A stretch of 64,000 nucleotides of DNA, taken from NCBI GenBank assembly GCA_002862095.1, contig PHSQ01000003.1, positions 186,001-250,000 on the forward strand, in the 5' to 3' direction. The notes under the pieces were generated by a model. It saw only the letters and a program-made list of their open reading frames with translations, searched no databases and was not told the DNA's origin. The DNA comes from Methylocystis sp. KS32 (GTDB lineage: Bacteria; Pseudomonadota; Alphaproteobacteria; Rhizobiales; Beijerinckiaceae). Of the stretch, positions 1 through 64,000 are shown piece by piece; positions within the stretch are counted from its first letter, which is position 1, and the number at the start of each line of letters is the position of its first letter. The translations under genes were made by a program, and so were the position numbers.

Positions 1-275
1 TAGCCTTCAAATTCGGATCTTGGATGGTTGGTCATGATTTCTTCCGGCTGAGCGGGCGATGTGTTCTCTCAATGACATTGGAAAAAAAGCATTAAATTTT
101 AATTACTTAGATTGCAATTTCGAGACAACTCTGGATTGTCTCCCAAGCATGTATCCCCTTGGGTTGCATTGGTCTTCGTCTTCTCTCGAGACGATCCTGT
201 TCCCTTGTCGAGCGCGCCGGCGATACTTTACCGATCGCTTGGCGTTATCATCGATGCTCGAAGGCTCCACGAGGC
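1..275. other. Non-coding stretch at window edge
   Basis: No reading frame here resembles a protein family I recognise. The first 150 bases are clearly richer in A and T than the rest of the window. It leads into the decayed mrr gene and may hold its old promoter region. Confidence 0.4.
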
Positions 276-815
276 GTCATGGGCGCCGCGTCCGGAGAGG
301 AAAGCTTTGCCAACGAAACTGCTGGGCTCGTTCCGGATGAGGCGACGCGCGCCGCGCAACAGCAGTTGGAAGCAGCGCTTGCCAGCGACGTACGTGAGCG
401 CGTGATCGCCGCGCCACCGGACCTTTTTGAGCGGGCTAACGTGAAGCTGCCGTTGGCGATGGGTTATGGAGGGGCGGCGGCTGACCGGCGCGGGCAAGGC
501 GGAAGAGTGGAGAGGGCGGCGTCGATGGGGTGATTGACCAAGACGCCTTCGGGCTGGATCGCGTTTATGTGCAGGCGAAGCGATACGCGCTTACAAATCC
601 TGTTGGCCCCGGAGCAATAGGCGACTTTTTGGCCCTTTGGGTCGTTTCGAAGCCACCAAGGGGCTTTTCGTCACCACGTCATCTTTCACCCCCGCAGCAC
701 GTCAAACTTCAGAATATCTGAGCAAGAGACTTGTTCTGATCGACGGCGGGTTATTGGCTGGAGCAAAATCCGAAAAAGTTGATAGACTTTTCCGATTTGA
801 TTTTGCTCCAGCTTC
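276..815 (+). pseudogene. mrr: Decayed Mrr-type restriction endonuclease gene
   Basis: Pieces of an Mrr-family type IV restriction endonuclease lie in all three forward frames. The N-terminal piece ends in LAMGYGG, typical of the region before the nuclease core. The middle piece (about 497-630) reads GEGGVDGVIDQDAFGLDRVY followed by VQAKRY. This is the Mrr D-(Q/E)xK catalytic core, and QAK is intact. The C-terminal piece from about 637 reads TKGLFVTTSSFTPAARQ and then VLIDGG. At least two frameshifts separate the pieces, near 490 and 630. The last codons come from the palindromic repeat starting at 760, so the repeat replaced the native C-terminus. The product is surely non-functional. Family assignment rests on recalled motif patterns. 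Confidence 0.8.
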
Positions 816-875
816 TTAAATCTGGAGCGATTTCTTAATCGACCAGACGATTCCGTCTGGTCGGAAAGCGCTCTA
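760..875 (+). repeat. Palindromic repeat family A, copy 1
   Basis: Two adjacent palindromes. The first has outer arms GGAGCAAAATC and GATTTTGCTCC around an inner AAAAGT-tgatag-ACTTTT type stem. The second contains CGACCAGACG-attc-CGTCTGGTCG. Related copies occur at 29821, 40793 (inverted) and 46116, and a degenerate half copy at 13524. This copy lies over the 3' end of the mrr pseudogene and directly abuts repeat family B copy 1. Confidence 0.9.
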
Positions 876-876
876 A

Positions 877-1031
877 TTCTACTGCGTCCTGAACGAATTT
901 GTCGGCGGTTTCGTCATTGCGAGCCGAAGGCGTGGCAATCCAGGGGGGCTGGCGTTGCTCTGGATTGCTTCGGCTTGCGCTCGCAATGACGGCGCTGGCC
1001 CGGTCCCAGGCCGCTTCGTGACGCAGTAGAA
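877..1031 (+). repeat. MITE-like repeat family B, copy 1
   Basis: A 155-bp element bounded by perfect 12-bp terminal inverted repeats, TTCTACTGCGTC and GACGCAGTAGAA. Inside is a second inverted pair, GTCATTGCGAGC and GCTCGCAATGAC. It has no coding capacity. A nearly identical copy lies at 37354-37506 and a longer relative at 10568-10761. This is the structure expected of a miniature inverted-repeat transposable element moved by a transposase in trans. No candidate parent transposase with these ends is in the window. Confidence 0.85.
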
Positions 1032-1217
1032 CTAAGTTGACGGTCCGATATCAAGTTGGATGTCGGGTCGAAGAAGCTTTGTTCATCAGGCGGCTTGACG
1101 AAGAGTTCTTCGAATAGGGATCGCCCTCTTGTGGATAGCGGTTTGCCCGTTTGATGGTGCGGCCAAGGGGTGGTCCAGCGCTCCGATGCGGGATTGCCCC
1201 AAGGACTATTTATCTCC

Positions 1218-2870
<1,653 letters not shown>

Positions 2871-2963
2871 CGGATTGATCCCGCAAAAGGAAACTTGTTG
2901 GCGCCGTGTTTAGTGCATTTTCGGGCGCCGTGGGAAGTTGTTTCCGCGCCGACGTCGGCCTTC

Positions 2964-3695
2964 TTATTTTCCTCGTAACAGGAAGCGGCGGTTGATGGGC
3001 TGGAGCGGGCGGGCGTTATTGGGGAAAATTCTCCTGAAAGCGTCGATGTCCGCGCGGGCGACCCGAACCGGCGCGGCGAAAATATTCCAGTCCACGACCT
3101 CGGCGCAGGGAGGCGTGGTGAGAGAGCCCTCGTAGCGGTAAAGCGGCCCCTGCTTCTGTGCGAGCGCGCGAGGGTTCAGCGGCCTCTCCAGCCGGGCCTC
3201 GCCCTCGGCGGCCGGGGCGACCTTCATGATGCGCGAAAAAGCCGTGTTCTTGCCGCCTGCCGTTAAGAATGCGGCCACCACCGCAAGCTTGCCGCCAGGC
3301 TGCGCATGCACGAAATGCACCTCCATCGCGGCGCGTTCGCCGTTAAGGGCGTGTTCGGCCGGCGCGTGAAAATGGAACTGCTTGAGCTCGTATTTTTCCT
3401 CGCCGATCCTCAGAAAGCCGCCGGGCTCCGCGTTAGCCTGGATGGTATGGCCGTTGTTGACGATGGCGAAGGCCTGCGGCTCCCATTCGATGACGAGCCG
3501 GTCGATATTTGCGGGGACGGCGTTTTCGAGGTCTATCGGGGACTGTTCCCGGCCGATGGAGCAGAGCTTGAAAGCGGGATCGAGTTCGCCCCATTTATTT
3601 GGCGTTTCGTAGTTCCAGTCCGCCTCGGCTGCGCGCACTGCTTGCGCGCAGAGTGGACAGGACAGGACGCCAGCGAGAAATCCACGTCTGTGCAC
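2964..3695 (-). CDS. Exported alpha-class carbonic anhydrase
   Basis: A 243-residue alpha-carbonic anhydrase, which interconverts CO2 and bicarbonate at a zinc ion. The three zinc ligands are visible as His108 and His110 in QFHFHAPAEH and His127 in EVHFVH. The family signature GSLTTPPC follows at 190-197. The N-terminus MHRRGFLAGVLSCPLCAQAV has twin arginines, a hydrophobic stretch and an A-x-A-like site, so export to the periplasm, possibly by Tat, is likely. It probably helps supply or retain CO2/bicarbonate at the envelope. It stands alone, upstream of ettA on the same strand but separated from it by about 90 bp. Confidence 0.92.
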   Translation of the reverse strand: MHRRGFLAGVLSCPLCAQAVRAAEADWNYETPNKWGELDPAFKLCSIGREQSPIDLENAVPANIDRLVIEWEPQAFAIVNNGHTIQANAEPGGFLRIGEEKYELKQFHFHAPAEHALNGERAAMEVHFVHAQPGGKLAVVAAFLTAGGKNTAFSRIMKVAPAAEGEARLERPLNPRALAQKQGPLYRYEGSLTTPPCAEVVDWNIFAAPVRVARADIDAFRRIFPNNARPLQPINRRFLLRGK

Positions 3696-3893
3696 CGCCC
3701 CATTCTCGCGCTTTGAGTTTCATGCGACCGCTCGATATCTTATCGACAAGACGTGATTCCGCAAGCGCTCGTTCCTGGACCGAGCGTTCGCTTCTGGACA
3801 AAGCCATCCCGGGCGCTAAAGGATGGGTTACTCTAGTTTTGCGGTCGACGCACAATATCTGTTCCTGCCGACGGCGCGCCGAAGGGGTCTAAA

Positions 3894-4280
3894 ATGATAC
3901 GCGACTATGCTAACCACGCCGCCAACGAACGGACGTTCCTGGCTTGGGTGAGAACCGGCATCGCCATCATCGCTCTCGGCTTCGTCATCGAAAAGTTCAA
4001 TCTCTTCTTGCTCACCATCGCCAAGACTCTAGACCTCGATGTGATTCATCCCTCGCAAATGCAGAAGCTTTCGGGGCCGCTGGGCCGCTACAGCGGCCTT
4101 GGCCTGACTTTGGGGGGCGTGGCCCTGATCCTTGTCGCCGCCTGGCGTTTCCTGCACACGCAACGCCTGCTCGATGCCGAGGAGTATCATCCGGCGGGCG
4201 CCACCGGGCCGGAGTTCCTGCTGCTGACCGCGATGCTGCTCTTCTTTGCCGGCTTCTCTGCTTATATCGCGCTTGGATGA
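3894..4280 (+). CDS. YidH/DUF202 family inner-membrane protein
   Basis: A 128-residue protein opening with NERTFLAWVRTGIAIIALGF, the hallmark of the DUF202/YidH family. Three hydrophobic segments are apparent, at about 20-45, 65-85 and 103-125, so it is an integral membrane protein. The biochemical role of the family is not established. The next gene is convergent, and the ends are only four bases apart. A promoter must lie in the roughly 200-bp gap shared with the divergent carbonic anhydrase gene. Confidence 0.85.
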   Translation: MIRDYANHAANERTFLAWVRTGIAIIALGFVIEKFNLFLLTIAKTLDLDVIHPSQMQKLSGPLGRYSGLGLTLGGVALILVAAWRFLHTQRLLDAEEYHPAGATGPEFLLLTAMLLFFAGFSAYIALG

Positions 4281-4284
4281 GGAC

Positions 4285-5533
4285 TCAACGCAGGTCGAGA
4301 ACCGGCAGGTCGACCAGGAGCGTCGCGCCGCCTCTCGCGAGCGTCAGTCGGCGCTTTTGGCCGGGTTTGCCATGCAATGCCGCGAGCATCGCGCCTCTTG
4401 CCGCGCCGGGAGCCGGCATATCGTCCACCGCGAGCAGTTCGTCGCCGACGGCGACGCCCTCAAGAGACGGCTGGGCCGGGGTTTTTACAAGACCGCCGAT
4501 AAAATAGCGTCCGTCGCGCCGTTCCAGGGTGACGCCGACGCAGTCGAGATCGTGCGGTTGGAGCCCCATTCGCCCGCCAATAGGACATGCGGTTCGGATA
4601 GTCGATGGTCAGCACAATGTCTTTCAGCGCATTGGCGCCAAGCCAGCCGACAACCGGACCAGGCGCGGATTTCTGCCAGTTGTCCCAGAAGAAGTCGCCG
4701 ACCATCGCGTCGATATAGCCGCCTAAAATCGGCCCCGTGCCCAAAAAAGCGATATTTTTCAGTTCGAGACCGCCGATGGATAGGCTCGGGACACGCCCGA
4801 TGGTTCCGCGCTTCTCGAAATCGAGATCGAGCATATTGTAATTCGCGGCGCCGATCGCGCCCTCCGCCCGGCGCCAATCTGGACGGTCGGCCAGCCAGTG
4901 CGCAAGGATTGAACCCCGCATCCAACTGTAGCCCGAGCCGGCGTCGATCACGAAAGGATAATTTTGTCCATTGACGGTCACCTCGACACTGGCGAGACCG
5001 CTTGCCGGATTCACCGCCACGGGCACGGCGATCCCCGCGGGCGGCTCGCCGTTGGCGCGCGTGATGGAAAGCCTGCCGCGCTTATAATCGAGCGTCAAGC
5101 GACCGGCCAGAAACAGGCTCGCCGGCAACATGGCTTCGACGGGATGCGGGCCAAAATATTGCGCGAAATCGGGCGCTCCCAGTCCGCCGTCGCCATCGAC
5201 GACGGCTTCCGCCGATGCTTCAAGCGTCATGTCGCCGGCGCGCAATCGCAGTGGCGCGCCGCGGTCGACACCCAGTTCACGATAGAGCGCCTTGGCGAGA
5301 ATGGGCGCTTTCATGCCCATGTTGAACCAGGCCAGCGCCTTGCGTATCCCGCCATCGGGCGTCTGAAATGTGGCTTCGACCAGAATGCGCCCCGCATCGA
5401 GCGTGAAGGGCATGGCGGCGACCGGCGAAGGGGCAGGGCGCTGCGGTTTCGAGATGGCGTTCGAGGGGGCGGCGAAGAGGAAAACGACGCCGGCGAGCAT
5501 CGTCGAAATCCATCGCAATAGCCAGCAAGCCAT
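4285..5533 (-). pseudogene. Exported aspartyl protease with C-terminal PDZ domain, frameshifted
   Basis: Read from 5533, the protein begins MACWLLRWISTMLAGVVFLF, a good signal peptide. It continues as a retropepsin-like aspartyl protease domain with the motif VIDAGSGYSWM (usual form D-T/S-G). Near 4578 the reading frame is lost. The upstream frame ends MSYWRANG and runs into unrelated sequence. Shifting by one base gives LQPHDLDCVGVTLERRDG and a well-formed PDZ-like domain ending at 4285. The break falls in a run of four G on the coding strand, so one extra G explains it. This could be a genuine mutation or a sequencing error. An open frame from 5611 exists, but 5533 fits the signal peptide better. 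Confidence 0.75.
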
Positions 5534-5694
5534 CGGAAATCTTTCGTGATTCACGGGAACGACACGCGGGCGTCCCTCGGACGCGGCCAGCGTGAACCGC
5601 GCTTTTGTCATTTTTGGGATCCCGCCTGCGCTGGTTTCCTTTCGGGGCGCGAGCGTTTATGCCCTTCGCGGGAGCGGAGGGAGACGAGCGGATA

Positions 5695-6972
5695 ATGAAC
5701 ATTCTTCTTATCGGATCGGGCGGACGGGAGCACGCCATCGCCAACGCCTTGGTCAAGAGCCCAAGGCTGCGGCGGCTCTTTATCGCTCCCGGCAATCCAG
5801 GCATGGCGCAACTCGGCGATGTCGTCGAGCTCGATGTCGCCGACCATCGCGCCGTGGCCGATTTTTGTCGCCAGAACGGTGTCGGCCTCGTCGTCATCGG
5901 CCCGGAGCAGCCCCTGATCGCGGGGTTGGTCGACGACCTCGCCGCGCGGGATATTCTCGCCTTTGGCCCGACCAAAGCCGCCGCGCGGCTGGAGGGCTCC
6001 AAGGGTTTCACCAAGGATCTTTGCCGCGCCTATAATATCCCCACCGCCGAATATGAACGCTTCGACAATGAATCCGCCGCTCTCGATTATGTGAGCCAGA
6101 AGGGCGCGCCGATCGTCGTCAAGGCGGACGGGCTCGCCGCCGGCAAGGGCGTCGTCGTGGCGCGAACGCTCGAAGAGGCCGAAAGAGCCGTGAAGGCGAT
6201 GTTCGCCGGAGCCTTCGGCCGTTCCGGCGCGGAGGTCGTCGTGGAGGAGTGTCTGGAAGGCGAGGAAGCGTCTTATTTCGCCTTGTGCGACGGGGAGATC
6301 GCCGTTCCGCTCTCGACCGCTCAGGACCACAAGCGCGTTGGCGACGGCGACGTGGGGCCGAACACCGGGGGAATGGGCGCCTATTCGCCCGCCTCGATCG
6401 TGACGCCGCAAATCGAGCGCCAGATTCTCGATCGAATCATAACGCCGACGCTGCGCGCGATGCGCGAATTGGGCGCGCCTTACAAAGGCGTGCTTTACGC
6501 GGGCCTCATGCTGACCTCCGAGGGACCGAAACTGATCGAATACAACAACCGCTTCGGCGACCCCGAGGCGCAGGCGATCCTGCCCCGTCTCGACGACGAT
6601 CTGCTCGATCTGATGCTCGCGGCCTCGGCCGGGTCCCTCGCGAACCGGACGCCGAAATTTTCCGCGCGTCGCGCCCTGACCGTCGTGCTGGCGGCGAAAA
6701 ACTACCCCGCGACGCCAATCACGGGGACGGAAATTCGCGGACTACGAGAGGCCGAGGCCTTTGATGGCGTCATCGTCACGCAGGCCGGCACGCGGCTCGT
6801 CGAGGGAAAACTACAGGCGGCGGGCGGGCGCGTCCTCAATGTGACCGCGCTCGCCGACACCGTGGCGAGCGCGCAAGCCCGGGCCTATCGGGCGGTGGAC
6901 GCGATCGACTGGCCGGGTGGTTTTTGCCGGCGAGACATCGGCTGGCGCGAGGTCGCGCGCGAGCACGGATAA
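5695..6972 (+). CDS. purD: Phosphoribosylamine-glycine ligase
   Basis: GAR synthetase joins glycine to phosphoribosylamine with ATP, the second step of de novo purine synthesis. From the ATG at 5695 the protein is 425 residues, normal for PurD. It begins MNILLIGSGGREHAIANAL. Other family motifs include PGNPGM, the ATP-grasp segments KADGLAAGKGVVVA, NTGGMGAYSP and YNNRFGDPEAQ. The open frame extends upstream to 5605, but that extension is not PurD-like, and GGAGGGAG precedes 5695. It is divergent from the protease pseudogene and convergent with the TPM-domain pair, whose ends are four bases away. Confidence 0.96.
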   Translation: MNILLIGSGGREHAIANALVKSPRLRRLFIAPGNPGMAQLGDVVELDVADHRAVADFCRQNGVGLVVIGPEQPLIAGLVDDLAARDILAFGPTKAAARLEGSKGFTKDLCRAYNIPTAEYERFDNESAALDYVSQKGAPIVVKADGLAAGKGVVVARTLEEAERAVKAMFAGAFGRSGAEVVVEECLEGEEASYFALCDGEIAVPLSTAQDHKRVGDGDVGPNTGGMGAYSPASIVTPQIERQILDRIITPTLRAMRELGAPYKGVLYAGLMLTSEGPKLIEYNNRFGDPEAQAILPRLDDDLLDLMLAASAGSLANRTPKFSARRALTVVLAAKNYPATPITGTEIRGLREAEAFDGVIVTQAGTRLVEGKLQAAGGRVLNVTALADTVASAQARAYRAVDAIDWPGGFCRRDIGWREVAREHG

Positions 6973-6976
6973 TCTC

Positions 6977-7582
6977 TCACATCACATAAAGGCGATCCGG
7001 CAACTCGTCCCGTCCGCCGGGCGGCATGTGGCGTCCGAGAAGCCGCGCCGTTTCCTCGATGGCGGCGATATAGCCCTCGGCGATGCGGCCGGCGCGCATT
7101 TCCTGGAGCAGAAGATCGAGCGCGCCTCGCCATTCCTCGTCGGCGATCTTTTCGGCGACGCCGACATCGGGAACGATCCGCGCATAGCGCTCGGCCAGAG
7201 ACGCGAAGATCAGAACGCCGCCGCGGTTTCTCGTGCGGCAGACCCCGCGAGTGTAAAATTGCTCCAGGGCGGCTCGATGAGCCCGCGCGCGCATGACGCG
7301 GCGCGGAATGAGCGCGGCGCGTAACGGCGTGAGAGAGAAAACCGCCGCCGCGACGACGAAGACCGCGATTTGCAGCGCGAAGATCTCGCGGACCGGCAGA
7401 TGGCTGAAAGCGATCAGCGGCCACGGCGTCGCCAGCGCGGCAAAGGCGGCCCAAAGTGCGGGAACATAAGAGTAATCGGAAGAGCGTCGCGCCAGCACGC
7501 AGACAATTTCGGCCGCGGTCTTCTGTTCCGCCGCGCGAATCGCCTCCGCGACGCGCCGGGCGTCCTCGTTGCTGATTTGCAT
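6977..7582 (-). CDS. TPM-domain membrane protein, second gene of pair
   Basis: A 201-residue protein starting MQISNEDARRVAEAIRAAEQ. This is the N-terminus of TPM (TLP18.3/Psb32/MOLO-1) domain proteins of the kind found beside ygcG-like genes. A hydrophobic stretch with two likely membrane segments spans about 40-85, followed by a cytoplasmic or periplasmic domain with RGVCRTRNRGGVLIFASL. Its ATG overlaps the stop codon of the upstream gene as ATGA, so the two are translationally coupled. The precise function of the family is unknown; envelope quality control has been proposed for relatives. Confidence 0.75.
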   Translation of the reverse strand: MQISNEDARRVAEAIRAAEQKTAAEIVCVLARRSSDYSYVPALWAAFAALATPWPLIAFSHLPVREIFALQIAVFVVAAAVFSLTPLRAALIPRRVMRARAHRAALEQFYTRGVCRTRNRGGVLIFASLAERYARIVPDVGVAEKIADEEWRGALDLLLQEMRAGRIAEGYIAAIEETARLLGRHMPPGGRDELPDRLYVM

Positions 7583-8370
7583 CACCAGTCCCCCGAGGCG
7601 CCGCCGCCGCCGGAGGAGCCTCCGCCGCCCGAAAAGCCGCCGTCGTCCCAGCCGCCGCCTCCCCAGGACGATCCTCCGTTCCGCCCGCCTTCGGAAGGCG
7701 GCAGGAAGATGAAAGGCCCGCCCCCGCCTCCGCCGCCCCCTCCACGCGCATTGCGGGACATATAGATGAGGATGAAGAGGAACAACAGGAAGACGAGCAA
7801 GGGCAGAACGTCGTCCAATTCGTTTGACAAGTTCCGCGACGCCGCGCGCTTGGTCCATTCGCTGGTGTCGCCGGAAAGTACATCGATGATCGCGTCGACG
7901 CCTTTTTCGATCCCGCCATTGAAGTCGCCGGCCTTGAAACGCGGAGCGACCGCAGTCGATAGAATGACGCTCGAAACCGCGTCGGTCAGTATGCCTTCCA
8001 GCCCGTAGCCGACCTCGATGCGCATCTTCCGCTCAATGGGAGCGATCAGGAAAAGCACGCCGTTGTTCTTTTTGGCGACGCCGAGCTTCCAGGCGCGGAA
8101 GAGCTCGTTGGCGTAACTCTCGATGTCCGAGCCATCCAGCGAACGCACCGTCGCGACGACGAACTGAATGCTCGACTTGTCCTCCAGATTTTTCAATTTC
8201 TCCTCGAGCGAGGTCTTGGTGGCTTGCGAGATTATATTGGCCTGGTCGGTGACCCGTCCCTGCAGCGCCGGGAAATTGGCCGCGGCGGCGAGGGCTATAA
8301 GACACAAGCCAAACGCGAACGCCGCCAGCAGGCGCTTTGCCGCGAACGCCGTCGACAGGGACCCTCTCAT
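7582..8370 (-). CDS. Exported TPM-domain protein, YgcG-like
   Basis: A 262-residue protein with an N-terminal signal peptide (hydrophobic core AFAFGLCLIALAAA). A TPM domain follows (about 33-160; GRVTDQANIIS, FVVATVRSLDGSDIESYANE, NNGVLFLIAPIERKMRIEVG). One membrane anchor, LPLLVFLLFLFILIYMS, lies near 190-206. The tail is almost pure glycine with serine, including nine consecutive glycines. This architecture matches YgcG-type proteins. These often sit next to lemA; no lemA is present here, and the upstream gene is the Fur-family regulator nine bases away. Confidence 0.82.
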   Translation of the reverse strand: MRGSLSTAFAAKRLLAAFAFGLCLIALAAAANFPALQGRVTDQANIISQATKTSLEEKLKNLEDKSSIQFVVATVRSLDGSDIESYANELFRAWKLGVAKKNNGVLFLIAPIERKMRIEVGYGLEGILTDAVSSVILSTAVAPRFKAGDFNGGIEKGVDAIIDVLSGDTSEWTKRAASRNLSNELDDVLPLLVFLLFLFILIYMSRNARGGGGGGGGGPFIFLPPSEGGRNGGSSWGGGGWDDGGFSGGGGSSGGGGASGDW

Positions 8371-8379
8371 CTTGGCGTC

Positions 8380-8832
8380 CTATAAGGGTTGTTGCGACCG
8401 ACCGCCGTTCGCGCAACGCCCGCAGCGTCCCGCGATCTCGACAACGCGCGTCCGCGGCGAGAAGCCGGCCGATTTCGCCACGGCGGCGAGTTCTCGCGAG
8501 AGTTCGGCGGAGGTCGCTTCCTTGACTTCTCCGCATTGCTCGCAGATCAGAAACACCACCGGCTCCTCCGCGTCGTGACAATGTCCGCAGACGACAAAGG
8601 CGTTCTGAGAGGCGAGCCGATGGGCAAGGCCATTGTCGAGGAGATAGGCCAGGGCGCGATAAACTGATATCGGCGCCGGACGCTTGCCCTTGCCGTCGAC
8701 CATCAATTCGATCATCTCATAGGCCCCCACGGGACGGTTCGCCTGGACCAAAATATCCAGCGCCTGCTGACGGGCCGGGGTTAGCCGGCGCGACAGCGGC
8801 GAATGAGGGTGGGGCGCGAGCTTTGACTTCAT
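8380..8832 (-). CDS. zur: Fur-family regulator, probably zinc regulator Zur
   Basis: A 150-residue Fur-superfamily repressor. The winged helix is in the first half (LTPARQQALDILVQANRPVG, then ISVYRALAYLLDNGLAHRL). The metal-binding dimerisation half has CGHCHD, the structural-zinc pair CEQCG and a second pair CGRC. The histidine-poor, cysteine-rich pattern and the VxxNRPVGAYE segment resemble Zur more than Fur, so zinc sensing is the best guess. No zinc transporter is adjacent in the window. It ends nine bases before the TPM pair and may be cotranscribed with it. Confidence 0.75.
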   Translation of the reverse strand: MKSKLAPHPHSPLSRRLTPARQQALDILVQANRPVGAYEMIELMVDGKGKRPAPISVYRALAYLLDNGLAHRLASQNAFVVCGHCHDAEEPVVFLICEQCGEVKEATSAELSRELAAVAKSAGFSPRTRVVEIAGRCGRCANGGRSQQPL

Positions 8833-8894
8833 GGCTGGCAGCCTAAAGGATTTTTGGCCTCGCCGCTCGTCCGGCCAGGCCTTTTTTAAAGCCC

Positions 8895-9308
8895 CTAAAA
8901 ATGAAAACCCAATCCTATCCCGCCGCCAAATTCCGAGGAGCTTGGCCGTGGCGTGGGGTTGTTGCCATAAACGGGTTCATCGGCGCGGTTATTGACGCCC
9001 GCCTTGGGCGTGATCGACAAATCCTGACTATGTTGCGGACCCGAGTTTCCAGCTCCGCTCGACCGAGCGGAGGGTAGGGGAAGCGCGGAAAAGTCGTTCT
9101 CGCCAAAGCAGACCGGATCGTCTTTCCCTTTGGTTTTGGAACAGGGTGAACTTGGGGGCGCGTTGGTTCCCGTCTTGGCTTTTCGAGCTTTTCGCGGAGG
9201 CTGCATGGGATCGGCGATGGGGCTGTTCTGGGCCAGCGCCTGACAACATGTGAAGGTCATGGCGAAAATCGCCAATGACCAGGTTCTCGTCGGTCCGTGG
9301 ATTCTCAT
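8895..9308 (-). CDS. Small exported protein of unknown function
   Basis: A 137-residue protein with a signal peptide (WSLAIFAMTFTCCQALAQ). The rest is low-complexity, rich in Pro, Ser, Gly and Asn, with a PPRKARKAKTG basic patch. It ends GGGIGLGFHF. A terminal aromatic residue after alternating hydrophobics resembles the last strand of an outer-membrane protein, but the chain is too short and disordered to call a barrel. No family recognised. Confidence 0.5.
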   Translation of the reverse strand: MRIHGPTRTWSLAIFAMTFTCCQALAQNSPIADPMQPPRKARKAKTGTNAPPSSPCSKTKGKDDPVCFGENDFSALPLPSARSSGAGNSGPQHSQDLSITPKAGVNNRADEPVYGNNPTPRPSSSEFGGGIGLGFHF

Positions 9309-9619
9309 GAAGTCGCTTGCAGTCTTGCCATCGCATTCGCGTCGGCGGGGTCGTCTTGCAGTTTACATCTAAAACTCTTTCATGCATCAGCTATTTTCGG
9401 ACGCGGCGGGCGCGGCCAGGGCCGAAGAAAAAGACAGCGTATAGCTTGCGCGCGAGCGTCTCGACGCCCTGAAAAGCGAATAAACCTCGATAGGCCGAGC
9501 GCTCTCTTCGCGCGGGTCTTTCTTCGCGCGGGTTGCCGCCACATTCCCGCCGCGTATTATCGAGGCGCTTCGGAAAGCCGAGTTTTGCATAACGATAAGG
9601 TCGAAGGGGAGAAACCTTT
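9309..9619. other. Intergenic region without recognised gene
   Basis: About 310 bases between divergent small exported-protein genes. Frames here overlap the neighbours out of phase and look like shadows. GGGGAG just before 9620 is the likely ribosome-binding site of the next gene. Nothing else was recognised. Confidence 0.4.
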
Positions 9620-9853
9620 ATGCGCGGTTCGATCGGTCTGGCGGTCTTGGTCGCCCTATTCGCCGCCACGCCGGCTTTCGCCACGGGAACGCCCGAGCAG
9701 CGCGCCGCCTGTAGCGACGACGCCTTCCGTTTTTGCAACGATTACGTTCCGGACGCTTTCGCGGTCGAACGCTGTCTGCGCGCTCACATCAGCGAGCTAA
9801 GCCCCGCCTGCCGAAAAGAGCTTGGCGCGCCGCGAAAGGCCAAGCGTTCTTGA
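9620..9853 (+). CDS. Small exported cysteine-containing protein
   Basis: A 77-residue protein with signal peptide MRGSIGLAVLVALFAATPAF. The mature part reads EQRAACSDDAFRFCNDYVPD, with further cysteines in RCLRAHISELSPACRKELG. The four-cysteine pattern CxxDAFRxC...CLRAH...ACR is common among small periplasmic proteins of Hyphomicrobiales; the function is unknown. AAGGGGAGAAA precedes the ATG. The four cysteines probably form two disulfides in the periplasm. Confidence 0.7.
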   Translation: MRGSIGLAVLVALFAATPAFATGTPEQRAACSDDAFRFCNDYVPDAFAVERCLRAHISELSPACRKELGAPRKAKRS

Positions 9854-9938
9854 CCCCCCAAGCGTGACAGTCAGCTTTTGTTCAGACGAAGCGCGATAAT
9901 TCTCCCACGCTGGATGTTTCGGCGAAGGAGAAAGTCCG

Positions 9939-10169
9939 ATGAATAAATCTGGAAAGGGCCTGTTGGCGACCGCCTCTCTGATGCTGGTCATGTCGCTCGG
10001 CGCGAGCGAGGCCGCCCTTGCAATGCCGCTGATGCAACGCTCGCAGGTCGAGACCGCGTCTGGCGTTCAGGAAGCCGGCTGGCGGTGCGGCCTCGGTTGG
10101 CATGTGAACGGATGGGGGCGTTGCGTGCCCAATCGGCCGCATCGCCGCCACTATTGGCGCCGCTGGTGA
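9939..10169 (+). CDS. Small exported GCG_CRPN-type protein
   Basis: A 76-residue protein. It has a signal peptide (LLATASLMLVMSLGASEAAL). The mature end contains CGLGWHVNGWGRCVPNRPHR, close to the GCG_CRPN pattern (G-C-G-x-G-x-H...G-x-C-x-P-N) of small alphaproteobacterial secreted proteins, followed by a His/Arg/Trp-rich tail. Two cysteines could form one disulfide. The role is unknown. AAGGAGAAAG precedes the ATG. A terminator hairpin follows about 50 bases downstream. Confidence 0.72.
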   Translation: MNKSGKGLLATASLMLVMSLGASEAALAMPLMQRSQVETASGVQEAGWRCGLGWHVNGWGRCVPNRPHRRHYWRRW

Positions 10170-10220
10170 TCTAGCCGCCCGCGCTGGTCGCCGCCGGAGA
10201 GGCTGGCGTCGAGATGAAAA

Positions 10221-10247
10221 GCCCGGCCCTCGCGCCGGGCCGTTTCT
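10221..10247. terminator. Bidirectional intrinsic terminator
   Basis: Perfect 7-bp stem GCCCGGC/GCCGGGC with loop CCTCGC. It is followed by CGTTTCTTT on the plus strand and preceded by AAAA, which is a T tract on the minus strand. It lies between two convergent small genes ending at 10169 and 10257. Confidence 0.65.
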
Positions 10248-10256
10248 TTATCGTCA

Positions 10257-10502
10257 TCACCGCCCGCTTGCGCCGCCGATATTTCCGCCGCCGTAAAAGC
10301 CGCCCCATTTAAAGTCAGGCGTTTCGCCTCTCGAAGAAGAGTGGTCGCGCGGCTTGATGTCGGTATTAACGCGCTTGGATTTGGCGTCCGTCGCCAGAAA
10401 GGGGTCCGACGATTTGTCTGCTCCCTCCTTGGCGTCGGCCGCCGCAAAGAAGCCCATGAGGAAAAGGGTGAGCGCCGCCAGCGGCAGCCTGCGCCATTTC
10501 AT
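10257..10502 (-). CDS. Small exported protein of unknown function
   Basis: From the ATG at 10502 this is an 81-residue protein. It has signal peptide MKWRRLPLAALTLFLMGFFA with cleavage after AADA. The mature part is hydrophilic, then ends FKWGGFYGGGNIGGASGR, rich in glycine and aromatics. The frame continues upstream to 10631 through repeat family B copy 2, but that extension is not convincing. No family recognised. Confidence 0.5.
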   Translation of the reverse strand: MKWRRLPLAALTLFLMGFFAAADAKEGADKSSDPFLATDAKSKRVNTDIKPRDHSSSRGETPDFKWGGFYGGGNIGGASGR

Positions 10503-10567
10503 CGCCTGTCTCTCCGAATAATGAACAGCGAGCTGTTTAACATATTTTTGCTCCCCCTCCTTTAGAG

Positions 10568-10761
10568 CTACTGCGTCATGAACGAATTTGGCGGCGGATT
10601 CGTCATTGCGAGGAACGAAGCGACGCAACAATCCGAGGGCCGCCCGGCGCCGTCATTGCGAGCGAAGCGAAGCAATCCAGAGGGGGCCGAGTCTGGAGTG
10701 CTTCGCTTCGCTCGCAATGACGGGCGCTGGCCCAGCCCCAGGCGGCTTGGCGACGCAGTAG
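10568..10761 (+). repeat. MITE-like repeat family B, copy 2 (long form)
   Basis: A 194-bp relative of copies 1 and 3, with 10-bp perfect ends CTACTGCGTC and GACGCAGTAG. The GTCATTGCGAG motif occurs twice inside, then GCTCGCAATGAC once inverted. The extra length comes from this partial internal duplication. The core around GCGAAGCGAAGCAATCC resembles a short repeat I recall from many unrelated bacterial genomes. Confidence 0.8.
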
Positions 10762-10920
10762 AAATAGAGCAAATTCAGAAAAAGTTGATCGTCGATCGGA
10801 CCGCTCTGGTTGGAATCGCGCCGGTCGAAGTTCGTCGCGGGCCGTTCTTGCGCTGGCGAGGCGAGCGGTCGAAAGTGGTCTCGTCCGCGATCGGGTTCGC
10901 GGCTTTAGGGGAGGCGTGAG

Positions 10921-11778
10921 TTGAAAGGCGTCGCTTATGTTAACGGGGCGTTTACGCCCTTGGCGGATGCACGAATCTCGATTCTCGATCGCGGCTTTCT
11001 CTTTGGCGACGGCGTCTATGAAGTCGCCGCCGTGCTTGACGGCAGGCTTATCGACAACGAAGCCCATCTCGCAAGGCTCGAACGCTCGTTGCGGGAGATC
11101 GCTTTAACGAGCCCCACGCCAATCATGGAAATCCCCGCCCTTCAGCGAGAACTCATCGCGCGCAACGGGCTTCGCGAAGGCCTGACCTATCTGCAAATCA
11201 CCCGAGGCGCGGCGCCGCGTGATTTCGCCTTCCCGAAGGATGTCGCGCCGACGCTCGTGATGTTCGTCCAGGAAAAGAGCATCCTGCGGTCTCCAAGCGC
11301 GGTGGCAGGGATAAGCGTCAAGACGGTCCCCGACATGCGCTGGGCTCGCCGCGACATAAAAAGCACCTCATTGCTGCCGCAGGCGCTCGCGAAGCAAGCG
11401 GCGGTCGCGAGCGGTTGTATGGAGGCATGGATGGTCGACGGCGACGGGATGGTGACGGAAGGCGCTTCCTCCTCCGCCTTCATCATCACGCAGAGAGGCA
11501 GCATCGTTACTTGCCCCAATTCGAGCAATATATTGCCTGGCTGCACCCGCAAGGCGGTCGTGGCTCTGGCCGAACGCCGCAATCTCGCTGTGGAGCAACG
11601 CGCCTTTTCGGTGGCGGAGGCGCTCGACGCCGCCGAGGCTTTCATCACCAGCGCATCGGCTTTCGTGCTGCCTGTGGTCTCTATCGACGGCGCGACGATC
11701 GGCGGTGGAGTTCCTGGTGAAAGAACAAGGCAGCTTCGGGACATTTACGTTGCGTTCGCCCGGGCGACGGCGAGTTGA
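10921..11778 (+). CDS. dat: D-amino-acid transaminase, class IV PLP enzyme
   Basis: A 285-residue fold-type IV aminotransferase. It begins KGVAYVNGAFTPLADARISI, followed by LDRGFLFGDGVYEV, diagnostic for D-alanine/branched-chain transaminases. The PLP lysine is in RRDIKSTSLLPQALAKQ. The glycine loop is SSNILPGCTRK. YLQITRGAAPRDFAFP fits D-amino-acid transaminases better than IlvE. The expected reaction is D-alanine + 2-oxoglutarate to pyruvate + D-glutamate, feeding cell-wall precursors. The start is a TTG at 10921; no in-frame ATG gives the conserved N-terminus. It is convergent with glpK. Confidence 0.85.
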   Translation: MKGVAYVNGAFTPLADARISILDRGFLFGDGVYEVAAVLDGRLIDNEAHLARLERSLREIALTSPTPIMEIPALQRELIARNGLREGLTYLQITRGAAPRDFAFPKDVAPTLVMFVQEKSILRSPSAVAGISVKTVPDMRWARRDIKSTSLLPQALAKQAAVASGCMEAWMVDGDGMVTEGASSSAFIITQRGSIVTCPNSSNILPGCTRKAVVALAERRNLAVEQRAFSVAEALDAAEAFITSASAFVLPVVSIDGATIGGGVPGERTRQLRDIYVAFARATAS

Positions 11779-11828
11779 CGCGTTCGAACAAGGCGCTGAC
11801 TTTATCGGAGCGATGAAAGGAAACGCGC

Positions 11829-13349
11829 TTATCGCCTCCATCCGAGGGAGCGCTCAACCGCTTTCTCCCAGGAGGCGATGAGGCGTTGTCGTTCGTCTTC
11901 CGCCATGCGCGGCGTCCAGCGCCGCGCGCTCTTTGAATCGAGGACGACGCTCTCTGGCGTGCGCCAAAATCCAACCGCCAGTCCGGCCGCATAGGCGGCG
12001 CCGAGCGCGGTCATTTCCACGATGCGCGGACGCGCTGTCGGTCTGTCGAGAATGTCCGCCTGGAATTGCATGAGCAATTCGTTCTCCGTCATTCCACCGT
12101 CGACGCGAAGCTCGGCGATCTCGACGCCTGCATCCTCCTCCATCGCCGCGAGAACCTCGCGAGTCTGATAGGCCGTCGCCTCCAGCGCGGCCCGGGCGAT
12201 ATGCCCCTTATTGCTATGCCGCGTCAGTCCCGCGATGACGCCGCGGGCGTCGTCCCTCCAGCGCGGCGCGTAAAGACCCGAGAAAGCGGGCACGAAATAG
12301 ACGTCGCCATTGTCTTCGACCGAGCGAGCCAGCGCCTCGATTTCACAGCTTTCTCCCAGAAGGCCGAGATTGTCGCGAAGCCATTGCACCAAGGCGCCCG
12401 CTATCGCCACCGAACCTTCCAGCGCATAGACCGGCGCCGCTTCCCCGAGTTTAAAGCCGAGCGTGGTGATCAGTCCTTTGCGAGAGACGCGCGGTTCGCC
12501 TCCCGTGTTCGTCAAAAGGAAGCAGCCCGTGCCATAGGTGTTTTTCGTATCCCCGGCGTTTAGGCATCCCTGACCCAGCAGGGCGCCATGCTGATCCCCA
12601 AGCGCGCCAGCGATCGGCACGCCCTTGAGCGAGAATGTTCCGCTGGCGTCCTGCGTATCGCAATAGCCGTAGACTTCGGAAGACGAACGAATCTCAGGCA
12701 GACAGGGGCGGGGTATTTCGAGAAACTGGAGGATATCGTCGTCCCATTCGAGAGTGTTCAGATTCATCAATTGGGTTCTGGAAGCGTTGGTCGCGTCGGT
12801 GACATGCAGGCCGCCTCGCGCGCCGCCAGTCAGATTCCAAATCAACCATGAGTCCATCGTGCCGAAGAGGACTTCTCCGTTACGGGCCCGTGCGCGGGCG
12901 TCGGGCATATGCTCGAGCAGCCATGCGAGCTTCAGCGCGGAAAAATATGTCGCCAACGGCAAGCCTGTTCTGGCGCGTAGAAAATCTACTCCTTTCTCGC
13001 GGGACAGTTTTGCTACGGCGTCTTCCGTCCGCGTGTCCATCCAGACAAGCGCGTTGTAAAGGGGCGCGCCGGAGGCCTTGTCCCACAGGAGGCAGGTTTC
13101 ACGTTGATTGGCGATTCCGATCGCGGCGATGTCGTCCGGCCGAAGCGAAGATTTTTCAAGAGCCCCCCGAACGACGTCGAGCGTATTGCGCCATATCTTA
13201 GCGGCGTCGTGCTCCACCCAGCCGGGTCTTGGACAAATCTGGACATGTTCGCGCCGATCGAACGCGACGATATCCCCCGTCTCGCTGAAGATTATGAATC
13301 TTGTGCTGGTCGTGCCCTGGTCTAGCGCGCCGATATGTCTCTTCGCCAC
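11829..13349 (-). CDS. glpK: Glycerol kinase
   Basis: A 506-residue FGGY-family kinase converting glycerol and ATP to glycerol 3-phosphate. It starts [20 protein letters not shown], the phosphate-binding loop of GlpK. Other family segments include [45 protein letters not shown] and [20 protein letters not shown]. Length and motifs are normal. No glpF, glpD or glpR is adjacent, so uptake and further metabolism must be encoded elsewhere. Confidence 0.95.
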
Positions 13350-13523
13350 GTCGCTTCGTCCCTTGCAGGTTTGTGATTTGAGCGCATACCCTATCCGCGC
13401 CGAATTGCATCAATCAATTTCAAAGGCCGTCGGCTCTGGCGGTTCACGCGCTGACGCTATCGGGACGCAAAATGTCGCGCCGGAGTTTCAATGGATGAAG
13501 GCGCCCGGCCTATCCATGGCGAT

Positions 13524-13592
13524 TTTTGAATCTGCAGCGATTTCTTATCGACCAGACGATTGCGCCCGGTCGGAGAGCGCACTAGGCAAGAG
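13524..13592 (+). repeat. Palindromic repeat family A, degenerate half copy
   Basis: Only the second palindrome of the family is present (GATTTCTTATCGACCAGACG and then CCCGGTCGGAGAGCGC), with several mismatches. It lies between the convergently spaced ends of the glpK promoter region and the fixJ-like gene. It looks like an old, decayed insertion. Confidence 0.65.
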
Positions 13593-13625
13593 TTTTGGGC
13601 TCAGGCGCCGAGGCGCATTGGTCGA

Positions 13626-14252
13626 TCAGGTTTTCTCGATTTCATCGTGGGGGATCAGCAGCGCCATCTGAACTAGTTCCGCAAGGCTCTGGGCCTGCAT
13701 TTTCGCCATCACGGCGGCGCGATGCACTTCCACGGTCCTCTTGCTGATGCCCATTTCGTCGGCGATGACCTTATTGGGTTGACCCTTCAAGAGTCCTATG
13801 AGAACTTCGCTTTCACGCTTTGTCAGAGTGGCTTTCCTCGCCAGCACTTCCTGGGTTTTCGCGAGATGAGCAATCTCGTCCTTGCCGCGTTTCAGCGCTT
13901 GTTCGATTGACGCCAGCAGAGCGTCGTCGTTAAACGGTTTCTCGAGGATATCGACGGCGCCCATCTTCATTACCTGGACCGCCAAGGGAACGTCGGCGTG
14001 TGCGGTGAGGAGAATGACGGGGAGAGAGGCGCGGTGATTTCTCAGTTCCTTGAGAAGGTCCACGCCGTTCATGCCTGGCATGCGAACGTCCGTAACAACG
14101 CAATCGCATGGGTCATGTTGGATCGCGTCGAGGAATTTTTTGGCGGATTCATGGGAGCGGATGTTGTAGCCCTCGATTTTCAAAAGCAACGAGAGAGAAT
14201 CGCAAACCGCGCGGTCGTCATCGACGATATGAATAACTGCTGGCTCCGTCAT
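13626..14252 (-). CDS. FixJ-family two-component response regulator
   Basis: From the ATG at 14252 the protein has 208 residues. The receiver domain (about 1-120) has IVDDDRAVCDSL at the acidic pocket, phospho-acceptor Asp55 in VVTDVRMPGMNG, the conserved Thr in LLTAHADV and Lys in EKPFND. The C-terminal LuxR/FixJ-type helix-turn-helix (about 143-200) reads LTKRESEVLIGLLKGQPNKV and GISKRTVEVHRA. It should bind DNA when phosphorylated. No histidine kinase is adjacent, so it is an orphan whose partner and targets are unknown. A start at 14270 is also possible. Confidence 0.88.
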   Translation of the reverse strand: MTEPAVIHIVDDDRAVCDSLSLLLKIEGYNIRSHESAKKFLDAIQHDPCDCVVTDVRMPGMNGVDLLKELRNHRASLPVILLTAHADVPLAVQVMKMGAVDILEKPFNDDALLASIEQALKRGKDEIAHLAKTQEVLARKATLTKRESEVLIGLLKGQPNKVIADEMGISKRTVEVHRAAVMAKMQAQSLAELVQMALLIPHDEIEKT

Positions 14253-14504
14253 GGCGTACTTTGATTCCATTTGCCAAAGCGCAGCTCGCGCTGCGATTTC
14301 GGGTCGTTCCAGGGTTCCTCTCGATCAATATATTGAATCGCGCGCCCTTTCGCCAACTTACACCTCGGGAGAGCGCTTCTTCATTGCCTGCTTTAAGAGT
14401 CCGGAAATCGAGAGAAAGTCGCGTTCCGCAAGGGACCATCGGCAAAAGACGCGCCACGCTGGCGAATGACATCGACGTCATAAAGCGCCGAGCCGGCTTC
14501 TACT

Positions 14505-14895
14505 GGCGGCTCAGTATCGCCAAGCCGAAGTCATCGGCCGGAAACCGTATGAGAGCGCCTATGTCTTTGGCGCGATCTGTCCGGCCAAGGGCAAGGGCGC
14601 GGCGCAGGCTCTGCCCTATGTCGACGCCAAAATGATGCGGCTCCACCTCGAGGGGATATCGCGCCATGTCGCAATGGAGCTGCGGCCGTGTTGCTGCTCC
14701 ACCGCGCCGGAACCGAACCCCGTCGAGAACGTCTGGCGATATATCCGCCAAAATCGGCTCTCCAACCGCGTCTTCGAAAACGATGACGCCATCGTCGATG
14801 CAGCGCGCGGCGCTTGGCGAAGCCTCCTCGATCGGCCAGAGACCATCACGTCAATCGGCATCCGCCATTGGGCGCATATCGCTCGGCCGTCATGA
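14505..14895 (+). pseudogene. IS630-family transposase remnant
   Basis: The 3' part of an IS630-type transposase in one frame: YESAYVFGAICPAKGKGAA, then PEPNPVENVWRYIRQNRL, the terminal DDE region, and IVDAARGAWRSLLDRPETIT. It ends at a TGA at 14893-14895. The middle block carrying the second catalytic Asp (normally a hydrophobic-D-x-A-x-x-H segment) is missing between HVA and MELRPCC, and no N-terminal part is seen. It is inactive and unlike the intact IS630 element at 27331 in sequence. Confidence 0.8.
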
Positions 14896-14904
14896 CCGTT
14901 GGCA

Positions 14905-16278
14905 TTACTCCCTCATGAGTGCGGCGAGCGGCGCTCGGCCGAATGCGATCAAGCTCCCCGCGCTGGCGGCCACGCCCGCCACGAGCGCAAAAAAAGCGAG
15001 CGAAGGAAGGCTCGCCCACAGGCTCCCGAGCCATCCCGCGAGCAGGTTTCCGATGAAGCTCGTCGTCAGCCACAGACCCATGATCGCCGAGCGCGAGCGG
15101 TCGGGCGCGATGCGTGACACGAGAGAGAGGGCGATGGGAGAAAAATAAAGCTCGGCGAGAGTGATCACTGCGAAATAGAGCGCAAGCCAGAGCCAGCTCG
15201 ATTTTCCGCCGAAGTTGAGCAACGCCGCTAGGGCCATTACGAGATAGCCGAGCGCCACGCCGAAGCACCCCAACGCCATTTTGGTCATGGTGTCGGGTTC
15301 TCTGCCCGCGCGCGCTTGCGCTCTCCACCAGGCGACGAGCGGCGGCGTGAAAAGGAAGACCATGAGCGGATTGAAGGCCTGAAACCATGTGACCGGGATC
15401 TCGCCTTTCCAGATCAGCAGATCGACGCCGCGATCCGTGAAGCTCTCGGCCCAAAGGGCGATGGTGTTGCCCTGCTGCTCATAGGCTGCGAAGAACAGCG
15501 CCGCCGGCACAAACAGCGCCAGCACGCTAAACATTGCACGCCGGGAATGCGCTTTGTCTTTCGGTGTTGGCGCCGGCCTTTTCTGGCGCGGTCGATCGGG
15601 AGGCAAATTCGGCAATCCAAGCATATAAGTGAACAGCCCTATCGTCATTCCGACGCCCGCGCTTGCGAAGCCATAATGCCAGCCGAGGACTTCGCCCAGC
15701 GTTCCGCTGACGAGAGGAGAGAAGAAAGCGCCGATGTTGATGCCGACGTAAAACACCGAATAGGCGCGATCCCGCCGAGCGTCGTCCGCGGCGTAAAGGC
15801 CGCCCACCTGCGTTACTATATTGGGTTTGAACGCGCCATTGCCGAAAATGAGCAGCAGCAGCGCGAGCAGGAACATTGGCTCCGAGGCCATCAGGAAGTG
15901 ACCGGCTACCATCAGGGCCCCGCCCAGCGCGACCGTGCGCCGCCGGCCGAGCCAGCGATCCGCGAGATAACCGCCCAGGATCGGCGTCAGATAGACGAAG
16001 CCGGTGTAGAAGCCATAGATTTGCGAAGCGAATGGCTGGGCGTCAAGCGGTCCGAAGGGGGATTCCAGAGCGCGCCTCAAGGCGCCAAGGCCGAGAACGG
16101 CCTCTTCTTTTCCAGGCCTCAGAAGGTAATCGACCATATAAAGCACCAGCAGAGCGCGCATCCCGTAATATGAAAAGCGCTCCCACAATTCCGTGGCGAA
16201 AAGTACGCTCAGCCCTTTGGGATGGCCAAACCATTCGCCCGAGGAGCGCTCGTCGCGCGTCTTTTCGATCGCTTCCAT
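14905..16278 (-). CDS. Proton-dependent oligopeptide (POT) transporter
   Basis: A 457-residue major-facilitator protein of the POT/PTR family, importing di- and tripeptides with protons across the inner membrane. The N-terminal motif LWERFSYYGMRALLVLYMVD contains the ExxERFxYY signature. Later comes YSVFYVGINIGAFFSPLVSG, the PTR2 signature region. About 12-14 hydrophobic helices are visible. The 3' end is ten bases from the end of the IS630 remnant, so the two are convergent. The 5' end is 12 bases downstream of the thioredoxin-fold gene on the same strand, so the two may be cotranscribed. Confidence 0.88.
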   Translation of the reverse strand: MEAIEKTRDERSSGEWFGHPKGLSVLFATELWERFSYYGMRALLVLYMVDYLLRPGKEEAVLGLGALRRALESPFGPLDAQPFASQIYGFYTGFVYLTPILGGYLADRWLGRRRTVALGGALMVAGHFLMASEPMFLLALLLLIFGNGAFKPNIVTQVGGLYAADDARRDRAYSVFYVGINIGAFFSPLVSGTLGEVLGWHYGFASAGVGMTIGLFTYMLGLPNLPPDRPRQKRPAPTPKDKAHSRRAMFSVLALFVPAALFFAAYEQQGNTIALWAESFTDRGVDLLIWKGEIPVTWFQAFNPLMVFLFTPPLVAWWRAQARAGREPDTMTKMALGCFGVALGYLVMALAALLNFGGKSSWLWLALYFAVITLAELYFSPIALSLVSRIAPDRSRSAIMGLWLTTSFIGNLLAGWLGSLWASLPSLAFFALVAGVAASAGSLIAFGRAPLAALMRE

Positions 16279-16290
16279 TCGCGCCTCGAC

Positions 16291-16845
16291 CTACGGGGAC
16301 TTCCACTTGATGGAGCATCCGATGGAGGGAATTTGGTTGGCGGGCGCCTCGCCAGTCCGGGCGATGTGACGCATGGCCTCCAGAAGTTCGCGTCGCGCGC
16401 CCGACTGGCGAACCGTGGCGCCGCCTTCGTCGAGCCGTCCCCGGTATTTCAGCACGAGGTTAAGATCGAAGCCGAAGTAATCGGGCGTGCAAACGGCGCC
16501 ATATGCTTTCGCGACCTCCTGGCTTTCGTCATGGAGATAAGGGAAGGGAAACTCGTGCGCCAGCGCGAATTTTTTCATGTTCTCGAACGAGTCCTCGGGG
16601 TATTCTTCGGCGTCGTTGGAGCATATCGCGGCGAATCCCACGCCCTCGGCGATCAAAGCGCGCGCATCCGCGACAAGCCGGTCGATCACCGCCTTGACAT
16701 AAGGGCAGTGATTGCAAATGAAGACGATCACCGCTCCCTTCTCGCCAGCGATGTCCTTGAGGCGGTATGTTTTCCCGTCGGTCGCGGGAAGCCTGAAGTC
16801 TGGAGCCGGCGTATCGAGAATTATCTCGTTCGAGATCGCAGCCAT
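16291..16845 (-). CDS. Thioredoxin-fold AhpC/TSA-type protein
   Basis: From the ATG at 16845 the protein has 184 residues; AAAGGA lies just upstream of the ATG. It has a peroxiredoxin/thioredoxin fold: APDFRLPATDGKTYRLKD, then VIVFICNHCPYVKAVIDRL with the redox motif CNHC, and VCTPDYFGFD with the cis-Pro region. This is the usual pattern of bacterial thioredoxin-family proteins with CPYV after the motif. No signal peptide is visible, so it is cytoplasmic. It probably acts in thiol redox chemistry; the partner is unknown. It sits between the SHMT and POT genes on the same strand. Confidence 0.8.
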   Translation of the reverse strand: MAAISNEIILDTPAPDFRLPATDGKTYRLKDIAGEKGAVIVFICNHCPYVKAVIDRLVADARALIAEGVGFAAICSNDAEEYPEDSFENMKKFALAHEFPFPYLHDESQEVAKAYGAVCTPDYFGFDLNLVLKYRGRLDEGGATVRQSGARRELLEAMRHIARTGEAPANQIPSIGCSIKWKSP

Positions 16846-16897
16846 TTCGTATCCTTTCGTTTCCAACGGACCCCAAGACGCCAACTTGTCTTCGCGG

Positions 16898-18154
16898 TCA
16901 ATAGATAGGAAATTGCCGGCACAGCGCTTCCACTCGCGCGCGAACTACGCCGATATTCGCTTGGTCGGCTCCCCCCAAAACCTGGTCGATCCATTTCCCG
17001 ATTTCGGCATACTGACTGGGGCCGAATCCTCTCGCGGTTCCGGCGTTGCTGGAAAGCCGGAGCCCGGACGGCGCCTCCGCCGGTCTTGGGTCGAAAGGAA
17101 TAAGGTTCTTGTTCACCGCGAGGCCCGCGCGCTCCAGCGCGGTCGCCGCGACGTCCCCGGTGATATATCTCGACGTGAGATCGACCAGCATCAGCGTGGT
17201 GTCGGTTCCGCCCGAAATGATCCTGAGCCCCGACTGGGAAAGAGTCGTGGCCAACATCGCGGCGTTTTCGAGCGCGTCGCGGCAATAATCCATGAACTCG
17301 GGTCGCGAGGCTTCGCCAAGGCAGGCGGCTTTGCCAGCCACGCCATGAAGGAGAACGGACCCCTGAACGCCGGGGAAAACGCCATTGTCGATCTTGCTGC
17401 TCAGCGACGGATCGTTCCATAACACAAGTCCGCCGCGGGCGCCGCGCAAGGATTTGTAGGTGGTCAACGTTACGACGTCGGCGTGCGGAAACGGATTTGG
17501 ATAAAGGCCGCTCGCGACCAGCCCTGCGAAGTGGGCCATATCGACCATGAAATAGGCGCCGACCTCGTCGGCGATGGCGCGAAAGCCGGCAAAGTCGATG
17601 ACGCGGGAATAGGCCGAGCCGCCGGCGACGATGATCCTGGGGCGACAGATCCGCGCGCGGTCGCGTATTTCGTCGAGGTCGAGACGTTCGCTGGCGCGGC
17701 TTACGCCATAGAAGTCGATTTTGTAGTCTCGGCCCGTCAAGGTGGCGGGATGCCCGTGGCTGATGTGGCCGCCCGCGGCGACGTTCATCGCAAGGATTCG
17801 GTCTCCGAGCTTGAGCAGGCCCATAAACACGGCGGCGTTGGCGTTGGAGCCGGAGTGCGGCTGAACATTGGCGAAGCGGCAGTCAAACAACTTGCGAGCG
17901 CGCTCGATCGCGAGGGCCTCGATGGCGTCGGCGAATTCGGCTCCACCGTAATAGCGCCCATAAGGCAAGCCTTCGACCGTCTTGTTGGCGAGAATCGAAC
18001 CTTGCGCTTCGAGAACGAGGCGCGACACGATGTTTTCCGAGGCGATGAGTTCGATGCAATTGCGCTGGCGCTCCAACTCGCCGCGAATGGCCGCCGCGAG
18101 TTTTGGATCGGCGTCGAGCCCGGCCGTGAAATATCCCTCAACAGGGCGAGCCAT
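16898..18154 (-). CDS. Divergent serine hydroxymethyltransferase-family enzyme
   Basis: A 418-residue fold-type I PLP enzyme of the SHMT family, which moves one-carbon units between serine and tetrahydrofolate. Family segments are clear: IELIASENIVS, EGLPYGRYYGG, ANVQPHSGSNANAAVF, VDMAHFAGLVASGLYPNPFP and FPGVQGSVLLHGVAGKA. The PLP lysine lies in TTYKSLRGARGG, where ordinary GlyA has T-T-H-K-(S/T)-L-(R/A)-G-P-R-G-G, so the usual His is Tyr and Pro is Ala. The C-terminal loop SSNAGTARGFG also differs. It may be a second, specialised paralogue, for example acting on alpha-methylserine, but substrate cannot be read from sequence. Confidence 0.8.
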   Translation of the reverse strand: MARPVEGYFTAGLDADPKLAAAIRGELERQRNCIELIASENIVSRLVLEAQGSILANKTVEGLPYGRYYGGAEFADAIEALAIERARKLFDCRFANVQPHSGSNANAAVFMGLLKLGDRILAMNVAAGGHISHGHPATLTGRDYKIDFYGVSRASERLDLDEIRDRARICRPRIIVAGGSAYSRVIDFAGFRAIADEVGAYFMVDMAHFAGLVASGLYPNPFPHADVVTLTTYKSLRGARGGLVLWNDPSLSSKIDNGVFPGVQGSVLLHGVAGKAACLGEASRPEFMDYCRDALENAAMLATTLSQSGLRIISGGTDTTLMLVDLTSRYITGDVAATALERAGLAVNKNLIPFDPRPAEAPSGLRLSSNAGTARGFGPSQYAEIGKWIDQVLGGADQANIGVVRARVEALCRQFPIY

Positions 18155-18229
18155 CGCGCCTTCTCCATGAAAGAGCGACCGGCGAAGCGATTCGGTCCGT
18201 TGAAAATCGGCCGACCCGGATGGAGCGGG

Positions 18230-18862
18230 TCAAGGAACCCAAAAGCCGCGCCCGTTCCCGGTGGAAATCTCGACGCCCACCTTCAATTTGTCGGTAATGG
18301 CGTAATCGACGCCAGCGCCCATGGTTGCAAAGCCTTTGATCGAGGCCGATTGATCGAAGAGGCCATTGAACGAGTCCGCGGGCGAGACGAAGCCGCGCCC
18401 GGCCATATCCGGTTTCACTAGCACGACGCCCGTCGTCACGAAGGGCATCCATCTACCCATGTCGTAGCCCACTCGGATATTGGCGCTGGCGTAATCGAAA
18501 CCGCTGAAGGAGCGCTGCGAGAAAAGTGCGGGAGAATAGCCTGCGCTCGCCTCGACGCCCAAAACAACATTGTCCGGAAAGGCGCGATCGTAACCCATCA
18601 CGCCGCCACCTCCGACGCCACCCTTGGCGCCCTTGCCGGAAACCACGAACATCTCGCTACCGACATAGAGCCCGTTCCAGAACGACGGCTCTTGCGACGA
18701 CGACGGTTGGGCGGACGACGGTTGGGCGAAGGAGAATATGGGCGGCGCCTCCTCGGCCCTTGCGGCGAAGGGCCAAAGAAAAACAGTCAGCGCGACGATG
18801 GACCTTGAGGTTCCGCGCAATTCCCTTCTCCGGTTTTGTGAGAACCCCAGCGTTCGAAGCAT
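18230..18862 (-). CDS. Small outer-membrane beta-barrel protein
   Basis: A 210-residue exported protein. A signal peptide (SIVALTVFLWPFAARA) follows a basic N-terminus. A Ser/Gln/Pro-rich linker (FAQPSSAQPSSSQEPSF) comes next. The remainder has alternating hydrophobic and polar residues with aromatic girdles: FWNGLYVGSEMFVVSG, VVLGVEASAGYSPALF, ASANIRVGYDMGRWMPFVTT, GAGVDYAITDKLKVGVEIS. This resembles the eight-stranded outer-membrane barrels common in Hyphomicrobiales (Omp25/Omp31 type). It does not end in the usual terminal Phe (it ends GRGFWVP). Function unknown. Confidence 0.65.
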   Translation of the reverse strand: MLRTLGFSQNRRRELRGTSRSIVALTVFLWPFAARAEEAPPIFSFAQPSSAQPSSSQEPSFWNGLYVGSEMFVVSGKGAKGGVGGGGVMGYDRAFPDNVVLGVEASAGYSPALFSQRSFSGFDYASANIRVGYDMGRWMPFVTTGVVLVKPDMAGRGFVSPADSFNGLFDQSASIKGFATMGAGVDYAITDKLKVGVEISTGNGRGFWVP

Positions 18863-18952
18863 AAACCGCGAAGCGCTGTCACGTCAAAACCTCCCGCGGC
18901 CGCCGGCCGGCCGGCCCGGCGTCCGCGAAAAAGATCAGGCCCCGGCATTAGG

Positions 18953-19516
18953 TCAGGCGGCGCTCAAAACATGCGCGTGGACATCATGTCCAGAATGTCT
19001 CGACAGAATCTCCGTGGCCTTTTTCTCCGCCGTCTTGTCCCAGGCGCGAACCCAGAGCACGAGCCCGCCTCGTTCGATCTGGTGTTGCAGATATCGCGCA
19101 TGATGATCCCCGACGAGCTTGGCGAGCCCGGCGCCAAGCGCGACGCCGCCGCCGCCCGCGAGCGCCACGGCTCCAACCGTGGCCGCAAGCCCTCCGCCGG
19201 CCGCGGTCAATATTCCCACGGTGAGCGCCGCGCCGACATAGAGGAGGCCGCTCATCAAGGCGCCCTGCGCGGCTTCAATCGACTCGACGGATACATAATC
19301 CGCGCGAGGCACCGCAGGATCGTCTTCGAGTTCGGACGCTTTTTTATATCGATGTCCGAGCTTGCGGTCGACGACAGCCGCGTCGGCGAGCAGGCTTATG
19401 TTTGCGTGGTCGAACCCGGAGCTCAACAGTTCGTCGATCGCTTCCTGCAATGTCTCGTCGTCATCGAAGACGCCCACCACTTCCCGCACCTGCGCGTAAT
19501 CCTCATCGGTGCCCAT
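18953..19516 (-). CDS. Stress-type protein with glycine-zipper segment
   Basis: A 187-residue protein of unknown function. The N-terminal part, VVGVFDDDETLQEAIDELLS then SGFDHANISLLA, resembles the general-stress-protein 17M/YflT-type fold. The middle is a Gly/Ala-rich hydrophobic stretch (about 88-140; GALMSGLLYVGAALTVGILT), a glycine-zipper-like membrane segment. The C-terminal part, GGLVLWVRAWDKTAEKKATE, repeats the alpha-beta pattern. It probably sits in the inner membrane. Confidence 0.6.
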   Translation of the reverse strand: MGTDEDYAQVREVVGVFDDDETLQEAIDELLSSGFDHANISLLADAAVVDRKLGHRYKKASELEDDPAVPRADYVSVESIEAAQGALMSGLLYVGAALTVGILTAAGGGLAATVGAVALAGGGGVALGAGLAKLVGDHHARYLQHQIERGGLVLWVRAWDKTAEKKATEILSRHSGHDVHAHVLSAA

Positions 19517-20006
19517 TGCTTATCTCCATCGTTTTTATTGCGGCGCTCGTCGCTCGGCTAATATTGTTTTTAAAAAGGGGCGCACCAACGCTCATTCAAG
19601 TCTCTGCTGGGACCTTTGTTCCCTTGGCGCGTCGCGTGTAGCGCGCCGACGCCAATGGTCCCAGGAAGACGGAACAAAACGCGCGGCGGCCAAATGAAAG
19701 GAGCGCCGGTCGCCCTGGAATTACATGGAGCGCGTCCCGCCTCGAAGCGCCCGCGCGCCTCGAGGCGAGTTGCGGATTTGAGATCATGTCCATTCGCAAG
19801 GTTTCGCGAATGACCAACGACCCCTTCGGCGCCCTGGCGTACGTAGATATACCAAGTTGATATTATTCCTATTTTTGGTCTTCTATCTCTAGCCGAGCGA
19901 CAAATCCGGAAGTTTGGCTTTGGGCTGGCGTCGCGGCGCCAGTCGATTACGGCGCCTGTCGCCATGCAGTCGGGCAGTAGGAAAATTTTGTTCAAAGGAA
20001 ACTGAG
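19517..20006. other. 490-bp intergenic region, partly AT-rich
   Basis: No convincing gene on either strand. The last 200 bases (about 19840-20000) are richer in A and T than the surroundings and probably carry the promoter of the IHF-like gene. AAAGGAA just upstream of 20007 is its ribosome-binding site. Confidence 0.45.
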
Positions 20007-20336
20007 ATGCTAACTCGCACGGACCAAGTCAATCAGAGAGAACCGCAGTGCGTGACCCGGGCCGGACTCGCCGAGGCAGTGCAGCAGCGTCTTGGACTGT
20101 CGACGAGTAAGTCCATCGTCTTCGTCGAGCAGGTTCTACAGGAAATCGTGGATACGATCGCGTCCGGCGAGGATGTTAACCTCAGATCCTTTGGTTCCTT
20201 TCATGTTCGATCGAAAAAGGAGCGTCCCGGACGAAATCCCAAGACGGGAGTGTCGGCCAAGGTTTCGGCCCGGCGCGTCGTTACTTTCAAAGCCTCGCGG
20301 GTTCTTCACTCCCGCCTGAATCGGGGCAAGAAATAG
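20007..20336 (+). CDS. IHF/HU-family DNA-binding protein, IHF-alpha-like
   Basis: A 109-residue nucleoid protein. Recognisable segments are TRAGLAEAVQQRLGLSTSKS, then VNLRSFGSFHVRSKKERPGR and NPKTGVSAKVSARRVVTFKA. The intercalating Pro sits in the conserved RPGRNPKTG tip of the beta-arm. The spacing resembles IHF alpha, though the N-terminus is about 12 residues longer and the sequence is diverged, so it may be a paralogue of the main ihfA. It should bend DNA as a homo- or heterodimer. The start at 20007 is supported by AAAGGAA six bases upstream. Confidence 0.85.
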   Translation: MLTRTDQVNQREPQCVTRAGLAEAVQQRLGLSTSKSIVFVEQVLQEIVDTIASGEDVNLRSFGSFHVRSKKERPGRNPKTGVSAKVSARRVVTFKASRVLHSRLNRGKK

Positions 20337-20544
20337 GCCGTTGGTCCGCGCGGAAACGGGATGGCGATAAGCAACGGCCCCAAAATAGCGCAAGCGAGAT
20401 CAAAAGGCGCGAGACACCCGCGGACGAGGGTCGGAGGGGGCTTTCTTTGTCCAAGACAACCGCCCGCGTCGCCATCGCGAGGCAGCGAATTCAGCCGCCG
20501 CGACTTCGACTGCGAAGCGCCTCCAAGCCATATCGGACGCAACA

Positions 20545-20796
20545 ATGCGTTTCGCGAACAAACAATATGATTGCATCTGCGAGCTTCGGAACAAACAGCT
20601 CGGCGCCCCCGGCATGAATGAAGTTATCGCGGTTCATTCCGATTTCGCGAAAACCGCTTATAAAAATTTCGTTGCGCAAGCCGGGAAATTAAATGCGCCA
20701 TATTCCGAACTGACCAAGGAAGTTCTCAAAGCCGGCATTCAGGAAACCGCGCGCCCGACCTACGAAACAGTCTCGGAGCGGACGTCGCCTCCTTAA
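20545..20796 (+). pseudogene. Truncated phasin-like protein
   Basis: An 83-codon frame. Its second half, MNEVIAVHSDFAKTAYKNFV then AQAGKLNAPYSELTKEVL, matches the helical C-terminal half of PHB-granule phasins. The usual first half is absent, and residues 1-23 look unrelated. It is either a 5'-truncated gene or a very small phasin. Base composition is more AT-rich than its neighbours. Confidence 0.5.
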
Positions 20797-20841
20797 ATTC
20801 ATGACAAGGAATCTTTCGCGCGCTTACTCCAGAAAGCGCGC

Positions 20842-21486
20842 TTATTCCAGAAAGCTCACATATGCGGCCACCGCCGAAATCTGCTGGGCGGTCAGGCCGT
20901 GGGCGATAGGCTCCATGAGCGCCGAATTATCCGGGTTGCTGCGATCCTGCCCGCGCTCTCGTGTCCAGTTCCCGAGCTCCTTCTCGATGTAGTCGTAGAG
21001 TTGGCCAGCCAAACGTGGAAACGGACCGTTCCCTTTGGCGTCGGGGCCATGACACGAGGCGCAGGGGGGAATATTGGTCTCTGGAACACCCTCGTCATAA
21101 ATCTTTTTACCGGCCGCGGCCAATTCCTTCGAGCCGCCCCCGAGAGGCTTGGGATTAAGATCCTTGAAATAGGCGCTCAACCCCTTGAGCATCGCCGGAC
21201 TGAGAACATGGGCGACGTTGAACATGACGGGATTTGTTCGTCTGCGTTCGACGAATGCTTGCAACTGGTTTTCCAGATATTCCGGCTGCTGGCCAGCGAG
21301 GCGCGGCATCGGGTAGGCGCCGCGGAAGCCCTGGGCGTTCACGCCATGGCATGTCTTACAATAATTGATTTTAGCCTGCAAGTCGCGGGGCGAAACAGCT
21401 CCCGACTCCTCTGCCTCGCCCGTCGTGGCGAAGCAAATCATTACGATTGACGCGACGAACAGGAAGCGAGGATTGGTGTGTTTCAT
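20842..21486 (-). CDS. Diheme cytochrome c (c4-like), copy 1
   Basis: A 214-residue exported cytochrome with a signal peptide (FLFVASIVMICFATTGEAEE) and two heme-attachment motifs, CKTCH in the N-terminal domain and CASCH in the C-terminal domain. Each domain is a class I cytochrome c with likely axial Met (for example NPVMFNVAHVL). YPMPRLAGQQPEYLENQLQA is nearly the same in the paralogue at 21760. It probably carries electrons in the periplasm. It is divergent from the other two cytochromes across a 270-bp gap. A start at 21498 is possible. Confidence 0.88.
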   Translation of the reverse strand: MKHTNPRFLFVASIVMICFATTGEAEESGAVSPRDLQAKINYCKTCHGVNAQGFRGAYPMPRLAGQQPEYLENQLQAFVERRRTNPVMFNVAHVLSPAMLKGLSAYFKDLNPKPLGGGSKELAAAGKKIYDEGVPETNIPPCASCHGPDAKGNGPFPRLAGQLYDYIEKELGNWTRERGQDRSNPDNSALMEPIAHGLTAQQISAVAAYVSFLE

Positions 21487-21629
21487 GGATTTCGCCAAGC
21501 GGATTGTGATCGAAAAAAGGGGACGTCGCTGCCGCGCCGTAAACTAGTATCCGATCGCATGAAAAGCGGCAACAGCTTCTCCGAATCTCATAACATCGCC
21601 ATGCTCAACAATTTTCAAAAAAACTCTAT

Positions 21630-21658
21630 TTGCCGATTTCGAAGGCGATTGATAGTAT
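21630..21658 (+). promoter_or_regulatory. Possible promoter for cytochrome pair
   Basis: TTGCCG, a 17-base spacer and TAGTAT about 100 bases before the cytochrome gene at 21760. The match to sigma-70 boxes is moderate (5 of 6 and 4 of 6). The region is AT-rich and separates divergent cytochrome genes. Confidence 0.3.
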
Positions 21659-21759
21659 TCCGCAGTTTCGTTTTCGCGCGAATCGCATGACGGTCCCCGG
21701 ACGGCGCGCGATAGGGAGCGGGCGAAATTTATCGGATTGTTTCGAAGCATGGGGCGGGC

Positions 21760-22404
21760 ATGAGGATTGTCGGTTTGCCAATTATGGCCGGTGCGCTTGC
21801 CGTCGTCGCGGCCTCTAGTTCGCTTGCCGCGGACCGCGACGAAGGCGGCGACTCAAAGCATGGATTCCAAGCCAAGCTCGAATATTGCAAAACCTGTCAT
21901 GGCCTGTCCGGAGAAGGCTATCGCGGCTATTTTTCCATGCCGCGTCTGGCCGGGCAGCAACCCAAATATATCGAAAATCAGCTGCGCGCTTTTTCCGAGC
22001 GGCGACGCGTGAACCCGGTGATGTTCAATGTGGCTCATGTTCTCAGCCCGGCTACGCTCGCGGCCTTGTCGGCGCATTTCAAGGCGTTGAATCCCCCGCC
22101 GAGCGGCGGCGGACCGAAAGAGCATCTGGCCTTGGGCAAAACCATCTTTGAAGAGGGACTGCCGGAATCCAACGTCCCTGCATGTTCGGCATGTCATGGT
22201 CCGGAGGCGAAAGGCCATGAGGAAATTCCGCGACTCGCTGGCCAACTCTATCCTTACACGCTTCAAGCGCTGTCATATTGGGGCAAGGAACGCGGACAGG
22301 GCGGAACAAGAGACGACACCTCGGCGATCATGGTGCCCACGACGCACAATCTCACGCAAGAACAGATGTCCGCGATCGCGGCGTATTTGAGCTATATGAA
22401 ATGA
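21760..22404 (+). CDS. Diheme cytochrome c (c4-like), copy 2
   Basis: A 214-residue exported diheme cytochrome, a clear paralogue of the divergent copy at 20842. It has a signal peptide (MRIVGLPIMAGALAVVAASS), heme motifs CKTCH and CSACH, and the shared stretches YFSMPRLAGQQPKYIENQLR and NPVMFNVAHVLSPATL. Its stop codon overlaps the next ATG as ATGA, so the next cytochrome is translationally coupled. The physiological donor and acceptor are unknown. Confidence 0.88.
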   Translation: MRIVGLPIMAGALAVVAASSSLAADRDEGGDSKHGFQAKLEYCKTCHGLSGEGYRGYFSMPRLAGQQPKYIENQLRAFSERRRVNPVMFNVAHVLSPATLAALSAHFKALNPPPSGGGPKEHLALGKTIFEEGLPESNVPACSACHGPEAKGHEEIPRLAGQLYPYTLQALSYWGKERGQGGTRDDTSAIMVPTTHNLTQEQMSAIAAYLSYMK

Positions 22405-23045
22405 GACTCGTCTCCTTGGACGTCGATATCGCGGCACCTCGGGATATGACGCGACGCCATTCGACGGTGGCGACGTTCACGCTCGCGGCGGTTCTTTTCG
22501 CTGGCCCGTTGTCGGCCCAAGAGCAGCTTCCGATCCGCAACTGCACCTGGTGCCATGGCTCCTCGGCCCAAGGATTCGCGAATGCGCCGAGAATCGCGGG
22601 TCAGACGCGCCAATACCTTGAGATGTCGCTCCAGAGCTTCAAGAATCACGCTCGCGACAATCCCTATTCGAAACAATATATGTGGGGCGCGACAGCGAAT
22701 CTGGACGCGGAGATGGCGCATGGCTTCGCGGCTTATTTTTCCGAACTTCCGGCTGAACCGGCGAACGATGGAGACGCGGCGCTGGAGGATCAAGGTAAAG
22801 CGATTTACAGTGAAGGCCTACCAGACGAGAATGTCGTGTCCTGCATCGTATGCCATGGACCTAAGGCGCAAGGTTATGAACGCATTCCGCGCCTGGGGGG
22901 TATGGGTTACGCCTATTTGAAGCGACGGCTCGAACAATGGGGTGAGGGCTATCATGCCGCCGCGGAGCCCATGCCGCGTATAGCGAGAAACCTGACAACC
23001 AATGAAATCAATGCGCTAGCTTCGTATTTGAGTTTCATAAAGTGA
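22401..23045 (+). CDS. Diheme cytochrome c (c4-like), copy 3, more divergent
   Basis: A third diheme cytochrome with CTWCH and CIVCH heme motifs. Likely axial ligands include Met in KQYMWGATANLDAEMAHG and AEPMPRIARNLT. It keeps the repeat layout PRIAGQTRQYLEMSLQSFKN seen in copies 1 and 2 but is much more diverged. The start at 22401 overlaps the previous stop. An internal ATG at 22446 would give a cleaner signal peptide (MTRRHSTVATFTLAAVLFAG). The two-gene unit suggests the cytochromes work together. Confidence 0.87.
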   Translation: MRLVSLDVDIAAPRDMTRRHSTVATFTLAAVLFAGPLSAQEQLPIRNCTWCHGSSAQGFANAPRIAGQTRQYLEMSLQSFKNHARDNPYSKQYMWGATANLDAEMAHGFAAYFSELPAEPANDGDAALEDQGKAIYSEGLPDENVVSCIVCHGPKAQGYERIPRLGGMGYAYLKRRLEQWGEGYHAAAEPMPRIARNLTTNEINALASYLSFIK

Positions 23046-23166
23046 CATGACGCCCCCGGTGTCGCTTTGGTGCTGAATACCGGGCTATAGCGGTGCGGGC
23101 TCGATCTACCCCATCAGGGATCAGCGCCCCGGGGGCGAGTTTGCCGCGCGCGACCGCCTCTCGCTC

Positions 23167-24699
23167 TCAGGCGGCGGTTGAGCCTCTGGACGGGCTGACC
23201 GTCCATACCCCGGCGAGGATTGCGATGACGACGACTGCGGGGACCGCCGCGAGCCATGTGCCGGTGACCGCCATGGCGCCTACCCCGGCCCAGCCGTTGG
23301 AAGACAGCGCCTCGGCGAAAGTAGCGATGCGGGAGGATATCTGACGGCGGCGAAAATGACTCCGCTTCGCCTGAGCCCTGAACCAATATTGGATCGCCGT
23401 GGCGGAACCGGCGGCTACCGCGACGCCAACGGCCGCGACAAGCGCCGCGAAGGGCGCAACGGCTGCGAGCATCAGGACCAACGGAACGAAGACAGCGCCG
23501 ACGCCAATCAACACCGCCTCGGTTTTGGCGCGTAGAACCTTGGCGGTCGCAACCGGAGCCGTGGCTATCAGTTCAGGCGCGTCCTCCCCGGACACCGCAA
23601 GCCAAGCCAGACCGCCGCCTAACTGTCCTGCGGCCATGATCAGAATCGGCGCCAGGAATGTCGCGACGCCGGATTCGCTGAAGAAGCTGCGCCATAGCAG
23701 GAAGCCGGCGGGCAACAGATAAAGCAGTTGCATCAGCGTCTGCGACATCAGCCAGGGATCTCGAAGCAGCAGAAGCCATTCTTTTCTGCGCAAGGCCTGC
23801 GACGGCGAACTGCTGCGAAAACGCGATTGTCGGGGGCTTTTTTTGCTGGCGTCGCGCGTCACGCTGCCCGCGGCCAACACGAGCCGGCCAAAACGCGGCG
23901 CGAAAATCGCGATCGCGGACGCCAGGGCGATTGTTCCAAGACCGAACAGGGAAAAGAGCGGCGCGGCTTCTCCGAATACGGCGCGGGCCGGCCACAGGAC
24001 GGCGGCGTCGCGAGCAAACCCCAAGCTCTCGATCACGGCGAATCGCGGCGCGGCCATTGCGCCAAATGACGCGATCGCGGCGAATTGCAATCCGATTGCG
24101 AAAGCGGCGCCAATCACGGCCGCGACGATTTGCGAGACGAGGCGCGTGCGTCGTGCGCCGAAAATGGCGAAAAGCGCTCCGACGATGGCAATCGCCGCAG
24201 AGACGGCGAACATCGCTAGCGCTGCGGCGACCAAATAGGCGCTCAGCCAATGTGAGCCGAAGAGCCCTGCCTGCACGTTGATGAATGGGGCGGCCATCAC
24301 GAGCGACATAAAAAAAATAGTCGCCGCGATCGCTCCGATGCGCACGGCGAAAAGGCGCGCCGTCGCCGCCGGAGAAGTCAGGATCAGTTCGAGATCGCCG
24401 CGGGCGTAAAAGGCCCGCGTCACCAACTCCATAGCCTGCGACAACATCGCCGACCAGCCGAGCGCCAACATACCCGTGACGATGGCGAGCGCTCGCATGT
24501 CGGCCGAGTCGAACGGCGTCGTCGAATGTGAGAGCAGATGATAGGCGAGAACATGCATGAACAGGAGGAAGGCGATAAAGCCGAGAGCTGCGGCGCCGAC
24601 GCGCGCGCGCCCGCCCCGGGTCATCAGCCAAGCCCAGTCCCGCCACGCAAGCCGCGCTTCGTGCGCGGCGAACCAGCGCAGAGAGCCGGGCGCGCTCAT
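23167..24699 (-). CDS. ABC-2-type exporter permease
   Basis: A 510-residue membrane protein with about 12 hydrophobic segments in two similar halves. Each half includes a segment of the type ELILTSPAATARLFAVRIGA or ELIATAPVATAKVLRAKTEA, where the protein contacts its ATPase. The two-half layout resembles large ABC exporter permeases of unknown substrate. Its ATG overlaps the stop of the ATPase gene upstream (ATGA), so they form one transporter. The substrate cannot be inferred. Confidence 0.82.
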   Translation of the reverse strand: MSAPGSLRWFAAHEARLAWRDWAWLMTRGGRARVGAAALGFIAFLLFMHVLAYHLLSHSTTPFDSADMRALAIVTGMLALGWSAMLSQAMELVTRAFYARGDLELILTSPAATARLFAVRIGAIAATIFFMSLVMAAPFINVQAGLFGSHWLSAYLVAAALAMFAVSAAIAIVGALFAIFGARRTRLVSQIVAAVIGAAFAIGLQFAAIASFGAMAAPRFAVIESLGFARDAAVLWPARAVFGEAAPLFSLFGLGTIALASAIAIFAPRFGRLVLAAGSVTRDASKKSPRQSRFRSSSPSQALRRKEWLLLLRDPWLMSQTLMQLLYLLPAGFLLWRSFFSESGVATFLAPILIMAAGQLGGGLAWLAVSGEDAPELIATAPVATAKVLRAKTEAVLIGVGAVFVPLVLMLAAVAPFAALVAAVGVAVAAGSATAIQYWFRAQAKRSHFRRRQISSRIATFAEALSSNGWAGVGAMAVTGTWLAAVPAVVVIAILAGVWTVSPSRGSTAA

Positions 24700-25454
24700 G
24701 CCGCGGCCCGGTCCTGCGCGACGAGGGCAAGGAAGGTGTCCTCCAGACTGGCGTCGCCGGAGCCGGCTCTAAGCCGCAATTCATCCAGCCTGCCGTCGGC
24801 GATAAGTCTGCCGTTGGCCATGACGCCAATGCGATCGGCCATGCGCTCGGCGACCTCTAGAATATGGGTCGTCATGATCACGGAGCAGCCCGCCCGGACG
24901 CGTTCTCTCAGCACATCCTTAACCACGCGCGACGAGCCGGCGTCGAGGCCAGTAAAAGGCTCATCGAGAATAATGAGCTTCGGTTCGTGCGCCAGCGCGC
25001 CGGCAAGCGCCAGCTTCTGGCGCATTCCCTTCGAAAACTGCCCGCAACGCTCATTGGCGAAGGGAGACAGTCCAAGCCATGAGAGAAGGTCGCGCGCACG
25101 CGCTTCCGCGAGTTTCGCGTCAACTCCCCACAGACCAGCGACGAAGTCGAGATATTCCACAGGCGTGAGTTGATCGTAAAGCATCGGCTCATCCGAAATC
25201 CAAGCCATGATGCGCCTGGCGCCGATGGGATCGGTCAACGCATCGACGCCAAAGACGGCGATCGATCCTCGGTCAGGCGCGAGCAGACCTGTGACCATGC
25301 GCAGGGTGGTTGTTTTGCCCGCGCCGTTGGGGCCGAGCAAGGTGTAGAATTCGCCAGCGGGAACGCTCAGATCGAGTCCGTCCACCGCCGGGCGTTCGAA
25401 GGACTTGACGAGGCCGCGAATTTTTAGGGCGAAAGGCGAAGACTTGTCGTTCAT
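24696..25454 (-). CDS. ABC exporter ATP-binding protein
   Basis: From the ATG at 25454 the protein has 252 residues. Walker A is [16 protein letters not shown]. The signature region is FSKGMRQKLALAGALAHEPK, Walker B LIILDEPFTGLD, and the H-loop TTHILEVAERMADR. The FSKGMRQ variant signature is common in ABC-2 exporters. It powers the permease encoded directly downstream. The frame is open to 25526, but AGG and the domain start support 25454. Confidence 0.88.
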   Translation of the reverse strand: MNDKSSPFALKIRGLVKSFERPAVDGLDLSVPAGEFYTLLGPNGAGKTTTLRMVTGLLAPDRGSIAVFGVDALTDPIGARRIMAWISDEPMLYDQLTPVEYLDFVAGLWGVDAKLAEARARDLLSWLGLSPFANERCGQFSKGMRQKLALAGALAHEPKLIILDEPFTGLDAGSSRVVKDVLRERVRAGCSVIMTTHILEVAERMADRIGVMANGRLIADGRLDELRLRAGSGDASLEDTFLALVAQDRAAA

Positions 25455-25699
25455 CAAGAACCTGCCGTGCCGACAATCCAGTGGGGCTGAAGTTCGATCG
25501 CGGGTGTCGAAGCCTTCAAAGGACACGCTTTCCGTGTTTTTTTCGTAAACAACGCATCGATGCGCGCCTCTCCCTGGGCGCCCATGGCGTCAAAATCCGT
25601 CGAGCCGCGGAACAGCCGGACCGCTCAAACGAGCCCTTGCAAAATCCGGGCGGCCGATCTCATGCCAAAGCTCCGGTCACGTTTTCGCGATACATCCAC

Positions 25700-27286
25700 T
25701 CATTGCATCAAGGCGCCGCCCATCAGCAAGCTCTGAACTCTGGCCGTCAACTCATCGAGAGTGAAGGGCTTGCGCAGCACATCCATGCCGGGAACGATTT
25801 TTAGGTTTTCAAGGGATGCCCCCGCATAGCCGGTAATAAGCAAGATTGGCAAAGCGGGGCGGGCGGCTCGGGCGATTTCAGCCAATTGGCGTCCGCTCAG
25901 CCCCGGTAGACCGATGTCGCTAACCAGCAAATCCAGCGCGCCAGCGGATTCCAGCGCCTTCAGCCCGGCCACCCCGTCAGCGGCCTCCAATACCGCATAA
26001 CCTATCTCCTCGAGAGCGCCGGCGATCTGGGAGCGCACCTCGGCCTGGTCCTCGACGACAAGCGCCATCCCCCGAAAGGCCGACGAAACCAGATCGCTTC
26101 CAGCAAGCGCGGCGTTGTCCTCGATCGCCAATTTGCCCGAAGGCGCGTGTCCGGGCAGAAAGAGCCGCACGCTGGTTCCCTCGCCAAGCTTGCTTTCTAT
26201 ACGCACAAACCCGCCCGACTGTTTCGCGAAGCCATAAATCTGGGACAGGCCCAGGCCGGTTCCCCGCCCCGTTGGTTTTGTCGTGAAAAATGGCTCGAAC
26301 GCCCGTTCCAAGACTTCTCCGGTCATTCCCTCGCCATTGTCGACCACCTCAAACTCAACATAGCTTCCAGGCCGCGCCTCGGGATCGGGTAGATCGTCAT
26401 CGAACTTTCGGTCAACCGTCGTAATCCTCAGCGAGCCGCCTTGAGGCATGGCGTCGCGAGCGTTGATCGCCAGATTTAGCAGGGCGCTTTCAAGTTGGGA
26501 CGGATCGCAGGAGACATTTGAGCGACAGCGCTCTAAGTGCAAATCGAGCTGAATTTCCGGCCCCAATGTCCTTCTCAGCATCTCCCTCAGACTCGCGACG
26601 AGTTTGTCGGGCTCGACTTCTCGCGGCACCAATGTCTGTCGTCGGGAAAACGCCAACATCCGATTAACGAGGCTCGAAGCGGTGTTCGACGCCTTTCGTA
26701 TCGCCTCCAGGGAAGGCCTTATTTGGGTGCCGCCTTCGCTTCCCATTCGACGATCTATGACGCTGAGAGAGCCTGCGATCACTTGAAGCACATTGTTAAA
26801 ATCATGAGCTATGCCGCCTGTCAGTTGACCTAGCGCCTCCATTTTTTGCGCGTGGGCCAATCGCTCTTCGCTCGCGAGTAGCGCGGCGTTGGCCTGGCGG
26901 AGTTGGTCGACCGAAGGAAGAGCGAGAAAATATGGCAAGCAGCGCCAGAGCGCGATAGCCGTGATAATCGAGGTGATCGCTGTCGCTAGCTTGATCACTC
27001 CCTGAAGACCATAGAGCGGCGCCCATAGGGTGAGTAAATCAAGCCAATGGGTTGCGCCGCAGAGGAGGATAAAGGCGGCGAACAGCGCGAGCATCGGCTG
27101 AAAGACGAGGTCTCTGCGGCGCCTTCCTATCGTGATGAGCGTCAAGGGGATGCAGAAATAAGCCACCGCCGTGGCTGCGTCCGATAACGCATATAGCCAG
27201 ATCAGGCCGGGCTCCCATAGCAGACAGTATCCATGCGGTTCAAGGCCGGAGGTGCTAAAGAGCCACTGGCTCAGCGCGGATAACAT
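25700..27286 (-). CDS. Hybrid histidine kinase with ETR1-like ethylene-binding membrane domain
   Basis: A 528-residue hybrid kinase. Residues 1-120 form a three-helix membrane domain with SDAATAVAYFCIPLTLI and LLCGATHWLDLLTLW. These correspond without gaps to the ethylene-binding domain of plant ETR1. Asp36, Tyr43, Pro47, Cys76 and His80 match ETR1 Asp25, Tyr32, Pro36, Cys65 and His69, all offset by 11; Cys and His are the copper ligands in ETR1. A coiled coil and HisKA domain follow (His161 in GGIAHDFNNVL), then HATPase_c (NLAINARDAMP, GRGTGLGLSQIYGF). A receiver domain with Asp in LLVSDIGLPG is C-terminal. A frame start at 27325 exists, but 27286 fits the family. The intact IS630 begins 45 bp upstream. 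Confidence 0.88.
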   Translation of the reverse strand: MLSALSQWLFSTSGLEPHGYCLLWEPGLIWLYALSDAATAVAYFCIPLTLITIGRRRRDLVFQPMLALFAAFILLCGATHWLDLLTLWAPLYGLQGVIKLATAITSIITAIALWRCLPYFLALPSVDQLRQANAALLASEERLAHAQKMEALGQLTGGIAHDFNNVLQVIAGSLSVIDRRMGSEGGTQIRPSLEAIRKASNTASSLVNRMLAFSRRQTLVPREVEPDKLVASLREMLRRTLGPEIQLDLHLERCRSNVSCDPSQLESALLNLAINARDAMPQGGSLRITTVDRKFDDDLPDPEARPGSYVEFEVVDNGEGMTGEVLERAFEPFFTTKPTGRGTGLGLSQIYGFAKQSGGFVRIESKLGEGTSVRLFLPGHAPSGKLAIEDNAALAGSDLVSSAFRGMALVVEDQAEVRSQIAGALEEIGYAVLEAADGVAGLKALESAGALDLLVSDIGLPGLSGRQLAEIARAARPALPILLITGYAGASLENLKIVPGMDVLRKPFTLDELTARVQSLLMGGALMQ

Positions 27287-27330
27287 ATGCGGCGCTCCAA
27301 GGAAGAAGTCGCAGAGAGAACCCAAAACTA

Positions 27331-28566
27331 GTGGCCGCCGTCATTGCTTTTGACGGTGAGTTCTGAATCTCTGTCGCTGCGCATCAGCGATGGAGGTGAT
27401 TCGTGGCCGGGAAAGAGATCGCCGTCAAGAAATACGTGGTTCGCTTGAGCGCGGAGGAGCGTGAGAAACTCTCGGAGTTCATCCGCTCCGGGCATCGTTC
27501 GGCGCAGTTGTCGACGAAGGCGCGCATCCTGCTGAAGGCCGATGTGTCGGACGCCGGCGAAGGCTGGAGCGACAGCGAGATTTCCGCCGCTTTGGACACC
27601 AGCGTCGCTAACGTCGAGCGGACGCGCCGCCAATTGGTGGAGGAAGGGTTCGAGGCGGTATTGACGCGCAAATACAATCCGCGCTCTGCGCCGCGTCGAA
27701 TTTTCGATGGCGTAGCGGAAGCCAAGCTGATTGCGCTGGCCTGCGGGCCGGCGCCGGCGGGTTACGCCCGATGGACGCTGAGCCTGCTCGAACAGAAGGT
27801 CGTCGAGCTGAATATCGTCGCCAAGGCCAGCGACAACACGATCGGACGCACGCTCAAAAAAACATTCTCAAGCCGCATCTTAAGCAGCAATGGGTGATCC
27901 CGCCGCACGCCAACGCGGGCTTCGTCGCCGCGATGGAAGACGTGCTGGAGGTCTATCAACGGCCGCATGATCGGCAGCATCCCGTAGTGTGCCTCGACGA
28001 GACGACAAAGCAAATGATCGCCGAGACGCGCGCGCCCATTCCCGCCGCGCCCGGACGCAAGGCGCGCCACGATTACGAATACGAGCGCAATGGCGTGGCC
28101 AGCCTGTTCATGATGTTCGCGCCGCTGGAAGGCTGGCGCTGCGTCAAGGTCGCCGACCGCCACGCCGCCATTGACTACGCGCATGTCCTCAAAGAACTAT
28201 CCGATACGCATTTCCCTGACGCGACGAAGATCGTGCTGGTGCAGGACAACCTCTCGACGCACGTGCCGGCATCGCTCTACGCCGCCTTTCCCGCCGCCGA
28301 GGCGCGACGGCTCGTCGAGCGCTTCGAATGGCATTTCACGCCCAAGCATGGAAGCTGGCTCGACATGGCAGAGTCTGAGCTCGCCGTCCTTGCAACTCAA
28401 TGCCTCGATCGCCGCATCCCCGACAAGGCGACACTGATTGCGGAAGTCGCCGCATGGCAAAACAATCGCAACAAGCGCTGCATGAAAGCCGACTGGCAGT
28501 TCACGACCGAAGACGCCCGCGTTAAGCTGAAAACCCTATACCCTCAGTTCGAATGACTCGGGCCAC
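27331..28566 (+). mobile_element. Intact IS630-family insertion sequence
   Basis: A 1236-bp element flanked by TA on both sides (27329-27330 and 28567-28568), the target duplication of IS630/Tc1-mariner elements. Inverted ends are imperfect: left GTGGCCGCCGTCATT, right (reverse complement) GTGGCCCGAGTCATT. It holds one transposase gene in two overlapping frames. It was inserted just upstream of the start of the ethylene-receptor-like kinase, probably separating that gene from its native promoter. Confidence 0.9.
27403..28556 (+). CDS. IS630 transposase made by programmed -1 frameshift
   Basis: The first frame (27403-27897) encodes the DNA-binding region: LSAEEREKLSEFIRSGHRSA, then WSDSEISAALDTSVANVERT. 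At CTCAAAAAAACATT (near 27855) a seven-A run lets the ribosome slip back one base. It then enters the second frame, continuing KNILKPHLKQQWVIPPHANA. That frame has the DDE parts VVCLDETTK, VLVQDNLSTH and HGSWLDMAESELAV (the terminal Glu). Both frames are undamaged, so the transposase is probably functional. The GTG-like start at 27403 follows GGAGG. Confidence 0.87.
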
Positions 28567-29133
28567 TAGTCGTCCGCGGGCCGCGCTCGCCACAAGCGAG
28601 CCTTCGACATGCCGGCACGGACGCGGCAGGCCGCGGCGCTAATATCTGGCTCCCGGCCACAGAAGACCGGCCACAGAAGAGGAGCGTGACGCCCCTGAAT
28701 TGGTCCATTCGGAGGGCGCGGATGGAGCAACGTCTGGCGTCTTCACCCAACGGATGAACCTATTGTCGTCCCTGTCCCTCAAACGCCTTTTCGCCGATAT
28801 CATGTTAAATTGGAAGGGGAAATCGGCCTGGATGGACAACCTATCGCGAACTCGCCTCTAATGTGTCGATTTTTTTCGCCAAGGGAGGAATGGCCAATCG
28901 TAGGTCGTCCAGACGACACGGCAGGCGCCAAAGCGAAATCGAGCGGCCACGCTCCAAGTCCCCCAAACAATGGGGAAGCGCCCCGGATCGACGAAGCGGA
29001 GCAGATCCAGACGAAATGAGCTGTAAGCTTTTCCGTAATCGGCTCTATGATTATACTGCGAGCTTATCCGGGCTGGATTACTCGCCGGGCCGCGGTCGGT
29101 TAATTTCTGGCGGTCGAACGGATAAACAGTTGC
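28567..29133. other. Non-coding flank of the IS630 element
   Basis: About 565 bases without a recognisable gene. A 14-bp direct tandem duplication (CCGGCCACAGAAGA twice) lies at about 28653-28680. The small open frames look random. Part of it must serve as promoter for the gene at 29134. Confidence 0.4.
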
Positions 29134-29745
29134 ATGGAGGTTAAACTGTCAGACGATTTCACTCCCAAGGGCGGCGGCGACGTCGAACACGCAAAGCTTA
29201 GCCGTGAGGAACTGCTCGCACTCTTGAGCGACGTGACGGAGCAGCGCGACAAGCTTCTTTCTCAATACGAGGCGATGGCGCTCGAGGTCAACGAGGCGAC
29301 ACGGGAGATCGATGACGCGCGACTAGATGCGCAGCACAGCGCCCGGAAGGCCGAGGACAGCAACCGTCGCGCGGAGCAGGAGACTTCGCGCGCGAACCAA
29401 TTGGCCCGCCAGCTTGACGAAGAGCGCGTCAAGAGCGCTGGGGTTGCCGCGGAATTCGCGCGGTTTCGGGAAAAGACGGCGCACACTCCGATCGACGATC
29501 CATGGGGCGCTTTGGCGCGGGCCGCTGCGCAGATACTGGGCGATTGCGTGGCCCGGGTCCGCGCTAAAATTCCGCCGGGCAGCCCTCTGCTGCCTTGGTT
29601 CGACCGAGCGGTCCATTTGGTCAAAACCGCGGGAGAGCTTGCTTTCGATGGAGGCAAGATTCTTTTCGCCTGGGCCAAGCCCAGGCTTATCGAAGTTTGG
29701 AAATGGCTCGCAGGCGAAGTCGCTCGCCGCGTCGCGAAGAAGTAG
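29134..29745 (+). CDS. Coiled-coil protein of unknown function
   Basis: A 203-residue soluble protein. Residues about 20-115 are a long, charged, heptad-like helix (SREELLALLSDVTEQRDKLL, then RRAEQETSRANQLARQLDEE), a likely coiled coil. The C-terminal third is more hydrophobic with amphipathic helices (ILFAWAKPRLIEVWKWLAGE) and a basic end VARRVAKK, and could touch a membrane. It has no signal peptide and no family I recognise. It is a single gene between the IS flank and a repeat element. Confidence 0.6.
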   Translation: MEVKLSDDFTPKGGGDVEHAKLSREELLALLSDVTEQRDKLLSQYEAMALEVNEATREIDDARLDAQHSARKAEDSNRRAEQETSRANQLARQLDEERVKSAGVAAEFARFREKTAHTPIDDPWGALARAAAQILGDCVARVRAKIPPGSPLLPWFDRAVHLVKTAGELAFDGGKILFAWAKPRLIEVWKWLAGEVARRVAKK

Positions 29746-29820
29746 CCCACGCTAACAGGAAAGACGGCGGGAACCGATCAATTTCCCGCCCCTGCGGCTG
29801 AGGCGTTCCAAAACATACCT

Positions 29821-29920
29821 GGAGCGAATTTTCGCAAAAGTTGATAGACTTTTGCGAAAAATGCGCTCCAATCATTTGATGTTGAGCGAGTTCTTATCAT
29901 TCGAGCGGAAAGCGCTTTAG
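29821..29920 (+). repeat. Palindromic repeat family A, variant copy
   Basis: First palindrome: GGAGCGaATTTTCGCAAAAG, tgatag centre, CTTTTGCGAAAAatGCGCTCC. It keeps the shape while several paired bases differ together from other copies. The second half (GAGCGAGTTCTTATCATTCG...AAGCGCTTTA) has lost the CCAGACG stem. It follows the coiled-coil gene. Confidence 0.75.
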
Positions 29921-30038
29921 ACATGCCGCAACTGGGGCAAATTCCCGAACACGAGTTCCGGTCGCGGATTGGTTGAAATTCTGGTGGCTTGGTCTTAGGG
30001 GTTCTGGACGTCCATTTTGGCCCGCGTTCATTGGCCAA

Positions 30039-31646
30039 TCATTGCTCCCAGCCGCCGCCGAGAGCTTTATAGAGTTGCACGAGATTCGTCGATACGGCGG
30101 CAACGCTTTGCGCGAGTTGCAGTTGGGCTTGCAGCAGCGTCCGTTGCGAATCGAGCACCGAGATGAAGCTCGTAACACCAGTGTTATAGCGAAACCTCGC
30201 GAGGCTCAGCGCGTCGCGGGCATAGTCGACCTGGGCTTTCAGACTAGCGCGGCGTTGCTGTTCCGTTTGATAGGCGGCCATTGCGTTGACCACTTCGTGC
30301 CATGCCTGAAGCACGGTCTTGTGATAGGCGATGGCCGCTTCCTGCTGCTGAAGCTCGGTCAGTTCCAATGTCGATTTGAGGCGTCCGGCGTCGAAGATCG
30401 GAATCGAAAGACTTGGCCCGAATGTGTAGGCCAAGGAGCTTCCTTTCCATAGATTCTGAAAATCGAGCGAATTGAGGCCGATGCTGCCATTCAATTTTAC
30501 GCTGGGATAAAAATTGGCCACCGCGACGCCGGTATTAGCGGTCGCCGCGTGCAGTTGCGCTTCCGCCTCGCGTATGTCGGGGCGGCGGCGCGCCAGTTCG
30601 GAGGGGATTCCCAAAGGAACATGGGGCGGAGCAGGAGGCGTGGGCCTCGCCCGCGCGAGCGTGCCGCGCAGTGTTTCGGGCGGCTCGTCGAGCAAAAGAC
30701 CGAGGGCGTTGATCCCGGCGGTCTCCTGGTTTTCGAGGCCCGGCAACTGCGACTTGACGCTCTCCGCTTCGGCCGCCGCGTTTTTGACATCGAGATCGGT
30801 TCCCGCTCCCCTGTCGGCGAGAGTCTTCGTTAAATGCAGAAGATCGGCGGCGGTGGCCAAATTTTGTTTCGTAATCGCGATCTGCGCTTGCACGCCGCGC
30901 AACTGGATGTAATCGCGCGCCACTTCCGCCAGCGTCGAGACCTGCGTGTCGCGCAGTCGCCATTCGGCGGTCTCCGCCTGCGCATCGGCCGCTTCGACCT
31001 GGCGCCGAACGCGGCCCCATATATCGATTTCCCAGGAGGCGTCGAAACTCGGCTGATAAATATCGATGGGCGGCACGACCAGCGGATGGTCCGGCTCCAG
31101 CGGCAGGAGGGCCTTTCTGGCCAAGCTCACAATGCCGTTCTGGCTATATAACTGGCGCTGGTAGGACGCGTCGCCGTTGATCGCGGGCAATTGCGCCGCG
31201 GAGACGACGCCGAGTTGAGCGCGGCTCTCGGCGAGCCTAAGGGCGGCCAGGCCGACATCGAGATTGGCGGTCATGGCCTTTTCCATCAGCGAGGACAAAA
31301 GCGGATCGTGGAACGAGTTCCACCACGCGGGATTGACTTCGGCGAGGTTTTGCGCCGCCTGTCGACCATGCTGGGGGTCAGGCGCTGGCTTGCCGAGAAA
31401 CGAACTCTCGGGCAACCCCGGGGCGGGAGGCTCGAAGTCGGGCCCGACGGAAATACAACCCGCCAAAGAGAGCAAAGCGACCGCCACGACCCAGACGCCG
31501 CGCCGCTTCGTTTTCGATCCGGGGCCGAGGTGCGAGGCGCCAAACGACATCGCCGGCATGGGGAGAGCTTCCGCCTTGCGCTCGTCGCCGGGCGCGTTCC
31601 GGGGCGCCTCGCTCCCGGTCTCGCAGCGTAGCGGTTCGAAACCCAT
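30039..31646 (-). CDS. NodT-type outer-membrane efflux lipoprotein
   Basis: An outer-membrane factor of the NodT/OprM family, a trimeric channel-tunnel that gives efflux systems an exit. A lipobox LLSLAGC follows a basic and hydrophobic segment, so it is a lipoprotein. The two repeated OEP domains are visible (ADLLHLTKTLADRGAGTDLD, LARRRPDIREAEAQLHAATA and FRYNTGVTSFISVLDSQRTL, the last typical of the family). The start is uncertain: 31646 has GGAAGGGCAAGG upstream, 31559 gives a shorter signal, and the frame is open to 31733 next to the permease stop codon. It is the last gene of the exporter operon. Confidence 0.87.
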   Translation of the reverse strand: MGFEPLRCETGSEAPRNAPGDERKAEALPMPAMSFGASHLGPGSKTKRRGVWVVAVALLSLAGCISVGPDFEPPAPGLPESSFLGKPAPDPQHGRQAAQNLAEVNPAWWNSFHDPLLSSLMEKAMTANLDVGLAALRLAESRAQLGVVSAAQLPAINGDASYQRQLYSQNGIVSLARKALLPLEPDHPLVVPPIDIYQPSFDASWEIDIWGRVRRQVEAADAQAETAEWRLRDTQVSTLAEVARDYIQLRGVQAQIAITKQNLATAADLLHLTKTLADRGAGTDLDVKNAAAEAESVKSQLPGLENQETAGINALGLLLDEPPETLRGTLARARPTPPAPPHVPLGIPSELARRRPDIREAEAQLHAATANTGVAVANFYPSVKLNGSIGLNSLDFQNLWKGSSLAYTFGPSLSIPIFDAGRLKSTLELTELQQQEAAIAYHKTVLQAWHEVVNAMAAYQTEQQRRASLKAQVDYARDALSLARFRYNTGVTSFISVLDSQRTLLQAQLQLAQSVAAVSTNLVQLYKALGGGWEQ

Positions 31647-31733
31647 CCTTGCCCTTCCGTGAACAAGTCTTAACCGGGACACGCCGTTTGGGCGCCGCGG
31701 GCCAGGCGGCCGCATCGCATGTTCTCGGATCAT

Positions 31734-32843
31734 TTAAACCGACCGTTTCCTGAACAACCAGCCCGCCGTCACGAGGGTCGCCATTGCAATGACCGCCATT
31801 GGCCAATATTGCGGCCACAGCGAGAGCAAGCCCGATTCTTCCAGGAAGGACGCCCGAACAACCACCAGAAAATACCGCATTGGATTTATGAGCGTGAGGC
31901 GTTGGATGATCTCCGGCATGTTGGAGACCGGCGTTGCGAATCCCGAAAGAATGATCGAAGGCACGAGGAAGAGGAAGGCGCCCAGCAAGGCCTGTTGTTG
32001 CGTCGCGGCGAGAGAGGAGATCATCAGGCCGATGCCGGTGATCGCCATGGCGAACAGGACCACGCCGATGTACAGCGGGACCAGTCCGCCGCGCAAGGGA
32101 ACCTCGAACCACCAGACGGCGCCGATGATCCCGATCGTCGCCTCGGCGCTGCCGATCAGCAATCCCGGCAATCCCTTGCCAAGCAAAATATCGATCGGGC
32201 GCAAGGGCGTCACCAGCAATTGATCGAACGTCCCCATCTCGCGTTCGCGCGCAACGGACATTCCGACCACCAGCGAGACCACGACCTGCGTCAATACCGC
32301 GACCACGCCGGGGACGATGAACCACCGCGACAATAACGCCGGATTGTAGCGCGCGCGTATGTCGAGCAGCGTCGATGGCGGCGGCGCTCCGATTTTCGCG
32401 AGCCATGAGATATTGAAATCACTGACAATGGCGTTGGCGTAGCCAAGCGCGACGAGCGCCGTGTTCGAGTTGCGGCCGTCGACGATAAGTTGCACGGGCG
32501 CCGGCCGTTGCAACGCCAGATCCCGCGTAAACCGCGGATCGATCACCACGACCAACAAGGCCTGCCTTGTGTCGATCAGTTGTTCTATTTGCCGGGGCCC
32601 GTCGAGCGTCGCGACGACCTTGAATGACGGCGAGCCCGCGAAGCGCGCCACGAGGTCCCGCGAGGCCGCGCTATGGTCCTGATTGTAGATCGCTATCGGG
32701 GCATGATCGAGATCGAAGGTCGCGGCGTAGCCGAACACGAGAAGTTCGATCAGCGGGGGACCAATGAGCACCATGCGGCTCTTGGGGTCTTTCAGGATCG
32801 CGAGCAGCTCTTTGACAATTAGCGCGAAAATCTGGCTCCACAT
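31734..32843 (-). CDS. ybhR: ABC-2 exporter permease, YbhR-like
   Basis: A 369-residue ABC-2 permease. The first helix is near residue 20-40. A large periplasmic domain (about 45-170; DARFTRDLALQ-like, IVDGRNSNTALVALGYAN) follows, then five helices with the motif AREREMGTFDQLLVTPLRPI that couples to the ATPase. Size and layout match YbhR/YhhJ. It begins six bases after YbhS-like stop, so the pair forms the membrane part of one exporter. Confidence 0.85.
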   Translation of the reverse strand: MWSQIFALIVKELLAILKDPKSRMVLIGPPLIELLVFGYAATFDLDHAPIAIYNQDHSAASRDLVARFAGSPSFKVVATLDGPRQIEQLIDTRQALLVVVIDPRFTRDLALQRPAPVQLIVDGRNSNTALVALGYANAIVSDFNISWLAKIGAPPPSTLLDIRARYNPALLSRWFIVPGVVAVLTQVVVSLVVGMSVAREREMGTFDQLLVTPLRPIDILLGKGLPGLLIGSAEATIGIIGAVWWFEVPLRGGLVPLYIGVVLFAMAITGIGLMISSLAATQQQALLGAFLFLVPSIILSGFATPVSNMPEIIQRLTLINPMRYFLVVVRASFLEESGLLSLWPQYWPMAVIAMATLVTAGWLFRKRSV

Positions 32844-32849
32844 CGGCGC

Positions 32850-33977
32850 TTAATCCAGCCGCTTGCGGGCGGTCAATCGCACCGCGCCGAGAAAAACCAC
32901 GGCCATTATAAGTAAAGCCGCGGCGTTTGGCGCGATCACGGACCAGATGTCGCCCGCCAGAAATACGCTTTGCAAGATCGTGACGAAATACCGCGCGGCG
33001 ACGAGGTGGGTGAGGAATTGCACGGCCGCCGGCATGCTGCCGATATCGAAAATGAACCCCGAAAGAATGAACGCCGGCAGAAAGGTGACGATGATCGCGG
33101 TCTGCCCCGCGACGAATTGATTGCGCGCGAATGTCGAAATCAACAGTCCCATGCCCAGCGCCGCCAGCATGAACAGGGCCGAGCAGAGCGTCAGTGTCCA
33201 ACCCGACCCCTGGAAGGGAACCGCGAAGAGCAAAACGGCTATCAAGACGGAGGCCGCCATTCCGCCCATGCCGAGCACAAAATAGGGAATGAGCTTTGCG
33301 GTCAGAATTTCCCAAATCGCGACCGGCGTCACCATCAGCGCCTCCATCGTGCCGCGTTCCCATTCGCGGGCGATCACCAGCGCGGTCAACAGGGCGCCCG
33401 TAAGGGTCATGATAACCGCGATCAGTCCTGGCGTCAGATAATCGCGGCTCTGGACGGCGGGATTGAACCAAACCCGGGGATGAACGACCGCGGGGAACGC
33501 CAGGGCGCGTCCGGCGCGCGTCGCGGAGGCTTGCAGCCAGTTGACCCAGACCTGCTGAATATATCCTTCGATAAGCCGCGCATTGTTGGCGTCGACGCCA
33601 TTGACGATCACGCCGATCGGCGCAGGCCCGCCATCGTCGGCCTTGCGCGCGAAATCGGCGCGCAGCCAAATGACTCCCACCGCCTCGCGGCGGTCCATCG
33701 CCAGTTCGGCTTCCCGAAACGACGCAAAGCGGCGAGGAGAAAAATATGGCGAATGCTCCAGATTGGCCGCGAAATCCGCCGCGAGAGGCGTGGGTTGCTC
33801 GATCACCACCGCCAAGGGCGCGTTGCGCGCATCGAGGGATACGCCATAGCCGAACAGGAGCAGCAGGATCGCGGGAAGCAGGAACGCGATCGCGAGCGCG
33901 GAAGGGTCGCGCAGGATTTGCAGAAACTCCTTGCGCAAAAGTCCGCGCAGGCGAAGGATCGACAGGCGATCCATCAT
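32850..33977 (-). CDS. ybhS: ABC-2 exporter permease, YbhS-like
   Basis: A 375-residue ABC-2 permease with the same architecture as its downstream partner. One N-terminal helix is followed by a large periplasmic domain (VNGVDANNARLIEGYIQQVW) and five C-terminal helices, with the coupling motif AREWERGTMEALMVTPVAIW. It overlaps the ATPase stop by four bases (ATGA), showing translational coupling. It is paired with YbhR-like to form a heterodimeric permease. Confidence 0.85.
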   Translation of the reverse strand: MMDRLSILRLRGLLRKEFLQILRDPSALAIAFLLPAILLLLFGYGVSLDARNAPLAVVIEQPTPLAADFAANLEHSPYFSPRRFASFREAELAMDRREAVGVIWLRADFARKADDGGPAPIGVIVNGVDANNARLIEGYIQQVWVNWLQASATRAGRALAFPAVVHPRVWFNPAVQSRDYLTPGLIAVIMTLTGALLTALVIAREWERGTMEALMVTPVAIWEILTAKLIPYFVLGMGGMAASVLIAVLLFAVPFQGSGWTLTLCSALFMLAALGMGLLISTFARNQFVAGQTAIIVTFLPAFILSGFIFDIGSMPAAVQFLTHLVAARYFVTILQSVFLAGDIWSVIAPNAAALLIMAVVFLGAVRLTARKRLD

Positions 33978-35749
33978 GCGGCGCTCGCTTGCGCTTCGGC
34001 CGTCTGGATCAGTGCGACAAAGGCGTCCTCCATCGTGGGATCGGGATTATCGGGACGGCGCAGCCGCTCTTTGAGGCGCTCCGCCGTTCCTTCGGCGAGA
34101 ATGCGTCCCTGCGCCATGATCACCAGACGGTCGCAATATTCCGCCTCCTCCATGAAATGCGTGGTGACGAGAATGGTTACGCCTTTGTCGGCGAGAGCGT
34201 TGATGCGGCTCCAGAACTCGCGCCGCGCCAAGGGGTCGACGCCGGAAGTCGGCTCGTCGAGAAACAGGATTTCGGGCTCGTGCATCAGCGCGCAGGCGAG
34301 CGCCAGTCTTTGTTTGAAACCTAGCGGAAGATCGCCGCTGGCGGCGTCCGCGAAGGCGTCGAGATCGAATTCCGCCAGCGCCCAATCGATGCGCTCGCGC
34401 TGGCGCGCGTTGCGCAACTTATAGGCGCTGCTGAAAAAGCGCAGATTCTGCCGCACCGAAAGATCGCCATAAAGCGAGAATTTTTGCGCCATGTAGCCAA
34501 TGCGTCCACGCGCCGGCGCGGCGGCCGTCCGCAAATCGAATCCGGCCACCCGCAGTAAACCGCCCGTTGGCGGCAGGAGGCCGCAAAGCATGCGAAAAGT
34601 GGTGGATTTCCCGGCGCCGTTCGCGCCGAGCAAGCCGAAGATTTCTCCTTGGCGCACAGAGAAAGCGATGTCGTCGACGGCTCTGAATGCGCCAAACTCG
34701 CGCGTCAGGTTCCGGACCAGGATGACGTCCTCCTGGCTTTCCTGGTTGGCGTCAGCGAGGATCGGGATCGGGATCGGGGCCGGAGGCCGCCGCGCCGCCG
34801 ATTGCCGCGCGCGCAACAGGGCGATGAAACTGTCTTCGAAACGCGGCGGCGCGGCCGATATGGTGACGCCGTCGACGCCGGGCAGGAGTTGCGCCGCATT
34901 CGGCGCTTTGGCTTCATCCGTGACAATCCGCACGGCCTCGCCCTGAATGGTCGCGTCGAGAATGCCGGCGGCGCGCGATAAAGCTTCCTGGGCGGCTCTT
35001 TTGCTGATGGTTTTTGTTCGTAATTGATAGCTCCGGCCAGCCATTTTCGCGGTAAACTCCCGCGGATCGCCGGCGCCGATCAGCTTTCCCTCATGCATCA
35101 ACAGCACCGCGTCACAGCGTTCCGCCTCGTCGAGATAGGCGGTGCTGAAAAGCACGCTTGTCGCCGCCGTATTCGTGAGATGGTCGATGATTTCCCATAG
35201 CTCGCGCCGCGACACTGGATCGACGCCGACAGTGGGCTCGTCGAGGAGCAGAATTTCCGGCGGATGCACGAGCGTGCAGGCGAGGCCGAGTTTCTGCTTC
35301 ATGCCTCCCGAAAGGCGCCCGGCGAGGCGGCTTGTAAACGGCCGCAACCCCGTCATATGCAGCAAATCGGCGTAACGCTCCGTGCGGACGGCGCGCGGAA
35401 CGCCGCGCAGATCAGCGTAAAGATCGAGGTTCTCCTGTACGCTGAGATCCTCGTAAAGCCCGAACCGTTGCGGCATATAGGCGAGCCTGGTCTGCACGGC
35501 GAGCGCCGAATCGGCGACGTTTGTTCCAAGCACCTCTATCCGGCCGCGATCGGGGAGCAAAAGCCCGGCGATCAGCCGCATCAATGTGGTCTTTCCGGCG
35601 CCGTCCGGCCCGATCAATCCGGTGACGACGCCTCGATTCGCCTGCGCGCTGATGTTGTCGAGCGCCGCCGCCACGCGTTTCCCCGTGCGGAAAGAGCGGC
35701 TGACTCCGGCAATCGAAATGGCGGGCTGGGCCTCATCGGTCGGTCGCAT
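33974..35749 (-). CDS. ybhF: Tandem ABC ATPase, YbhF-like
   Basis: A 591-residue protein with two complete ATP-binding cassettes and no membrane domain. Walker A motifs are GPDGAGKTT and GANGAGKST. Signatures are LSGGMKQKLGLACTLVHPPE and PLGFKQRLALACALMHEPE; the second is a variant without LSGG. Walker B motifs LLLDEPTVGVD and LFLDEPTSGVD follow. A short linker with PIPIPILADANQ separates the halves. Size and order match YbhF. The 5' end overlaps the HlyD gene by 17 bases. Confidence 0.88.
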   Translation of the reverse strand: MRPTDEAQPAISIAGVSRSFRTGKRVAAALDNISAQANRGVVTGLIGPDGAGKTTLMRLIAGLLLPDRGRIEVLGTNVADSALAVQTRLAYMPQRFGLYEDLSVQENLDLYADLRGVPRAVRTERYADLLHMTGLRPFTSRLAGRLSGGMKQKLGLACTLVHPPEILLLDEPTVGVDPVSRRELWEIIDHLTNTAATSVLFSTAYLDEAERCDAVLLMHEGKLIGAGDPREFTAKMAGRSYQLRTKTISKRAAQEALSRAAGILDATIQGEAVRIVTDEAKAPNAAQLLPGVDGVTISAAPPRFEDSFIALLRARQSAARRPPAPIPIPILADANQESQEDVILVRNLTREFGAFRAVDDIAFSVRQGEIFGLLGANGAGKSTTFRMLCGLLPPTGGLLRVAGFDLRTAAAPARGRIGYMAQKFSLYGDLSVRQNLRFFSSAYKLRNARQRERIDWALAEFDLDAFADAASGDLPLGFKQRLALACALMHEPEILFLDEPTSGVDPLARREFWSRINALADKGVTILVTTHFMEEAEYCDRLVIMAQGRILAEGTAERLKERLRRPDNPDPTMEDAFVALIQTAEAQASAA

Positions 35750-36791
35750 CGCTCGCTCCGCATTCCGTTCGCGCCGGTTCGGGCGCGTTTGGCGAGACCG
35801 GCGAAAGATCGATTTCCGCCGTCGCCGGCATGCCGAGCCTCAACTGATTAAGCGAGTCGCATACATAGACGCGCAGTTGATAGACGAGAGCCGTTCGCAG
35901 CGTGGTGGTTTCGACGTTTTTGGGAGTGAATTCCGCCGTCGGCGAAATATAGCCGACCCAACCATGATAAACATGTCCCGGAAAGCTATCGGTCGTCACC
36001 GCGGCCCGCATCCCCTCGGCGATCTTTCCCAGATCGGTTTCAGCGCTATAGGCCCGCACCCATAGCGGTTGTCGCAATGCAATTGTGTAAACCGGCGTGT
36101 TGGGGGTCGCCATGTCGCCCGGCTCAAGAATTCGGTTTTCGATAATTCCGTCGGTCGGCGCGTAAAGCTTGGTGTCGGTCAAACGCTTTTGCGCCGAGAC
36201 GACGGCGGCTTGGGCGGCTTGGAAATTGTTTTCCGCTGCCCGGATATCCTCTTCGCGCGGACCCTTCACGGCAAGAATATAGGCTTGTCTCGCGGCGTCA
36301 TATTGCTGCGCGGTCGAATCGTGTGTCGCCTTGGCCTCGTCGCGCTGTTGCTTCGAGATGGCGCGGGTAGGCGCCAAAATCGTCATTCGCTCGAAATTGA
36401 TCTTGGCGTTCACCAATGTGGCGGCCAAAGCCTCCATGGTCGCCTTGGCCTGCGCGATCTCCTCCGGCCGCGAGCCCGCCTTCAGTCGCGCCAGCGTTTG
36501 CCCCGCGCTGGCCGCCTGCGCGCGCGCCTGGTCTAATTCCGCGACGTAAGACACATCGTCCATCGTGGCGAGCAATTCGCCCTTGTGGACGATCATGCCC
36601 TCCCGCGCCAGCATGGAGACGACGCGGCCACTGTCGTTGAAGGCGAGTTGCACCTCTCGAATATCCACATTGCCATAGAGCGTCAGCGTCGAGGAATTCG
36701 TCCGATGGCTGAAAACGAAATAGAGCCAGCCGCCGGCCGCGGCCAATGCGGCTAACAAAAGAAGGCCGGCGATCCGAGTGTATTTGGTCAT
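35733..36791 (-). CDS. ybhG: HlyD-family periplasmic adaptor, YbhG-like
   Basis: From the ATG at 36791 the protein has 352 residues. It has one N-terminal membrane anchor (IAGLLLLAALAAAGGWLYFV). A biotinyl-lipoyl-like half motif follows (VDIREVQLAFNDSGRVVSML). Two long helices form a coiled coil (about 90-190), and a second lipoyl half and beta-barrel end with LRVYVCDSLNQLRLGMPATA. This is the YbhG/YhiI type of membrane-fusion protein, linking the ABC permeases to the NodT outer-membrane channel. It is the first gene of the five-gene operon. Confidence 0.88.
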   Translation of the reverse strand: MTKYTRIAGLLLLAALAAAGGWLYFVFSHRTNSSTLTLYGNVDIREVQLAFNDSGRVVSMLAREGMIVHKGELLATMDDVSYVAELDQARAQAASAGQTLARLKAGSRPEEIAQAKATMEALAATLVNAKINFERMTILAPTRAISKQQRDEAKATHDSTAQQYDAARQAYILAVKGPREEDIRAAENNFQAAQAAVVSAQKRLTDTKLYAPTDGIIENRILEPGDMATPNTPVYTIALRQPLWVRAYSAETDLGKIAEGMRAAVTTDSFPGHVYHGWVGYISPTAEFTPKNVETTTLRTALVYQLRVYVCDSLNQLRLGMPATAEIDLSPVSPNAPEPARTECGASDATDR

Positions 36792-37353
36792 CAACGTCGT
36801 TCCAGGGGCCACGCAAAATCCCGCCATGCTTCCAACGAAGCGAACAAAAGCGCCTCTCGTGATTTTCGAGAGCGGTTAGTCGACCGTCTGGACGCCCGCT
36901 CGGTCCAGGAAAACGCCGCGCCGATGTCACGCCACCGGGGTGGCCGCGACCAGGACGAGGCCGGCTTCACGCACCAGCGCGGTCACGCGGTCGAGGAAGG
37001 GCGCGATCGCCTCCTGGCGTTCGGACGTGACCTCGAAACTCATAAAAGACGGCGCTTTCTGGCGCGCGCCCTTAACGGTAGGCGCTTAGAGACGCAGGTT
37101 GACGATGTCAACGATAATCCCCGCGCCGTCGCAACGCTCACAATGCTTATCCGTGGGCTTGCCCTTCTCTTTGTCGAGTTGCTTACCGGTTCCATGGCGT
37201 TAAGGGCAAACGTCCTCGCCCATGCCGGGTGCGCCAGCCTTCGGATCGTCGTCAGGAGCGTGGCGTCAAAATTGGTTCCTGAGTTGCATGAGCTTCCCCT
37301 TGTTCCGCATTGAGCGACCGGCGGTGGACGAAAATGAGCGACGCACCGCCTAC
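36792..37353. other. Region of small gene remnants upstream of the efflux operon
   Basis: No full gene. Two short minus-strand frames look like protein. At 37086-37199 the frame ends DKHCERCDGAGIIVDIVNLR, with a CxxCxGxG zinc-ribbon-like motif, and has no start codon. At 36927-37043 there is a complete 38-codon frame. Both may be scraps of a lost gene. The promoter of the efflux operon must lie in the first 100 bases. Confidence 0.4.
36927..37043 (-). CDS. Possible 38-residue small protein
   Basis: The frame starts MSFEVTSERQEAIAPFLDRV and continues with TALVREAGLVLVAATPVA. It has clean amphipathic-helix character and GC-rich third positions like real genes here. There is no clear ribosome-binding site, and no family recognised. 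It could be a remnant of a longer gene, since a cysteine-motif fragment lies just upstream in another frame. Confidence 0.25.
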   Translation of the reverse strand: MSFEVTSERQEAIAPFLDRVTALVREAGLVLVAATPVA

Positions 37354-37506
37354 TTCTACTGCGTCATGAACGAATTTATCGGCGGTTTCGTCATTGCGAG
37401 CCGAAGGCGTGGCAATCCAGGGGGCTGGCGTTGCTCTGGATTGCTTCGCTGCGCTCGCAATGATGGGCGCTGGCCCGGCCCCAGGCCGCTTCGTGACGCA
37501 GTAGAA
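37354..37506 (+). repeat. MITE-like repeat family B, copy 3
   Basis: A 153-bp copy almost identical to copy 1 at 877-1031, with the same perfect 12-bp ends TTCTACTGCGTC and GACGCAGTAGAA. The inner pair is GTCATTGCGAGC and GCTCGCAATGAT. High identity between distant copies suggests recent movement. It lies between the efflux and arsenic operons. Confidence 0.88.
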
Positions 37507-37613
37507 CTACGACCCTGCTCTGGTGAAATCGCATATTGCGGCCTACCCATTGATTCCGCGTTCATACCAGCCATGCGAGCGGCGACGGCCAGTGACGACG
37601 CCTATCGACCCAC

Positions 37614-38048
37614 TCATGAGCGAGGCCTTTCTATACGGTGGCCTTGCCTATCGACGATCGCCTCGCCATCTTCCTTGGCGAATGCGCCACGTTGCGGCTG
37701 GGGTAAAATGTCGATGACTAATTCCGAGGGGCGGCACAGCTTCACGCCGCGAGGCGTAACGACAATCGGACGGTTGATCAGGATGGGGTGCGCCATCATG
37801 GCGTCGATCAATTGCTCATCCGTCAAAACGGGATCGTCCAGTTTCAGCTCGTCGTAAGGCGTGCCCTTGCGGCGCAGCAGGTCGCGCGCCGAAATCCCCA
37901 TGCGATCGATCAGACTCGCCAACTCGTCCCGGCTCGGCGGCGTTTTGAGATATTCGACGATACGAGGTTCGACGCCGCAATTGCGGATGAGGCCGAGAGT
38001 GTTGCGCGACGTGCCGCAAGCCGGGTTGTGGTAAATGACTATGTCCAT
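37614..38048 (-). CDS. arsC: Glutaredoxin-coupled arsenate reductase
   Basis: A 144-residue ArsC of the thioredoxin-fold (R773) type, reducing arsenate to arsenite with glutaredoxin and glutathione. It starts MDIVIYHNPACGTSRNTLGL, with the catalytic Cys followed by GTSRN. The three arginines that hold the oxyanion are visible in LLRRKGTPYDEL, INRPIVV and LCRPSE. The start codon overlaps the arsA stop by ten bases, so the genes are translationally coupled. It is the last gene of the cluster; no pump gene follows. Confidence 0.92.
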   Translation of the reverse strand: MDIVIYHNPACGTSRNTLGLIRNCGVEPRIVEYLKTPPSRDELASLIDRMGISARDLLRRKGTPYDELKLDDPVLTDEQLIDAMMAHPILINRPIVVTPRGVKLCRPSELVIDILPQPQRGAFAKEDGEAIVDRQGHRIERPRS

Positions 38049-39850
38049 GACGGCGCTCGTGCAGAGTCCTCTTTTGAGTTCTGGAAAGAATCTTCGACGC
38101 GACCCGCTAACAGTAACAGGCGATCGATGCCGACGGGCTCGTCCCGCAGCAGCGGAACGACGGCATAGCGATGCGCGTGACGAGTAGAAACCGCGTCCAC
38201 CTCCCCCAGTTCGTTACGCGCGCGTTGGCGCAGCAGCGGAGAACGAGGCCGCGCCGCCGCAATGCTGTTGTTGACGATCCAGGCCCAAGGCTCGATGCCG
38301 GCGCGTCGCAGATCGGCCTGCAAATTCGCCGCTTCAAGCACGGGCGTCGTCTCGGCCAGGGTCACAATAAGCGCCTTGGTTTGTTTCGAGTCCTGAAGAT
38401 GCATCATCGGCGTCGTGTAATGCGCGCCTTTCGCGTCCAGCTGACGCGCGACTTCCCGGTGATAGGCCCCGGTGGCGTCGAGCAGAAGCAAGGTGTGCCC
38501 CGTTGGCGCGGTGTCCATCACCACGAAGATTTTTCCCGCCTCGCGAATGATGCGCGAGAAGGCTTGAAAGACCGCAATTTCCTCGGTGCATGGCGAGCGT
38601 AGATCCTCTTCGAGAAGCGCTCGGCCTTGGGCATCCAGTTTTGCGCCCTTTGCCGCCAGCACCTCTTGGCGGTAACGCTCGGTTTCCGCATGAGGGTCAA
38701 TGCGGCTGACCGTGAGATTGCTCATCGAGCCATTCAAGGTTTCCGTCAAATGCGCGGCCGGATCGGATGTGGTGAGGCGCACCGGAAGTCCGCGGCGCGC
38801 CAGCTCAACGGCCACCGCCGCCGCCAGGGTGGTTTTGCCGACGCCGCCCTTGCCCATCAGCATCACGAGGCCGTGGCCATCCGCCGCGATGCCATCAACG
38901 AGTTCCGACAAGCTTGGCGCGTCGAGTTCGATCGGCTCGTCGCCGCCTGGGTCAGCTTGCGGCGGCGGCGCGATGAGCAACCGGCGCAATGAGTCGAGAC
39001 CCACGAGATTGAAGGGCATCAGTGGAATATGATCGCACGGCAGCGCCCGAAGCGCATCGGGCGTCGCGGACAACGCGGCTTGCTCTCTTTCACGGATGGC
39101 GTTCGCCAAGTCGTCTCGCGCCGCTTCTTCCTTGGGCAGTAGGCCGTTTATGACGAGATATTGTTGTTTGAGGCCTATCGCCGAGAGTTCCGCATGAGTG
39201 CGGTCCGCCTCGCGCAAGCTCGACTGCTGGGCGCGCGCCACCAGAATCAAACGGGTGCGGCGCGCGTCGGCCAAGGCTGCCACGGCCGCGTCATATTGGT
39301 TGCGCTGTTTTTCCAGGCCGGCCAAGGGGCCAAGGCAAGAGGCGTCGCCCTTGCCTTCCGCGAGGAAGCCGCTCCATGCTCCGGGCAGTTGCAGCAGCCG
39401 GATGGTGTGACCCGTCGGAGCAGTGTCAAAAATAACATGATCGTAATCGTCGGTCAGCGCCGAGTCGACGAGAAGCGCCGTGAACTCGTCAAAGGCGGCG
39501 ATCTCCGTCGTGCAGGCTCCAGAAAGCTGTTCTTCAATGCCCTTGACCACGGCCTCGGGAAGCACGCCGCGCACGGGGCCGACGATACGGTCGCGATAGG
39601 CTTGCGCCGCCGCCTGCGGGTCGATTTCCAGCGCGAAGAGGCGCGGCACGGCGGGGATGGCGGTGATTTGGTTGCCGATGCCGACGCCGAAGGCCTGGCC
39701 GACATTGGACGCCGGATCGGTGCTGACCAGCAGGACGCGCCGCCCGGCGTCGGCAAGCTGAATCGCCGTCGCGCATGCAATCGAGGTCTTGCCAACGCCG
39801 CCCTTGCCGGTGAAGAAGAGAAAGCGCGGAGGCTGTTCGAGAAATATCAT
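38039..39850 (-). CDS. arsA: Arsenite-transport ATPase ArsA
   Basis: A 603-residue two-domain ATPase. Walker A loops are GKGGVGKTS (15-23) and GKGGVGKTT (333-341), each preceding a DTAPTGHT switch (FDTAPTGHTIRLLQLPG and MDTAPTGHTLLLLDATG). Metalloid-binding cysteines fall at Cys113 (SGACTTEIAAFDEF) and Cys172 (ASCLGPLAG), the same numbers as in plasmid R773 ArsA. A third lies in RSPCTEEIAVF. ArsA powers arsenite export by ArsB or a similar pump and receives arsenite from ArsD. Both partners ArsD and ArsC are adjacent; the pump is not. Confidence 0.94.
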   Translation of the reverse strand: MIFLEQPPRFLFFTGKGGVGKTSIACATAIQLADAGRRVLLVSTDPASNVGQAFGVGIGNQITAIPAVPRLFALEIDPQAAAQAYRDRIVGPVRGVLPEAVVKGIEEQLSGACTTEIAAFDEFTALLVDSALTDDYDHVIFDTAPTGHTIRLLQLPGAWSGFLAEGKGDASCLGPLAGLEKQRNQYDAAVAALADARRTRLILVARAQQSSLREADRTHAELSAIGLKQQYLVINGLLPKEEAARDDLANAIREREQAALSATPDALRALPCDHIPLMPFNLVGLDSLRRLLIAPPPQADPGGDEPIELDAPSLSELVDGIAADGHGLVMLMGKGGVGKTTLAAAVAVELARRGLPVRLTTSDPAAHLTETLNGSMSNLTVSRIDPHAETERYRQEVLAAKGAKLDAQGRALLEEDLRSPCTEEIAVFQAFSRIIREAGKIFVVMDTAPTGHTLLLLDATGAYHREVARQLDAKGAHYTTPMMHLQDSKQTKALIVTLAETTPVLEAANLQADLRRAGIEPWAWIVNNSIAAARPRSPLLRQRARNELGEVDAVSTRHAHRYAVVPLLRDEPVGIDRLLLLAGRVEDSFQNSKEDSARAPSWT

Positions 39851-39868
39851 GGCGACCTTTCGTGGAAT

Positions 39869-40225
39869 TCAGCAGCTTTTGCCGCCGCAGCATCCGCCCT
39901 GCTTCGCAGCAGGGGGCGCTTCCGCCGCGCCGAACCAACGAGCCAGTTCGGCGCGGTTGGGATAGCGGCCAGCCAGGGCCACCTCCCCATCGACGAGGAT
40001 CAAAGGCAGCGCCTCTTGTCCCGACCGTTCCAGAAAACTCTTTACCGTTGAATTTTCGGCGAAAGCCATGGGTTGCTGGGCGAGATTGAAGCGTTCGATC
40101 CGAGCGCCGTTCTGCCTGGCCCAATCCACATCAGCCGAGAAACTGACCAAGGCCTGGTCGACGTCAACGCCGCACACGCCTGTGCTACAGCACAGCGCGG
40201 GGTCGAATATTTGGATCGTCTTCAT
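39869..40225 (-). CDS. arsD: Arsenic metallochaperone ArsD
   Basis: A 118-residue ArsD, which passes arsenite to ArsA and can act as a weak repressor. The essential cysteine triad is in PALCCSTGVCG (Cys12, Cys13, Cys18), a thioredoxin-like fold follows (LPLILVDGEVALAGRYPNRA), and the tail has further vicinal cysteines (GGCCGGKSC). It lies 18 bases upstream of arsA. With the neighbouring arsR gene decayed, ArsD might be the only regulator left in the cluster. Confidence 0.92.
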   Translation of the reverse strand: MKTIQIFDPALCCSTGVCGVDVDQALVSFSADVDWARQNGARIERFNLAQQPMAFAENSTVKSFLERSGQEALPLILVDGEVALAGRYPNRAELARWFGAAEAPPAAKQGGCCGGKSC

Positions 40226-40267
40226 TTTGAACCTCCATCAATGGTTGGAGCTTTCTCTGACGGCGCA

Positions 40268-40725
40268 TCAGGCTGTTTCCCGAACACAGGTTGCGCCTTC
40301 CATTTGGCCGACTTCTCCGACGCGCTTGGTAAGCGCGAGTTTAGCGAGACTTTCTACGGGGCAAGCGGTGAAGGCTCCGATCCGGTTTTCAGGTGGGAGA
40401 AAGCGAGGTCGAACGCGCGTTGCTTTTCGATATAGGCGCCATCGACCGCCGCAGGCTCTTCGATTCCCTAATGCGCATCCATCGCAACGATCGTCGCAAC
40501 CGTCCTTGAGCAGGAACGGCGTCATTTCGGGGAGGCGCGGAAGATTGGCGCGAGCAAGCGCGACCAGATGCGCCGACATGGTGTTCTGTGGAAAACCGTG
40601 ATCGAGCGCGCCCATTCGCCTATGGGAACGCCTTGCCGCTCCGATTTTATCCGCAACCCGAACGTTTCCCGCCGTGTGGTTTGAACGAGGGCGGCGAACG
40701 CAGCGATAGGTTCCTTGTATTCCAT
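40268..40725 (-). pseudogene. Fused remnants of arsR and a thioredoxin-type arsC
   Basis: Read on the minus strand, the start MEYKEPIAAFAALVQTTRRE and then GVPIGEW matches an ArsR-family repressor. A frameshift leads to NTMSAHLVALARANL, the recognition-helix region. The effector half is missing. Further down another frame reads GIEEPAAVDGAYIEKQRAFD. This matches the C-terminus of low-molecular-weight-phosphatase-type ArsC, which normally has H-W-G before it; here the Trp codon is TAG. A deletion probably joined arsR to the 3' end of an arsC. Identification rests on motif memory. Confidence 0.6.
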
Positions 40726-40792
40726 AAATCCAGAATGACAGATGCGTATGGCTATAGCAAGGCTGAAAACAAAATTCGCTCAGCCCGACGGT

Positions 40793-40909
40793 AGAGCGCT
40801 TATCGACCAGACGGAATCGTCTGGTCGATCAAGAAATCGCTCCAGATTCAAAAAGCTGGAGCAAAATCTAGTCGAAAAAGTCTATCAACTTGTTCGGATT
40901 TTGCTCTAG
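40793..40909 (-). repeat. Palindromic repeat family A, inverted copy at petC end
   Basis: A near-complete copy in minus orientation: TAGAGCAAAATCCGAACAAG and ATTTTGCTCC form the first palindrome, CGACCAGACG and CGTCTGGTCG the second. The petC stop codon TAG at 40906-40908 coincides with the first bases of the element. The hairpins may also act as a transcription end or mRNA stabiliser for petABC. Confidence 0.88.
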
Positions 40910-41757
40910 TGCTCTACCCGAGACCAGATGCGGCGCTTGACGAAATAGAGCATCGTGGCGAAGACGACGAGGAAGGAGAGCGCCCCGAGACCGACGCTCT
41001 TACGTCGATCGAGGTGGGGTTCGGCGGACCACATGAGGAAAGCCGCGATGTCTTGCGCGTATTGCTCGACCGTCTGAGGCGTCTTGTCGTCGTATGTAAC
41101 GGAGCCGTCGACCAGCGGAGGAATCATGCCGATGCGGCGACCCGGCATATAGATGTTGTAATATTGCCCCTCCGTCAGGCTCATATCCGCCGGCGCTTCG
41201 CGATACCCCTGCAAGAGCGAGGCGATGTAGTCCACGCCATACTCCTGGTAGGAAAATCCCGGCAGCGCGTCCAGCAAGAAGGTCGGGAAACCGCGAGAAT
41301 AGCCGCGCGCTTTCGCGAGCACCGACATATCCGGCGGATAACCGCCGCCCAGCGCCGCGCGCGCCGCCTGCTCATTGGCGAAGGGAGGCGGGAAGTTATC
41401 GCTGGCGCGGCCCGGCCGTTCGAAATAATCGCCGGAGGCGTTTGGACCGTCCTTGATTTTGTAACTGGCGGCGAGCGCTGCCACCTCCTCCTTCGAGAAG
41501 GCGGGACCGCCTGGCTCGCCGAGATTGCGGAAGGCGAGAAATTTGATCGAGTGGCAACTCGAGCAGACTTCCTTATAGACCTTGAAACCGCGACGAAGCT
41601 GCGCCTGATCGTAGCGCCCGAGAACGCCGGCGAAGCTCCAACTAAATTGGCGAGGCTTTTCCGCGTGCTTGACTTCGCTTTCGCTCGCTCCCGCCGCGCC
41701 CGGAGCGCCCATGGCGAGAGCCGCGAGCATGATCGCGCCAAAACCCAAACTTCTCAT
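40906..41757 (-). CDS. petC: Cytochrome c1 of the bc1 complex
   Basis: From the ATG at 41757 the protein has 283 residues with signal peptide MRSLGFGAIMLAALAMGAPG. The heme motif is EVCSSCHSIKFLAFRNL, and the axial Met is probably in YNIYMPGRRIGMIPPL, typical of cytochrome c1. The C-terminal anchor is GLGALSFLVVFATMLYFVKR. It carries electrons from the Rieske protein to soluble cytochrome c. GGAAG precedes 41757; an alternative start at 41820 would overlap petB by eight bases. The stop codon lies in repeat family A. Confidence 0.93.
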   Translation of the reverse strand: MRSLGFGAIMLAALAMGAPGAAGASESEVKHAEKPRQFSWSFAGVLGRYDQAQLRRGFKVYKEVCSSCHSIKFLAFRNLGEPGGPAFSKEEVAALAASYKIKDGPNASGDYFERPGRASDNFPPPFANEQAARAALGGGYPPDMSVLAKARGYSRGFPTFLLDALPGFSYQEYGVDYIASLLQGYREAPADMSLTEGQYYNIYMPGRRIGMIPPLVDGSVTYDDKTPQTVEQYAQDIAAFLMWSAEPHLDRRKSVGLGALSFLVVFATMLYFVKRRIWSRVEH

Positions 41758-41812
41758 CGGCAACTTCCGCTTTTCGATCTTGCGTTTGGTCTGCGGTTGG
41801 CGGCGTCCCGGC

Positions 41813-43069
41813 TCAAACATGGGAGGCGTCCTCCGTCACGGCGTTAGCCGCCGCGATCGACGATGATATGGATTCGGGCTCGGGCCTTGTCTTTTCGTGC
41901 TTGCCGAGCCAAGGCAAGAGCAGAAGAAAGTGGAAGAAATAATAGGCCGAGAGGATTCGCGCCGCCCAGAGATAAACGCCCTCGGCCGGCTGCGCGCCAA
42001 GATAGCCGAGACCCAGCGAAACGGCGACGAAGACCCAGAACGCCTTGCGGAACCAAGGACGATAGCGGCCGGATTTCACCTTGGATGTGTCCAGCCAGGG
42101 CAGGGCCGCCGGGATCAGCACGGCGGAGAACAGCGCAATCACGCCAAGCAGCTTGTTGGGGATGGCGCGAAGGACCGCGTAGAAGGGCAGAAAATACCAC
42201 TCCGGCACGATATGGGCCGGCGTAACCATTGGATTCGCCTCGATGTAATTATCCGGATGCCCGAGATAATTGGGGACGAAAAACATCATCCAAGCATAGA
42301 GAACGAGGAACGCGCCGATGCCGAAGGCGTCCTTCATGGTGGCGAAAGGGGTAAAGGGAACGGTTTCCTTTTCGACCTCCTTGACCTCGACGCCCGTGGG
42401 ATTGTTCTGCCCAGTGACATGCAGCGCCCACACATGGATCGCCACGACGGCCACGAGAATGAAGGGCAGCAGATAATGCAGGGCGAAGAAACGGTTCAGC
42501 GTGGCGTTATCCACCGAATAGCCGCCAAGGAGCCAGTCCGTGATCGATTGGCCGACCACGGGGATGGCGGTGAAGAGATTGGTGATTACCGTCGCGGCCC
42601 AGAACGACATCTGGCCCCAGGGCAGCACATAGCCGAGGAAGCCCGAGGCCATCATCAGCAGGAAGATCGCGATGCCGACGATCCAGAGCACCTCGCGTGG
42701 CTCTTTGTAGGAGCCATAATACATCCCCCGGAGGATGTGGAGATAGACGGCGAGGAAGAACATAGAGGCGCCGTTGGCGTGCGCGTAGCGCAGGAACATC
42801 CCCCAGTTCACGTCGCGCATGATGTGCTCGATCGACGCGAACGCGAGCGTCGTTTCAGGCGTGTAGTGCATCGCCAGCACGACGCCGGTGACGATCTGCG
42901 CGACGAGCATGAAGGACAGAATCGCCCCGAAGGTCCACATGTAGTTCAGATTCTTCGGCGTCGGATAGGCGACGAAGGAATCGTACATGAAACCTAGGAT
43001 CGGCAGTCGGCGCTCGAGCCAACGCGCGAAGGGGCTTTTGGGGGTGAACTTGGAAGGTCCGCTCATCAA
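41813..43069 (-). CDS. petB: Cytochrome b of the bc1 complex
   Basis: A 418-residue cytochrome b with eight or nine membrane helices, including the b6/IV-type C-terminal part in one chain. The bis-histidine ligands occur in [20 protein letters not shown] and [20 protein letters not shown]. The quinol-site motif [10 protein letters not shown] is intact. It oxidises ubiquinol and pumps charge through the Q cycle. It is not fused to cytochrome c1, unlike the fbcH arrangement of Bradyrhizobium. The gene order is petA-petB-petC. Confidence 0.96.
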
Positions 43070-43119
43070 ACTCGTCTCGGGCGCAGGGGTTGCAGGCGGG
43101 CGAGGACCGGTGTGGACGG

Positions 43120-43638
43120 CTAGCCGATCTTGATCTTCGTGTCGCTCACGAAGACATAGTTCGGCACCTCGAGATTGCTGGGGGCTGGGCCGCTACGGAT
43201 GCGACCCGAAGTGTCGTAGGTGGAGCCGTGGCAGGGACAGAACCAGCCGTCGAACTCCCCTTCATGGCCGATCGGGATACAGCCGAGATGCGTGCAGATG
43301 CCCACGACGATCAGCCACTCGGGCTTTTTGACGCGTTTCGAATCGGCTTCCGGATCGGGGAGGCTGGCGAGAGGCGTGTTTTCCGCCTCCGCGATTTCGG
43401 TCGGCGTGCGATGCCTTACGAACACCGGCTTGCCACGCCATTTTACCGTAACGATCTGCCCGGGAACAATGCCGGTCAAATCCACTTCCGTCGACGACAG
43501 CGCGAGCGTCGTAGCGTCTGGGTTCATCTGGTCCAGCAGCGGCCACACCGCCCCGGCGGCCGCGACGGTCGCCATCGCTCCCGTTGCGATATAGAGGATG
43601 TCGCGGCGGTGGGGCTGGGCAATTGTGTCGTCGCTCAC
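43120..43638 (-). CDS. petA: Rieske iron-sulfur protein of the bc1 complex
   Basis: A 172-residue Rieske protein. A twin-arginine-like N-terminus ([20 protein letters not shown]) forms an uncleaved membrane anchor. The 2Fe-2S ligands are in CTHLGCIP and CPCHGSTYD, two Cys and two His. It takes the first electron from ubiquinol and swings to cytochrome c1. It is first in the petABC operon. Confidence 0.95.
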
Positions 43639-43966
43639 TCGGAACCCTTTCCGGAATCTTGCGCCATTTGTTCGCGGCTCGCCATGTTATCGTCCTTTCC
43701 GCCGCTCCGACAACACCCGGAGGACGATCGCCGGGAAAGTCTTTCTCCTCGTAGTAGAGGCTTGGGTTGTGGCGCCAAATTTCCACCTTGTCCACAAGGC
43801 GTGCAAGCTAAAATTGGAGGCGAGCCGCCCGCGACGGCGCAAAGTCGAGTTGACAATACGACCGCGTCGCGGCGAAACCACCGGCTAAAGCGCTCCCAGA
43901 GCGCTCGGAAAGACGCAAGCATCGGAGCGAGCGGGACGTTTCGCCGCAGGGAGAAGAGGGCGAATC
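43639..43966. other. Divergent promoter region between petA and trmL
   Basis: About 330 bases without a gene. It should hold the promoters of petABC and trmL. TTGACAATACG at 43851 resembles a -35 element, and the same 11 bases recur at 44476 just upstream of hemF. No matching -10 box at proper spacing is convincing. Confidence 0.4.
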
Positions 43967-44479
43967 GTGGATAGAGAAACAGCATCCGTCCCGCCGACGC
44001 CCGCCAGGTTAACTCTCGCCCTTTACCAGCCCGACATTCCGCAGAACGCCGGGACCATGCTGCGCATGTGCGCCTGTCTCGGCGTCGACGCGGCGATCAT
44101 CGGCCCCGCCGGTTTTCCCACGGGAGACCGCCATTTCCGGCGGTCCGGCATGGACTATCTGGATCATGTGTCGCTCGCCCGGCACGCCTGTTTTTCCGAC
44201 TTCGAAAACTGGCGCGCCGCGCAGATTCCGCCCCGCCGGCTCGTCCTCCTGACCACCAAGGCGAGCGCGGCGTATTGGGATTGCGACTTTCGAATCGGCG
44301 ACGTGCTGATAGTTGGGCGGGAATCCGCCGGCGTGCCGGACGAAGTGGCCGATCGCGCTGATCGCGCCGTCGCCATACCCATGCAGCCGGGAATGCGCTC
44401 TCTCAATGTGGCGGCGGCCGCCGCGATGGCGCTGGGGGAGGCGCTTCGACAAATCGGGAAGCGCCGAGGCGTCGCTTGA
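43967..44479 (+). CDS. trmL: tRNA (cytidine(34)-2'-O)-methyltransferase
   Basis: A 170-residue SPOUT methyltransferase that modifies the wobble base of certain leucine tRNAs. Motifs are LALYQPDIPQNAGTMLRMCA at the N-terminus, then IGDVLIVGRESAGVPDEV and IPMQPGMRSLNVAAAAAMAL, which form the deep trefoil knot that binds S-adenosylmethionine. It starts with GTG at 43967, about ten bases after a purine-rich stretch. It is followed by hemF on the same strand. Confidence 0.92.
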   Translation: MDRETASVPPTPARLTLALYQPDIPQNAGTMLRMCACLGVDAAIIGPAGFPTGDRHFRRSGMDYLDHVSLARHACFSDFENWRAAQIPPRRLVLLTTKASAAYWDCDFRIGDVLIVGRESAGVPDEVADRADRAVAIPMQPGMRSLNVAAAAAMALGEALRQIGKRRGVA

Positions 44480-44539
44480 CAATACGCGCCGCGCGCAAGG
44501 CTAAACTATATTTATCATGAGCTTACGGAGAAGGCGAAC

Positions 44540-45439
44540 ATGCTTCAGCAACGCAAGGAGAGGGCGCAAGCCTGGTTCGAGTCCCTGCAGGAGCGCATTT
44601 TTGCGGCCTTCGAGGCGCTGGAGCGGGAAGCGCCGGGGCCGTTTTTCCCGGGGGCGGAGGCTCCGGGACAATTCGTCGCCTCGCCCTGGAGCCGCAAGGA
44701 CCATTCGGGCGAGCCCGGAGGCGGCGGGCGCATGGGGATTATCAAAGGGCGTGTTTTCGAGAAAGCGGGCGTACATGTATCGACCGTTTTCGGGCGATTT
44801 CCCGCCGAATTCGCCGCGCAAATTCCCGGGGCGGGCGACGATCCCCGTTTTTTCGCGACCGGAATATCGCTGATCGCCCATCCCTGGAACCCTAACGTTC
44901 CCGCCGTTCACATGAATACGCGTTTCGTCGTCACCACCAAGGCGTGGTTCGGCGGCGGCGCGGATCTGACTCCGGTGCTGGAGCGACGGCGCGATCGGAA
45001 CGACCCCGACGCGACCGCCTTTCACGCCGCGATGCGGCGCCCGTGCGACGCGCATAAGGACGTGGCCGATTACGAACTGCTCAAAAAATGGTGCGACGAC
45101 TATTTTTTTCTCAAGCACCGCAATGAGCCGCGCGGGATCGGCGGCATTTTCTATGACTATCTCAACAGCGCTGGCGACGCCGAAAACTCTGGCTGGGACA
45201 AGGATTTCGCCTTCACGCGGGACGTGGGCGAGGCCTTCCTCGACATCTACCCCACGCTAGTGAGGGCCAATGACGCCAAGCCTTGGTCGGAGGCCGATCG
45301 GGAGGAGCAGCTCATCCGGCGGGGACGCTATGTGGAGTTCAATCTGCTTTACGATCGCGGAACGATCTTCGGCCTGAAAACGGGCGGTAATGTCGATTCG
45401 ATTATTTCTTCGATGCCTCCGGCGGTCAAATGGCCGTGA
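44540..45439 (+). CDS. hemF: Oxygen-dependent coproporphyrinogen III oxidase
   Basis: A 299-residue HemF that converts coproporphyrinogen III to protoporphyrinogen IX using O2. Signature stretches are [20 protein letters not shown], then [14 protein letters not shown] and [20 protein letters not shown]. The C-terminus has [20 protein letters not shown]. Length and motifs are normal. Heme demand from the many cytochromes in the window makes it a useful neighbour, but it need not be co-regulated. Confidence 0.95.
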
Positions 45440-45442
45440 GAC

Positions 45443-45835
45443 TCAGCGCTCGGCGGCGCGGCGACCGAAGGTCCAAAGCCGGTTGATGAAAAAGGTCACG
45501 AACATGATGAGAACGGTCGTGACGAGCTGGGCTGGCAGATAGGGCGCGCCAAAGCGAGTGACGAAGAGGCTCATAAGCAGGAAAGTCAGGCAAAACCCCA
45601 GGGACGCCACCAGCGCGAAACGCCAACCGGCCTCCTCGTGAGGCCGGTCGCTGGCGAAGGTGTGCCGGCGATTGAGCGCATAGGAAACCACGCCGCCAAC
45701 CGAATAGCCCACCAGCGTCGCGGGCACGGGCGGCCAGAGCGCCGCCTCCACCAGGGCGATCAGCGCCGAGTAATGGGCGATGGAAGCGGCGGCGCCGACG
45801 AGGGCGTAGGTCGAAAGCTGGCGAGGAATCGTCAA
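45443..45835 (-). CDS. GtrA-family membrane protein
   Basis: A 130-residue protein with four hydrophobic helices, the layout of the GtrA/DPMS family. It begins QLSTYALVGAAASIAHYSAL and has YALNRRHTFASDR and FFINRLWTFGRR, both typical NR-x-(Y/F/H/W)-TF motifs of the family. Members are linked to moving lipid-linked sugars across the membrane, but the substrate here is unknown. It is convergent with hemF and nine bases from the cytochrome c gene end upstream on the same strand. Confidence 0.88.
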   Translation of the reverse strand: MTIPRQLSTYALVGAAASIAHYSALIALVEAALWPPVPATLVGYSVGGVVSYALNRRHTFASDRPHEEAGWRFALVASLGFCLTFLLMSLFVTRFGAPYLPAQLVTTVLIMFVTFFINRLWTFGRRAAER

Positions 45836-45843
45836 GATCGGGC

Positions 45844-46260
45844 CTAATGCGGAAGGTTCGAGTAATATTGCGCGAGAGCCTCGAGTTCCTCGTCGGTGAT
45901 GTGGCGGCTCATATAGCGCATTTCCTTGTGGGGCCGCTTGCCAGTGCGAAAATTCTTGAGTTGCTCGACAAGGTAGCGGTCATGCTGCCCGGCGAGATTC
46001 GGAATCTCGACGTCCTTGGCGATTCCCTCCGCGCCGTGGCAGGCGGCGCATTGCGCAATCACGTCCTGGAGTTCGGCGCTGTCGACCGCCTTGGCCGCCC
46101 CCGGAAGCATCATGACTAGAGCAAAAGCCGAAAAAGTTGATAGACTTTTTCGATTAGATCTTGCTCCAGCTTTCTGAATCTGGAGCGATTTCTTATCGAC
46201 CAGACGATTCCGTCTGGTCGATAAGCGCTCCAGGAAAATCAGCGCAACTGAGGATTTCAC
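45844..46260 (-). CDS. Monoheme cytochrome c with repeat-encoded N-terminal insert
   Basis: A 138-residue class I cytochrome c. The heme motif CAACHG is at about 71-76, the likely axial Met in MRYMSRHITDEEL, and IPNLAGQHDRYLVEQLKNFR is typical of c553/c4-type domains. Residues about 10-48 are encoded by a 117-bp copy of repeat family A, exactly 39 codons, in frame. Without it the start would read MKSSVALIF plus VMMLPGAAKA, an ordinary signal peptide. With it, the hydrophobic run STFSAFALVMMLPGAAKA could still direct export. Whether the protein is still made is unknown. Confidence 0.75.
   Translation of the reverse strand: MKSSVALIFLERLSTRRNRLVDKKSLQIQKAGARSNRKSLSTFSAFALVMMLPGAAKAVDSAELQDVIAQCAACHGAEGIAKDVEIPNLAGQHDRYLVEQLKNFRTGKRPHKEMRYMSRHITDEELEALAQYYSNLPH
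46116..46232 (+). repeat. Palindromic repeat family A, copy inside a cytochrome c gene
   Basis: A full 117-bp copy: CTAGAGCAAAAGCCGAAAAAG, tgatag centre, ATCTTGCTCC, then CGACCAGACG-attc-CGTCTGGTCG and AAGCGCTCC. It lies in the 5' part of the cytochrome c gene on the opposite strand without a frameshift or stop. The length is a multiple of three, which preserves the frame. Confidence 0.9.
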
Positions 46261-46463
46261 TTCATTCCCCCTCCGAGAGAGCGATCGGTTGCGCGGCTAT
46301 CATTACCCGTCTTTTCGTCGCTCCGAAATGGCCCGGAATCGTCGCGCGACCTTCGTCCGCCCCTTCACACAAGCGTCAATCTCGTCTAGGTAAAGCCCAA
46401 CTTTCGAGCCGGGCGCGCCCGCTCGCGCCCTCGCAAGGGCATTTGAGGGACGCGTTCCGGTCC

Positions 46464-46491
46464 AAAAGGCCCGGCGACGCGGCCTTTTTTT
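46464..46491 (+). terminator. Intrinsic terminator in the carB leader
   Basis: AAAAGGCC, loop CGGCGACGC, then GGCCTTTTTTT: a strong hairpin with a T tract on the plus strand, ending 75 bases before the carB ATG. The gene upstream is on the minus strand, so there is no plus-strand gene for it to close. It is therefore a candidate attenuator of carB or the end of an unannotated small RNA. A smaller stem, GCCCT/AGGGC, lies at 46427-46440. Confidence 0.6.
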
Positions 46492-46566
46492 ATGCGCGCG
46501 CCATCGAGAGGCCGCGAAAACGGAATCCAGCCCGTCCAGCTCGGACGGGCGTCCAGAAGGACGCCA

Positions 46567-49890
<3,324 letters not shown>

Positions 49891-49897
49891 GTCGTCA

Positions 49898-49922
49898 GGC
49901 TGGAGCCTTTGTTTCTCCAGCC
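49898..49922 (+). terminator. Hairpin after carB
   Basis: An 8-bp stem GGCTGGAG/CTCCAGCC with loop CCTTTGTTT, eight bases after the carB stop. No T tract follows, so termination is uncertain. Another hairpin, TCCCGAC/GTCGGGA, at 50079-50098, precedes greA. Confidence 0.4.
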
Positions 49923-50123
49923 GCGGCAGCCGAAGGCCGAGTTTCGCCGCAAGGGCGAAAACGGCTTTTAGAAGCGGCGCCAAAAAAAACCGCGTTCGAG
50001 CCTTCAAAGGCTTTGTTCCAAATCCGAGTGATTCGCCCTCCTCCGGAGCATGGCCCGGCGGAGCCGTAAAAGGCTTTCTCCCGACAAGAAGGTCGGGAAT
50101 GACAGAACGAGAGAGCAGGAACG

Positions 50124-50597
50124 ATGGAGAAAGTGCCCATGACCGTCGGCGGCCACGCCGCCCTGGAGGAGGAATTGCGCCGCCGACAGCAAATCGATCG
50201 TCCGCGCATCATCCAGCAGATCGCGGAAGCCCGCGCGCATGGAGATCTTTCCGAAAACGCCGAATATCATGCCGCCAAGGAGTCTCAATCCCTTAACGAG
50301 GGACGGATCGCCGAGCTCGAGGACAAGCTCTCTCGCGCGGAGGTCATAGATATATCGAAGCTTTCCGGCTCAACGATCAAGTTCGGCGCAACCGTCACCG
50401 TGCTCGACGAGGACACTGAGGAAAAGAAAAGCTACCAGATCGTCGGCGAGGCCGAGGCCGACGTGAAGACGGGCCGAGTTTCCATAACCTCGCCCATCGC
50501 CCGCGCTCTGATCGGCAAGAAGGCGGGCGACACGGTCGAGGTCAAGACGCCCGGCGGCGGCAAGAGTTACGAAATCCTGAGGGTCGCCTTCGTGTGA
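50124..50597 (+). CDS. greA: Transcription elongation factor GreA
   Basis: A 157-residue GreA, which rescues backtracked RNA polymerase by stimulating RNA cleavage through the secondary channel. The N-terminal coiled coil carries the acidic tip in [20 protein letters not shown]. The C-terminal FKBP-like domain has [30 protein letters not shown] precedes the ATG at 50124; an ATG at 50139 would also give the conserved start [14 protein letters not shown]. It follows carB in an arrangement common in alphaproteobacteria. Confidence 0.95.
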
Positions 50598-50658
50598 GCG
50601 CCGTGGCGGCGCCGAGATCACGCCGCGTTTGAGCGATTCTGAAAATTGAGAGCGCGCC

Positions 50659-51765
50659 TTGCGCGAAAAACCAGCCCCCACTTTTTCGCCAGCCGCTCTC
50701 GTCGTCGCTCCATCGGCGTCGATCGGGCTGAGGATACTCTCGGACGGATTGGCCGGCCACGAAGCCCAGACCCTGGGCGTCGCGCAAGCGCTCGGAGTCG
50801 TTCCCGACCTTCGCCGCGTCAATCCGCGCAAGCCGTTCGCCGCGCTGGCGCCTTTCGGTCCCATCGACCCGCGCGAATCGCCCCGCCACGCCGGCAGCCC
50901 CATCGGGCCGCCCTGGCCGGACATAGTCTTGGCGGCCGGGCGCCGGACGCTGCCCTATCTTCGCAGGCTGAAACGGGAATCCGGCCGCAAGGTTTTCACG
51001 GTTTATTTCAATGCGCCGGCCAATGGCCGGCGCGCCGCGGACCTCATCGTCGCGCCTCTTCACGACGGCCTGTTCGGGCGCAATGTGGTCACGCCCCTCA
51101 CGCCGCCGAACCGCGTCTCGGCCGAGGCGTTGGCGGCGGCCCGCCGTGCTCCCGATCCGCGCGTCGCCGCCCTGCCGGAGCCTCGCGCGGCCATTCTGAT
51201 CGGGGGAGACAACCGGCATTTCCGGTTCAGGCCGCCGGACGCGCTGGCGATGGCCGATATTGCGCGAAGCCTCTCCGCTCAGGGCTATAGCGTGATGGCG
51301 ACGGACTCGCGACGCACGCCCGCCGTGGTCAAGGAAGCGGTGGAGGCCGGGCTGCGCGAGGATGCTGGCTGGATGTGGGACGGCGAGGGGGAAAACCCCT
51401 ATCTCTCGATGCTGGCCAACGCTCGGGTCATTGTCGCCACCGCCGACAGCGTCGGCATGGTGGGCGAGGCGGTGGCGACGGGCGCGCCTGTCTTTGTCTT
51501 CGCGCCAATCGGCGGCAGCCGGAAGATCGCCGATTATCTCGCAAGGCTCGAACGTCTCGGCGCCGTGCGGCCGTGGCGCGGAACGGTCGAAAGCTGGCGC
51601 TACGAGCCGATCAACTCCACCGAATCTATCGCCGCCTCGATCCTGAAAGCCTATGAGACCTTTCGCGGCCTGACGCCGCCCCTGCCTCCCCTGCCGGCGG
51701 ATGAGGAAGACGAAGATGACGATGATTACGAAGATGACGATTGCGACGGCGAAGATAATGAATAG
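50659..51765 (+). CDS. ELM1/GtrOC1-family protein with acidic tail
   Basis: A 368-residue protein of the ELM1-like family, known from plant mitochondrial fission and common in alphaproteobacteria. Recognisable segments are ILSDGLAGHEAQTLGVAQAL, then LIGGDNRHFRF, and VIVATADSVGMVGEAVATGA. The last is typical of glycosyltransferase-like folds (GT-B), so a sugar-transfer role is plausible but unproven. The last 25 residues are almost all Asp and Glu (DEEDEDDDDYEDDDCDGEDN), which is unusual. The start at 50659 is TTG with no strong ribosome site. Confidence 0.8.
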   Translation: MREKPAPTFSPAALVVAPSASIGLRILSDGLAGHEAQTLGVAQALGVVPDLRRVNPRKPFAALAPFGPIDPRESPRHAGSPIGPPWPDIVLAAGRRTLPYLRRLKRESGRKVFTVYFNAPANGRRAADLIVAPLHDGLFGRNVVTPLTPPNRVSAEALAAARRAPDPRVAALPEPRAAILIGGDNRHFRFRPPDALAMADIARSLSAQGYSVMATDSRRTPAVVKEAVEAGLREDAGWMWDGEGENPYLSMLANARVIVATADSVGMVGEAVATGAPVFVFAPIGGSRKIADYLARLERLGAVRPWRGTVESWRYEPINSTESIAASILKAYETFRGLTPPLPPLPADEEDEDDDDYEDDDCDGEDNE

Positions 51766-51808
51766 ATTGCGCCGAACCCGCCCGCTCCTTTAATCGGAGA
51801 CCCAAGCC

Positions 51809-52765
51809 ATGTCGACAGCCGCTCAACATTCCCGCGTCATCGTGCTCGGCTCGGGTCCCGCCGGCTATACGGCGGCGATATATGCCGCGCGCGCGATGCT
51901 GCGACCGACGCTGATCGCCGGTTTCGAGCAGGGCGGCCAGTTGATGATCACCACCGACGTCGAGAATTACCCCGGCTTCGCCGAGCCGATCCAGGGTCCC
52001 TGGCTGATGGATCAGATGCGGCTGCAAGCCGAACATGTGGGGGCTAACCTCGTCTCCGATCACATCGTCGAGGCGCGGCTTTCCAAGCGTCCGTTCGAGC
52101 TTCTGGGCGACTCAGGCAAGCTTTATACCTGCGACGCGCTCATCGTCGCCACCGGCGCCAAGGCGCGATGGCTCGGCCTGCCGAGCGAGGAGAGATTCAA
52201 GGGCTTTGGCGTCTCCGCCTGCGCCACCTGCGACGGATTTTTCTTTCGCGGCAAGAAGGTGATCGTCGTCGGCGGCGGCAACACCGCCGTGGAGGAGGCG
52301 ATTTATCTCTCCAATATCGCCTCCCATGTGACGCTGGCGCATCGGCGCGATGCGCTGCGCAGCGAGCGCGTGCTGCAGGAGCGGCTGCGCCAGCGCCCCA
52401 ATGTCGAGATATTGTTCGACCACGCAATCGACGAAATATTGGGCGACGAAAATCCGCTTTCCGTCACCCATGCGCGAGTGAAAAACGTGAAAAGCGGCGA
52501 AATGAAGACGCTCGCCGCCGATGGCGTTTTCGTCGCTATCGGCCACAGTCCGGCTTCGGAGCTCTTTAAGGATCAGCTTACGCTGAAACCCTCCGGCTAT
52601 ATCGCCGTGGAGCCGGGAACGACCCGCACCAACATAGCGGGGGTTTTCGCGGCGGGAGACGTCGCCGACGAGACCTACCGTCAGGCGGTGACCGCCGCCG
52701 GCCTCGGTTGCATGGCGGCGCTCGACGTCGAGCGCTACCTTATGGATGCGCCCGCAAGCGCTTGA
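51809..52765 (+). CDS. trxB: Thioredoxin reductase
   Basis: A 318-residue low-molecular-weight thioredoxin reductase that uses NADPH and FAD to reduce thioredoxin. FAD-binding motif VIVLGSGPAGYTAAIYAARA opens the protein, the redox-active pair is CATCDG, and the NADPH site is VIVVGGGNTAVEEAIYL. FAAGDVADETYRQAVTAAG near the end closes the FAD domain. Length and motifs are normal. Confidence 0.96.
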   Translation: MSTAAQHSRVIVLGSGPAGYTAAIYAARAMLRPTLIAGFEQGGQLMITTDVENYPGFAEPIQGPWLMDQMRLQAEHVGANLVSDHIVEARLSKRPFELLGDSGKLYTCDALIVATGAKARWLGLPSEERFKGFGVSACATCDGFFFRGKKVIVVGGGNTAVEEAIYLSNIASHVTLAHRRDALRSERVLQERLRQRPNVEILFDHAIDEILGDENPLSVTHARVKNVKSGEMKTLAADGVFVAIGHSPASELFKDQLTLKPSGYIAVEPGTTRTNIAGVFAAGDVADETYRQAVTAAGLGCMAALDVERYLMDAPASA

Positions 52766-52788
52766 TTTGAAAGTCAGGAAGAAAGCAA

Positions 52789-53028
52789 ATGACCGAACGC
52801 GTCGTCTATCAGAAAAAATCCATGCCGGTCGAAGTCGAGGAAGGCAAGACTTATTACTGGTGCGCCTGCGGCCGCAGCGCCAAGCAGCCTTTCTGCGACG
52901 GCGCGCATAAGGGCACCGGCATCGAGCCCGTCGCCTACAAGGCCGAAGCCACCGGCAAGGCCTTCTTTTGCGGATGCAAGGCCACGCACAAAGAACCGCT
53001 TTGCGACGGCACGCACAAGAATCTCTAA
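52789..53028 (+). CDS. Small CDGSH-type iron-sulfur protein with two domains
   Basis: A 79-residue protein with two CDGSH-like 2Fe-2S sites. The first is CACGRSAKQPFCDGAHKG and the second CGCKATHKEPLCDGTHKN. Each has the three-Cys, one-His pattern C-x-C...C-D-G-x-H. The class is used for electron transfer or iron-sulfur handling, possibly redox sensing. It follows trxB by 23 bases on the same strand with AGGAAGAAAG as ribosome site, so the two may be one redox unit. Confidence 0.9.
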   Translation: MTERVVYQKKSMPVEVEEGKTYYWCACGRSAKQPFCDGAHKGTGIEPVAYKAEATGKAFFCGCKATHKEPLCDGTHKNL

Positions 53029-53046
53029 TCGCGTCCCTCGCTCCGT

Positions 53047-53066
53047 CCTCCCCTTTAAGGGGGAGG
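53047..53066. repeat. CCTCCCC palindrome upstream of glyS
   Basis: CCTCCCC, loop TTTAAG, GGGGAGG between the CDGSH gene and glyS. A relative with longer arms is found inside glyS at 54930. The same kind of short palindrome is widespread in GC-rich genomes. Confidence 0.5.
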
Positions 53067-53104
53067 GTGATCCAGCGCTGAAAACAACGAAATAATACGA
53101 GCCC

Positions 53105-55408
53105 ATGCCCGATCTTCTGCTTGAACTTTTCTCCGAAGAAATTCCCGCCCGGATGCAAAGCCAGGCGGCGGAAGACCTGCGCAAGCTCGTCACCAATGCG
53201 CTGGTCGAGCGGGGACTCGTCTATGAAGGCGCCGCGAGCTTCGCGACGCCGCGCCGGCTCGCGCTGCATATCGCCGGCCTGCCCGCGCGCCAGCCCGACG
53301 TTCGCGAGGAAAGAAAAGGCCCGCGCGTCGGCGCGCCGGAAGGCGCGATTCAGGGTTTTCTGAAAAGCGCCGGACTCGCCACGCTGGAAGAGGCGACGAT
53401 CCAGAAGGACCCCAAAAAGGGCGAGTTTTATGTCGCCGTCATCGAGCGCCCCGGCGCGGACGCCATTGACCTGCTCGCCGAGATCATCCCCAATGTTATC
53501 CGTGCCTTCCCCTGGCCAAAATCGATGCGTTGGGGCGAAAGCTCGATCCGTTCCGACTCGCTGCGCTGGGTGCGGCCGTTGCACTCCATTCTCGCGACCT
53601 TTGGGCCGGAGACGGAGGCGCCCGAAATCATGCGCTTTTCGGTCGACGGCATCGAATCGGGCAACAAGACCTTCGGCCATAGATTCATGGCGCCGCAGGC
53701 GATCGAAATAAAGCGCTTCGACGATTATGTTCCGGCGCTGGAGCGCGCCAAGGTGGTGCTCGACGCCGGGCGGCGCCGGGACATCATCCTGCACGACGCG
53801 CGTAATCTGGCGATGGCGCAGGGGCTGGAGCTGGTGGAGGACGCCGGCCTGCTCGATGAAGTCGCGGGGCTGGTCGAATGGCCGGTCGTGCTGATGGGCT
53901 CCTTCAATGAGGCCTTCCTGTCGATTCCGCCGGAAGTGATCCGCGCGACGATCCGCGTCAACCAGAAATGCTTCGTGCTGAAGCGTCACGACGGCGCGCT
54001 CGCCAACCGTTTCATTCTCGTCTCCAATATCGAGGCGAGCGACCACGGCAAGACCATTATCGGCGGCAATGAGCGGGTCATCGCGGCGCGGCTGTCGGAC
54101 GCCAAGTTCTTTTACGAAACCGATCTCAAGACGACGCTGGAACACCGGCTGCCCAAGCTCGACAAGATCGTGTTCCACGAAAAACTCGGCACGCAGGGCG
54201 AGCGCGTAATGCGCGTCGCCGCGCTGGCCAAGGAGCTGGCGCCGCTGGTCGGCGCCGATCCTTCGAAGGCTTTTCGCGCGGCGACGCTGGCCAAGGCCGA
54301 TCTCGTTTCGGAGATGGTTGGAGAGTTCCCGGAATTGCAGGGGCTGATGGGCCGCTATTACGCCACCGCGCAGGGTGAAGACCCGAGCGTCGCTGCGGCC
54401 TGCGAGGAACATTACAGGCCGCAGGGGCCGAGCGACCGCGTGCCGAGCGATCCGGTGTCGATCGCCGTGGCGCTAGCCGACAAGATCGACACGCTAGGAG
54501 GGTTTTGGGCCATCGAGGAGAAGCCCACGGGGAGCAAAGACCCCTATGCGCTAAGGCGAGCTGCGCTCGGGGTAATTCGGCTGATATTGGAAAACGACAT
54601 TAAAATTGGTCTTTTTGATATTTTGTCAAAGGTCGTGATGCGCACTTACGGGTGGGGTCTTGTGCATAAGGTTAGAGATCAAACCCATGTAGCGCACTCT
54701 ATAGAAAAGGAGGGTTTTCCCACAGAATTCGCAGATCTGCTTGAAGCGTATGCAACCATCAATGTTAGTCTCCCCGAAATTGAGCGCTTTTCGAAGGAGA
54801 ACGTCACTAAAATTTGGGTGTCCTCGCGAGACCTCCTCTCTTTTTTCATCGACCGCCTAAAAGTCTACTTGCGCGACCGGGGCGCGCGGTACGATCTTAT
54901 CGATGCGGCCTTGGGCGGGACGCCGGCCGCCCCCTCCCCGCAAGGGGGAGGGGAGCACGCGACACAGGACAATCTCGTCATGATCACCGCCAAGGTCGAA
55001 GCCCTCTCAAAATTCCTCGACACCGAGGACGGCAAGAACCTGCTGGCGGGCTTCCGCCGCGCGGTCAATATTCTGAAGATCGAGGAGAAGAAGGACGGCG
55101 CCGGCGCCTATGACGCGCCACACGCGCCCAATCTGCGCATAGAGCATGACGAACACATGCTCGCCGCCGCCATCGCGCGGGCGCGCGAGGAGACGGCCGA
55201 GAAGCTGCACAAGGAAGATTTCGCCGGCGCCATGCATATGCTGGCCAAATTGCGCGCGCCGGTCGACGCCTTTTTCGACCATGTGACGGTCAACGCCGAG
55301 AACAAGGATCTGCGCCTCAACCGGCTCCGCCTGCTCAACGAATTGCGCAAGGCGATGCTCTGCGTCGCCGATTTCGGCAAGATCGCGGGAGAAGCAGGAA
55401 CGGCTTAA
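53105..55408 (+). CDS. glyS: Glycyl-tRNA synthetase beta subunit, mosaic
   Basis: A 767-residue beta subunit of the alpha2-beta2 glycyl-tRNA synthetase. It begins [20 protein letters not shown], the typical GlyS start, and ends with an anticodon-binding region ([20 protein letters not shown]). Between about 54545 and 54860 third codon positions switch to A/T, although the protein stays GlyS-like ([20 protein letters not shown]). After that, [20 protein letters not shown] is encoded by a perfect palindrome. Both look like insertions or recombination into an otherwise GC-rich gene. The glyQ gene is not adjacent. Confidence 0.93.
54930..54953 (+). repeat. CCCCCTCCCC palindrome inside glyS
   Basis: Perfect 10-bp arms CCCCCTCCCC and GGGGGAGGGG around GCAA. 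It is read in frame as part of APSPQGGGE, in a segment GlyS proteins do not normally have. It matches the palindrome at 53047 in type. Confidence 0.75.
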
Positions 55409-56643
55409 GAGCCGTTTCCGACCAGCGTTTTCGGGGCGGGCGCGATCACTGTCGCCTGCCCGCCGCTAATCTCCAGCACGGCGAGGCCGCGTTCATTGGT
55501 TCCGTCGACGCGGAAGCGGAACAGGCCGTCGGCGCCCTTAAAGCCTTCGGGATTGGTCAGCACGCCCTCGGCGAAACGCTGCGAGCCCTGAGCGCGCGAC
55601 AGCGCGAGCGCCAGAGACACAGCGTCATAGGCCTGGGCCGCGATGCGCGGCGGCGCGGTGTTGAATTTGGCGCGGTATTTCGCGGCGAAAGCGTTGAAGC
55701 CGCCATTCTCCGGCGCGGAGAACCATGCGCCTTGCAAGGCGGGAAGCTTTAAGACGCTCGGGTCGTTCCAGAGCCCGGTGCCGAGGATCTGAACCCGGCG
55801 CGAATCCAGATTGGACGCGGCGAGGTCGCGCGCGATTGGTCCCATCGCGTCCGCCTGCTCGAAGATGAAGAGAGTGTCGATCTGGTCCGCGATCGCCGCG
55901 ATGCGGCGCACGGCTTCGCCGGCGGCGCCGGGCTTGAAGCGCTCTATGGTGAGGACGCGAAGCCCGTGATTGGCGGCGCTCTGCTGGAACTGGGCCAGCG
56001 CAATCGTCCCGTAGTCGCTCTCGGGGATCAACGCGGCGATCGACTTCTTGTCGCGATCCGCGGCGTAAGCGACGATGCGTTCGACGTAACTCTCGACCAG
56101 GAAGGACATCAGATAAGAGCCGCGCGCGGCGGCGGAGCTGTCGGTCGTGAAGGCGATCAATGGCCGTCCGGCGGCGTGGGCGACGCGGCTCGCCTCTCTG
56201 ACGTTGGCGGCCGAAACCGGCCCAAGAATGATCTCCGCGCCTTCGTTCACGGCGGCCTGGGCGGCGGCGGCGGCCCCGGCGGGCGAGGAATGATCGTCCT
56301 TCACCAATATGCTGGCGTCGCTGGCGCCCGCGTCCATATAGGCGAGCTGCGCCGCGTTGCGCAGCGAGGAGCCCACCATCGACGGACCTGAGGCCTGGGT
56401 CAGCGGCACGATCAGAGCGATCTTGATCGGACCGGAGCCGATCTGTTCGGTCACCTCGGACGGAGCCGGCGCCAGCGGCGCGCCGGCGATGGGAGCGCTG
56501 AGCTTGAAATCGCGCCCGCCCGGAATGCCCGGTCCCGCGGCGGGATTGCAGCCCGCGAGGAGAACCGCGGCGAATAGACTGAGACCAAAATGCAGACGCG
56601 GCGCGAATGCGCCCCAAGACGAAACTGGCTTTGTCTCAAGCAT
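55405..56643 (-). CDS. LpoA-like periplasmic-binding lipoprotein (penicillin-binding protein activator)
   Basis: From the ATG at 56643 the protein has 412 residues. Its signal ends with lipobox LLAGC, so it is a lipoprotein. The body is a type I periplasmic-binding fold like branched-chain amino-acid receptors: [20 protein letters not shown], then [20 protein letters not shown] and [20 protein letters not shown]. It sits divergently next to rsmI and yraN, the same neighbourhood as lpoA in gamma-proteobacteria, so a role in activating peptidoglycan synthesis is likely. Its stop overlaps that of glyS. Confidence 0.82.
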
Positions 56644-56865
56644 CAATCCAAGACCCCCGGGGCCTGCGGCGACAGCTGCAAGCCGGTCGCGCCTCGCTAT
56701 GTTAAACGCCAGAATAGGCCTGTTTCGGCTCGCCAATGTCAATAGACCCGTGAAAATGCCGCGCTCGGCGCGAAGCCGTGGCTTGCCTCACGATGGCAAA
56801 AGGTTCTATAAAAAGAACAAAAGATTTTTAAACAGAACACCTCGACGCTGGCCAAGGGAGAATTC

Positions 56866-57780
56866 ATGGCGGAGGAATCTAACTTTGGGGGATCGGCCAG
56901 CTATGCCGCCTTCGGCCTGCGGGCGGAAGCCGAGCCCATAGCCCCCGGCCTGCATGTGGTGGCGACGCCCATCGGCAATCTCAAGGACATTTCCTTCCGG
57001 GCTCTCGGGACGCTCGCCGCCGCGGACGCCGTGATCGCCGAAGACACTAGGGTAACACGCTTTCTCCTCGCCCATTATGGCATTTCGACGCCTCTCGTCG
57101 CCTATCACGAGCACAACGCCAAGGTGATGAGGCCGCATCTGATCGCACGGCTGGAAGCGGGCGCGGCGCTGGCGCTGGTGTCGGACGCGGGCACGCCTCT
57201 CGTCTCCGATCCGGGTTTCAAACTGGTGCAGGAGGCGCTTGAGGCTGGGATCAAGGTGACATCGGTGCCCGGTCCCTCGGCTGTTCTCGCCGCGCTGGTG
57301 GTCGCGGGCCTTCCGACCGATCGTTTCTTTTTCGAGGGCTTTCTTCCGCATAAGGGCGGGGCGCGGCGCTCGCGCCTCGCCGAGCTCGCCCGCATTCCTG
57401 GCACGCTGGTGTTTTTCGAAAGCCCCAGACGTCTCGCCGAGACGCTGTTCGATTGTCTCGCCGCTCTGGGCGACCGCGACGCCGCCATCGCGCGCGAACT
57501 GACCAAGCTGTTCGAGACGGTGCGAAGAGGGCGCCTCTCGGAATTGGCTCCCGCACTGGCGGGCGAGGAACCGCCCAAAGGCGAGATCGTGCTGCTGATC
57601 GCGCCGCCAGAAGCCGACGCGGCGACACGCGACGAAGCCGGCCTCGACGCCAAAATCGAGGAGGCGCTCACGCTTCATTCGGTCAAGGACGCTGCAAGCG
57701 TCGTCGCGGCGGCGACTGGCCAGCCCCGCCGGCAGGTTTACGCCCGCGCGCTACAGATTTCGGCGGGCCGCGAGAAATGA
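56866..57780 (+). CDS. rsmI: 16S rRNA (cytidine(1402)-2'-O)-methyltransferase
   Basis: A 304-residue tetrapyrrole-methylase-fold enzyme that methylates the ribosomal decoding-site cytidine. Family motifs are GLHVVATPIGNLKDISFRAL, then VIAEDTRVTRFLLAHYGI, LVSDAGTPLVSDPGFKLVQE and VPGPSAVLAALVVAGLPTDR. The gene ends in ATGA, overlapping yraN. A conserved operon with yraN, divergent to an LpoA-like gene. Confidence 0.94.
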   Translation: MAEESNFGGSASYAAFGLRAEAEPIAPGLHVVATPIGNLKDISFRALGTLAAADAVIAEDTRVTRFLLAHYGISTPLVAYHEHNAKVMRPHLIARLEAGAALALVSDAGTPLVSDPGFKLVQEALEAGIKVTSVPGPSAVLAALVVAGLPTDRFFFEGFLPHKGGARRSRLAELARIPGTLVFFESPRRLAETLFDCLAALGDRDAAIARELTKLFETVRRGRLSELAPALAGEEPPKGEIVLLIAPPEADAATRDEAGLDAKIEEALTLHSVKDAASVVAAATGQPRRQVYARALQISAGREK

Positions 57781-58160
57781 AAAACCGCTCCGCCGAAAAC
57801 CACCGCCGGAAGACCCACGACGCCGGCCTGCGCGCGGAGCATGTCGCGGCTCTCTGGCTGCGGTTAAAGCTCTATCGAATACTCGCGCGCCGCTATCGGG
57901 TGAACGGCGGCGAGGTGGATATCGTCGCCCAACGTGGCGACGCCATCGCCTTCGTCGAGGTCAAGGCCAGGCAAAGCATGGACGAAGCCCTCACGGCGAT
58001 CACGCCACAGAAACGACGGCGCCTCTCTATCGCCGCCGCGCGGTGGCTCTCGGCCAACCCCTGGGCGGCGAATTACACCCTGCGCGGCGACGCCGTATTC
58101 ATCGCGCCAGGACGACTGCCGCGACATGTGATTTGCGCCTATGAGATGCGGCTTGGCTGA
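57777..58160 (+). CDS. yraN: UPF0102 family nuclease-like protein YraN
   Basis: A 127-residue protein of the YraN/UPF0102 family with a restriction-endonuclease-like core: NGGEVDIVAQRGDAIAFVEV followed by KARQS. The D...E-x-K residues of the fold are present. Function is not settled; relatives are thought to act on DNA. Its ATG overlaps the rsmI stop by four bases, so translation is coupled. Confidence 0.9.
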   Translation: MKNRSAENHRRKTHDAGLRAEHVAALWLRLKLYRILARRYRVNGGEVDIVAQRGDAIAFVEVKARQSMDEALTAITPQKRRRLSIAAARWLSANPWAANYTLRGDAVFIAPGRLPRHVICAYEMRLG

Positions 58161-58234
58161 CGCGCCCAATTGAAAGCAAGGCTTTCAACGCTATCTGAGC
58201 AGAAAAAATGCGTCGATCTTCTGGGGAGCAACGA

Positions 58235-58783
58235 ATGAAATCTTCGACCGTCCTGCTTGGCCTTGGGCTCGCCTTGCTGGTCTCGTCGGCGCAGGCGGCC
58301 CTGAAACCTGGAGACAGGGCTCCCGACTTTAGAATCGAGGCGGCGCTGGGCGGGCGCGAGTTCGAATTCTCGCTGGCGGAAGCGTTGAAAAAAGGGCCCG
58401 TGGTTCTGTATTTCTATCCAAAATCCTTCACCTCGGTCTGCACGGCCGAGGCGCACGAATTCGCCGAGAACATGGAAGCCTTCGCCGCCATGGGGGCCAG
58501 CGTCATCGGCGTGTCTTCGGACACGATCGACGTGCAACGCGATTTTTCGCAAAAGGAGTGCCGGGATAGGTTTCCGGTGGGCGCGAACCCCGATTTCGGG
58601 GTCATCAAGGCCTATGACGCGGCCTTTTCAATCCCGCTAAAGGGGCCTCTTTTCGCGCAGCGCGTGTCCTATGTGATCGCGCCCGACGGAACGATCATCC
58701 ACGCGCTCGTCGATTCCGGAGCCGAAAAACACATCGAAGACGCGCTCACCGCCATCCGCGAATGGCGGTCGGAGCATAAATGA
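58235..58783 (+). CDS. Exported peroxiredoxin, AhpC/Bcp type
   Basis: From the ATG at 58235 the protein has 182 residues, with a signal peptide (STVLLGLGLALLVSSAQAAL). The peroxidatic Cys is in FTSVCTAEAHEFAENM, and a second Cys in SQKECRDRFP may resolve it. VVLYFYPKSFT and FPVGANPDFGVIKAYDAAF support a Bcp-like peroxiredoxin. It probably removes peroxides in the periplasm. GGGGAG lies upstream of the ATG; an earlier start at 58208 would spoil the signal peptide. Confidence 0.88.
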   Translation: MKSSTVLLGLGLALLVSSAQAALKPGDRAPDFRIEAALGGREFEFSLAEALKKGPVVLYFYPKSFTSVCTAEAHEFAENMEAFAAMGASVIGVSSDTIDVQRDFSQKECRDRFPVGANPDFGVIKAYDAAFSIPLKGPLFAQRVSYVIAPDGTIIHALVDSGAEKHIEDALTAIREWRSEHK

Positions 58784-58790
58784 CGCGACT

Positions 58791-59207
58791 TCAGGATTTC
58801 GGGGGCCAAAGAAATGAGGACAGGCCCGGAATTTCGTCAGTCATCGTCTGTAGCTTGGGGCGGCCGATGACGAGTTCGGCCTGCCCGAAAATATCGTGGG
58901 CGAGCTTCTGCAACTGTTCGGCGGAGAATCCCATGCTGGCGAGACGGGCGGTCAGCGCCACGAGATCGCCTTTCGAGCCGCCGACGGTGCCGCCGATTTT
59001 GCCGATGACCCCGCTGATTCCCTTTTGAGGCGCGGCGGCGGCGGCGGCGATAGCTTCCTGCGCGCCCGGGAATTTGGAGATCAGTTCGTCGGCGGGTCCA
59101 TCGGGATGACGCTGTTGCAAAAACCCGAAAACATGGCCGACCGCCAGTCTCACGATCTCCTTGTCCACCCCGACATTCCGGGCGACATGCCCCAGCCATT
59201 CTTCCAT
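58791..59207 (-). CDS. DUF2267-type small protein
   Basis: From the ATG at 59207, a 138-residue protein of unknown function. It begins MEEWLGHVARNVGVDKEIVR, then LAVGHVFGFLQQRHPDGPAD, and has an Ala-rich helix (AQEAIAAAAAAPQKG) and a glycine-rich stretch. The end LAHDIFGQAELVIGRPKLQT resembles DUF2267/DUF2780-like proteins. It is probably soluble. GGAG is nine bases before the ATG. Confidence 0.65.
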   Translation of the reverse strand: MEEWLGHVARNVGVDKEIVRLAVGHVFGFLQQRHPDGPADELISKFPGAQEAIAAAAAAPQKGISGVIGKIGGTVGGSKGDLVALTARLASMGFSAEQLQKLAHDIFGQAELVIGRPKLQTMTDEIPGLSSFLWPPKS

Positions 59208-59440
59208 ATACAATCTCCTGGCGACGCTCAGCGCTTGCTATCGCATATTGCAGTGCGGCACGTAAGCGCAAGCGCCGGACGCTTGCCCATGGCGCCCCAT
59301 CTGGCCCGGCTGGACAGACGCGGCCGATCAAGGCACAAAGCCCGAGCCGCGGACAAGAGCCGTCGGATATTTACGAGATTCATGCCCGAGCGTCCGCCAA
59401 ACGTCGAGATCGCTCGCGTCGCACAATTCCCGAGGCGCAA

Positions 59441-60289
59441 ATGAACAAACCGACACATGACATCCAAACCTTGAAGGGCGCGGCCGCCATGTTCGCGCGC
59501 TATCGGCGCGAGGACTCGCCAAAGCCGACGCAATGGAACGAGACGCTGGAGCTTCTGCTCGGGCATCGGTCGCATCGGGCTTTTTTGCCCCGGAAACTAC
59601 CCGAAGGCGCGCTTGAGACCATCGTCGCCGCCGCCCAATCGGCCTCGACCTCGTCCAACCTTCAGCTGTGGAGCGTCGTCGCGGTGACGGATCAGGAGCG
59701 CAAGCACCGCCTCGCCGATCTCGCGGGCGGGCAGCAGCATATCAGGGACTGCGCGGTTTTCCTGGTTTGGTTGTCCGATTTGCACCGGCTGGAGGAACTC
59801 GCCAAGATCAATGGCCGCGAGGCGGCCGCGCTCCCTTATGTGGAACTGTTCTTGACCGGCGTGGTTGACGCCGCGCTCGCCGCGCAAAACGCCGTGGTGG
59901 CGCTCGAATCGCTGGGGCTCGGCTCGGTCTATATCGGCGCCATGCGCAACAAGCCGGAAGAAGTGGCCAAGGAACTGGCGCTGCCCCCTAAAGTCTTCGC
60001 GGTTTTCGGCATGGCGATCGGGGTTCCCGACCCGAAAGTCGAAACGGGAGTGAAGCCGCGCCTTGGGCAAGGGGCGGTTCTGCATCGCGAACAATATTCC
60101 TGGGGAGAGGCGCAGCTCGACGCCATCAATACGCTCGACGCGAAGTTTCGAGATTTCCAGAAAGAACAAGGACTTCCCGAACAGGGATGGATACGTCAGG
60201 TGCTGTCGCGCGTGCGTGGCCCCGATGCGATGAGCGGAAGGCATCAGCTCAGGGAAGCGCTAGCGGCGCTGGGCATCGAACTGAAATAA
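59441..60289 (+). CDS. NfsA-like NADPH nitroreductase/flavin reductase
   Basis: A 282-residue flavin enzyme of the nitroreductase superfamily, NfsA/FRP branch. It has HRSHRAFLPRKLPEGALETI, then AAQSASTSSNLQLWSVVAVT, where the FMN-contacting motif S-x-S-S-N-x-Q lies, and NAVVALESLGLGSVYIGAMR. The C-terminal helix SGRHQLREALAALGIELK fits the family. It likely reduces nitro compounds, quinones or flavins with NADPH. Confidence 0.88.
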   Translation: MNKPTHDIQTLKGAAAMFARYRREDSPKPTQWNETLELLLGHRSHRAFLPRKLPEGALETIVAAAQSASTSSNLQLWSVVAVTDQERKHRLADLAGGQQHIRDCAVFLVWLSDLHRLEELAKINGREAAALPYVELFLTGVVDAALAAQNAVVALESLGLGSVYIGAMRNKPEEVAKELALPPKVFAVFGMAIGVPDPKVETGVKPRLGQGAVLHREQYSWGEAQLDAINTLDAKFRDFQKEQGLPEQGWIRQVLSRVRGPDAMSGRHQLREALAALGIELK

Positions 60290-60339
60290 TCGTCAAAACC
60301 CGCGGTGCGGTTTGGCGAGGATGGCGCCTTCTTTGTAGC

Positions 60340-60655
60340 ATGACGCGCGGTTTTATTCCCGTGTCGGTTCGCCTCTCTGCCGAGCGACGGCCGGTCGCCG
60401 AAGACGAGCCGCCGGCTTTCGTCGATATGGACAGCTTCTTTGGGCCGGTCCATGTCGAATGGGACCATGGGCGACCGTGACGCCGCTGCGGGCGACTGCC
60501 GTTCTTCATCAACTTCCTCGCTGCGAGCCGGCCATTCTACGCCGTCGTCTGCGACTGTCCGTCGCGCGGCGAGAGCGCCAACGCGCCGAAGAAGCGCGAC
60601 GTTCTCGGAAGGGCGATGCTCCAGATGCGGGCGGGCTGGGGTTCTTTGAACTGAT
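60340..60655 (+). pseudogene. Transposase remnant (DDE family, unassigned)
   Basis: Starting at 60340 the frame reads MTRGFIPVSVRLSAERRPVA, then EDEPPAFVDMDSFFGPVHVE. It is lost at WDHGRP, about 60478. Fragments of the next part, such as NAPKKRDVLGRAMLQMRAG, appear in another frame up to about 60650. I recognise this as the N-terminus of a common Hyphomicrobiales DDE transposase but cannot place the IS family. It is truncated and frameshifted. Confidence 0.5.
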
Positions 60656-60711
60656 CGGCGCCCGAACGATCGTTATCCACAATGCCTCTTCCAAATGGCT
60701 GATGCCATCAT

Positions 60712-60735
60712 ATAAAGACTTGCACATATCTTTAT
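60712..60735. promoter_or_regulatory. Possible operator upstream of ahcY
   Basis: Perfect inverted repeat ATAAAGA, ten bases, TCTTTAT, overlapping the upstream edge of the ahcY promoter. Its place and AT-rich symmetry suit a repressor such as an ArsR-type SAH sensor (SahR/SamR), known to control ahcY in some proteobacteria. The protein that binds here is not shown by the sequence. Confidence 0.4.
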
Positions 60736-60763
60736 TGCGAGATGGTCCGTCCTTTGCTATAGC
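60735..60763 (+). promoter_or_regulatory. Probable sigma-70 promoter of ahcY
   Basis: TTGCGA at 60735-60740 and TATAGC at 60758-60763 with a 17-base spacer, about 70 bases before the ahcY start. The leader contains GC-rich hairpin sequence (GGCCTGGCGCCAGGC), and GAGGAAGAAC is the ribosome site. Confidence 0.5.
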
Positions 60764-60832
60764 GGCGCGGGAAGCGGGCGGCGCGAGCCGGCCTGGCGCC
60801 AGGCGGCGGCGCGCCGCGATCAGAGGAAGAAC

Positions 60833-62239
60833 ATGACAGGTCACTTCAACGATTACGTCGTCCGCGACATCAGCCTGGCCGAATGGGGCCGCAAGGAACT
60901 GACCATCGCCGAGACGGAAATGCCCGGCCTGATGGCGACCCGCGCGGAATATGGCGCGAGCCAGCCGCTCAAGGGCGCGCGCATCGCGGGCTCCCTCCAT
61001 ATGACCATCCAGACCGGCGTGCTGATCGAGACGCTCAAGGCGCTTGGCGCCGACGTCCGTTGGGCTTCCTGCAACATCTATTCGACCCAGGATCACGCCG
61101 CCGCAGCCATCGCCACCGCTGGAACCCCGGTCTTCGCGATCAAGGGCGAAAGCCTCGAGGACTACTGGGACTATACTCACCGCATTTTCGAATGGAGCGA
61201 CGGCGGCTGCCCGAACATGATCCTCGACGACGGCGGCGACGCCACGCTGCTGATCCATCTCGGTCTGCGCGCCGAGAACGGCGACACCGCTTTCCTCGAA
61301 AAGGCGAGCAACGAGGAGGAGGAAGTCCTCTTCGCCGCGATCAAGAAGCGCCTCAAGGCCAATCCGGGCTTCTACAAGCGCAACGCGGAGTCGATCAAAG
61401 GCGTGACCGAGGAGACGACCACCGGCGTGCATCGTCTCTATATCATGCAGAAGGAGGGCAAGCTCCTCTGGCCGGCGATCAACGTCAACGACTCGGTCAC
61501 CAAGTCGAAATTCGATAATCTCTATGGCTGTCGCGAGTCGCTCGTGGACGGCATCCGTCGCGGCACCGACGTGATGATGGCCGGCAAGGTCGCTTGCGTG
61601 GCGGGCTTCGGCGACGTCGGCAAGGGTTCGTCCGCCAGCCTGCGCAACGCGGGTTGCCGCGTGCTCGTCACCGAAATCGATCCGATCTGCGCCCTGCAGG
61701 CGGCGATGGAAGGTTATGAAGTCACCACGATGGAAGAAGCAGCGCCGCGCGCCGACATCTTCTGCACGGCGACGGGCAATGTCGACGTCATCACCGTCGA
61801 GCACATGCGTCGCATGAAGGACCGCGCCATCGTCTGCAACATCGGCCATTTCGACAGCGAAATACAGGTCGCGGGCCTGAAGAACTTCAAATGGCACAAT
61901 GTGAAGCCGCAGGTCGACGAGATCGAGTTCTCCGACGGCAAGCGCATCATTCTGCTGTCGGAAGGGCGCCTCGTGAATCTCGGCAACGCGACCGGCCACC
62001 CCTCCTTCGTCATGTCGGCGTCATTCACCAATCAGACCCTAGCGCAGATCGAGCTGTGGACCAAGCAGGGTCACTACAAGCAGGAAGTCTATACCCTGCC
62101 CAAGCATCTCGACGAGAAGGTCGCGGCGCTGCATCTCGACAAAATCGGCGTGCGGCTGACCAAAATGACCGACCAGCAGGCCACTTATCTTAATCTGCCC
62201 AAGAACGGCCCGTTCAAGCCCGAACACTATCGTTATTGA
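60833..62239 (+). CDS. ahcY: S-adenosylhomocysteine hydrolase
   Basis: A 468-residue enzyme splitting S-adenosylhomocysteine into adenosine and homocysteine, which keeps methylation reactions running. It starts [20 protein letters not shown]. Substrate-site segments are [20 protein letters not shown] and [18 protein letters not shown]. The NAD-binding loop is [19 protein letters not shown]. The C-terminus is [12 protein letters not shown], as expected. Length is typical of bacterial forms with the extra 40-residue insert. A strong terminator follows. Confidence 0.97.
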
Positions 62240-62260
62240 TTTCGCGGGCGCGCGCGCCGG

Positions 62261-62299
62261 GCGGCCTGTCTCCCTTTGGAGACAGGCCGCTCTTTTTTT
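62261..62299 (+). terminator. Strong intrinsic terminator after ahcY
   Basis: Perfect 13-bp stem GCGGCCTGTCTCC/GGAGACAGGCCGC with CTTT loop, followed by TCTTTTTTT. It begins 21 bases after the ahcY stop and probably ends its transcript. Confidence 0.9.
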
Positions 62300-62585
62300 C
62301 CCCCGCGGGGCTTTCTTTCCAAAACACGGATTCCACTTTTTTCGACGCCGTTCTAGATTGAAGCGATTCGGGCGCTTGTTTCGGGCTCGCGGCTCCTGGA
62401 GCCAAGGCCTGTCCCCCAAAGCGTTCGACTAGCCCTTCGCGGCAAGGCCGCTCGCTTGGCGGGTGAAAAGTCTTTGTGTGTCCGCGGCTTACGGCGTTTG
62501 TTGAGATTTTGCCCTGCAATCGACCGTGGAGACCGGTTCGGATGATTTCGAGAGAGATGCGCCAGGTCGCTGGAGACGCTCGCTG

Positions 62586-64000
62586 ATGACGCGATTGCGG
62601 CGAATGTGTTTTTGCGAGGCCGCCGCTAGCGGGGAGAAGCGCCGTCCACAAGACGCGCTTCTCAAAAGTGGGTCTTTCATCGGCGCGCCTTGCGCCGTCG
62701 CTCTGGGCTTTGTCTCTCCGGCCCGTGCGCAATCCCTCGACTGGCTGCCAGACCTTGGCCGCGAACTCGAAGTCTATGGTTTCGCTCTCAGCGGCGGTCT
62801 CGCGCTGTTCTCGACCTTTGTCGCGCTCGCCTATATGAAGGAGCGAAAGGCGTGGCGCGCCACCCAGTCGGAGTTGACCGCGCGCCTGGAGCAGACGCGC
62901 GCTCAGCGCGACCGCGCCGAGATCTTCCTCTCCAGCGAACAGCAGCTTTTCATCGCCTGGGACAGCCCGACCGGCGAGCCGGAGATCGAAGGTTCTTCGC
63001 TGCTGGTCACAGATATGCCGGCGCCGCGCCGCGTGCTCGCCTTCGGCGCCTGGCTCGCGCCTCAATCCGCCCAGGAACTGGAGCAAAAGGTCGATCGCTT
63101 GCGGCTGTTGGGCGAGCCTTTCCATCTTCCTCTCTCGGGCGCGACGGGTCGACATTTCGACGCGGAAGGCCGGGCCGTCGGGGGGCGCGCGGTGTTGCGC
63201 CTGCGCGAAGTCTCGGGTGACCGGCTGGAGTTGATCGCCCTGCGCGAGCGTTACGAGGCGACCAAATTCGACGCTGCGGGCTTGCGCGCCTTGCTCGAGG
63301 CGCTGCCTGCGCCGGTATGGATGCGCGACGCCGATGGACGCTTGACCTTCGTCAACAACGCTTATGCGCAGGCGGTCGAAGCCCGCGATCCGAGCGATGC
63401 GGTCGAGCGCCAGATCGAATTGCTCGACCAGTCCGCCCGCGCCGTCGCGCGCGAATCCCAGACGCGTTCGCAAATCTGGCGCGACCGCGTGACCGCCATC
63501 GTGGCCGGCGCCCGCCATCAACTCGACGTGATCCAGGCGCCTTGGGCGAAATCCTCGGCGAGCATCGCGCTCGATCGTCAGGAGATCGAAAGCGTGCGTG
63601 CGGAATTCGTGCAGCAGATGCAATCGCATACGCGCACGCTCGACGAGCTTCCCAGCGCCATCGCCATTTTCGACGGCGCGCAGCGGTTGGTCTATCGCAA
63701 CGCGGCCTATGAAAAACTATGGCGTCTCGATCCCGCCTTTCTCGATCAGCAGCCCACTGACGGCCAAATCCTCGACCGTCTTCGTCTCGATCAACGTCTG
63801 CCGGTCGAGGGCGACTTCCGCGCCTGGAAATCGCGCCTGCTCGAGGTCTATCGCTCCCCCGAGGAATCGCCGCCTCATATCTGGCACATGCCCGATGGCC
63901 GCACGATCTGCGTCAAGGCGACGCCCAATCCGAAAGGCGGCGTGACCTATCTCTACGACGACATGAGCGAGCGCTACGAGCTGGAATCGCGCGTCAACGC
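62586..64000 (+). CDS. PAS-domain sensor kinase, DivL-like, runs off window
   Basis: A frame open from the ATG at 62586 to the end of the window (471 complete codons). It has an N-terminal signal or anchor region (SFIGAPCAVALGFVSPARAQ), then a membrane segment (FALSGGLALFSTFVALAYMK) and a coiled coil. A PAS domain follows (LEALPAPVWMRDADGRLTFV) and a second one (LDELPSAIAIFDGAQRLVYR). The kinase part would lie beyond the window. Layout and position right after ahcY match the DivL-like PAS sensor kinases of Hyphomicrobiales, which act in cell-cycle control in Caulobacter; that role here is inferred. GGTCGCTGGAGACGC lies upstream. Confidence 0.85.
   Translation, partial: MTRLRRMCFCEAAASGEKRRPQDALLKSGSFIGAPCAVALGFVSPARAQSLDWLPDLGRELEVYGFALSGGLALFSTFVALAYMKERKAWRATQSELTARLEQTRAQRDRAEIFLSSEQQLFIAWDSPTGEPEIEGSSLLVTDMPAPRRVLAFGAWLAPQSAQELEQKVDRLRLLGEPFHLPLSGATGRHFDAEGRAVGGRAVLRLREVSGDRLELIALRERYEATKFDAAGLRALLEALPAPVWMRDADGRLTFVNNAYAQAVEARDPSDAVERQIELLDQSARAVARESQTRSQIWRDRVTAIVAGARHQLDVIQAPWAKSSASIALDRQEIESVRAEFVQQMQSHTRTLDELPSAIAIFDGAQRLVYRNAAYEKLWRLDPAFLDQQPTDGQILDRLRLDQRLPVEGDFRAWKSRLLEVYRSPEESPPHIWHMPDGRTICVKATPNPKGGVTYLYDDMSERYELESRVN

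Follow-up and report, generated by a model that had tools for sequence, protein, structure and literature searches.

Does a methanotrophic alphaproteobacterium possess a receptor for ethylene, and what could such a receptor be used for? The question is raised by a histidine kinase gene in a stretch of 64,000 nucleotides from Methylocystis sp. KS32 (contig PHSQ01000003.1, positions 186,001 to 250,000), hereafter the window, whose own numbering is used throughout. A preliminary description had read the gene product as a complete ETR1-type ethylene-binding domain on a hybrid kinase with its own receiver in an alphaproteobacterium. Profile, residues, predicted structure and phylogeny agree in supporting this assignment. 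The gene and its parts are the following:

25700..27286, minus strand: hybrid histidine kinase with the order ethylene-binding domain (EBD), HisKA, HATPase_c, receiver (REC); four Pfam domains, intact reading frame, 16-row alignment
26909..27286, minus strand: ethylene-binding (ETR1_N) domain, residues 1-126; Pfam, alignment, predicted structure
26636..26833, minus strand: HisKA/DHp domain, residues 152-217, with the phospho-acceptor His161 in GGIAHDFNN; Pfam and invariant columns of alignment A2
26153..26506, minus strand: HATPase_c domain, residues 261-378, with N, G1, F and G2 boxes; Pfam and alignment
25733..26062, minus strand: receiver domain (Response_reg), residues 409-518, with Asp413, Asp457, Thr485 and Lys506; Pfam and alignment
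27295..27298, minus strand: Shine-Dalgarno motif GGAG, 8 nt from the ATG at 27286; sequence

The reading frame runs from 27286 to 25700 on the minus strand and encodes 528 amino acids plus a stop, with no internal stop. GGAG is also found just 5' of the corresponding start in all eight relatives compared. In the Pfam search, PF25487 (ETR1_N) matched residues 28-123 with 112.2 bits (gathering threshold 27), and the window gene was its only match in the assembly, which is 92.8% complete. The presence of HisKA, HATPase_c and receiver domains with their catalytic residues, as judged from Pfam and alignment, makes the protein a hybrid histidine kinase. Its catalytic parts look complete, since His161, the N, G1, F and G2 boxes of the ATPase and the receiver residues Asp413, Asp457, Thr485 and Lys506 are conserved in the 16-row alignment A2. 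The protein has no PAS domain, its receiver is fused and no regulator gene adjoins; a GAF domain was not found in the Pfam scan either. The PAS-less order EBD-HisKA-HATPase-REC was common to the three other full-length proteins of the two clade sets (20 and 24 rows, below) that were scanned in one frame (L056, L042, L015). PAS domains are present in L033 (AzoEtr1) and L034, and in L067, from a Rhodopila relative outside both clade sets, extra sequence separates the domain from the kinase.

ETR1 residues 1-120 served as alignment reference, and the seven ethylene-binding residues we take to be Asp25, Tyr32, Ile35, Pro36, Ile62, Cys65 and His69. Against this list, the window domain has seven of seven at a constant offset of +11. 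The pairing of Asp36, Tyr43, Pro47, Cys76 and His80 with ETR1 Asp25, Tyr32, Pro36, Cys65 and His69, proposed earlier, was reproduced by the alignment, and Ile46 and Ile73 match ETR1 Ile35 and Ile62 as well. That the two domains align without a gap is correct through helix 2; a 3-residue gap precedes helix 3, and past it Lys99 pairs with ETR1 Lys91. The local alignment scored 129, whereas 1000 shuffles gave a mean of 30.6 (sd 5.4, maximum 60), which places the similarity about 18 sd over the shuffle mean. Ethylene binding by ETR1 is reported to require seven residues (PMC11819568), some of which are named individually in PMC6586836.

For conservation we used 131 distinct sequences from 163 matched stretches, the window's own (L001) included; the loci in this set are the better-scoring matches, a subset of all matches. 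Tyr43, Ile73, Cys76 and His80 were invariant (131/131). A pattern demanding Cys76, Gly77 and His80 had found 72 of the 131 rows, and 70 of these 72 kept all seven residues. Among the 56 profile-found rows, every one had Cys76 and His80 and 46 had all seven residues; so did two of the three plasmid copies and, in the methanotroph clade, each of the 19 rows besides the window's. Cys21, which precedes helix 1 in protein order, was near-invariant (129/131 rows).

This pattern bears on two other readings of the site. The protein might sense copper, with Cu(I) loading of Cys76 and His80 as the signal and ethylene incidental. Ligands invariant in every row, 72 of which were found by requiring them, would suit such a function, but the non-ligand residues Asp36, Tyr43, Ile46, Pro47 and Ile73 are conserved as well, as the profile-found rows with all seven testify. 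Moreover, the KD of ETR1 for Cu(I) is given as ~1e-15 M (PMC6586836), so that copper should already occupy the site under ordinary cellular conditions. We regard a copper sensor as improbable. According to the other reading, the natural ligand would be a different small pi-ligand, such as acetylene, carbon monoxide or propylene. Plant ethylene receptors also accept CO and other alkenes, at lower affinity, and the gene context of the window kinase points to no ligand. AzoEtr1, however, has the same seven residues and binds ethylene with high affinity (PMC11819568), and we consider a ligand other than ethylene a slightly fainter prospect still.

An AlphaFold2 model of the domain, built with 55 sequences, reached a pLDDT of 91 and placed helices at 26-56, 63-86 and 92-122. 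The concern that Cys76 and His80 might fall outside the membrane helix was not borne out: the prediction has three transmembrane helices, with both residues inside helix 2. The full-length model was weaker (pLDDT 71.5, pTM 0.41) and showed a continuous helix, residues 126-183, that links the membrane part to the kinase. Profile matching of the domain to solved structures gave no match at E<=1, and a PDB fold search with the domain model none at E<=0.001; the corresponding BFVD search returned one unnamed match (E 2.1e-4). In ETR1, the copper site has been modelled at the dimer interface (PMC6586836).

At E<=0.001, PF25487 matched 29 of 398 genomes of the host phylum (28 over the cut-off) and 39 of 199 genomes of the host family (38 over the cut-off). 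The scan of named genomes returned at least 588 relatives, of which 80 were kept, including Acetobacteraceae, Caulobacter, Sphingomonadaceae, Pontibacter and others. Judged from the distribution sampled across phylum, family and named genomes, this kind of domain is widespread and patchy. It was present in nine of ten Methylosinus genomes, one match being a contig-end fragment, and in 14 of 39 Methylocystis genomes. The other 25 Methylocystis genomes, 16 of the 30 good-quality ones among them, gave no match, and the kinase gene is accessory in this genus.

The domain tree (132 rows, 125 columns) was made by a quick method from a short alignment, and 68 of its 129 inner branches are drawn open. 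The window domain lies inside a 20-row Methylocystis/Methylosinus set (SH-aLRT 94, not starred), itself nested in a 24-row Beijerinckiaceae set (SH-aLRT 96, starred). An orthologue of the window kinase is encoded on a Methylocystis contig, G190:C1. The ethylene-binding domain is under strong purifying selection in close pairs: seven pairs without the window gave omega values of 0.06-0.16, and the nearly identical L039/L040 gave 0. For the kinase part, omega was 0.52 and 0.58 when L036 was paired with L057 and L058, far looser than the domain, and 0.10-0.25 in the other six pairs. The two pairs that include the window gave 0.15 and 0.19 for the domain, rough values because dS was 1.2 and 0.7.

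We also considered whether presence of the domain follows methanotrophy. Within the family sample it occurred in 14 of 20 PF02461-bearing genomes and in 25 of 179 others (Fisher 2.4e-7), but this is essentially one clade, and the idea was rejected. Without Methylocystis and Methylosinus the counts became 1/4 and 25/177 (p 0.47); inside Methylocystis they were 13 of 31 genomes with pmoA and 1 of 8 without (Fisher p 0.22). Outside Methylocystis, the phylum sample held one genome with PF02461 over the cut-off (G325). As the association is essentially that of one clade, we claim inheritance within the methanotroph lineage and not repeated association.

The host had been pictured as a soil or plant-associated alphaproteobacterium; the class holds, and the lifestyle is here that of a Methylocystis methanotroph, which changes the likely meaning of the receptor. 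Two PF02461 genes are present in its genome (3.36 Mb in 7 contigs, 92.8% complete), and the one examined sits in a complete C-A-B operon of the pMMO/AMO type. The subunits of this operon score highest with the bacterial AMO models of NCBIfam, and subunit A falls just short of the TIGR methane/ammonia model (317.2, cut-off 318.15). By these profiles, pMMO and AMO are not told apart; the name pMMO rests on lineage.

Ethylene is described as both co-substrate and inhibitor of pMMO in PMC11507031, where its conversion by methane monooxygenase to epoxyethane is blamed for toxicity to methanotrophs, and where 3-50 ppmv ethylene is reported to have inhibited methane oxidation in several forest soils. 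The same source states that Methylohalobius crimeensis induces an epoxide pathway when exposed to ethylene and that the key gene of this pathway occurs in 14 of 150 methanotroph genomes and 2 of 16 from Methylocystis; the word "receptor" has no occurrence in its main text. Our search of the open-access literature, made on titles and abstract openings, found no paper on ethylene receptors in methanotrophs.

Copper deserves attention in this context too, as the choice of methane monooxygenase in methanotrophs depends on it. PF02332, a diiron hydroxylase family with the sMMO hydroxylase among its members, was looked for in 25 hand-picked genomes. It was present in 9 of 17 genomes with the domain and in none of 8 without (Fisher p 0.02, for a hand-picked sample and ignoring kinship), and within Methylocystis/Methylosinus the counts were 9 of 13 with the domain and 0 of 5 without (p 0.03). 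We take this co-occurrence as no more than a lead towards a connection with methane oxidation under copper control. It would also speak for copper as the signal, but the window genome has the domain and no PF02332 match, and 25 genomes of the family have the domain without PF02461; ethylene remains our preferred ligand. An sMMO-only explanation for the clade members without pmoA (G050, G125, G075) met with no PF02332 in these assemblies, which are incomplete (78-87%). Counted from the other side, all nine PF02332-bearing genomes (L136-L143 among their loci) carry the ethylene-binding domain, a small and non-independent set.

Whether the kinase is expressed in this particular strain is a separate question, raised by the mobile element at its 5' side:

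27328..28569, plus strand: IS630-type insertion sequence with an HTH + DDE_3 transposase in two reading frames; Pfam, repeats, genome copies

The element has terminal inverted repeats at 27327-27345 and 28552-28570 and stands ~41 bp 5' of the kinase start codon. The HTH and DDE parts of its transposase (27403-28556) are in overlapping frames, a two-frame layout often seen where frameshifting is used. The insertion spared the Shine-Dalgarno motif, but the kinase promoter may have been cut off, because the element separates the ribosome site from any promoter further upstream. If so, the gene would be a silent relic in KS32. Seven full-length copies of ~100% identity in the genome, the window copy included, suggest recent activity and would fit this possibility, as would a weak scan between 25500 and 27700 that found no sigma-70-like promoter. 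Against it, the open reading frame is intact with its Shine-Dalgarno motif, catalytic residues and binding site, and the two window pairs look constrained within the roughness of their omega values. An insertion so recent leaves no decay, however, which makes the intact frame weak evidence against silencing. We consider a silenced gene unlikely, though a possibility to be taken seriously; it would concern one strain and does not touch the relatives. The flank beyond the element is common to no relative among the loci compared.

The neighbourhood offers no partner gene. Downstream of the kinase, in the same orientation, comes an ABC transporter operon. The window arrangement is not shared with any of 24 loci compared. 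In four Methylosinus strains (L048/L061, L050, L055, L063), the kinase stands beside one gene group common to all four, which in L048 (1604-11561) contains the domains 4-HFC-P synthase, FolB, DUF447, DUF6513, DUF4337 and Hydantoinase_A; several of these neighbours presumably belong to methanopterin-linked C1 metabolism. In three Methylocystis loci (L036, L057, L058), the kinase is flanked by a 2OG-FeII_Oxy_2 gene on one side and a histidine-phosphatase gene on the other, and the same group occurs in Methylosinus L049 and L065 with the kinase elsewhere within it. A conserved partner was rejected, since both groups are absent at the window locus and do not hold for it. Elsewhere in the window, at 20842-23045, three small c-type cytochrome genes are adjacent; the first runs in the opposite direction to the second and third.

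Some further domain-bearing proteins were noticed. Two have no kinase (L041:6239-6850 in G089 and L047:6694-7230 in G185; 204 and 179 aa); they show an extra hydrophobic stretch before the domain, keep the Cys and His and have Ser in place of Pro47. Their genes, from two genera, share 77% DNA identity over 534 bp, and the 13-kb loci gave no further DNA match. A third domain protein of G089 (Methylocystis), at L043:6481-9930, combines the EBD with two PAS domains, HisKA, HATPase, two receivers and Hpt. G114 has two copies of the kinase, of which one (L037:4694-6284) is split over two frames within the ATPase domain, from either a sequencing error or a broken gene.

Taken together, the evidence makes it likely that the window protein is a bacterial ethylene receptor. 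The intact gene, the complete site, the predicted fold, the clade and the host are established directly. Ethylene binding by the clade is predicted from its relatives, among which copper-dependent binding has been shown for ETR1. In the mechanism that we propose, a homodimer in the inner membrane would hold Cu(I) at Cys76 and His80 of helix 2, where ethylene would bind the metal, by homology with ETR1 and AzoEtr1, and repack the three-helix bundle. The change would travel along the continuous helix (residues 126-183) into the DHp domain and alter phosphorylation of His161 and then of the protein's own receiver at Asp457, with output passing to a putative further phosphotransfer protein and a regulator. 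Methylocystis would probably use it to sense ethylene, whose co-oxidation by methane monooxygenase yields toxic epoxyethane, and to tune its metabolism or attachment.

More tentatively, and as a possibility rather than an expectation, type II methanotrophs may have inherited a dedicated compact receptor for a co-substrate and inhibitor of their methane monooxygenase, by which ethylene steers metabolism via signalling. With a receptor conserved in Methylosinus and in some Methylocystis, a signalling route would join ethylene inhibition. If this is true, plant hormone output would be linked to the methane sink, a copper-bearing sensor would watch over a copper enzyme, and ethylene from plants or soil would steer methane oxidation, detoxification or carbon storage, beyond enzyme inhibition alone. 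It is the host that makes the receptor worth testing: inheritance in a lineage of methanotrophs that ethylene reportedly inhibits.

Bacterial ethylene receptors are known from Synechocystis and Azospirillum, with homologues in many proteobacteria (PMC7700396, PMC11819568). The view in the preliminary description that such domains are little studied outside cyanobacteria has to be given up in light of AzoEtr1, shown to bind ethylene (PMC11819568), and the putative receptor of the window is not the first outside cyanobacteria, as AzoEtr1 precedes it and 29 of the 398 genomes sampled from the phylum match the domain. The AzoEtr1 protein, from Azospirillum brasilense Sp7 (L033), is 45% identical to the window protein over the domain and resembles it in the three-helix ETR1-type domain, the seven binding residues, the histidine kinase and an alphaproteobacterial host. 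It differs in having the order EBD-PAS-HisKA-HATPase with no receiver and a separate, adjoining response regulator of 135 aa, whereas the window protein has a fused receiver and no PAS; its host is Azospirillum, that of the window protein a methanotroph. SynEtr1 of Synechocystis has the same domain, and the cyanobacterial comparison was made through a plasmid copy (L035), 48% identical over the domain. In the tree, the window domain belongs to a 100-row, mostly alphaproteobacterial set, and L035 branches outside it.

The best solved match of the catalytic part is a CckA-type core (5idj, residues 143-380, E 1.6e-48), and the NCBIfam CckA models rank second and third for the window protein. We rejected an identity with CckA, as 318 and 279 bits miss the equivalog cut-offs of 1000 by a wide margin and the sensor differs; the core is CckA-like only.

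Arabidopsis ETR1 is distant in the tree (branch 2.04). Its disulfide residues 4 and 6 correspond at +11 to Leu15 and Pro17, and the cysteine that the window domain does have before helix 1, Cys21, lies at neither position. The window protein has the seven residues of ETR1 and the Lys91 equivalent, and the order of ethylene-binding domain, kinase and receiver is alike in both proteins (ETR1 order from PMC6586836).
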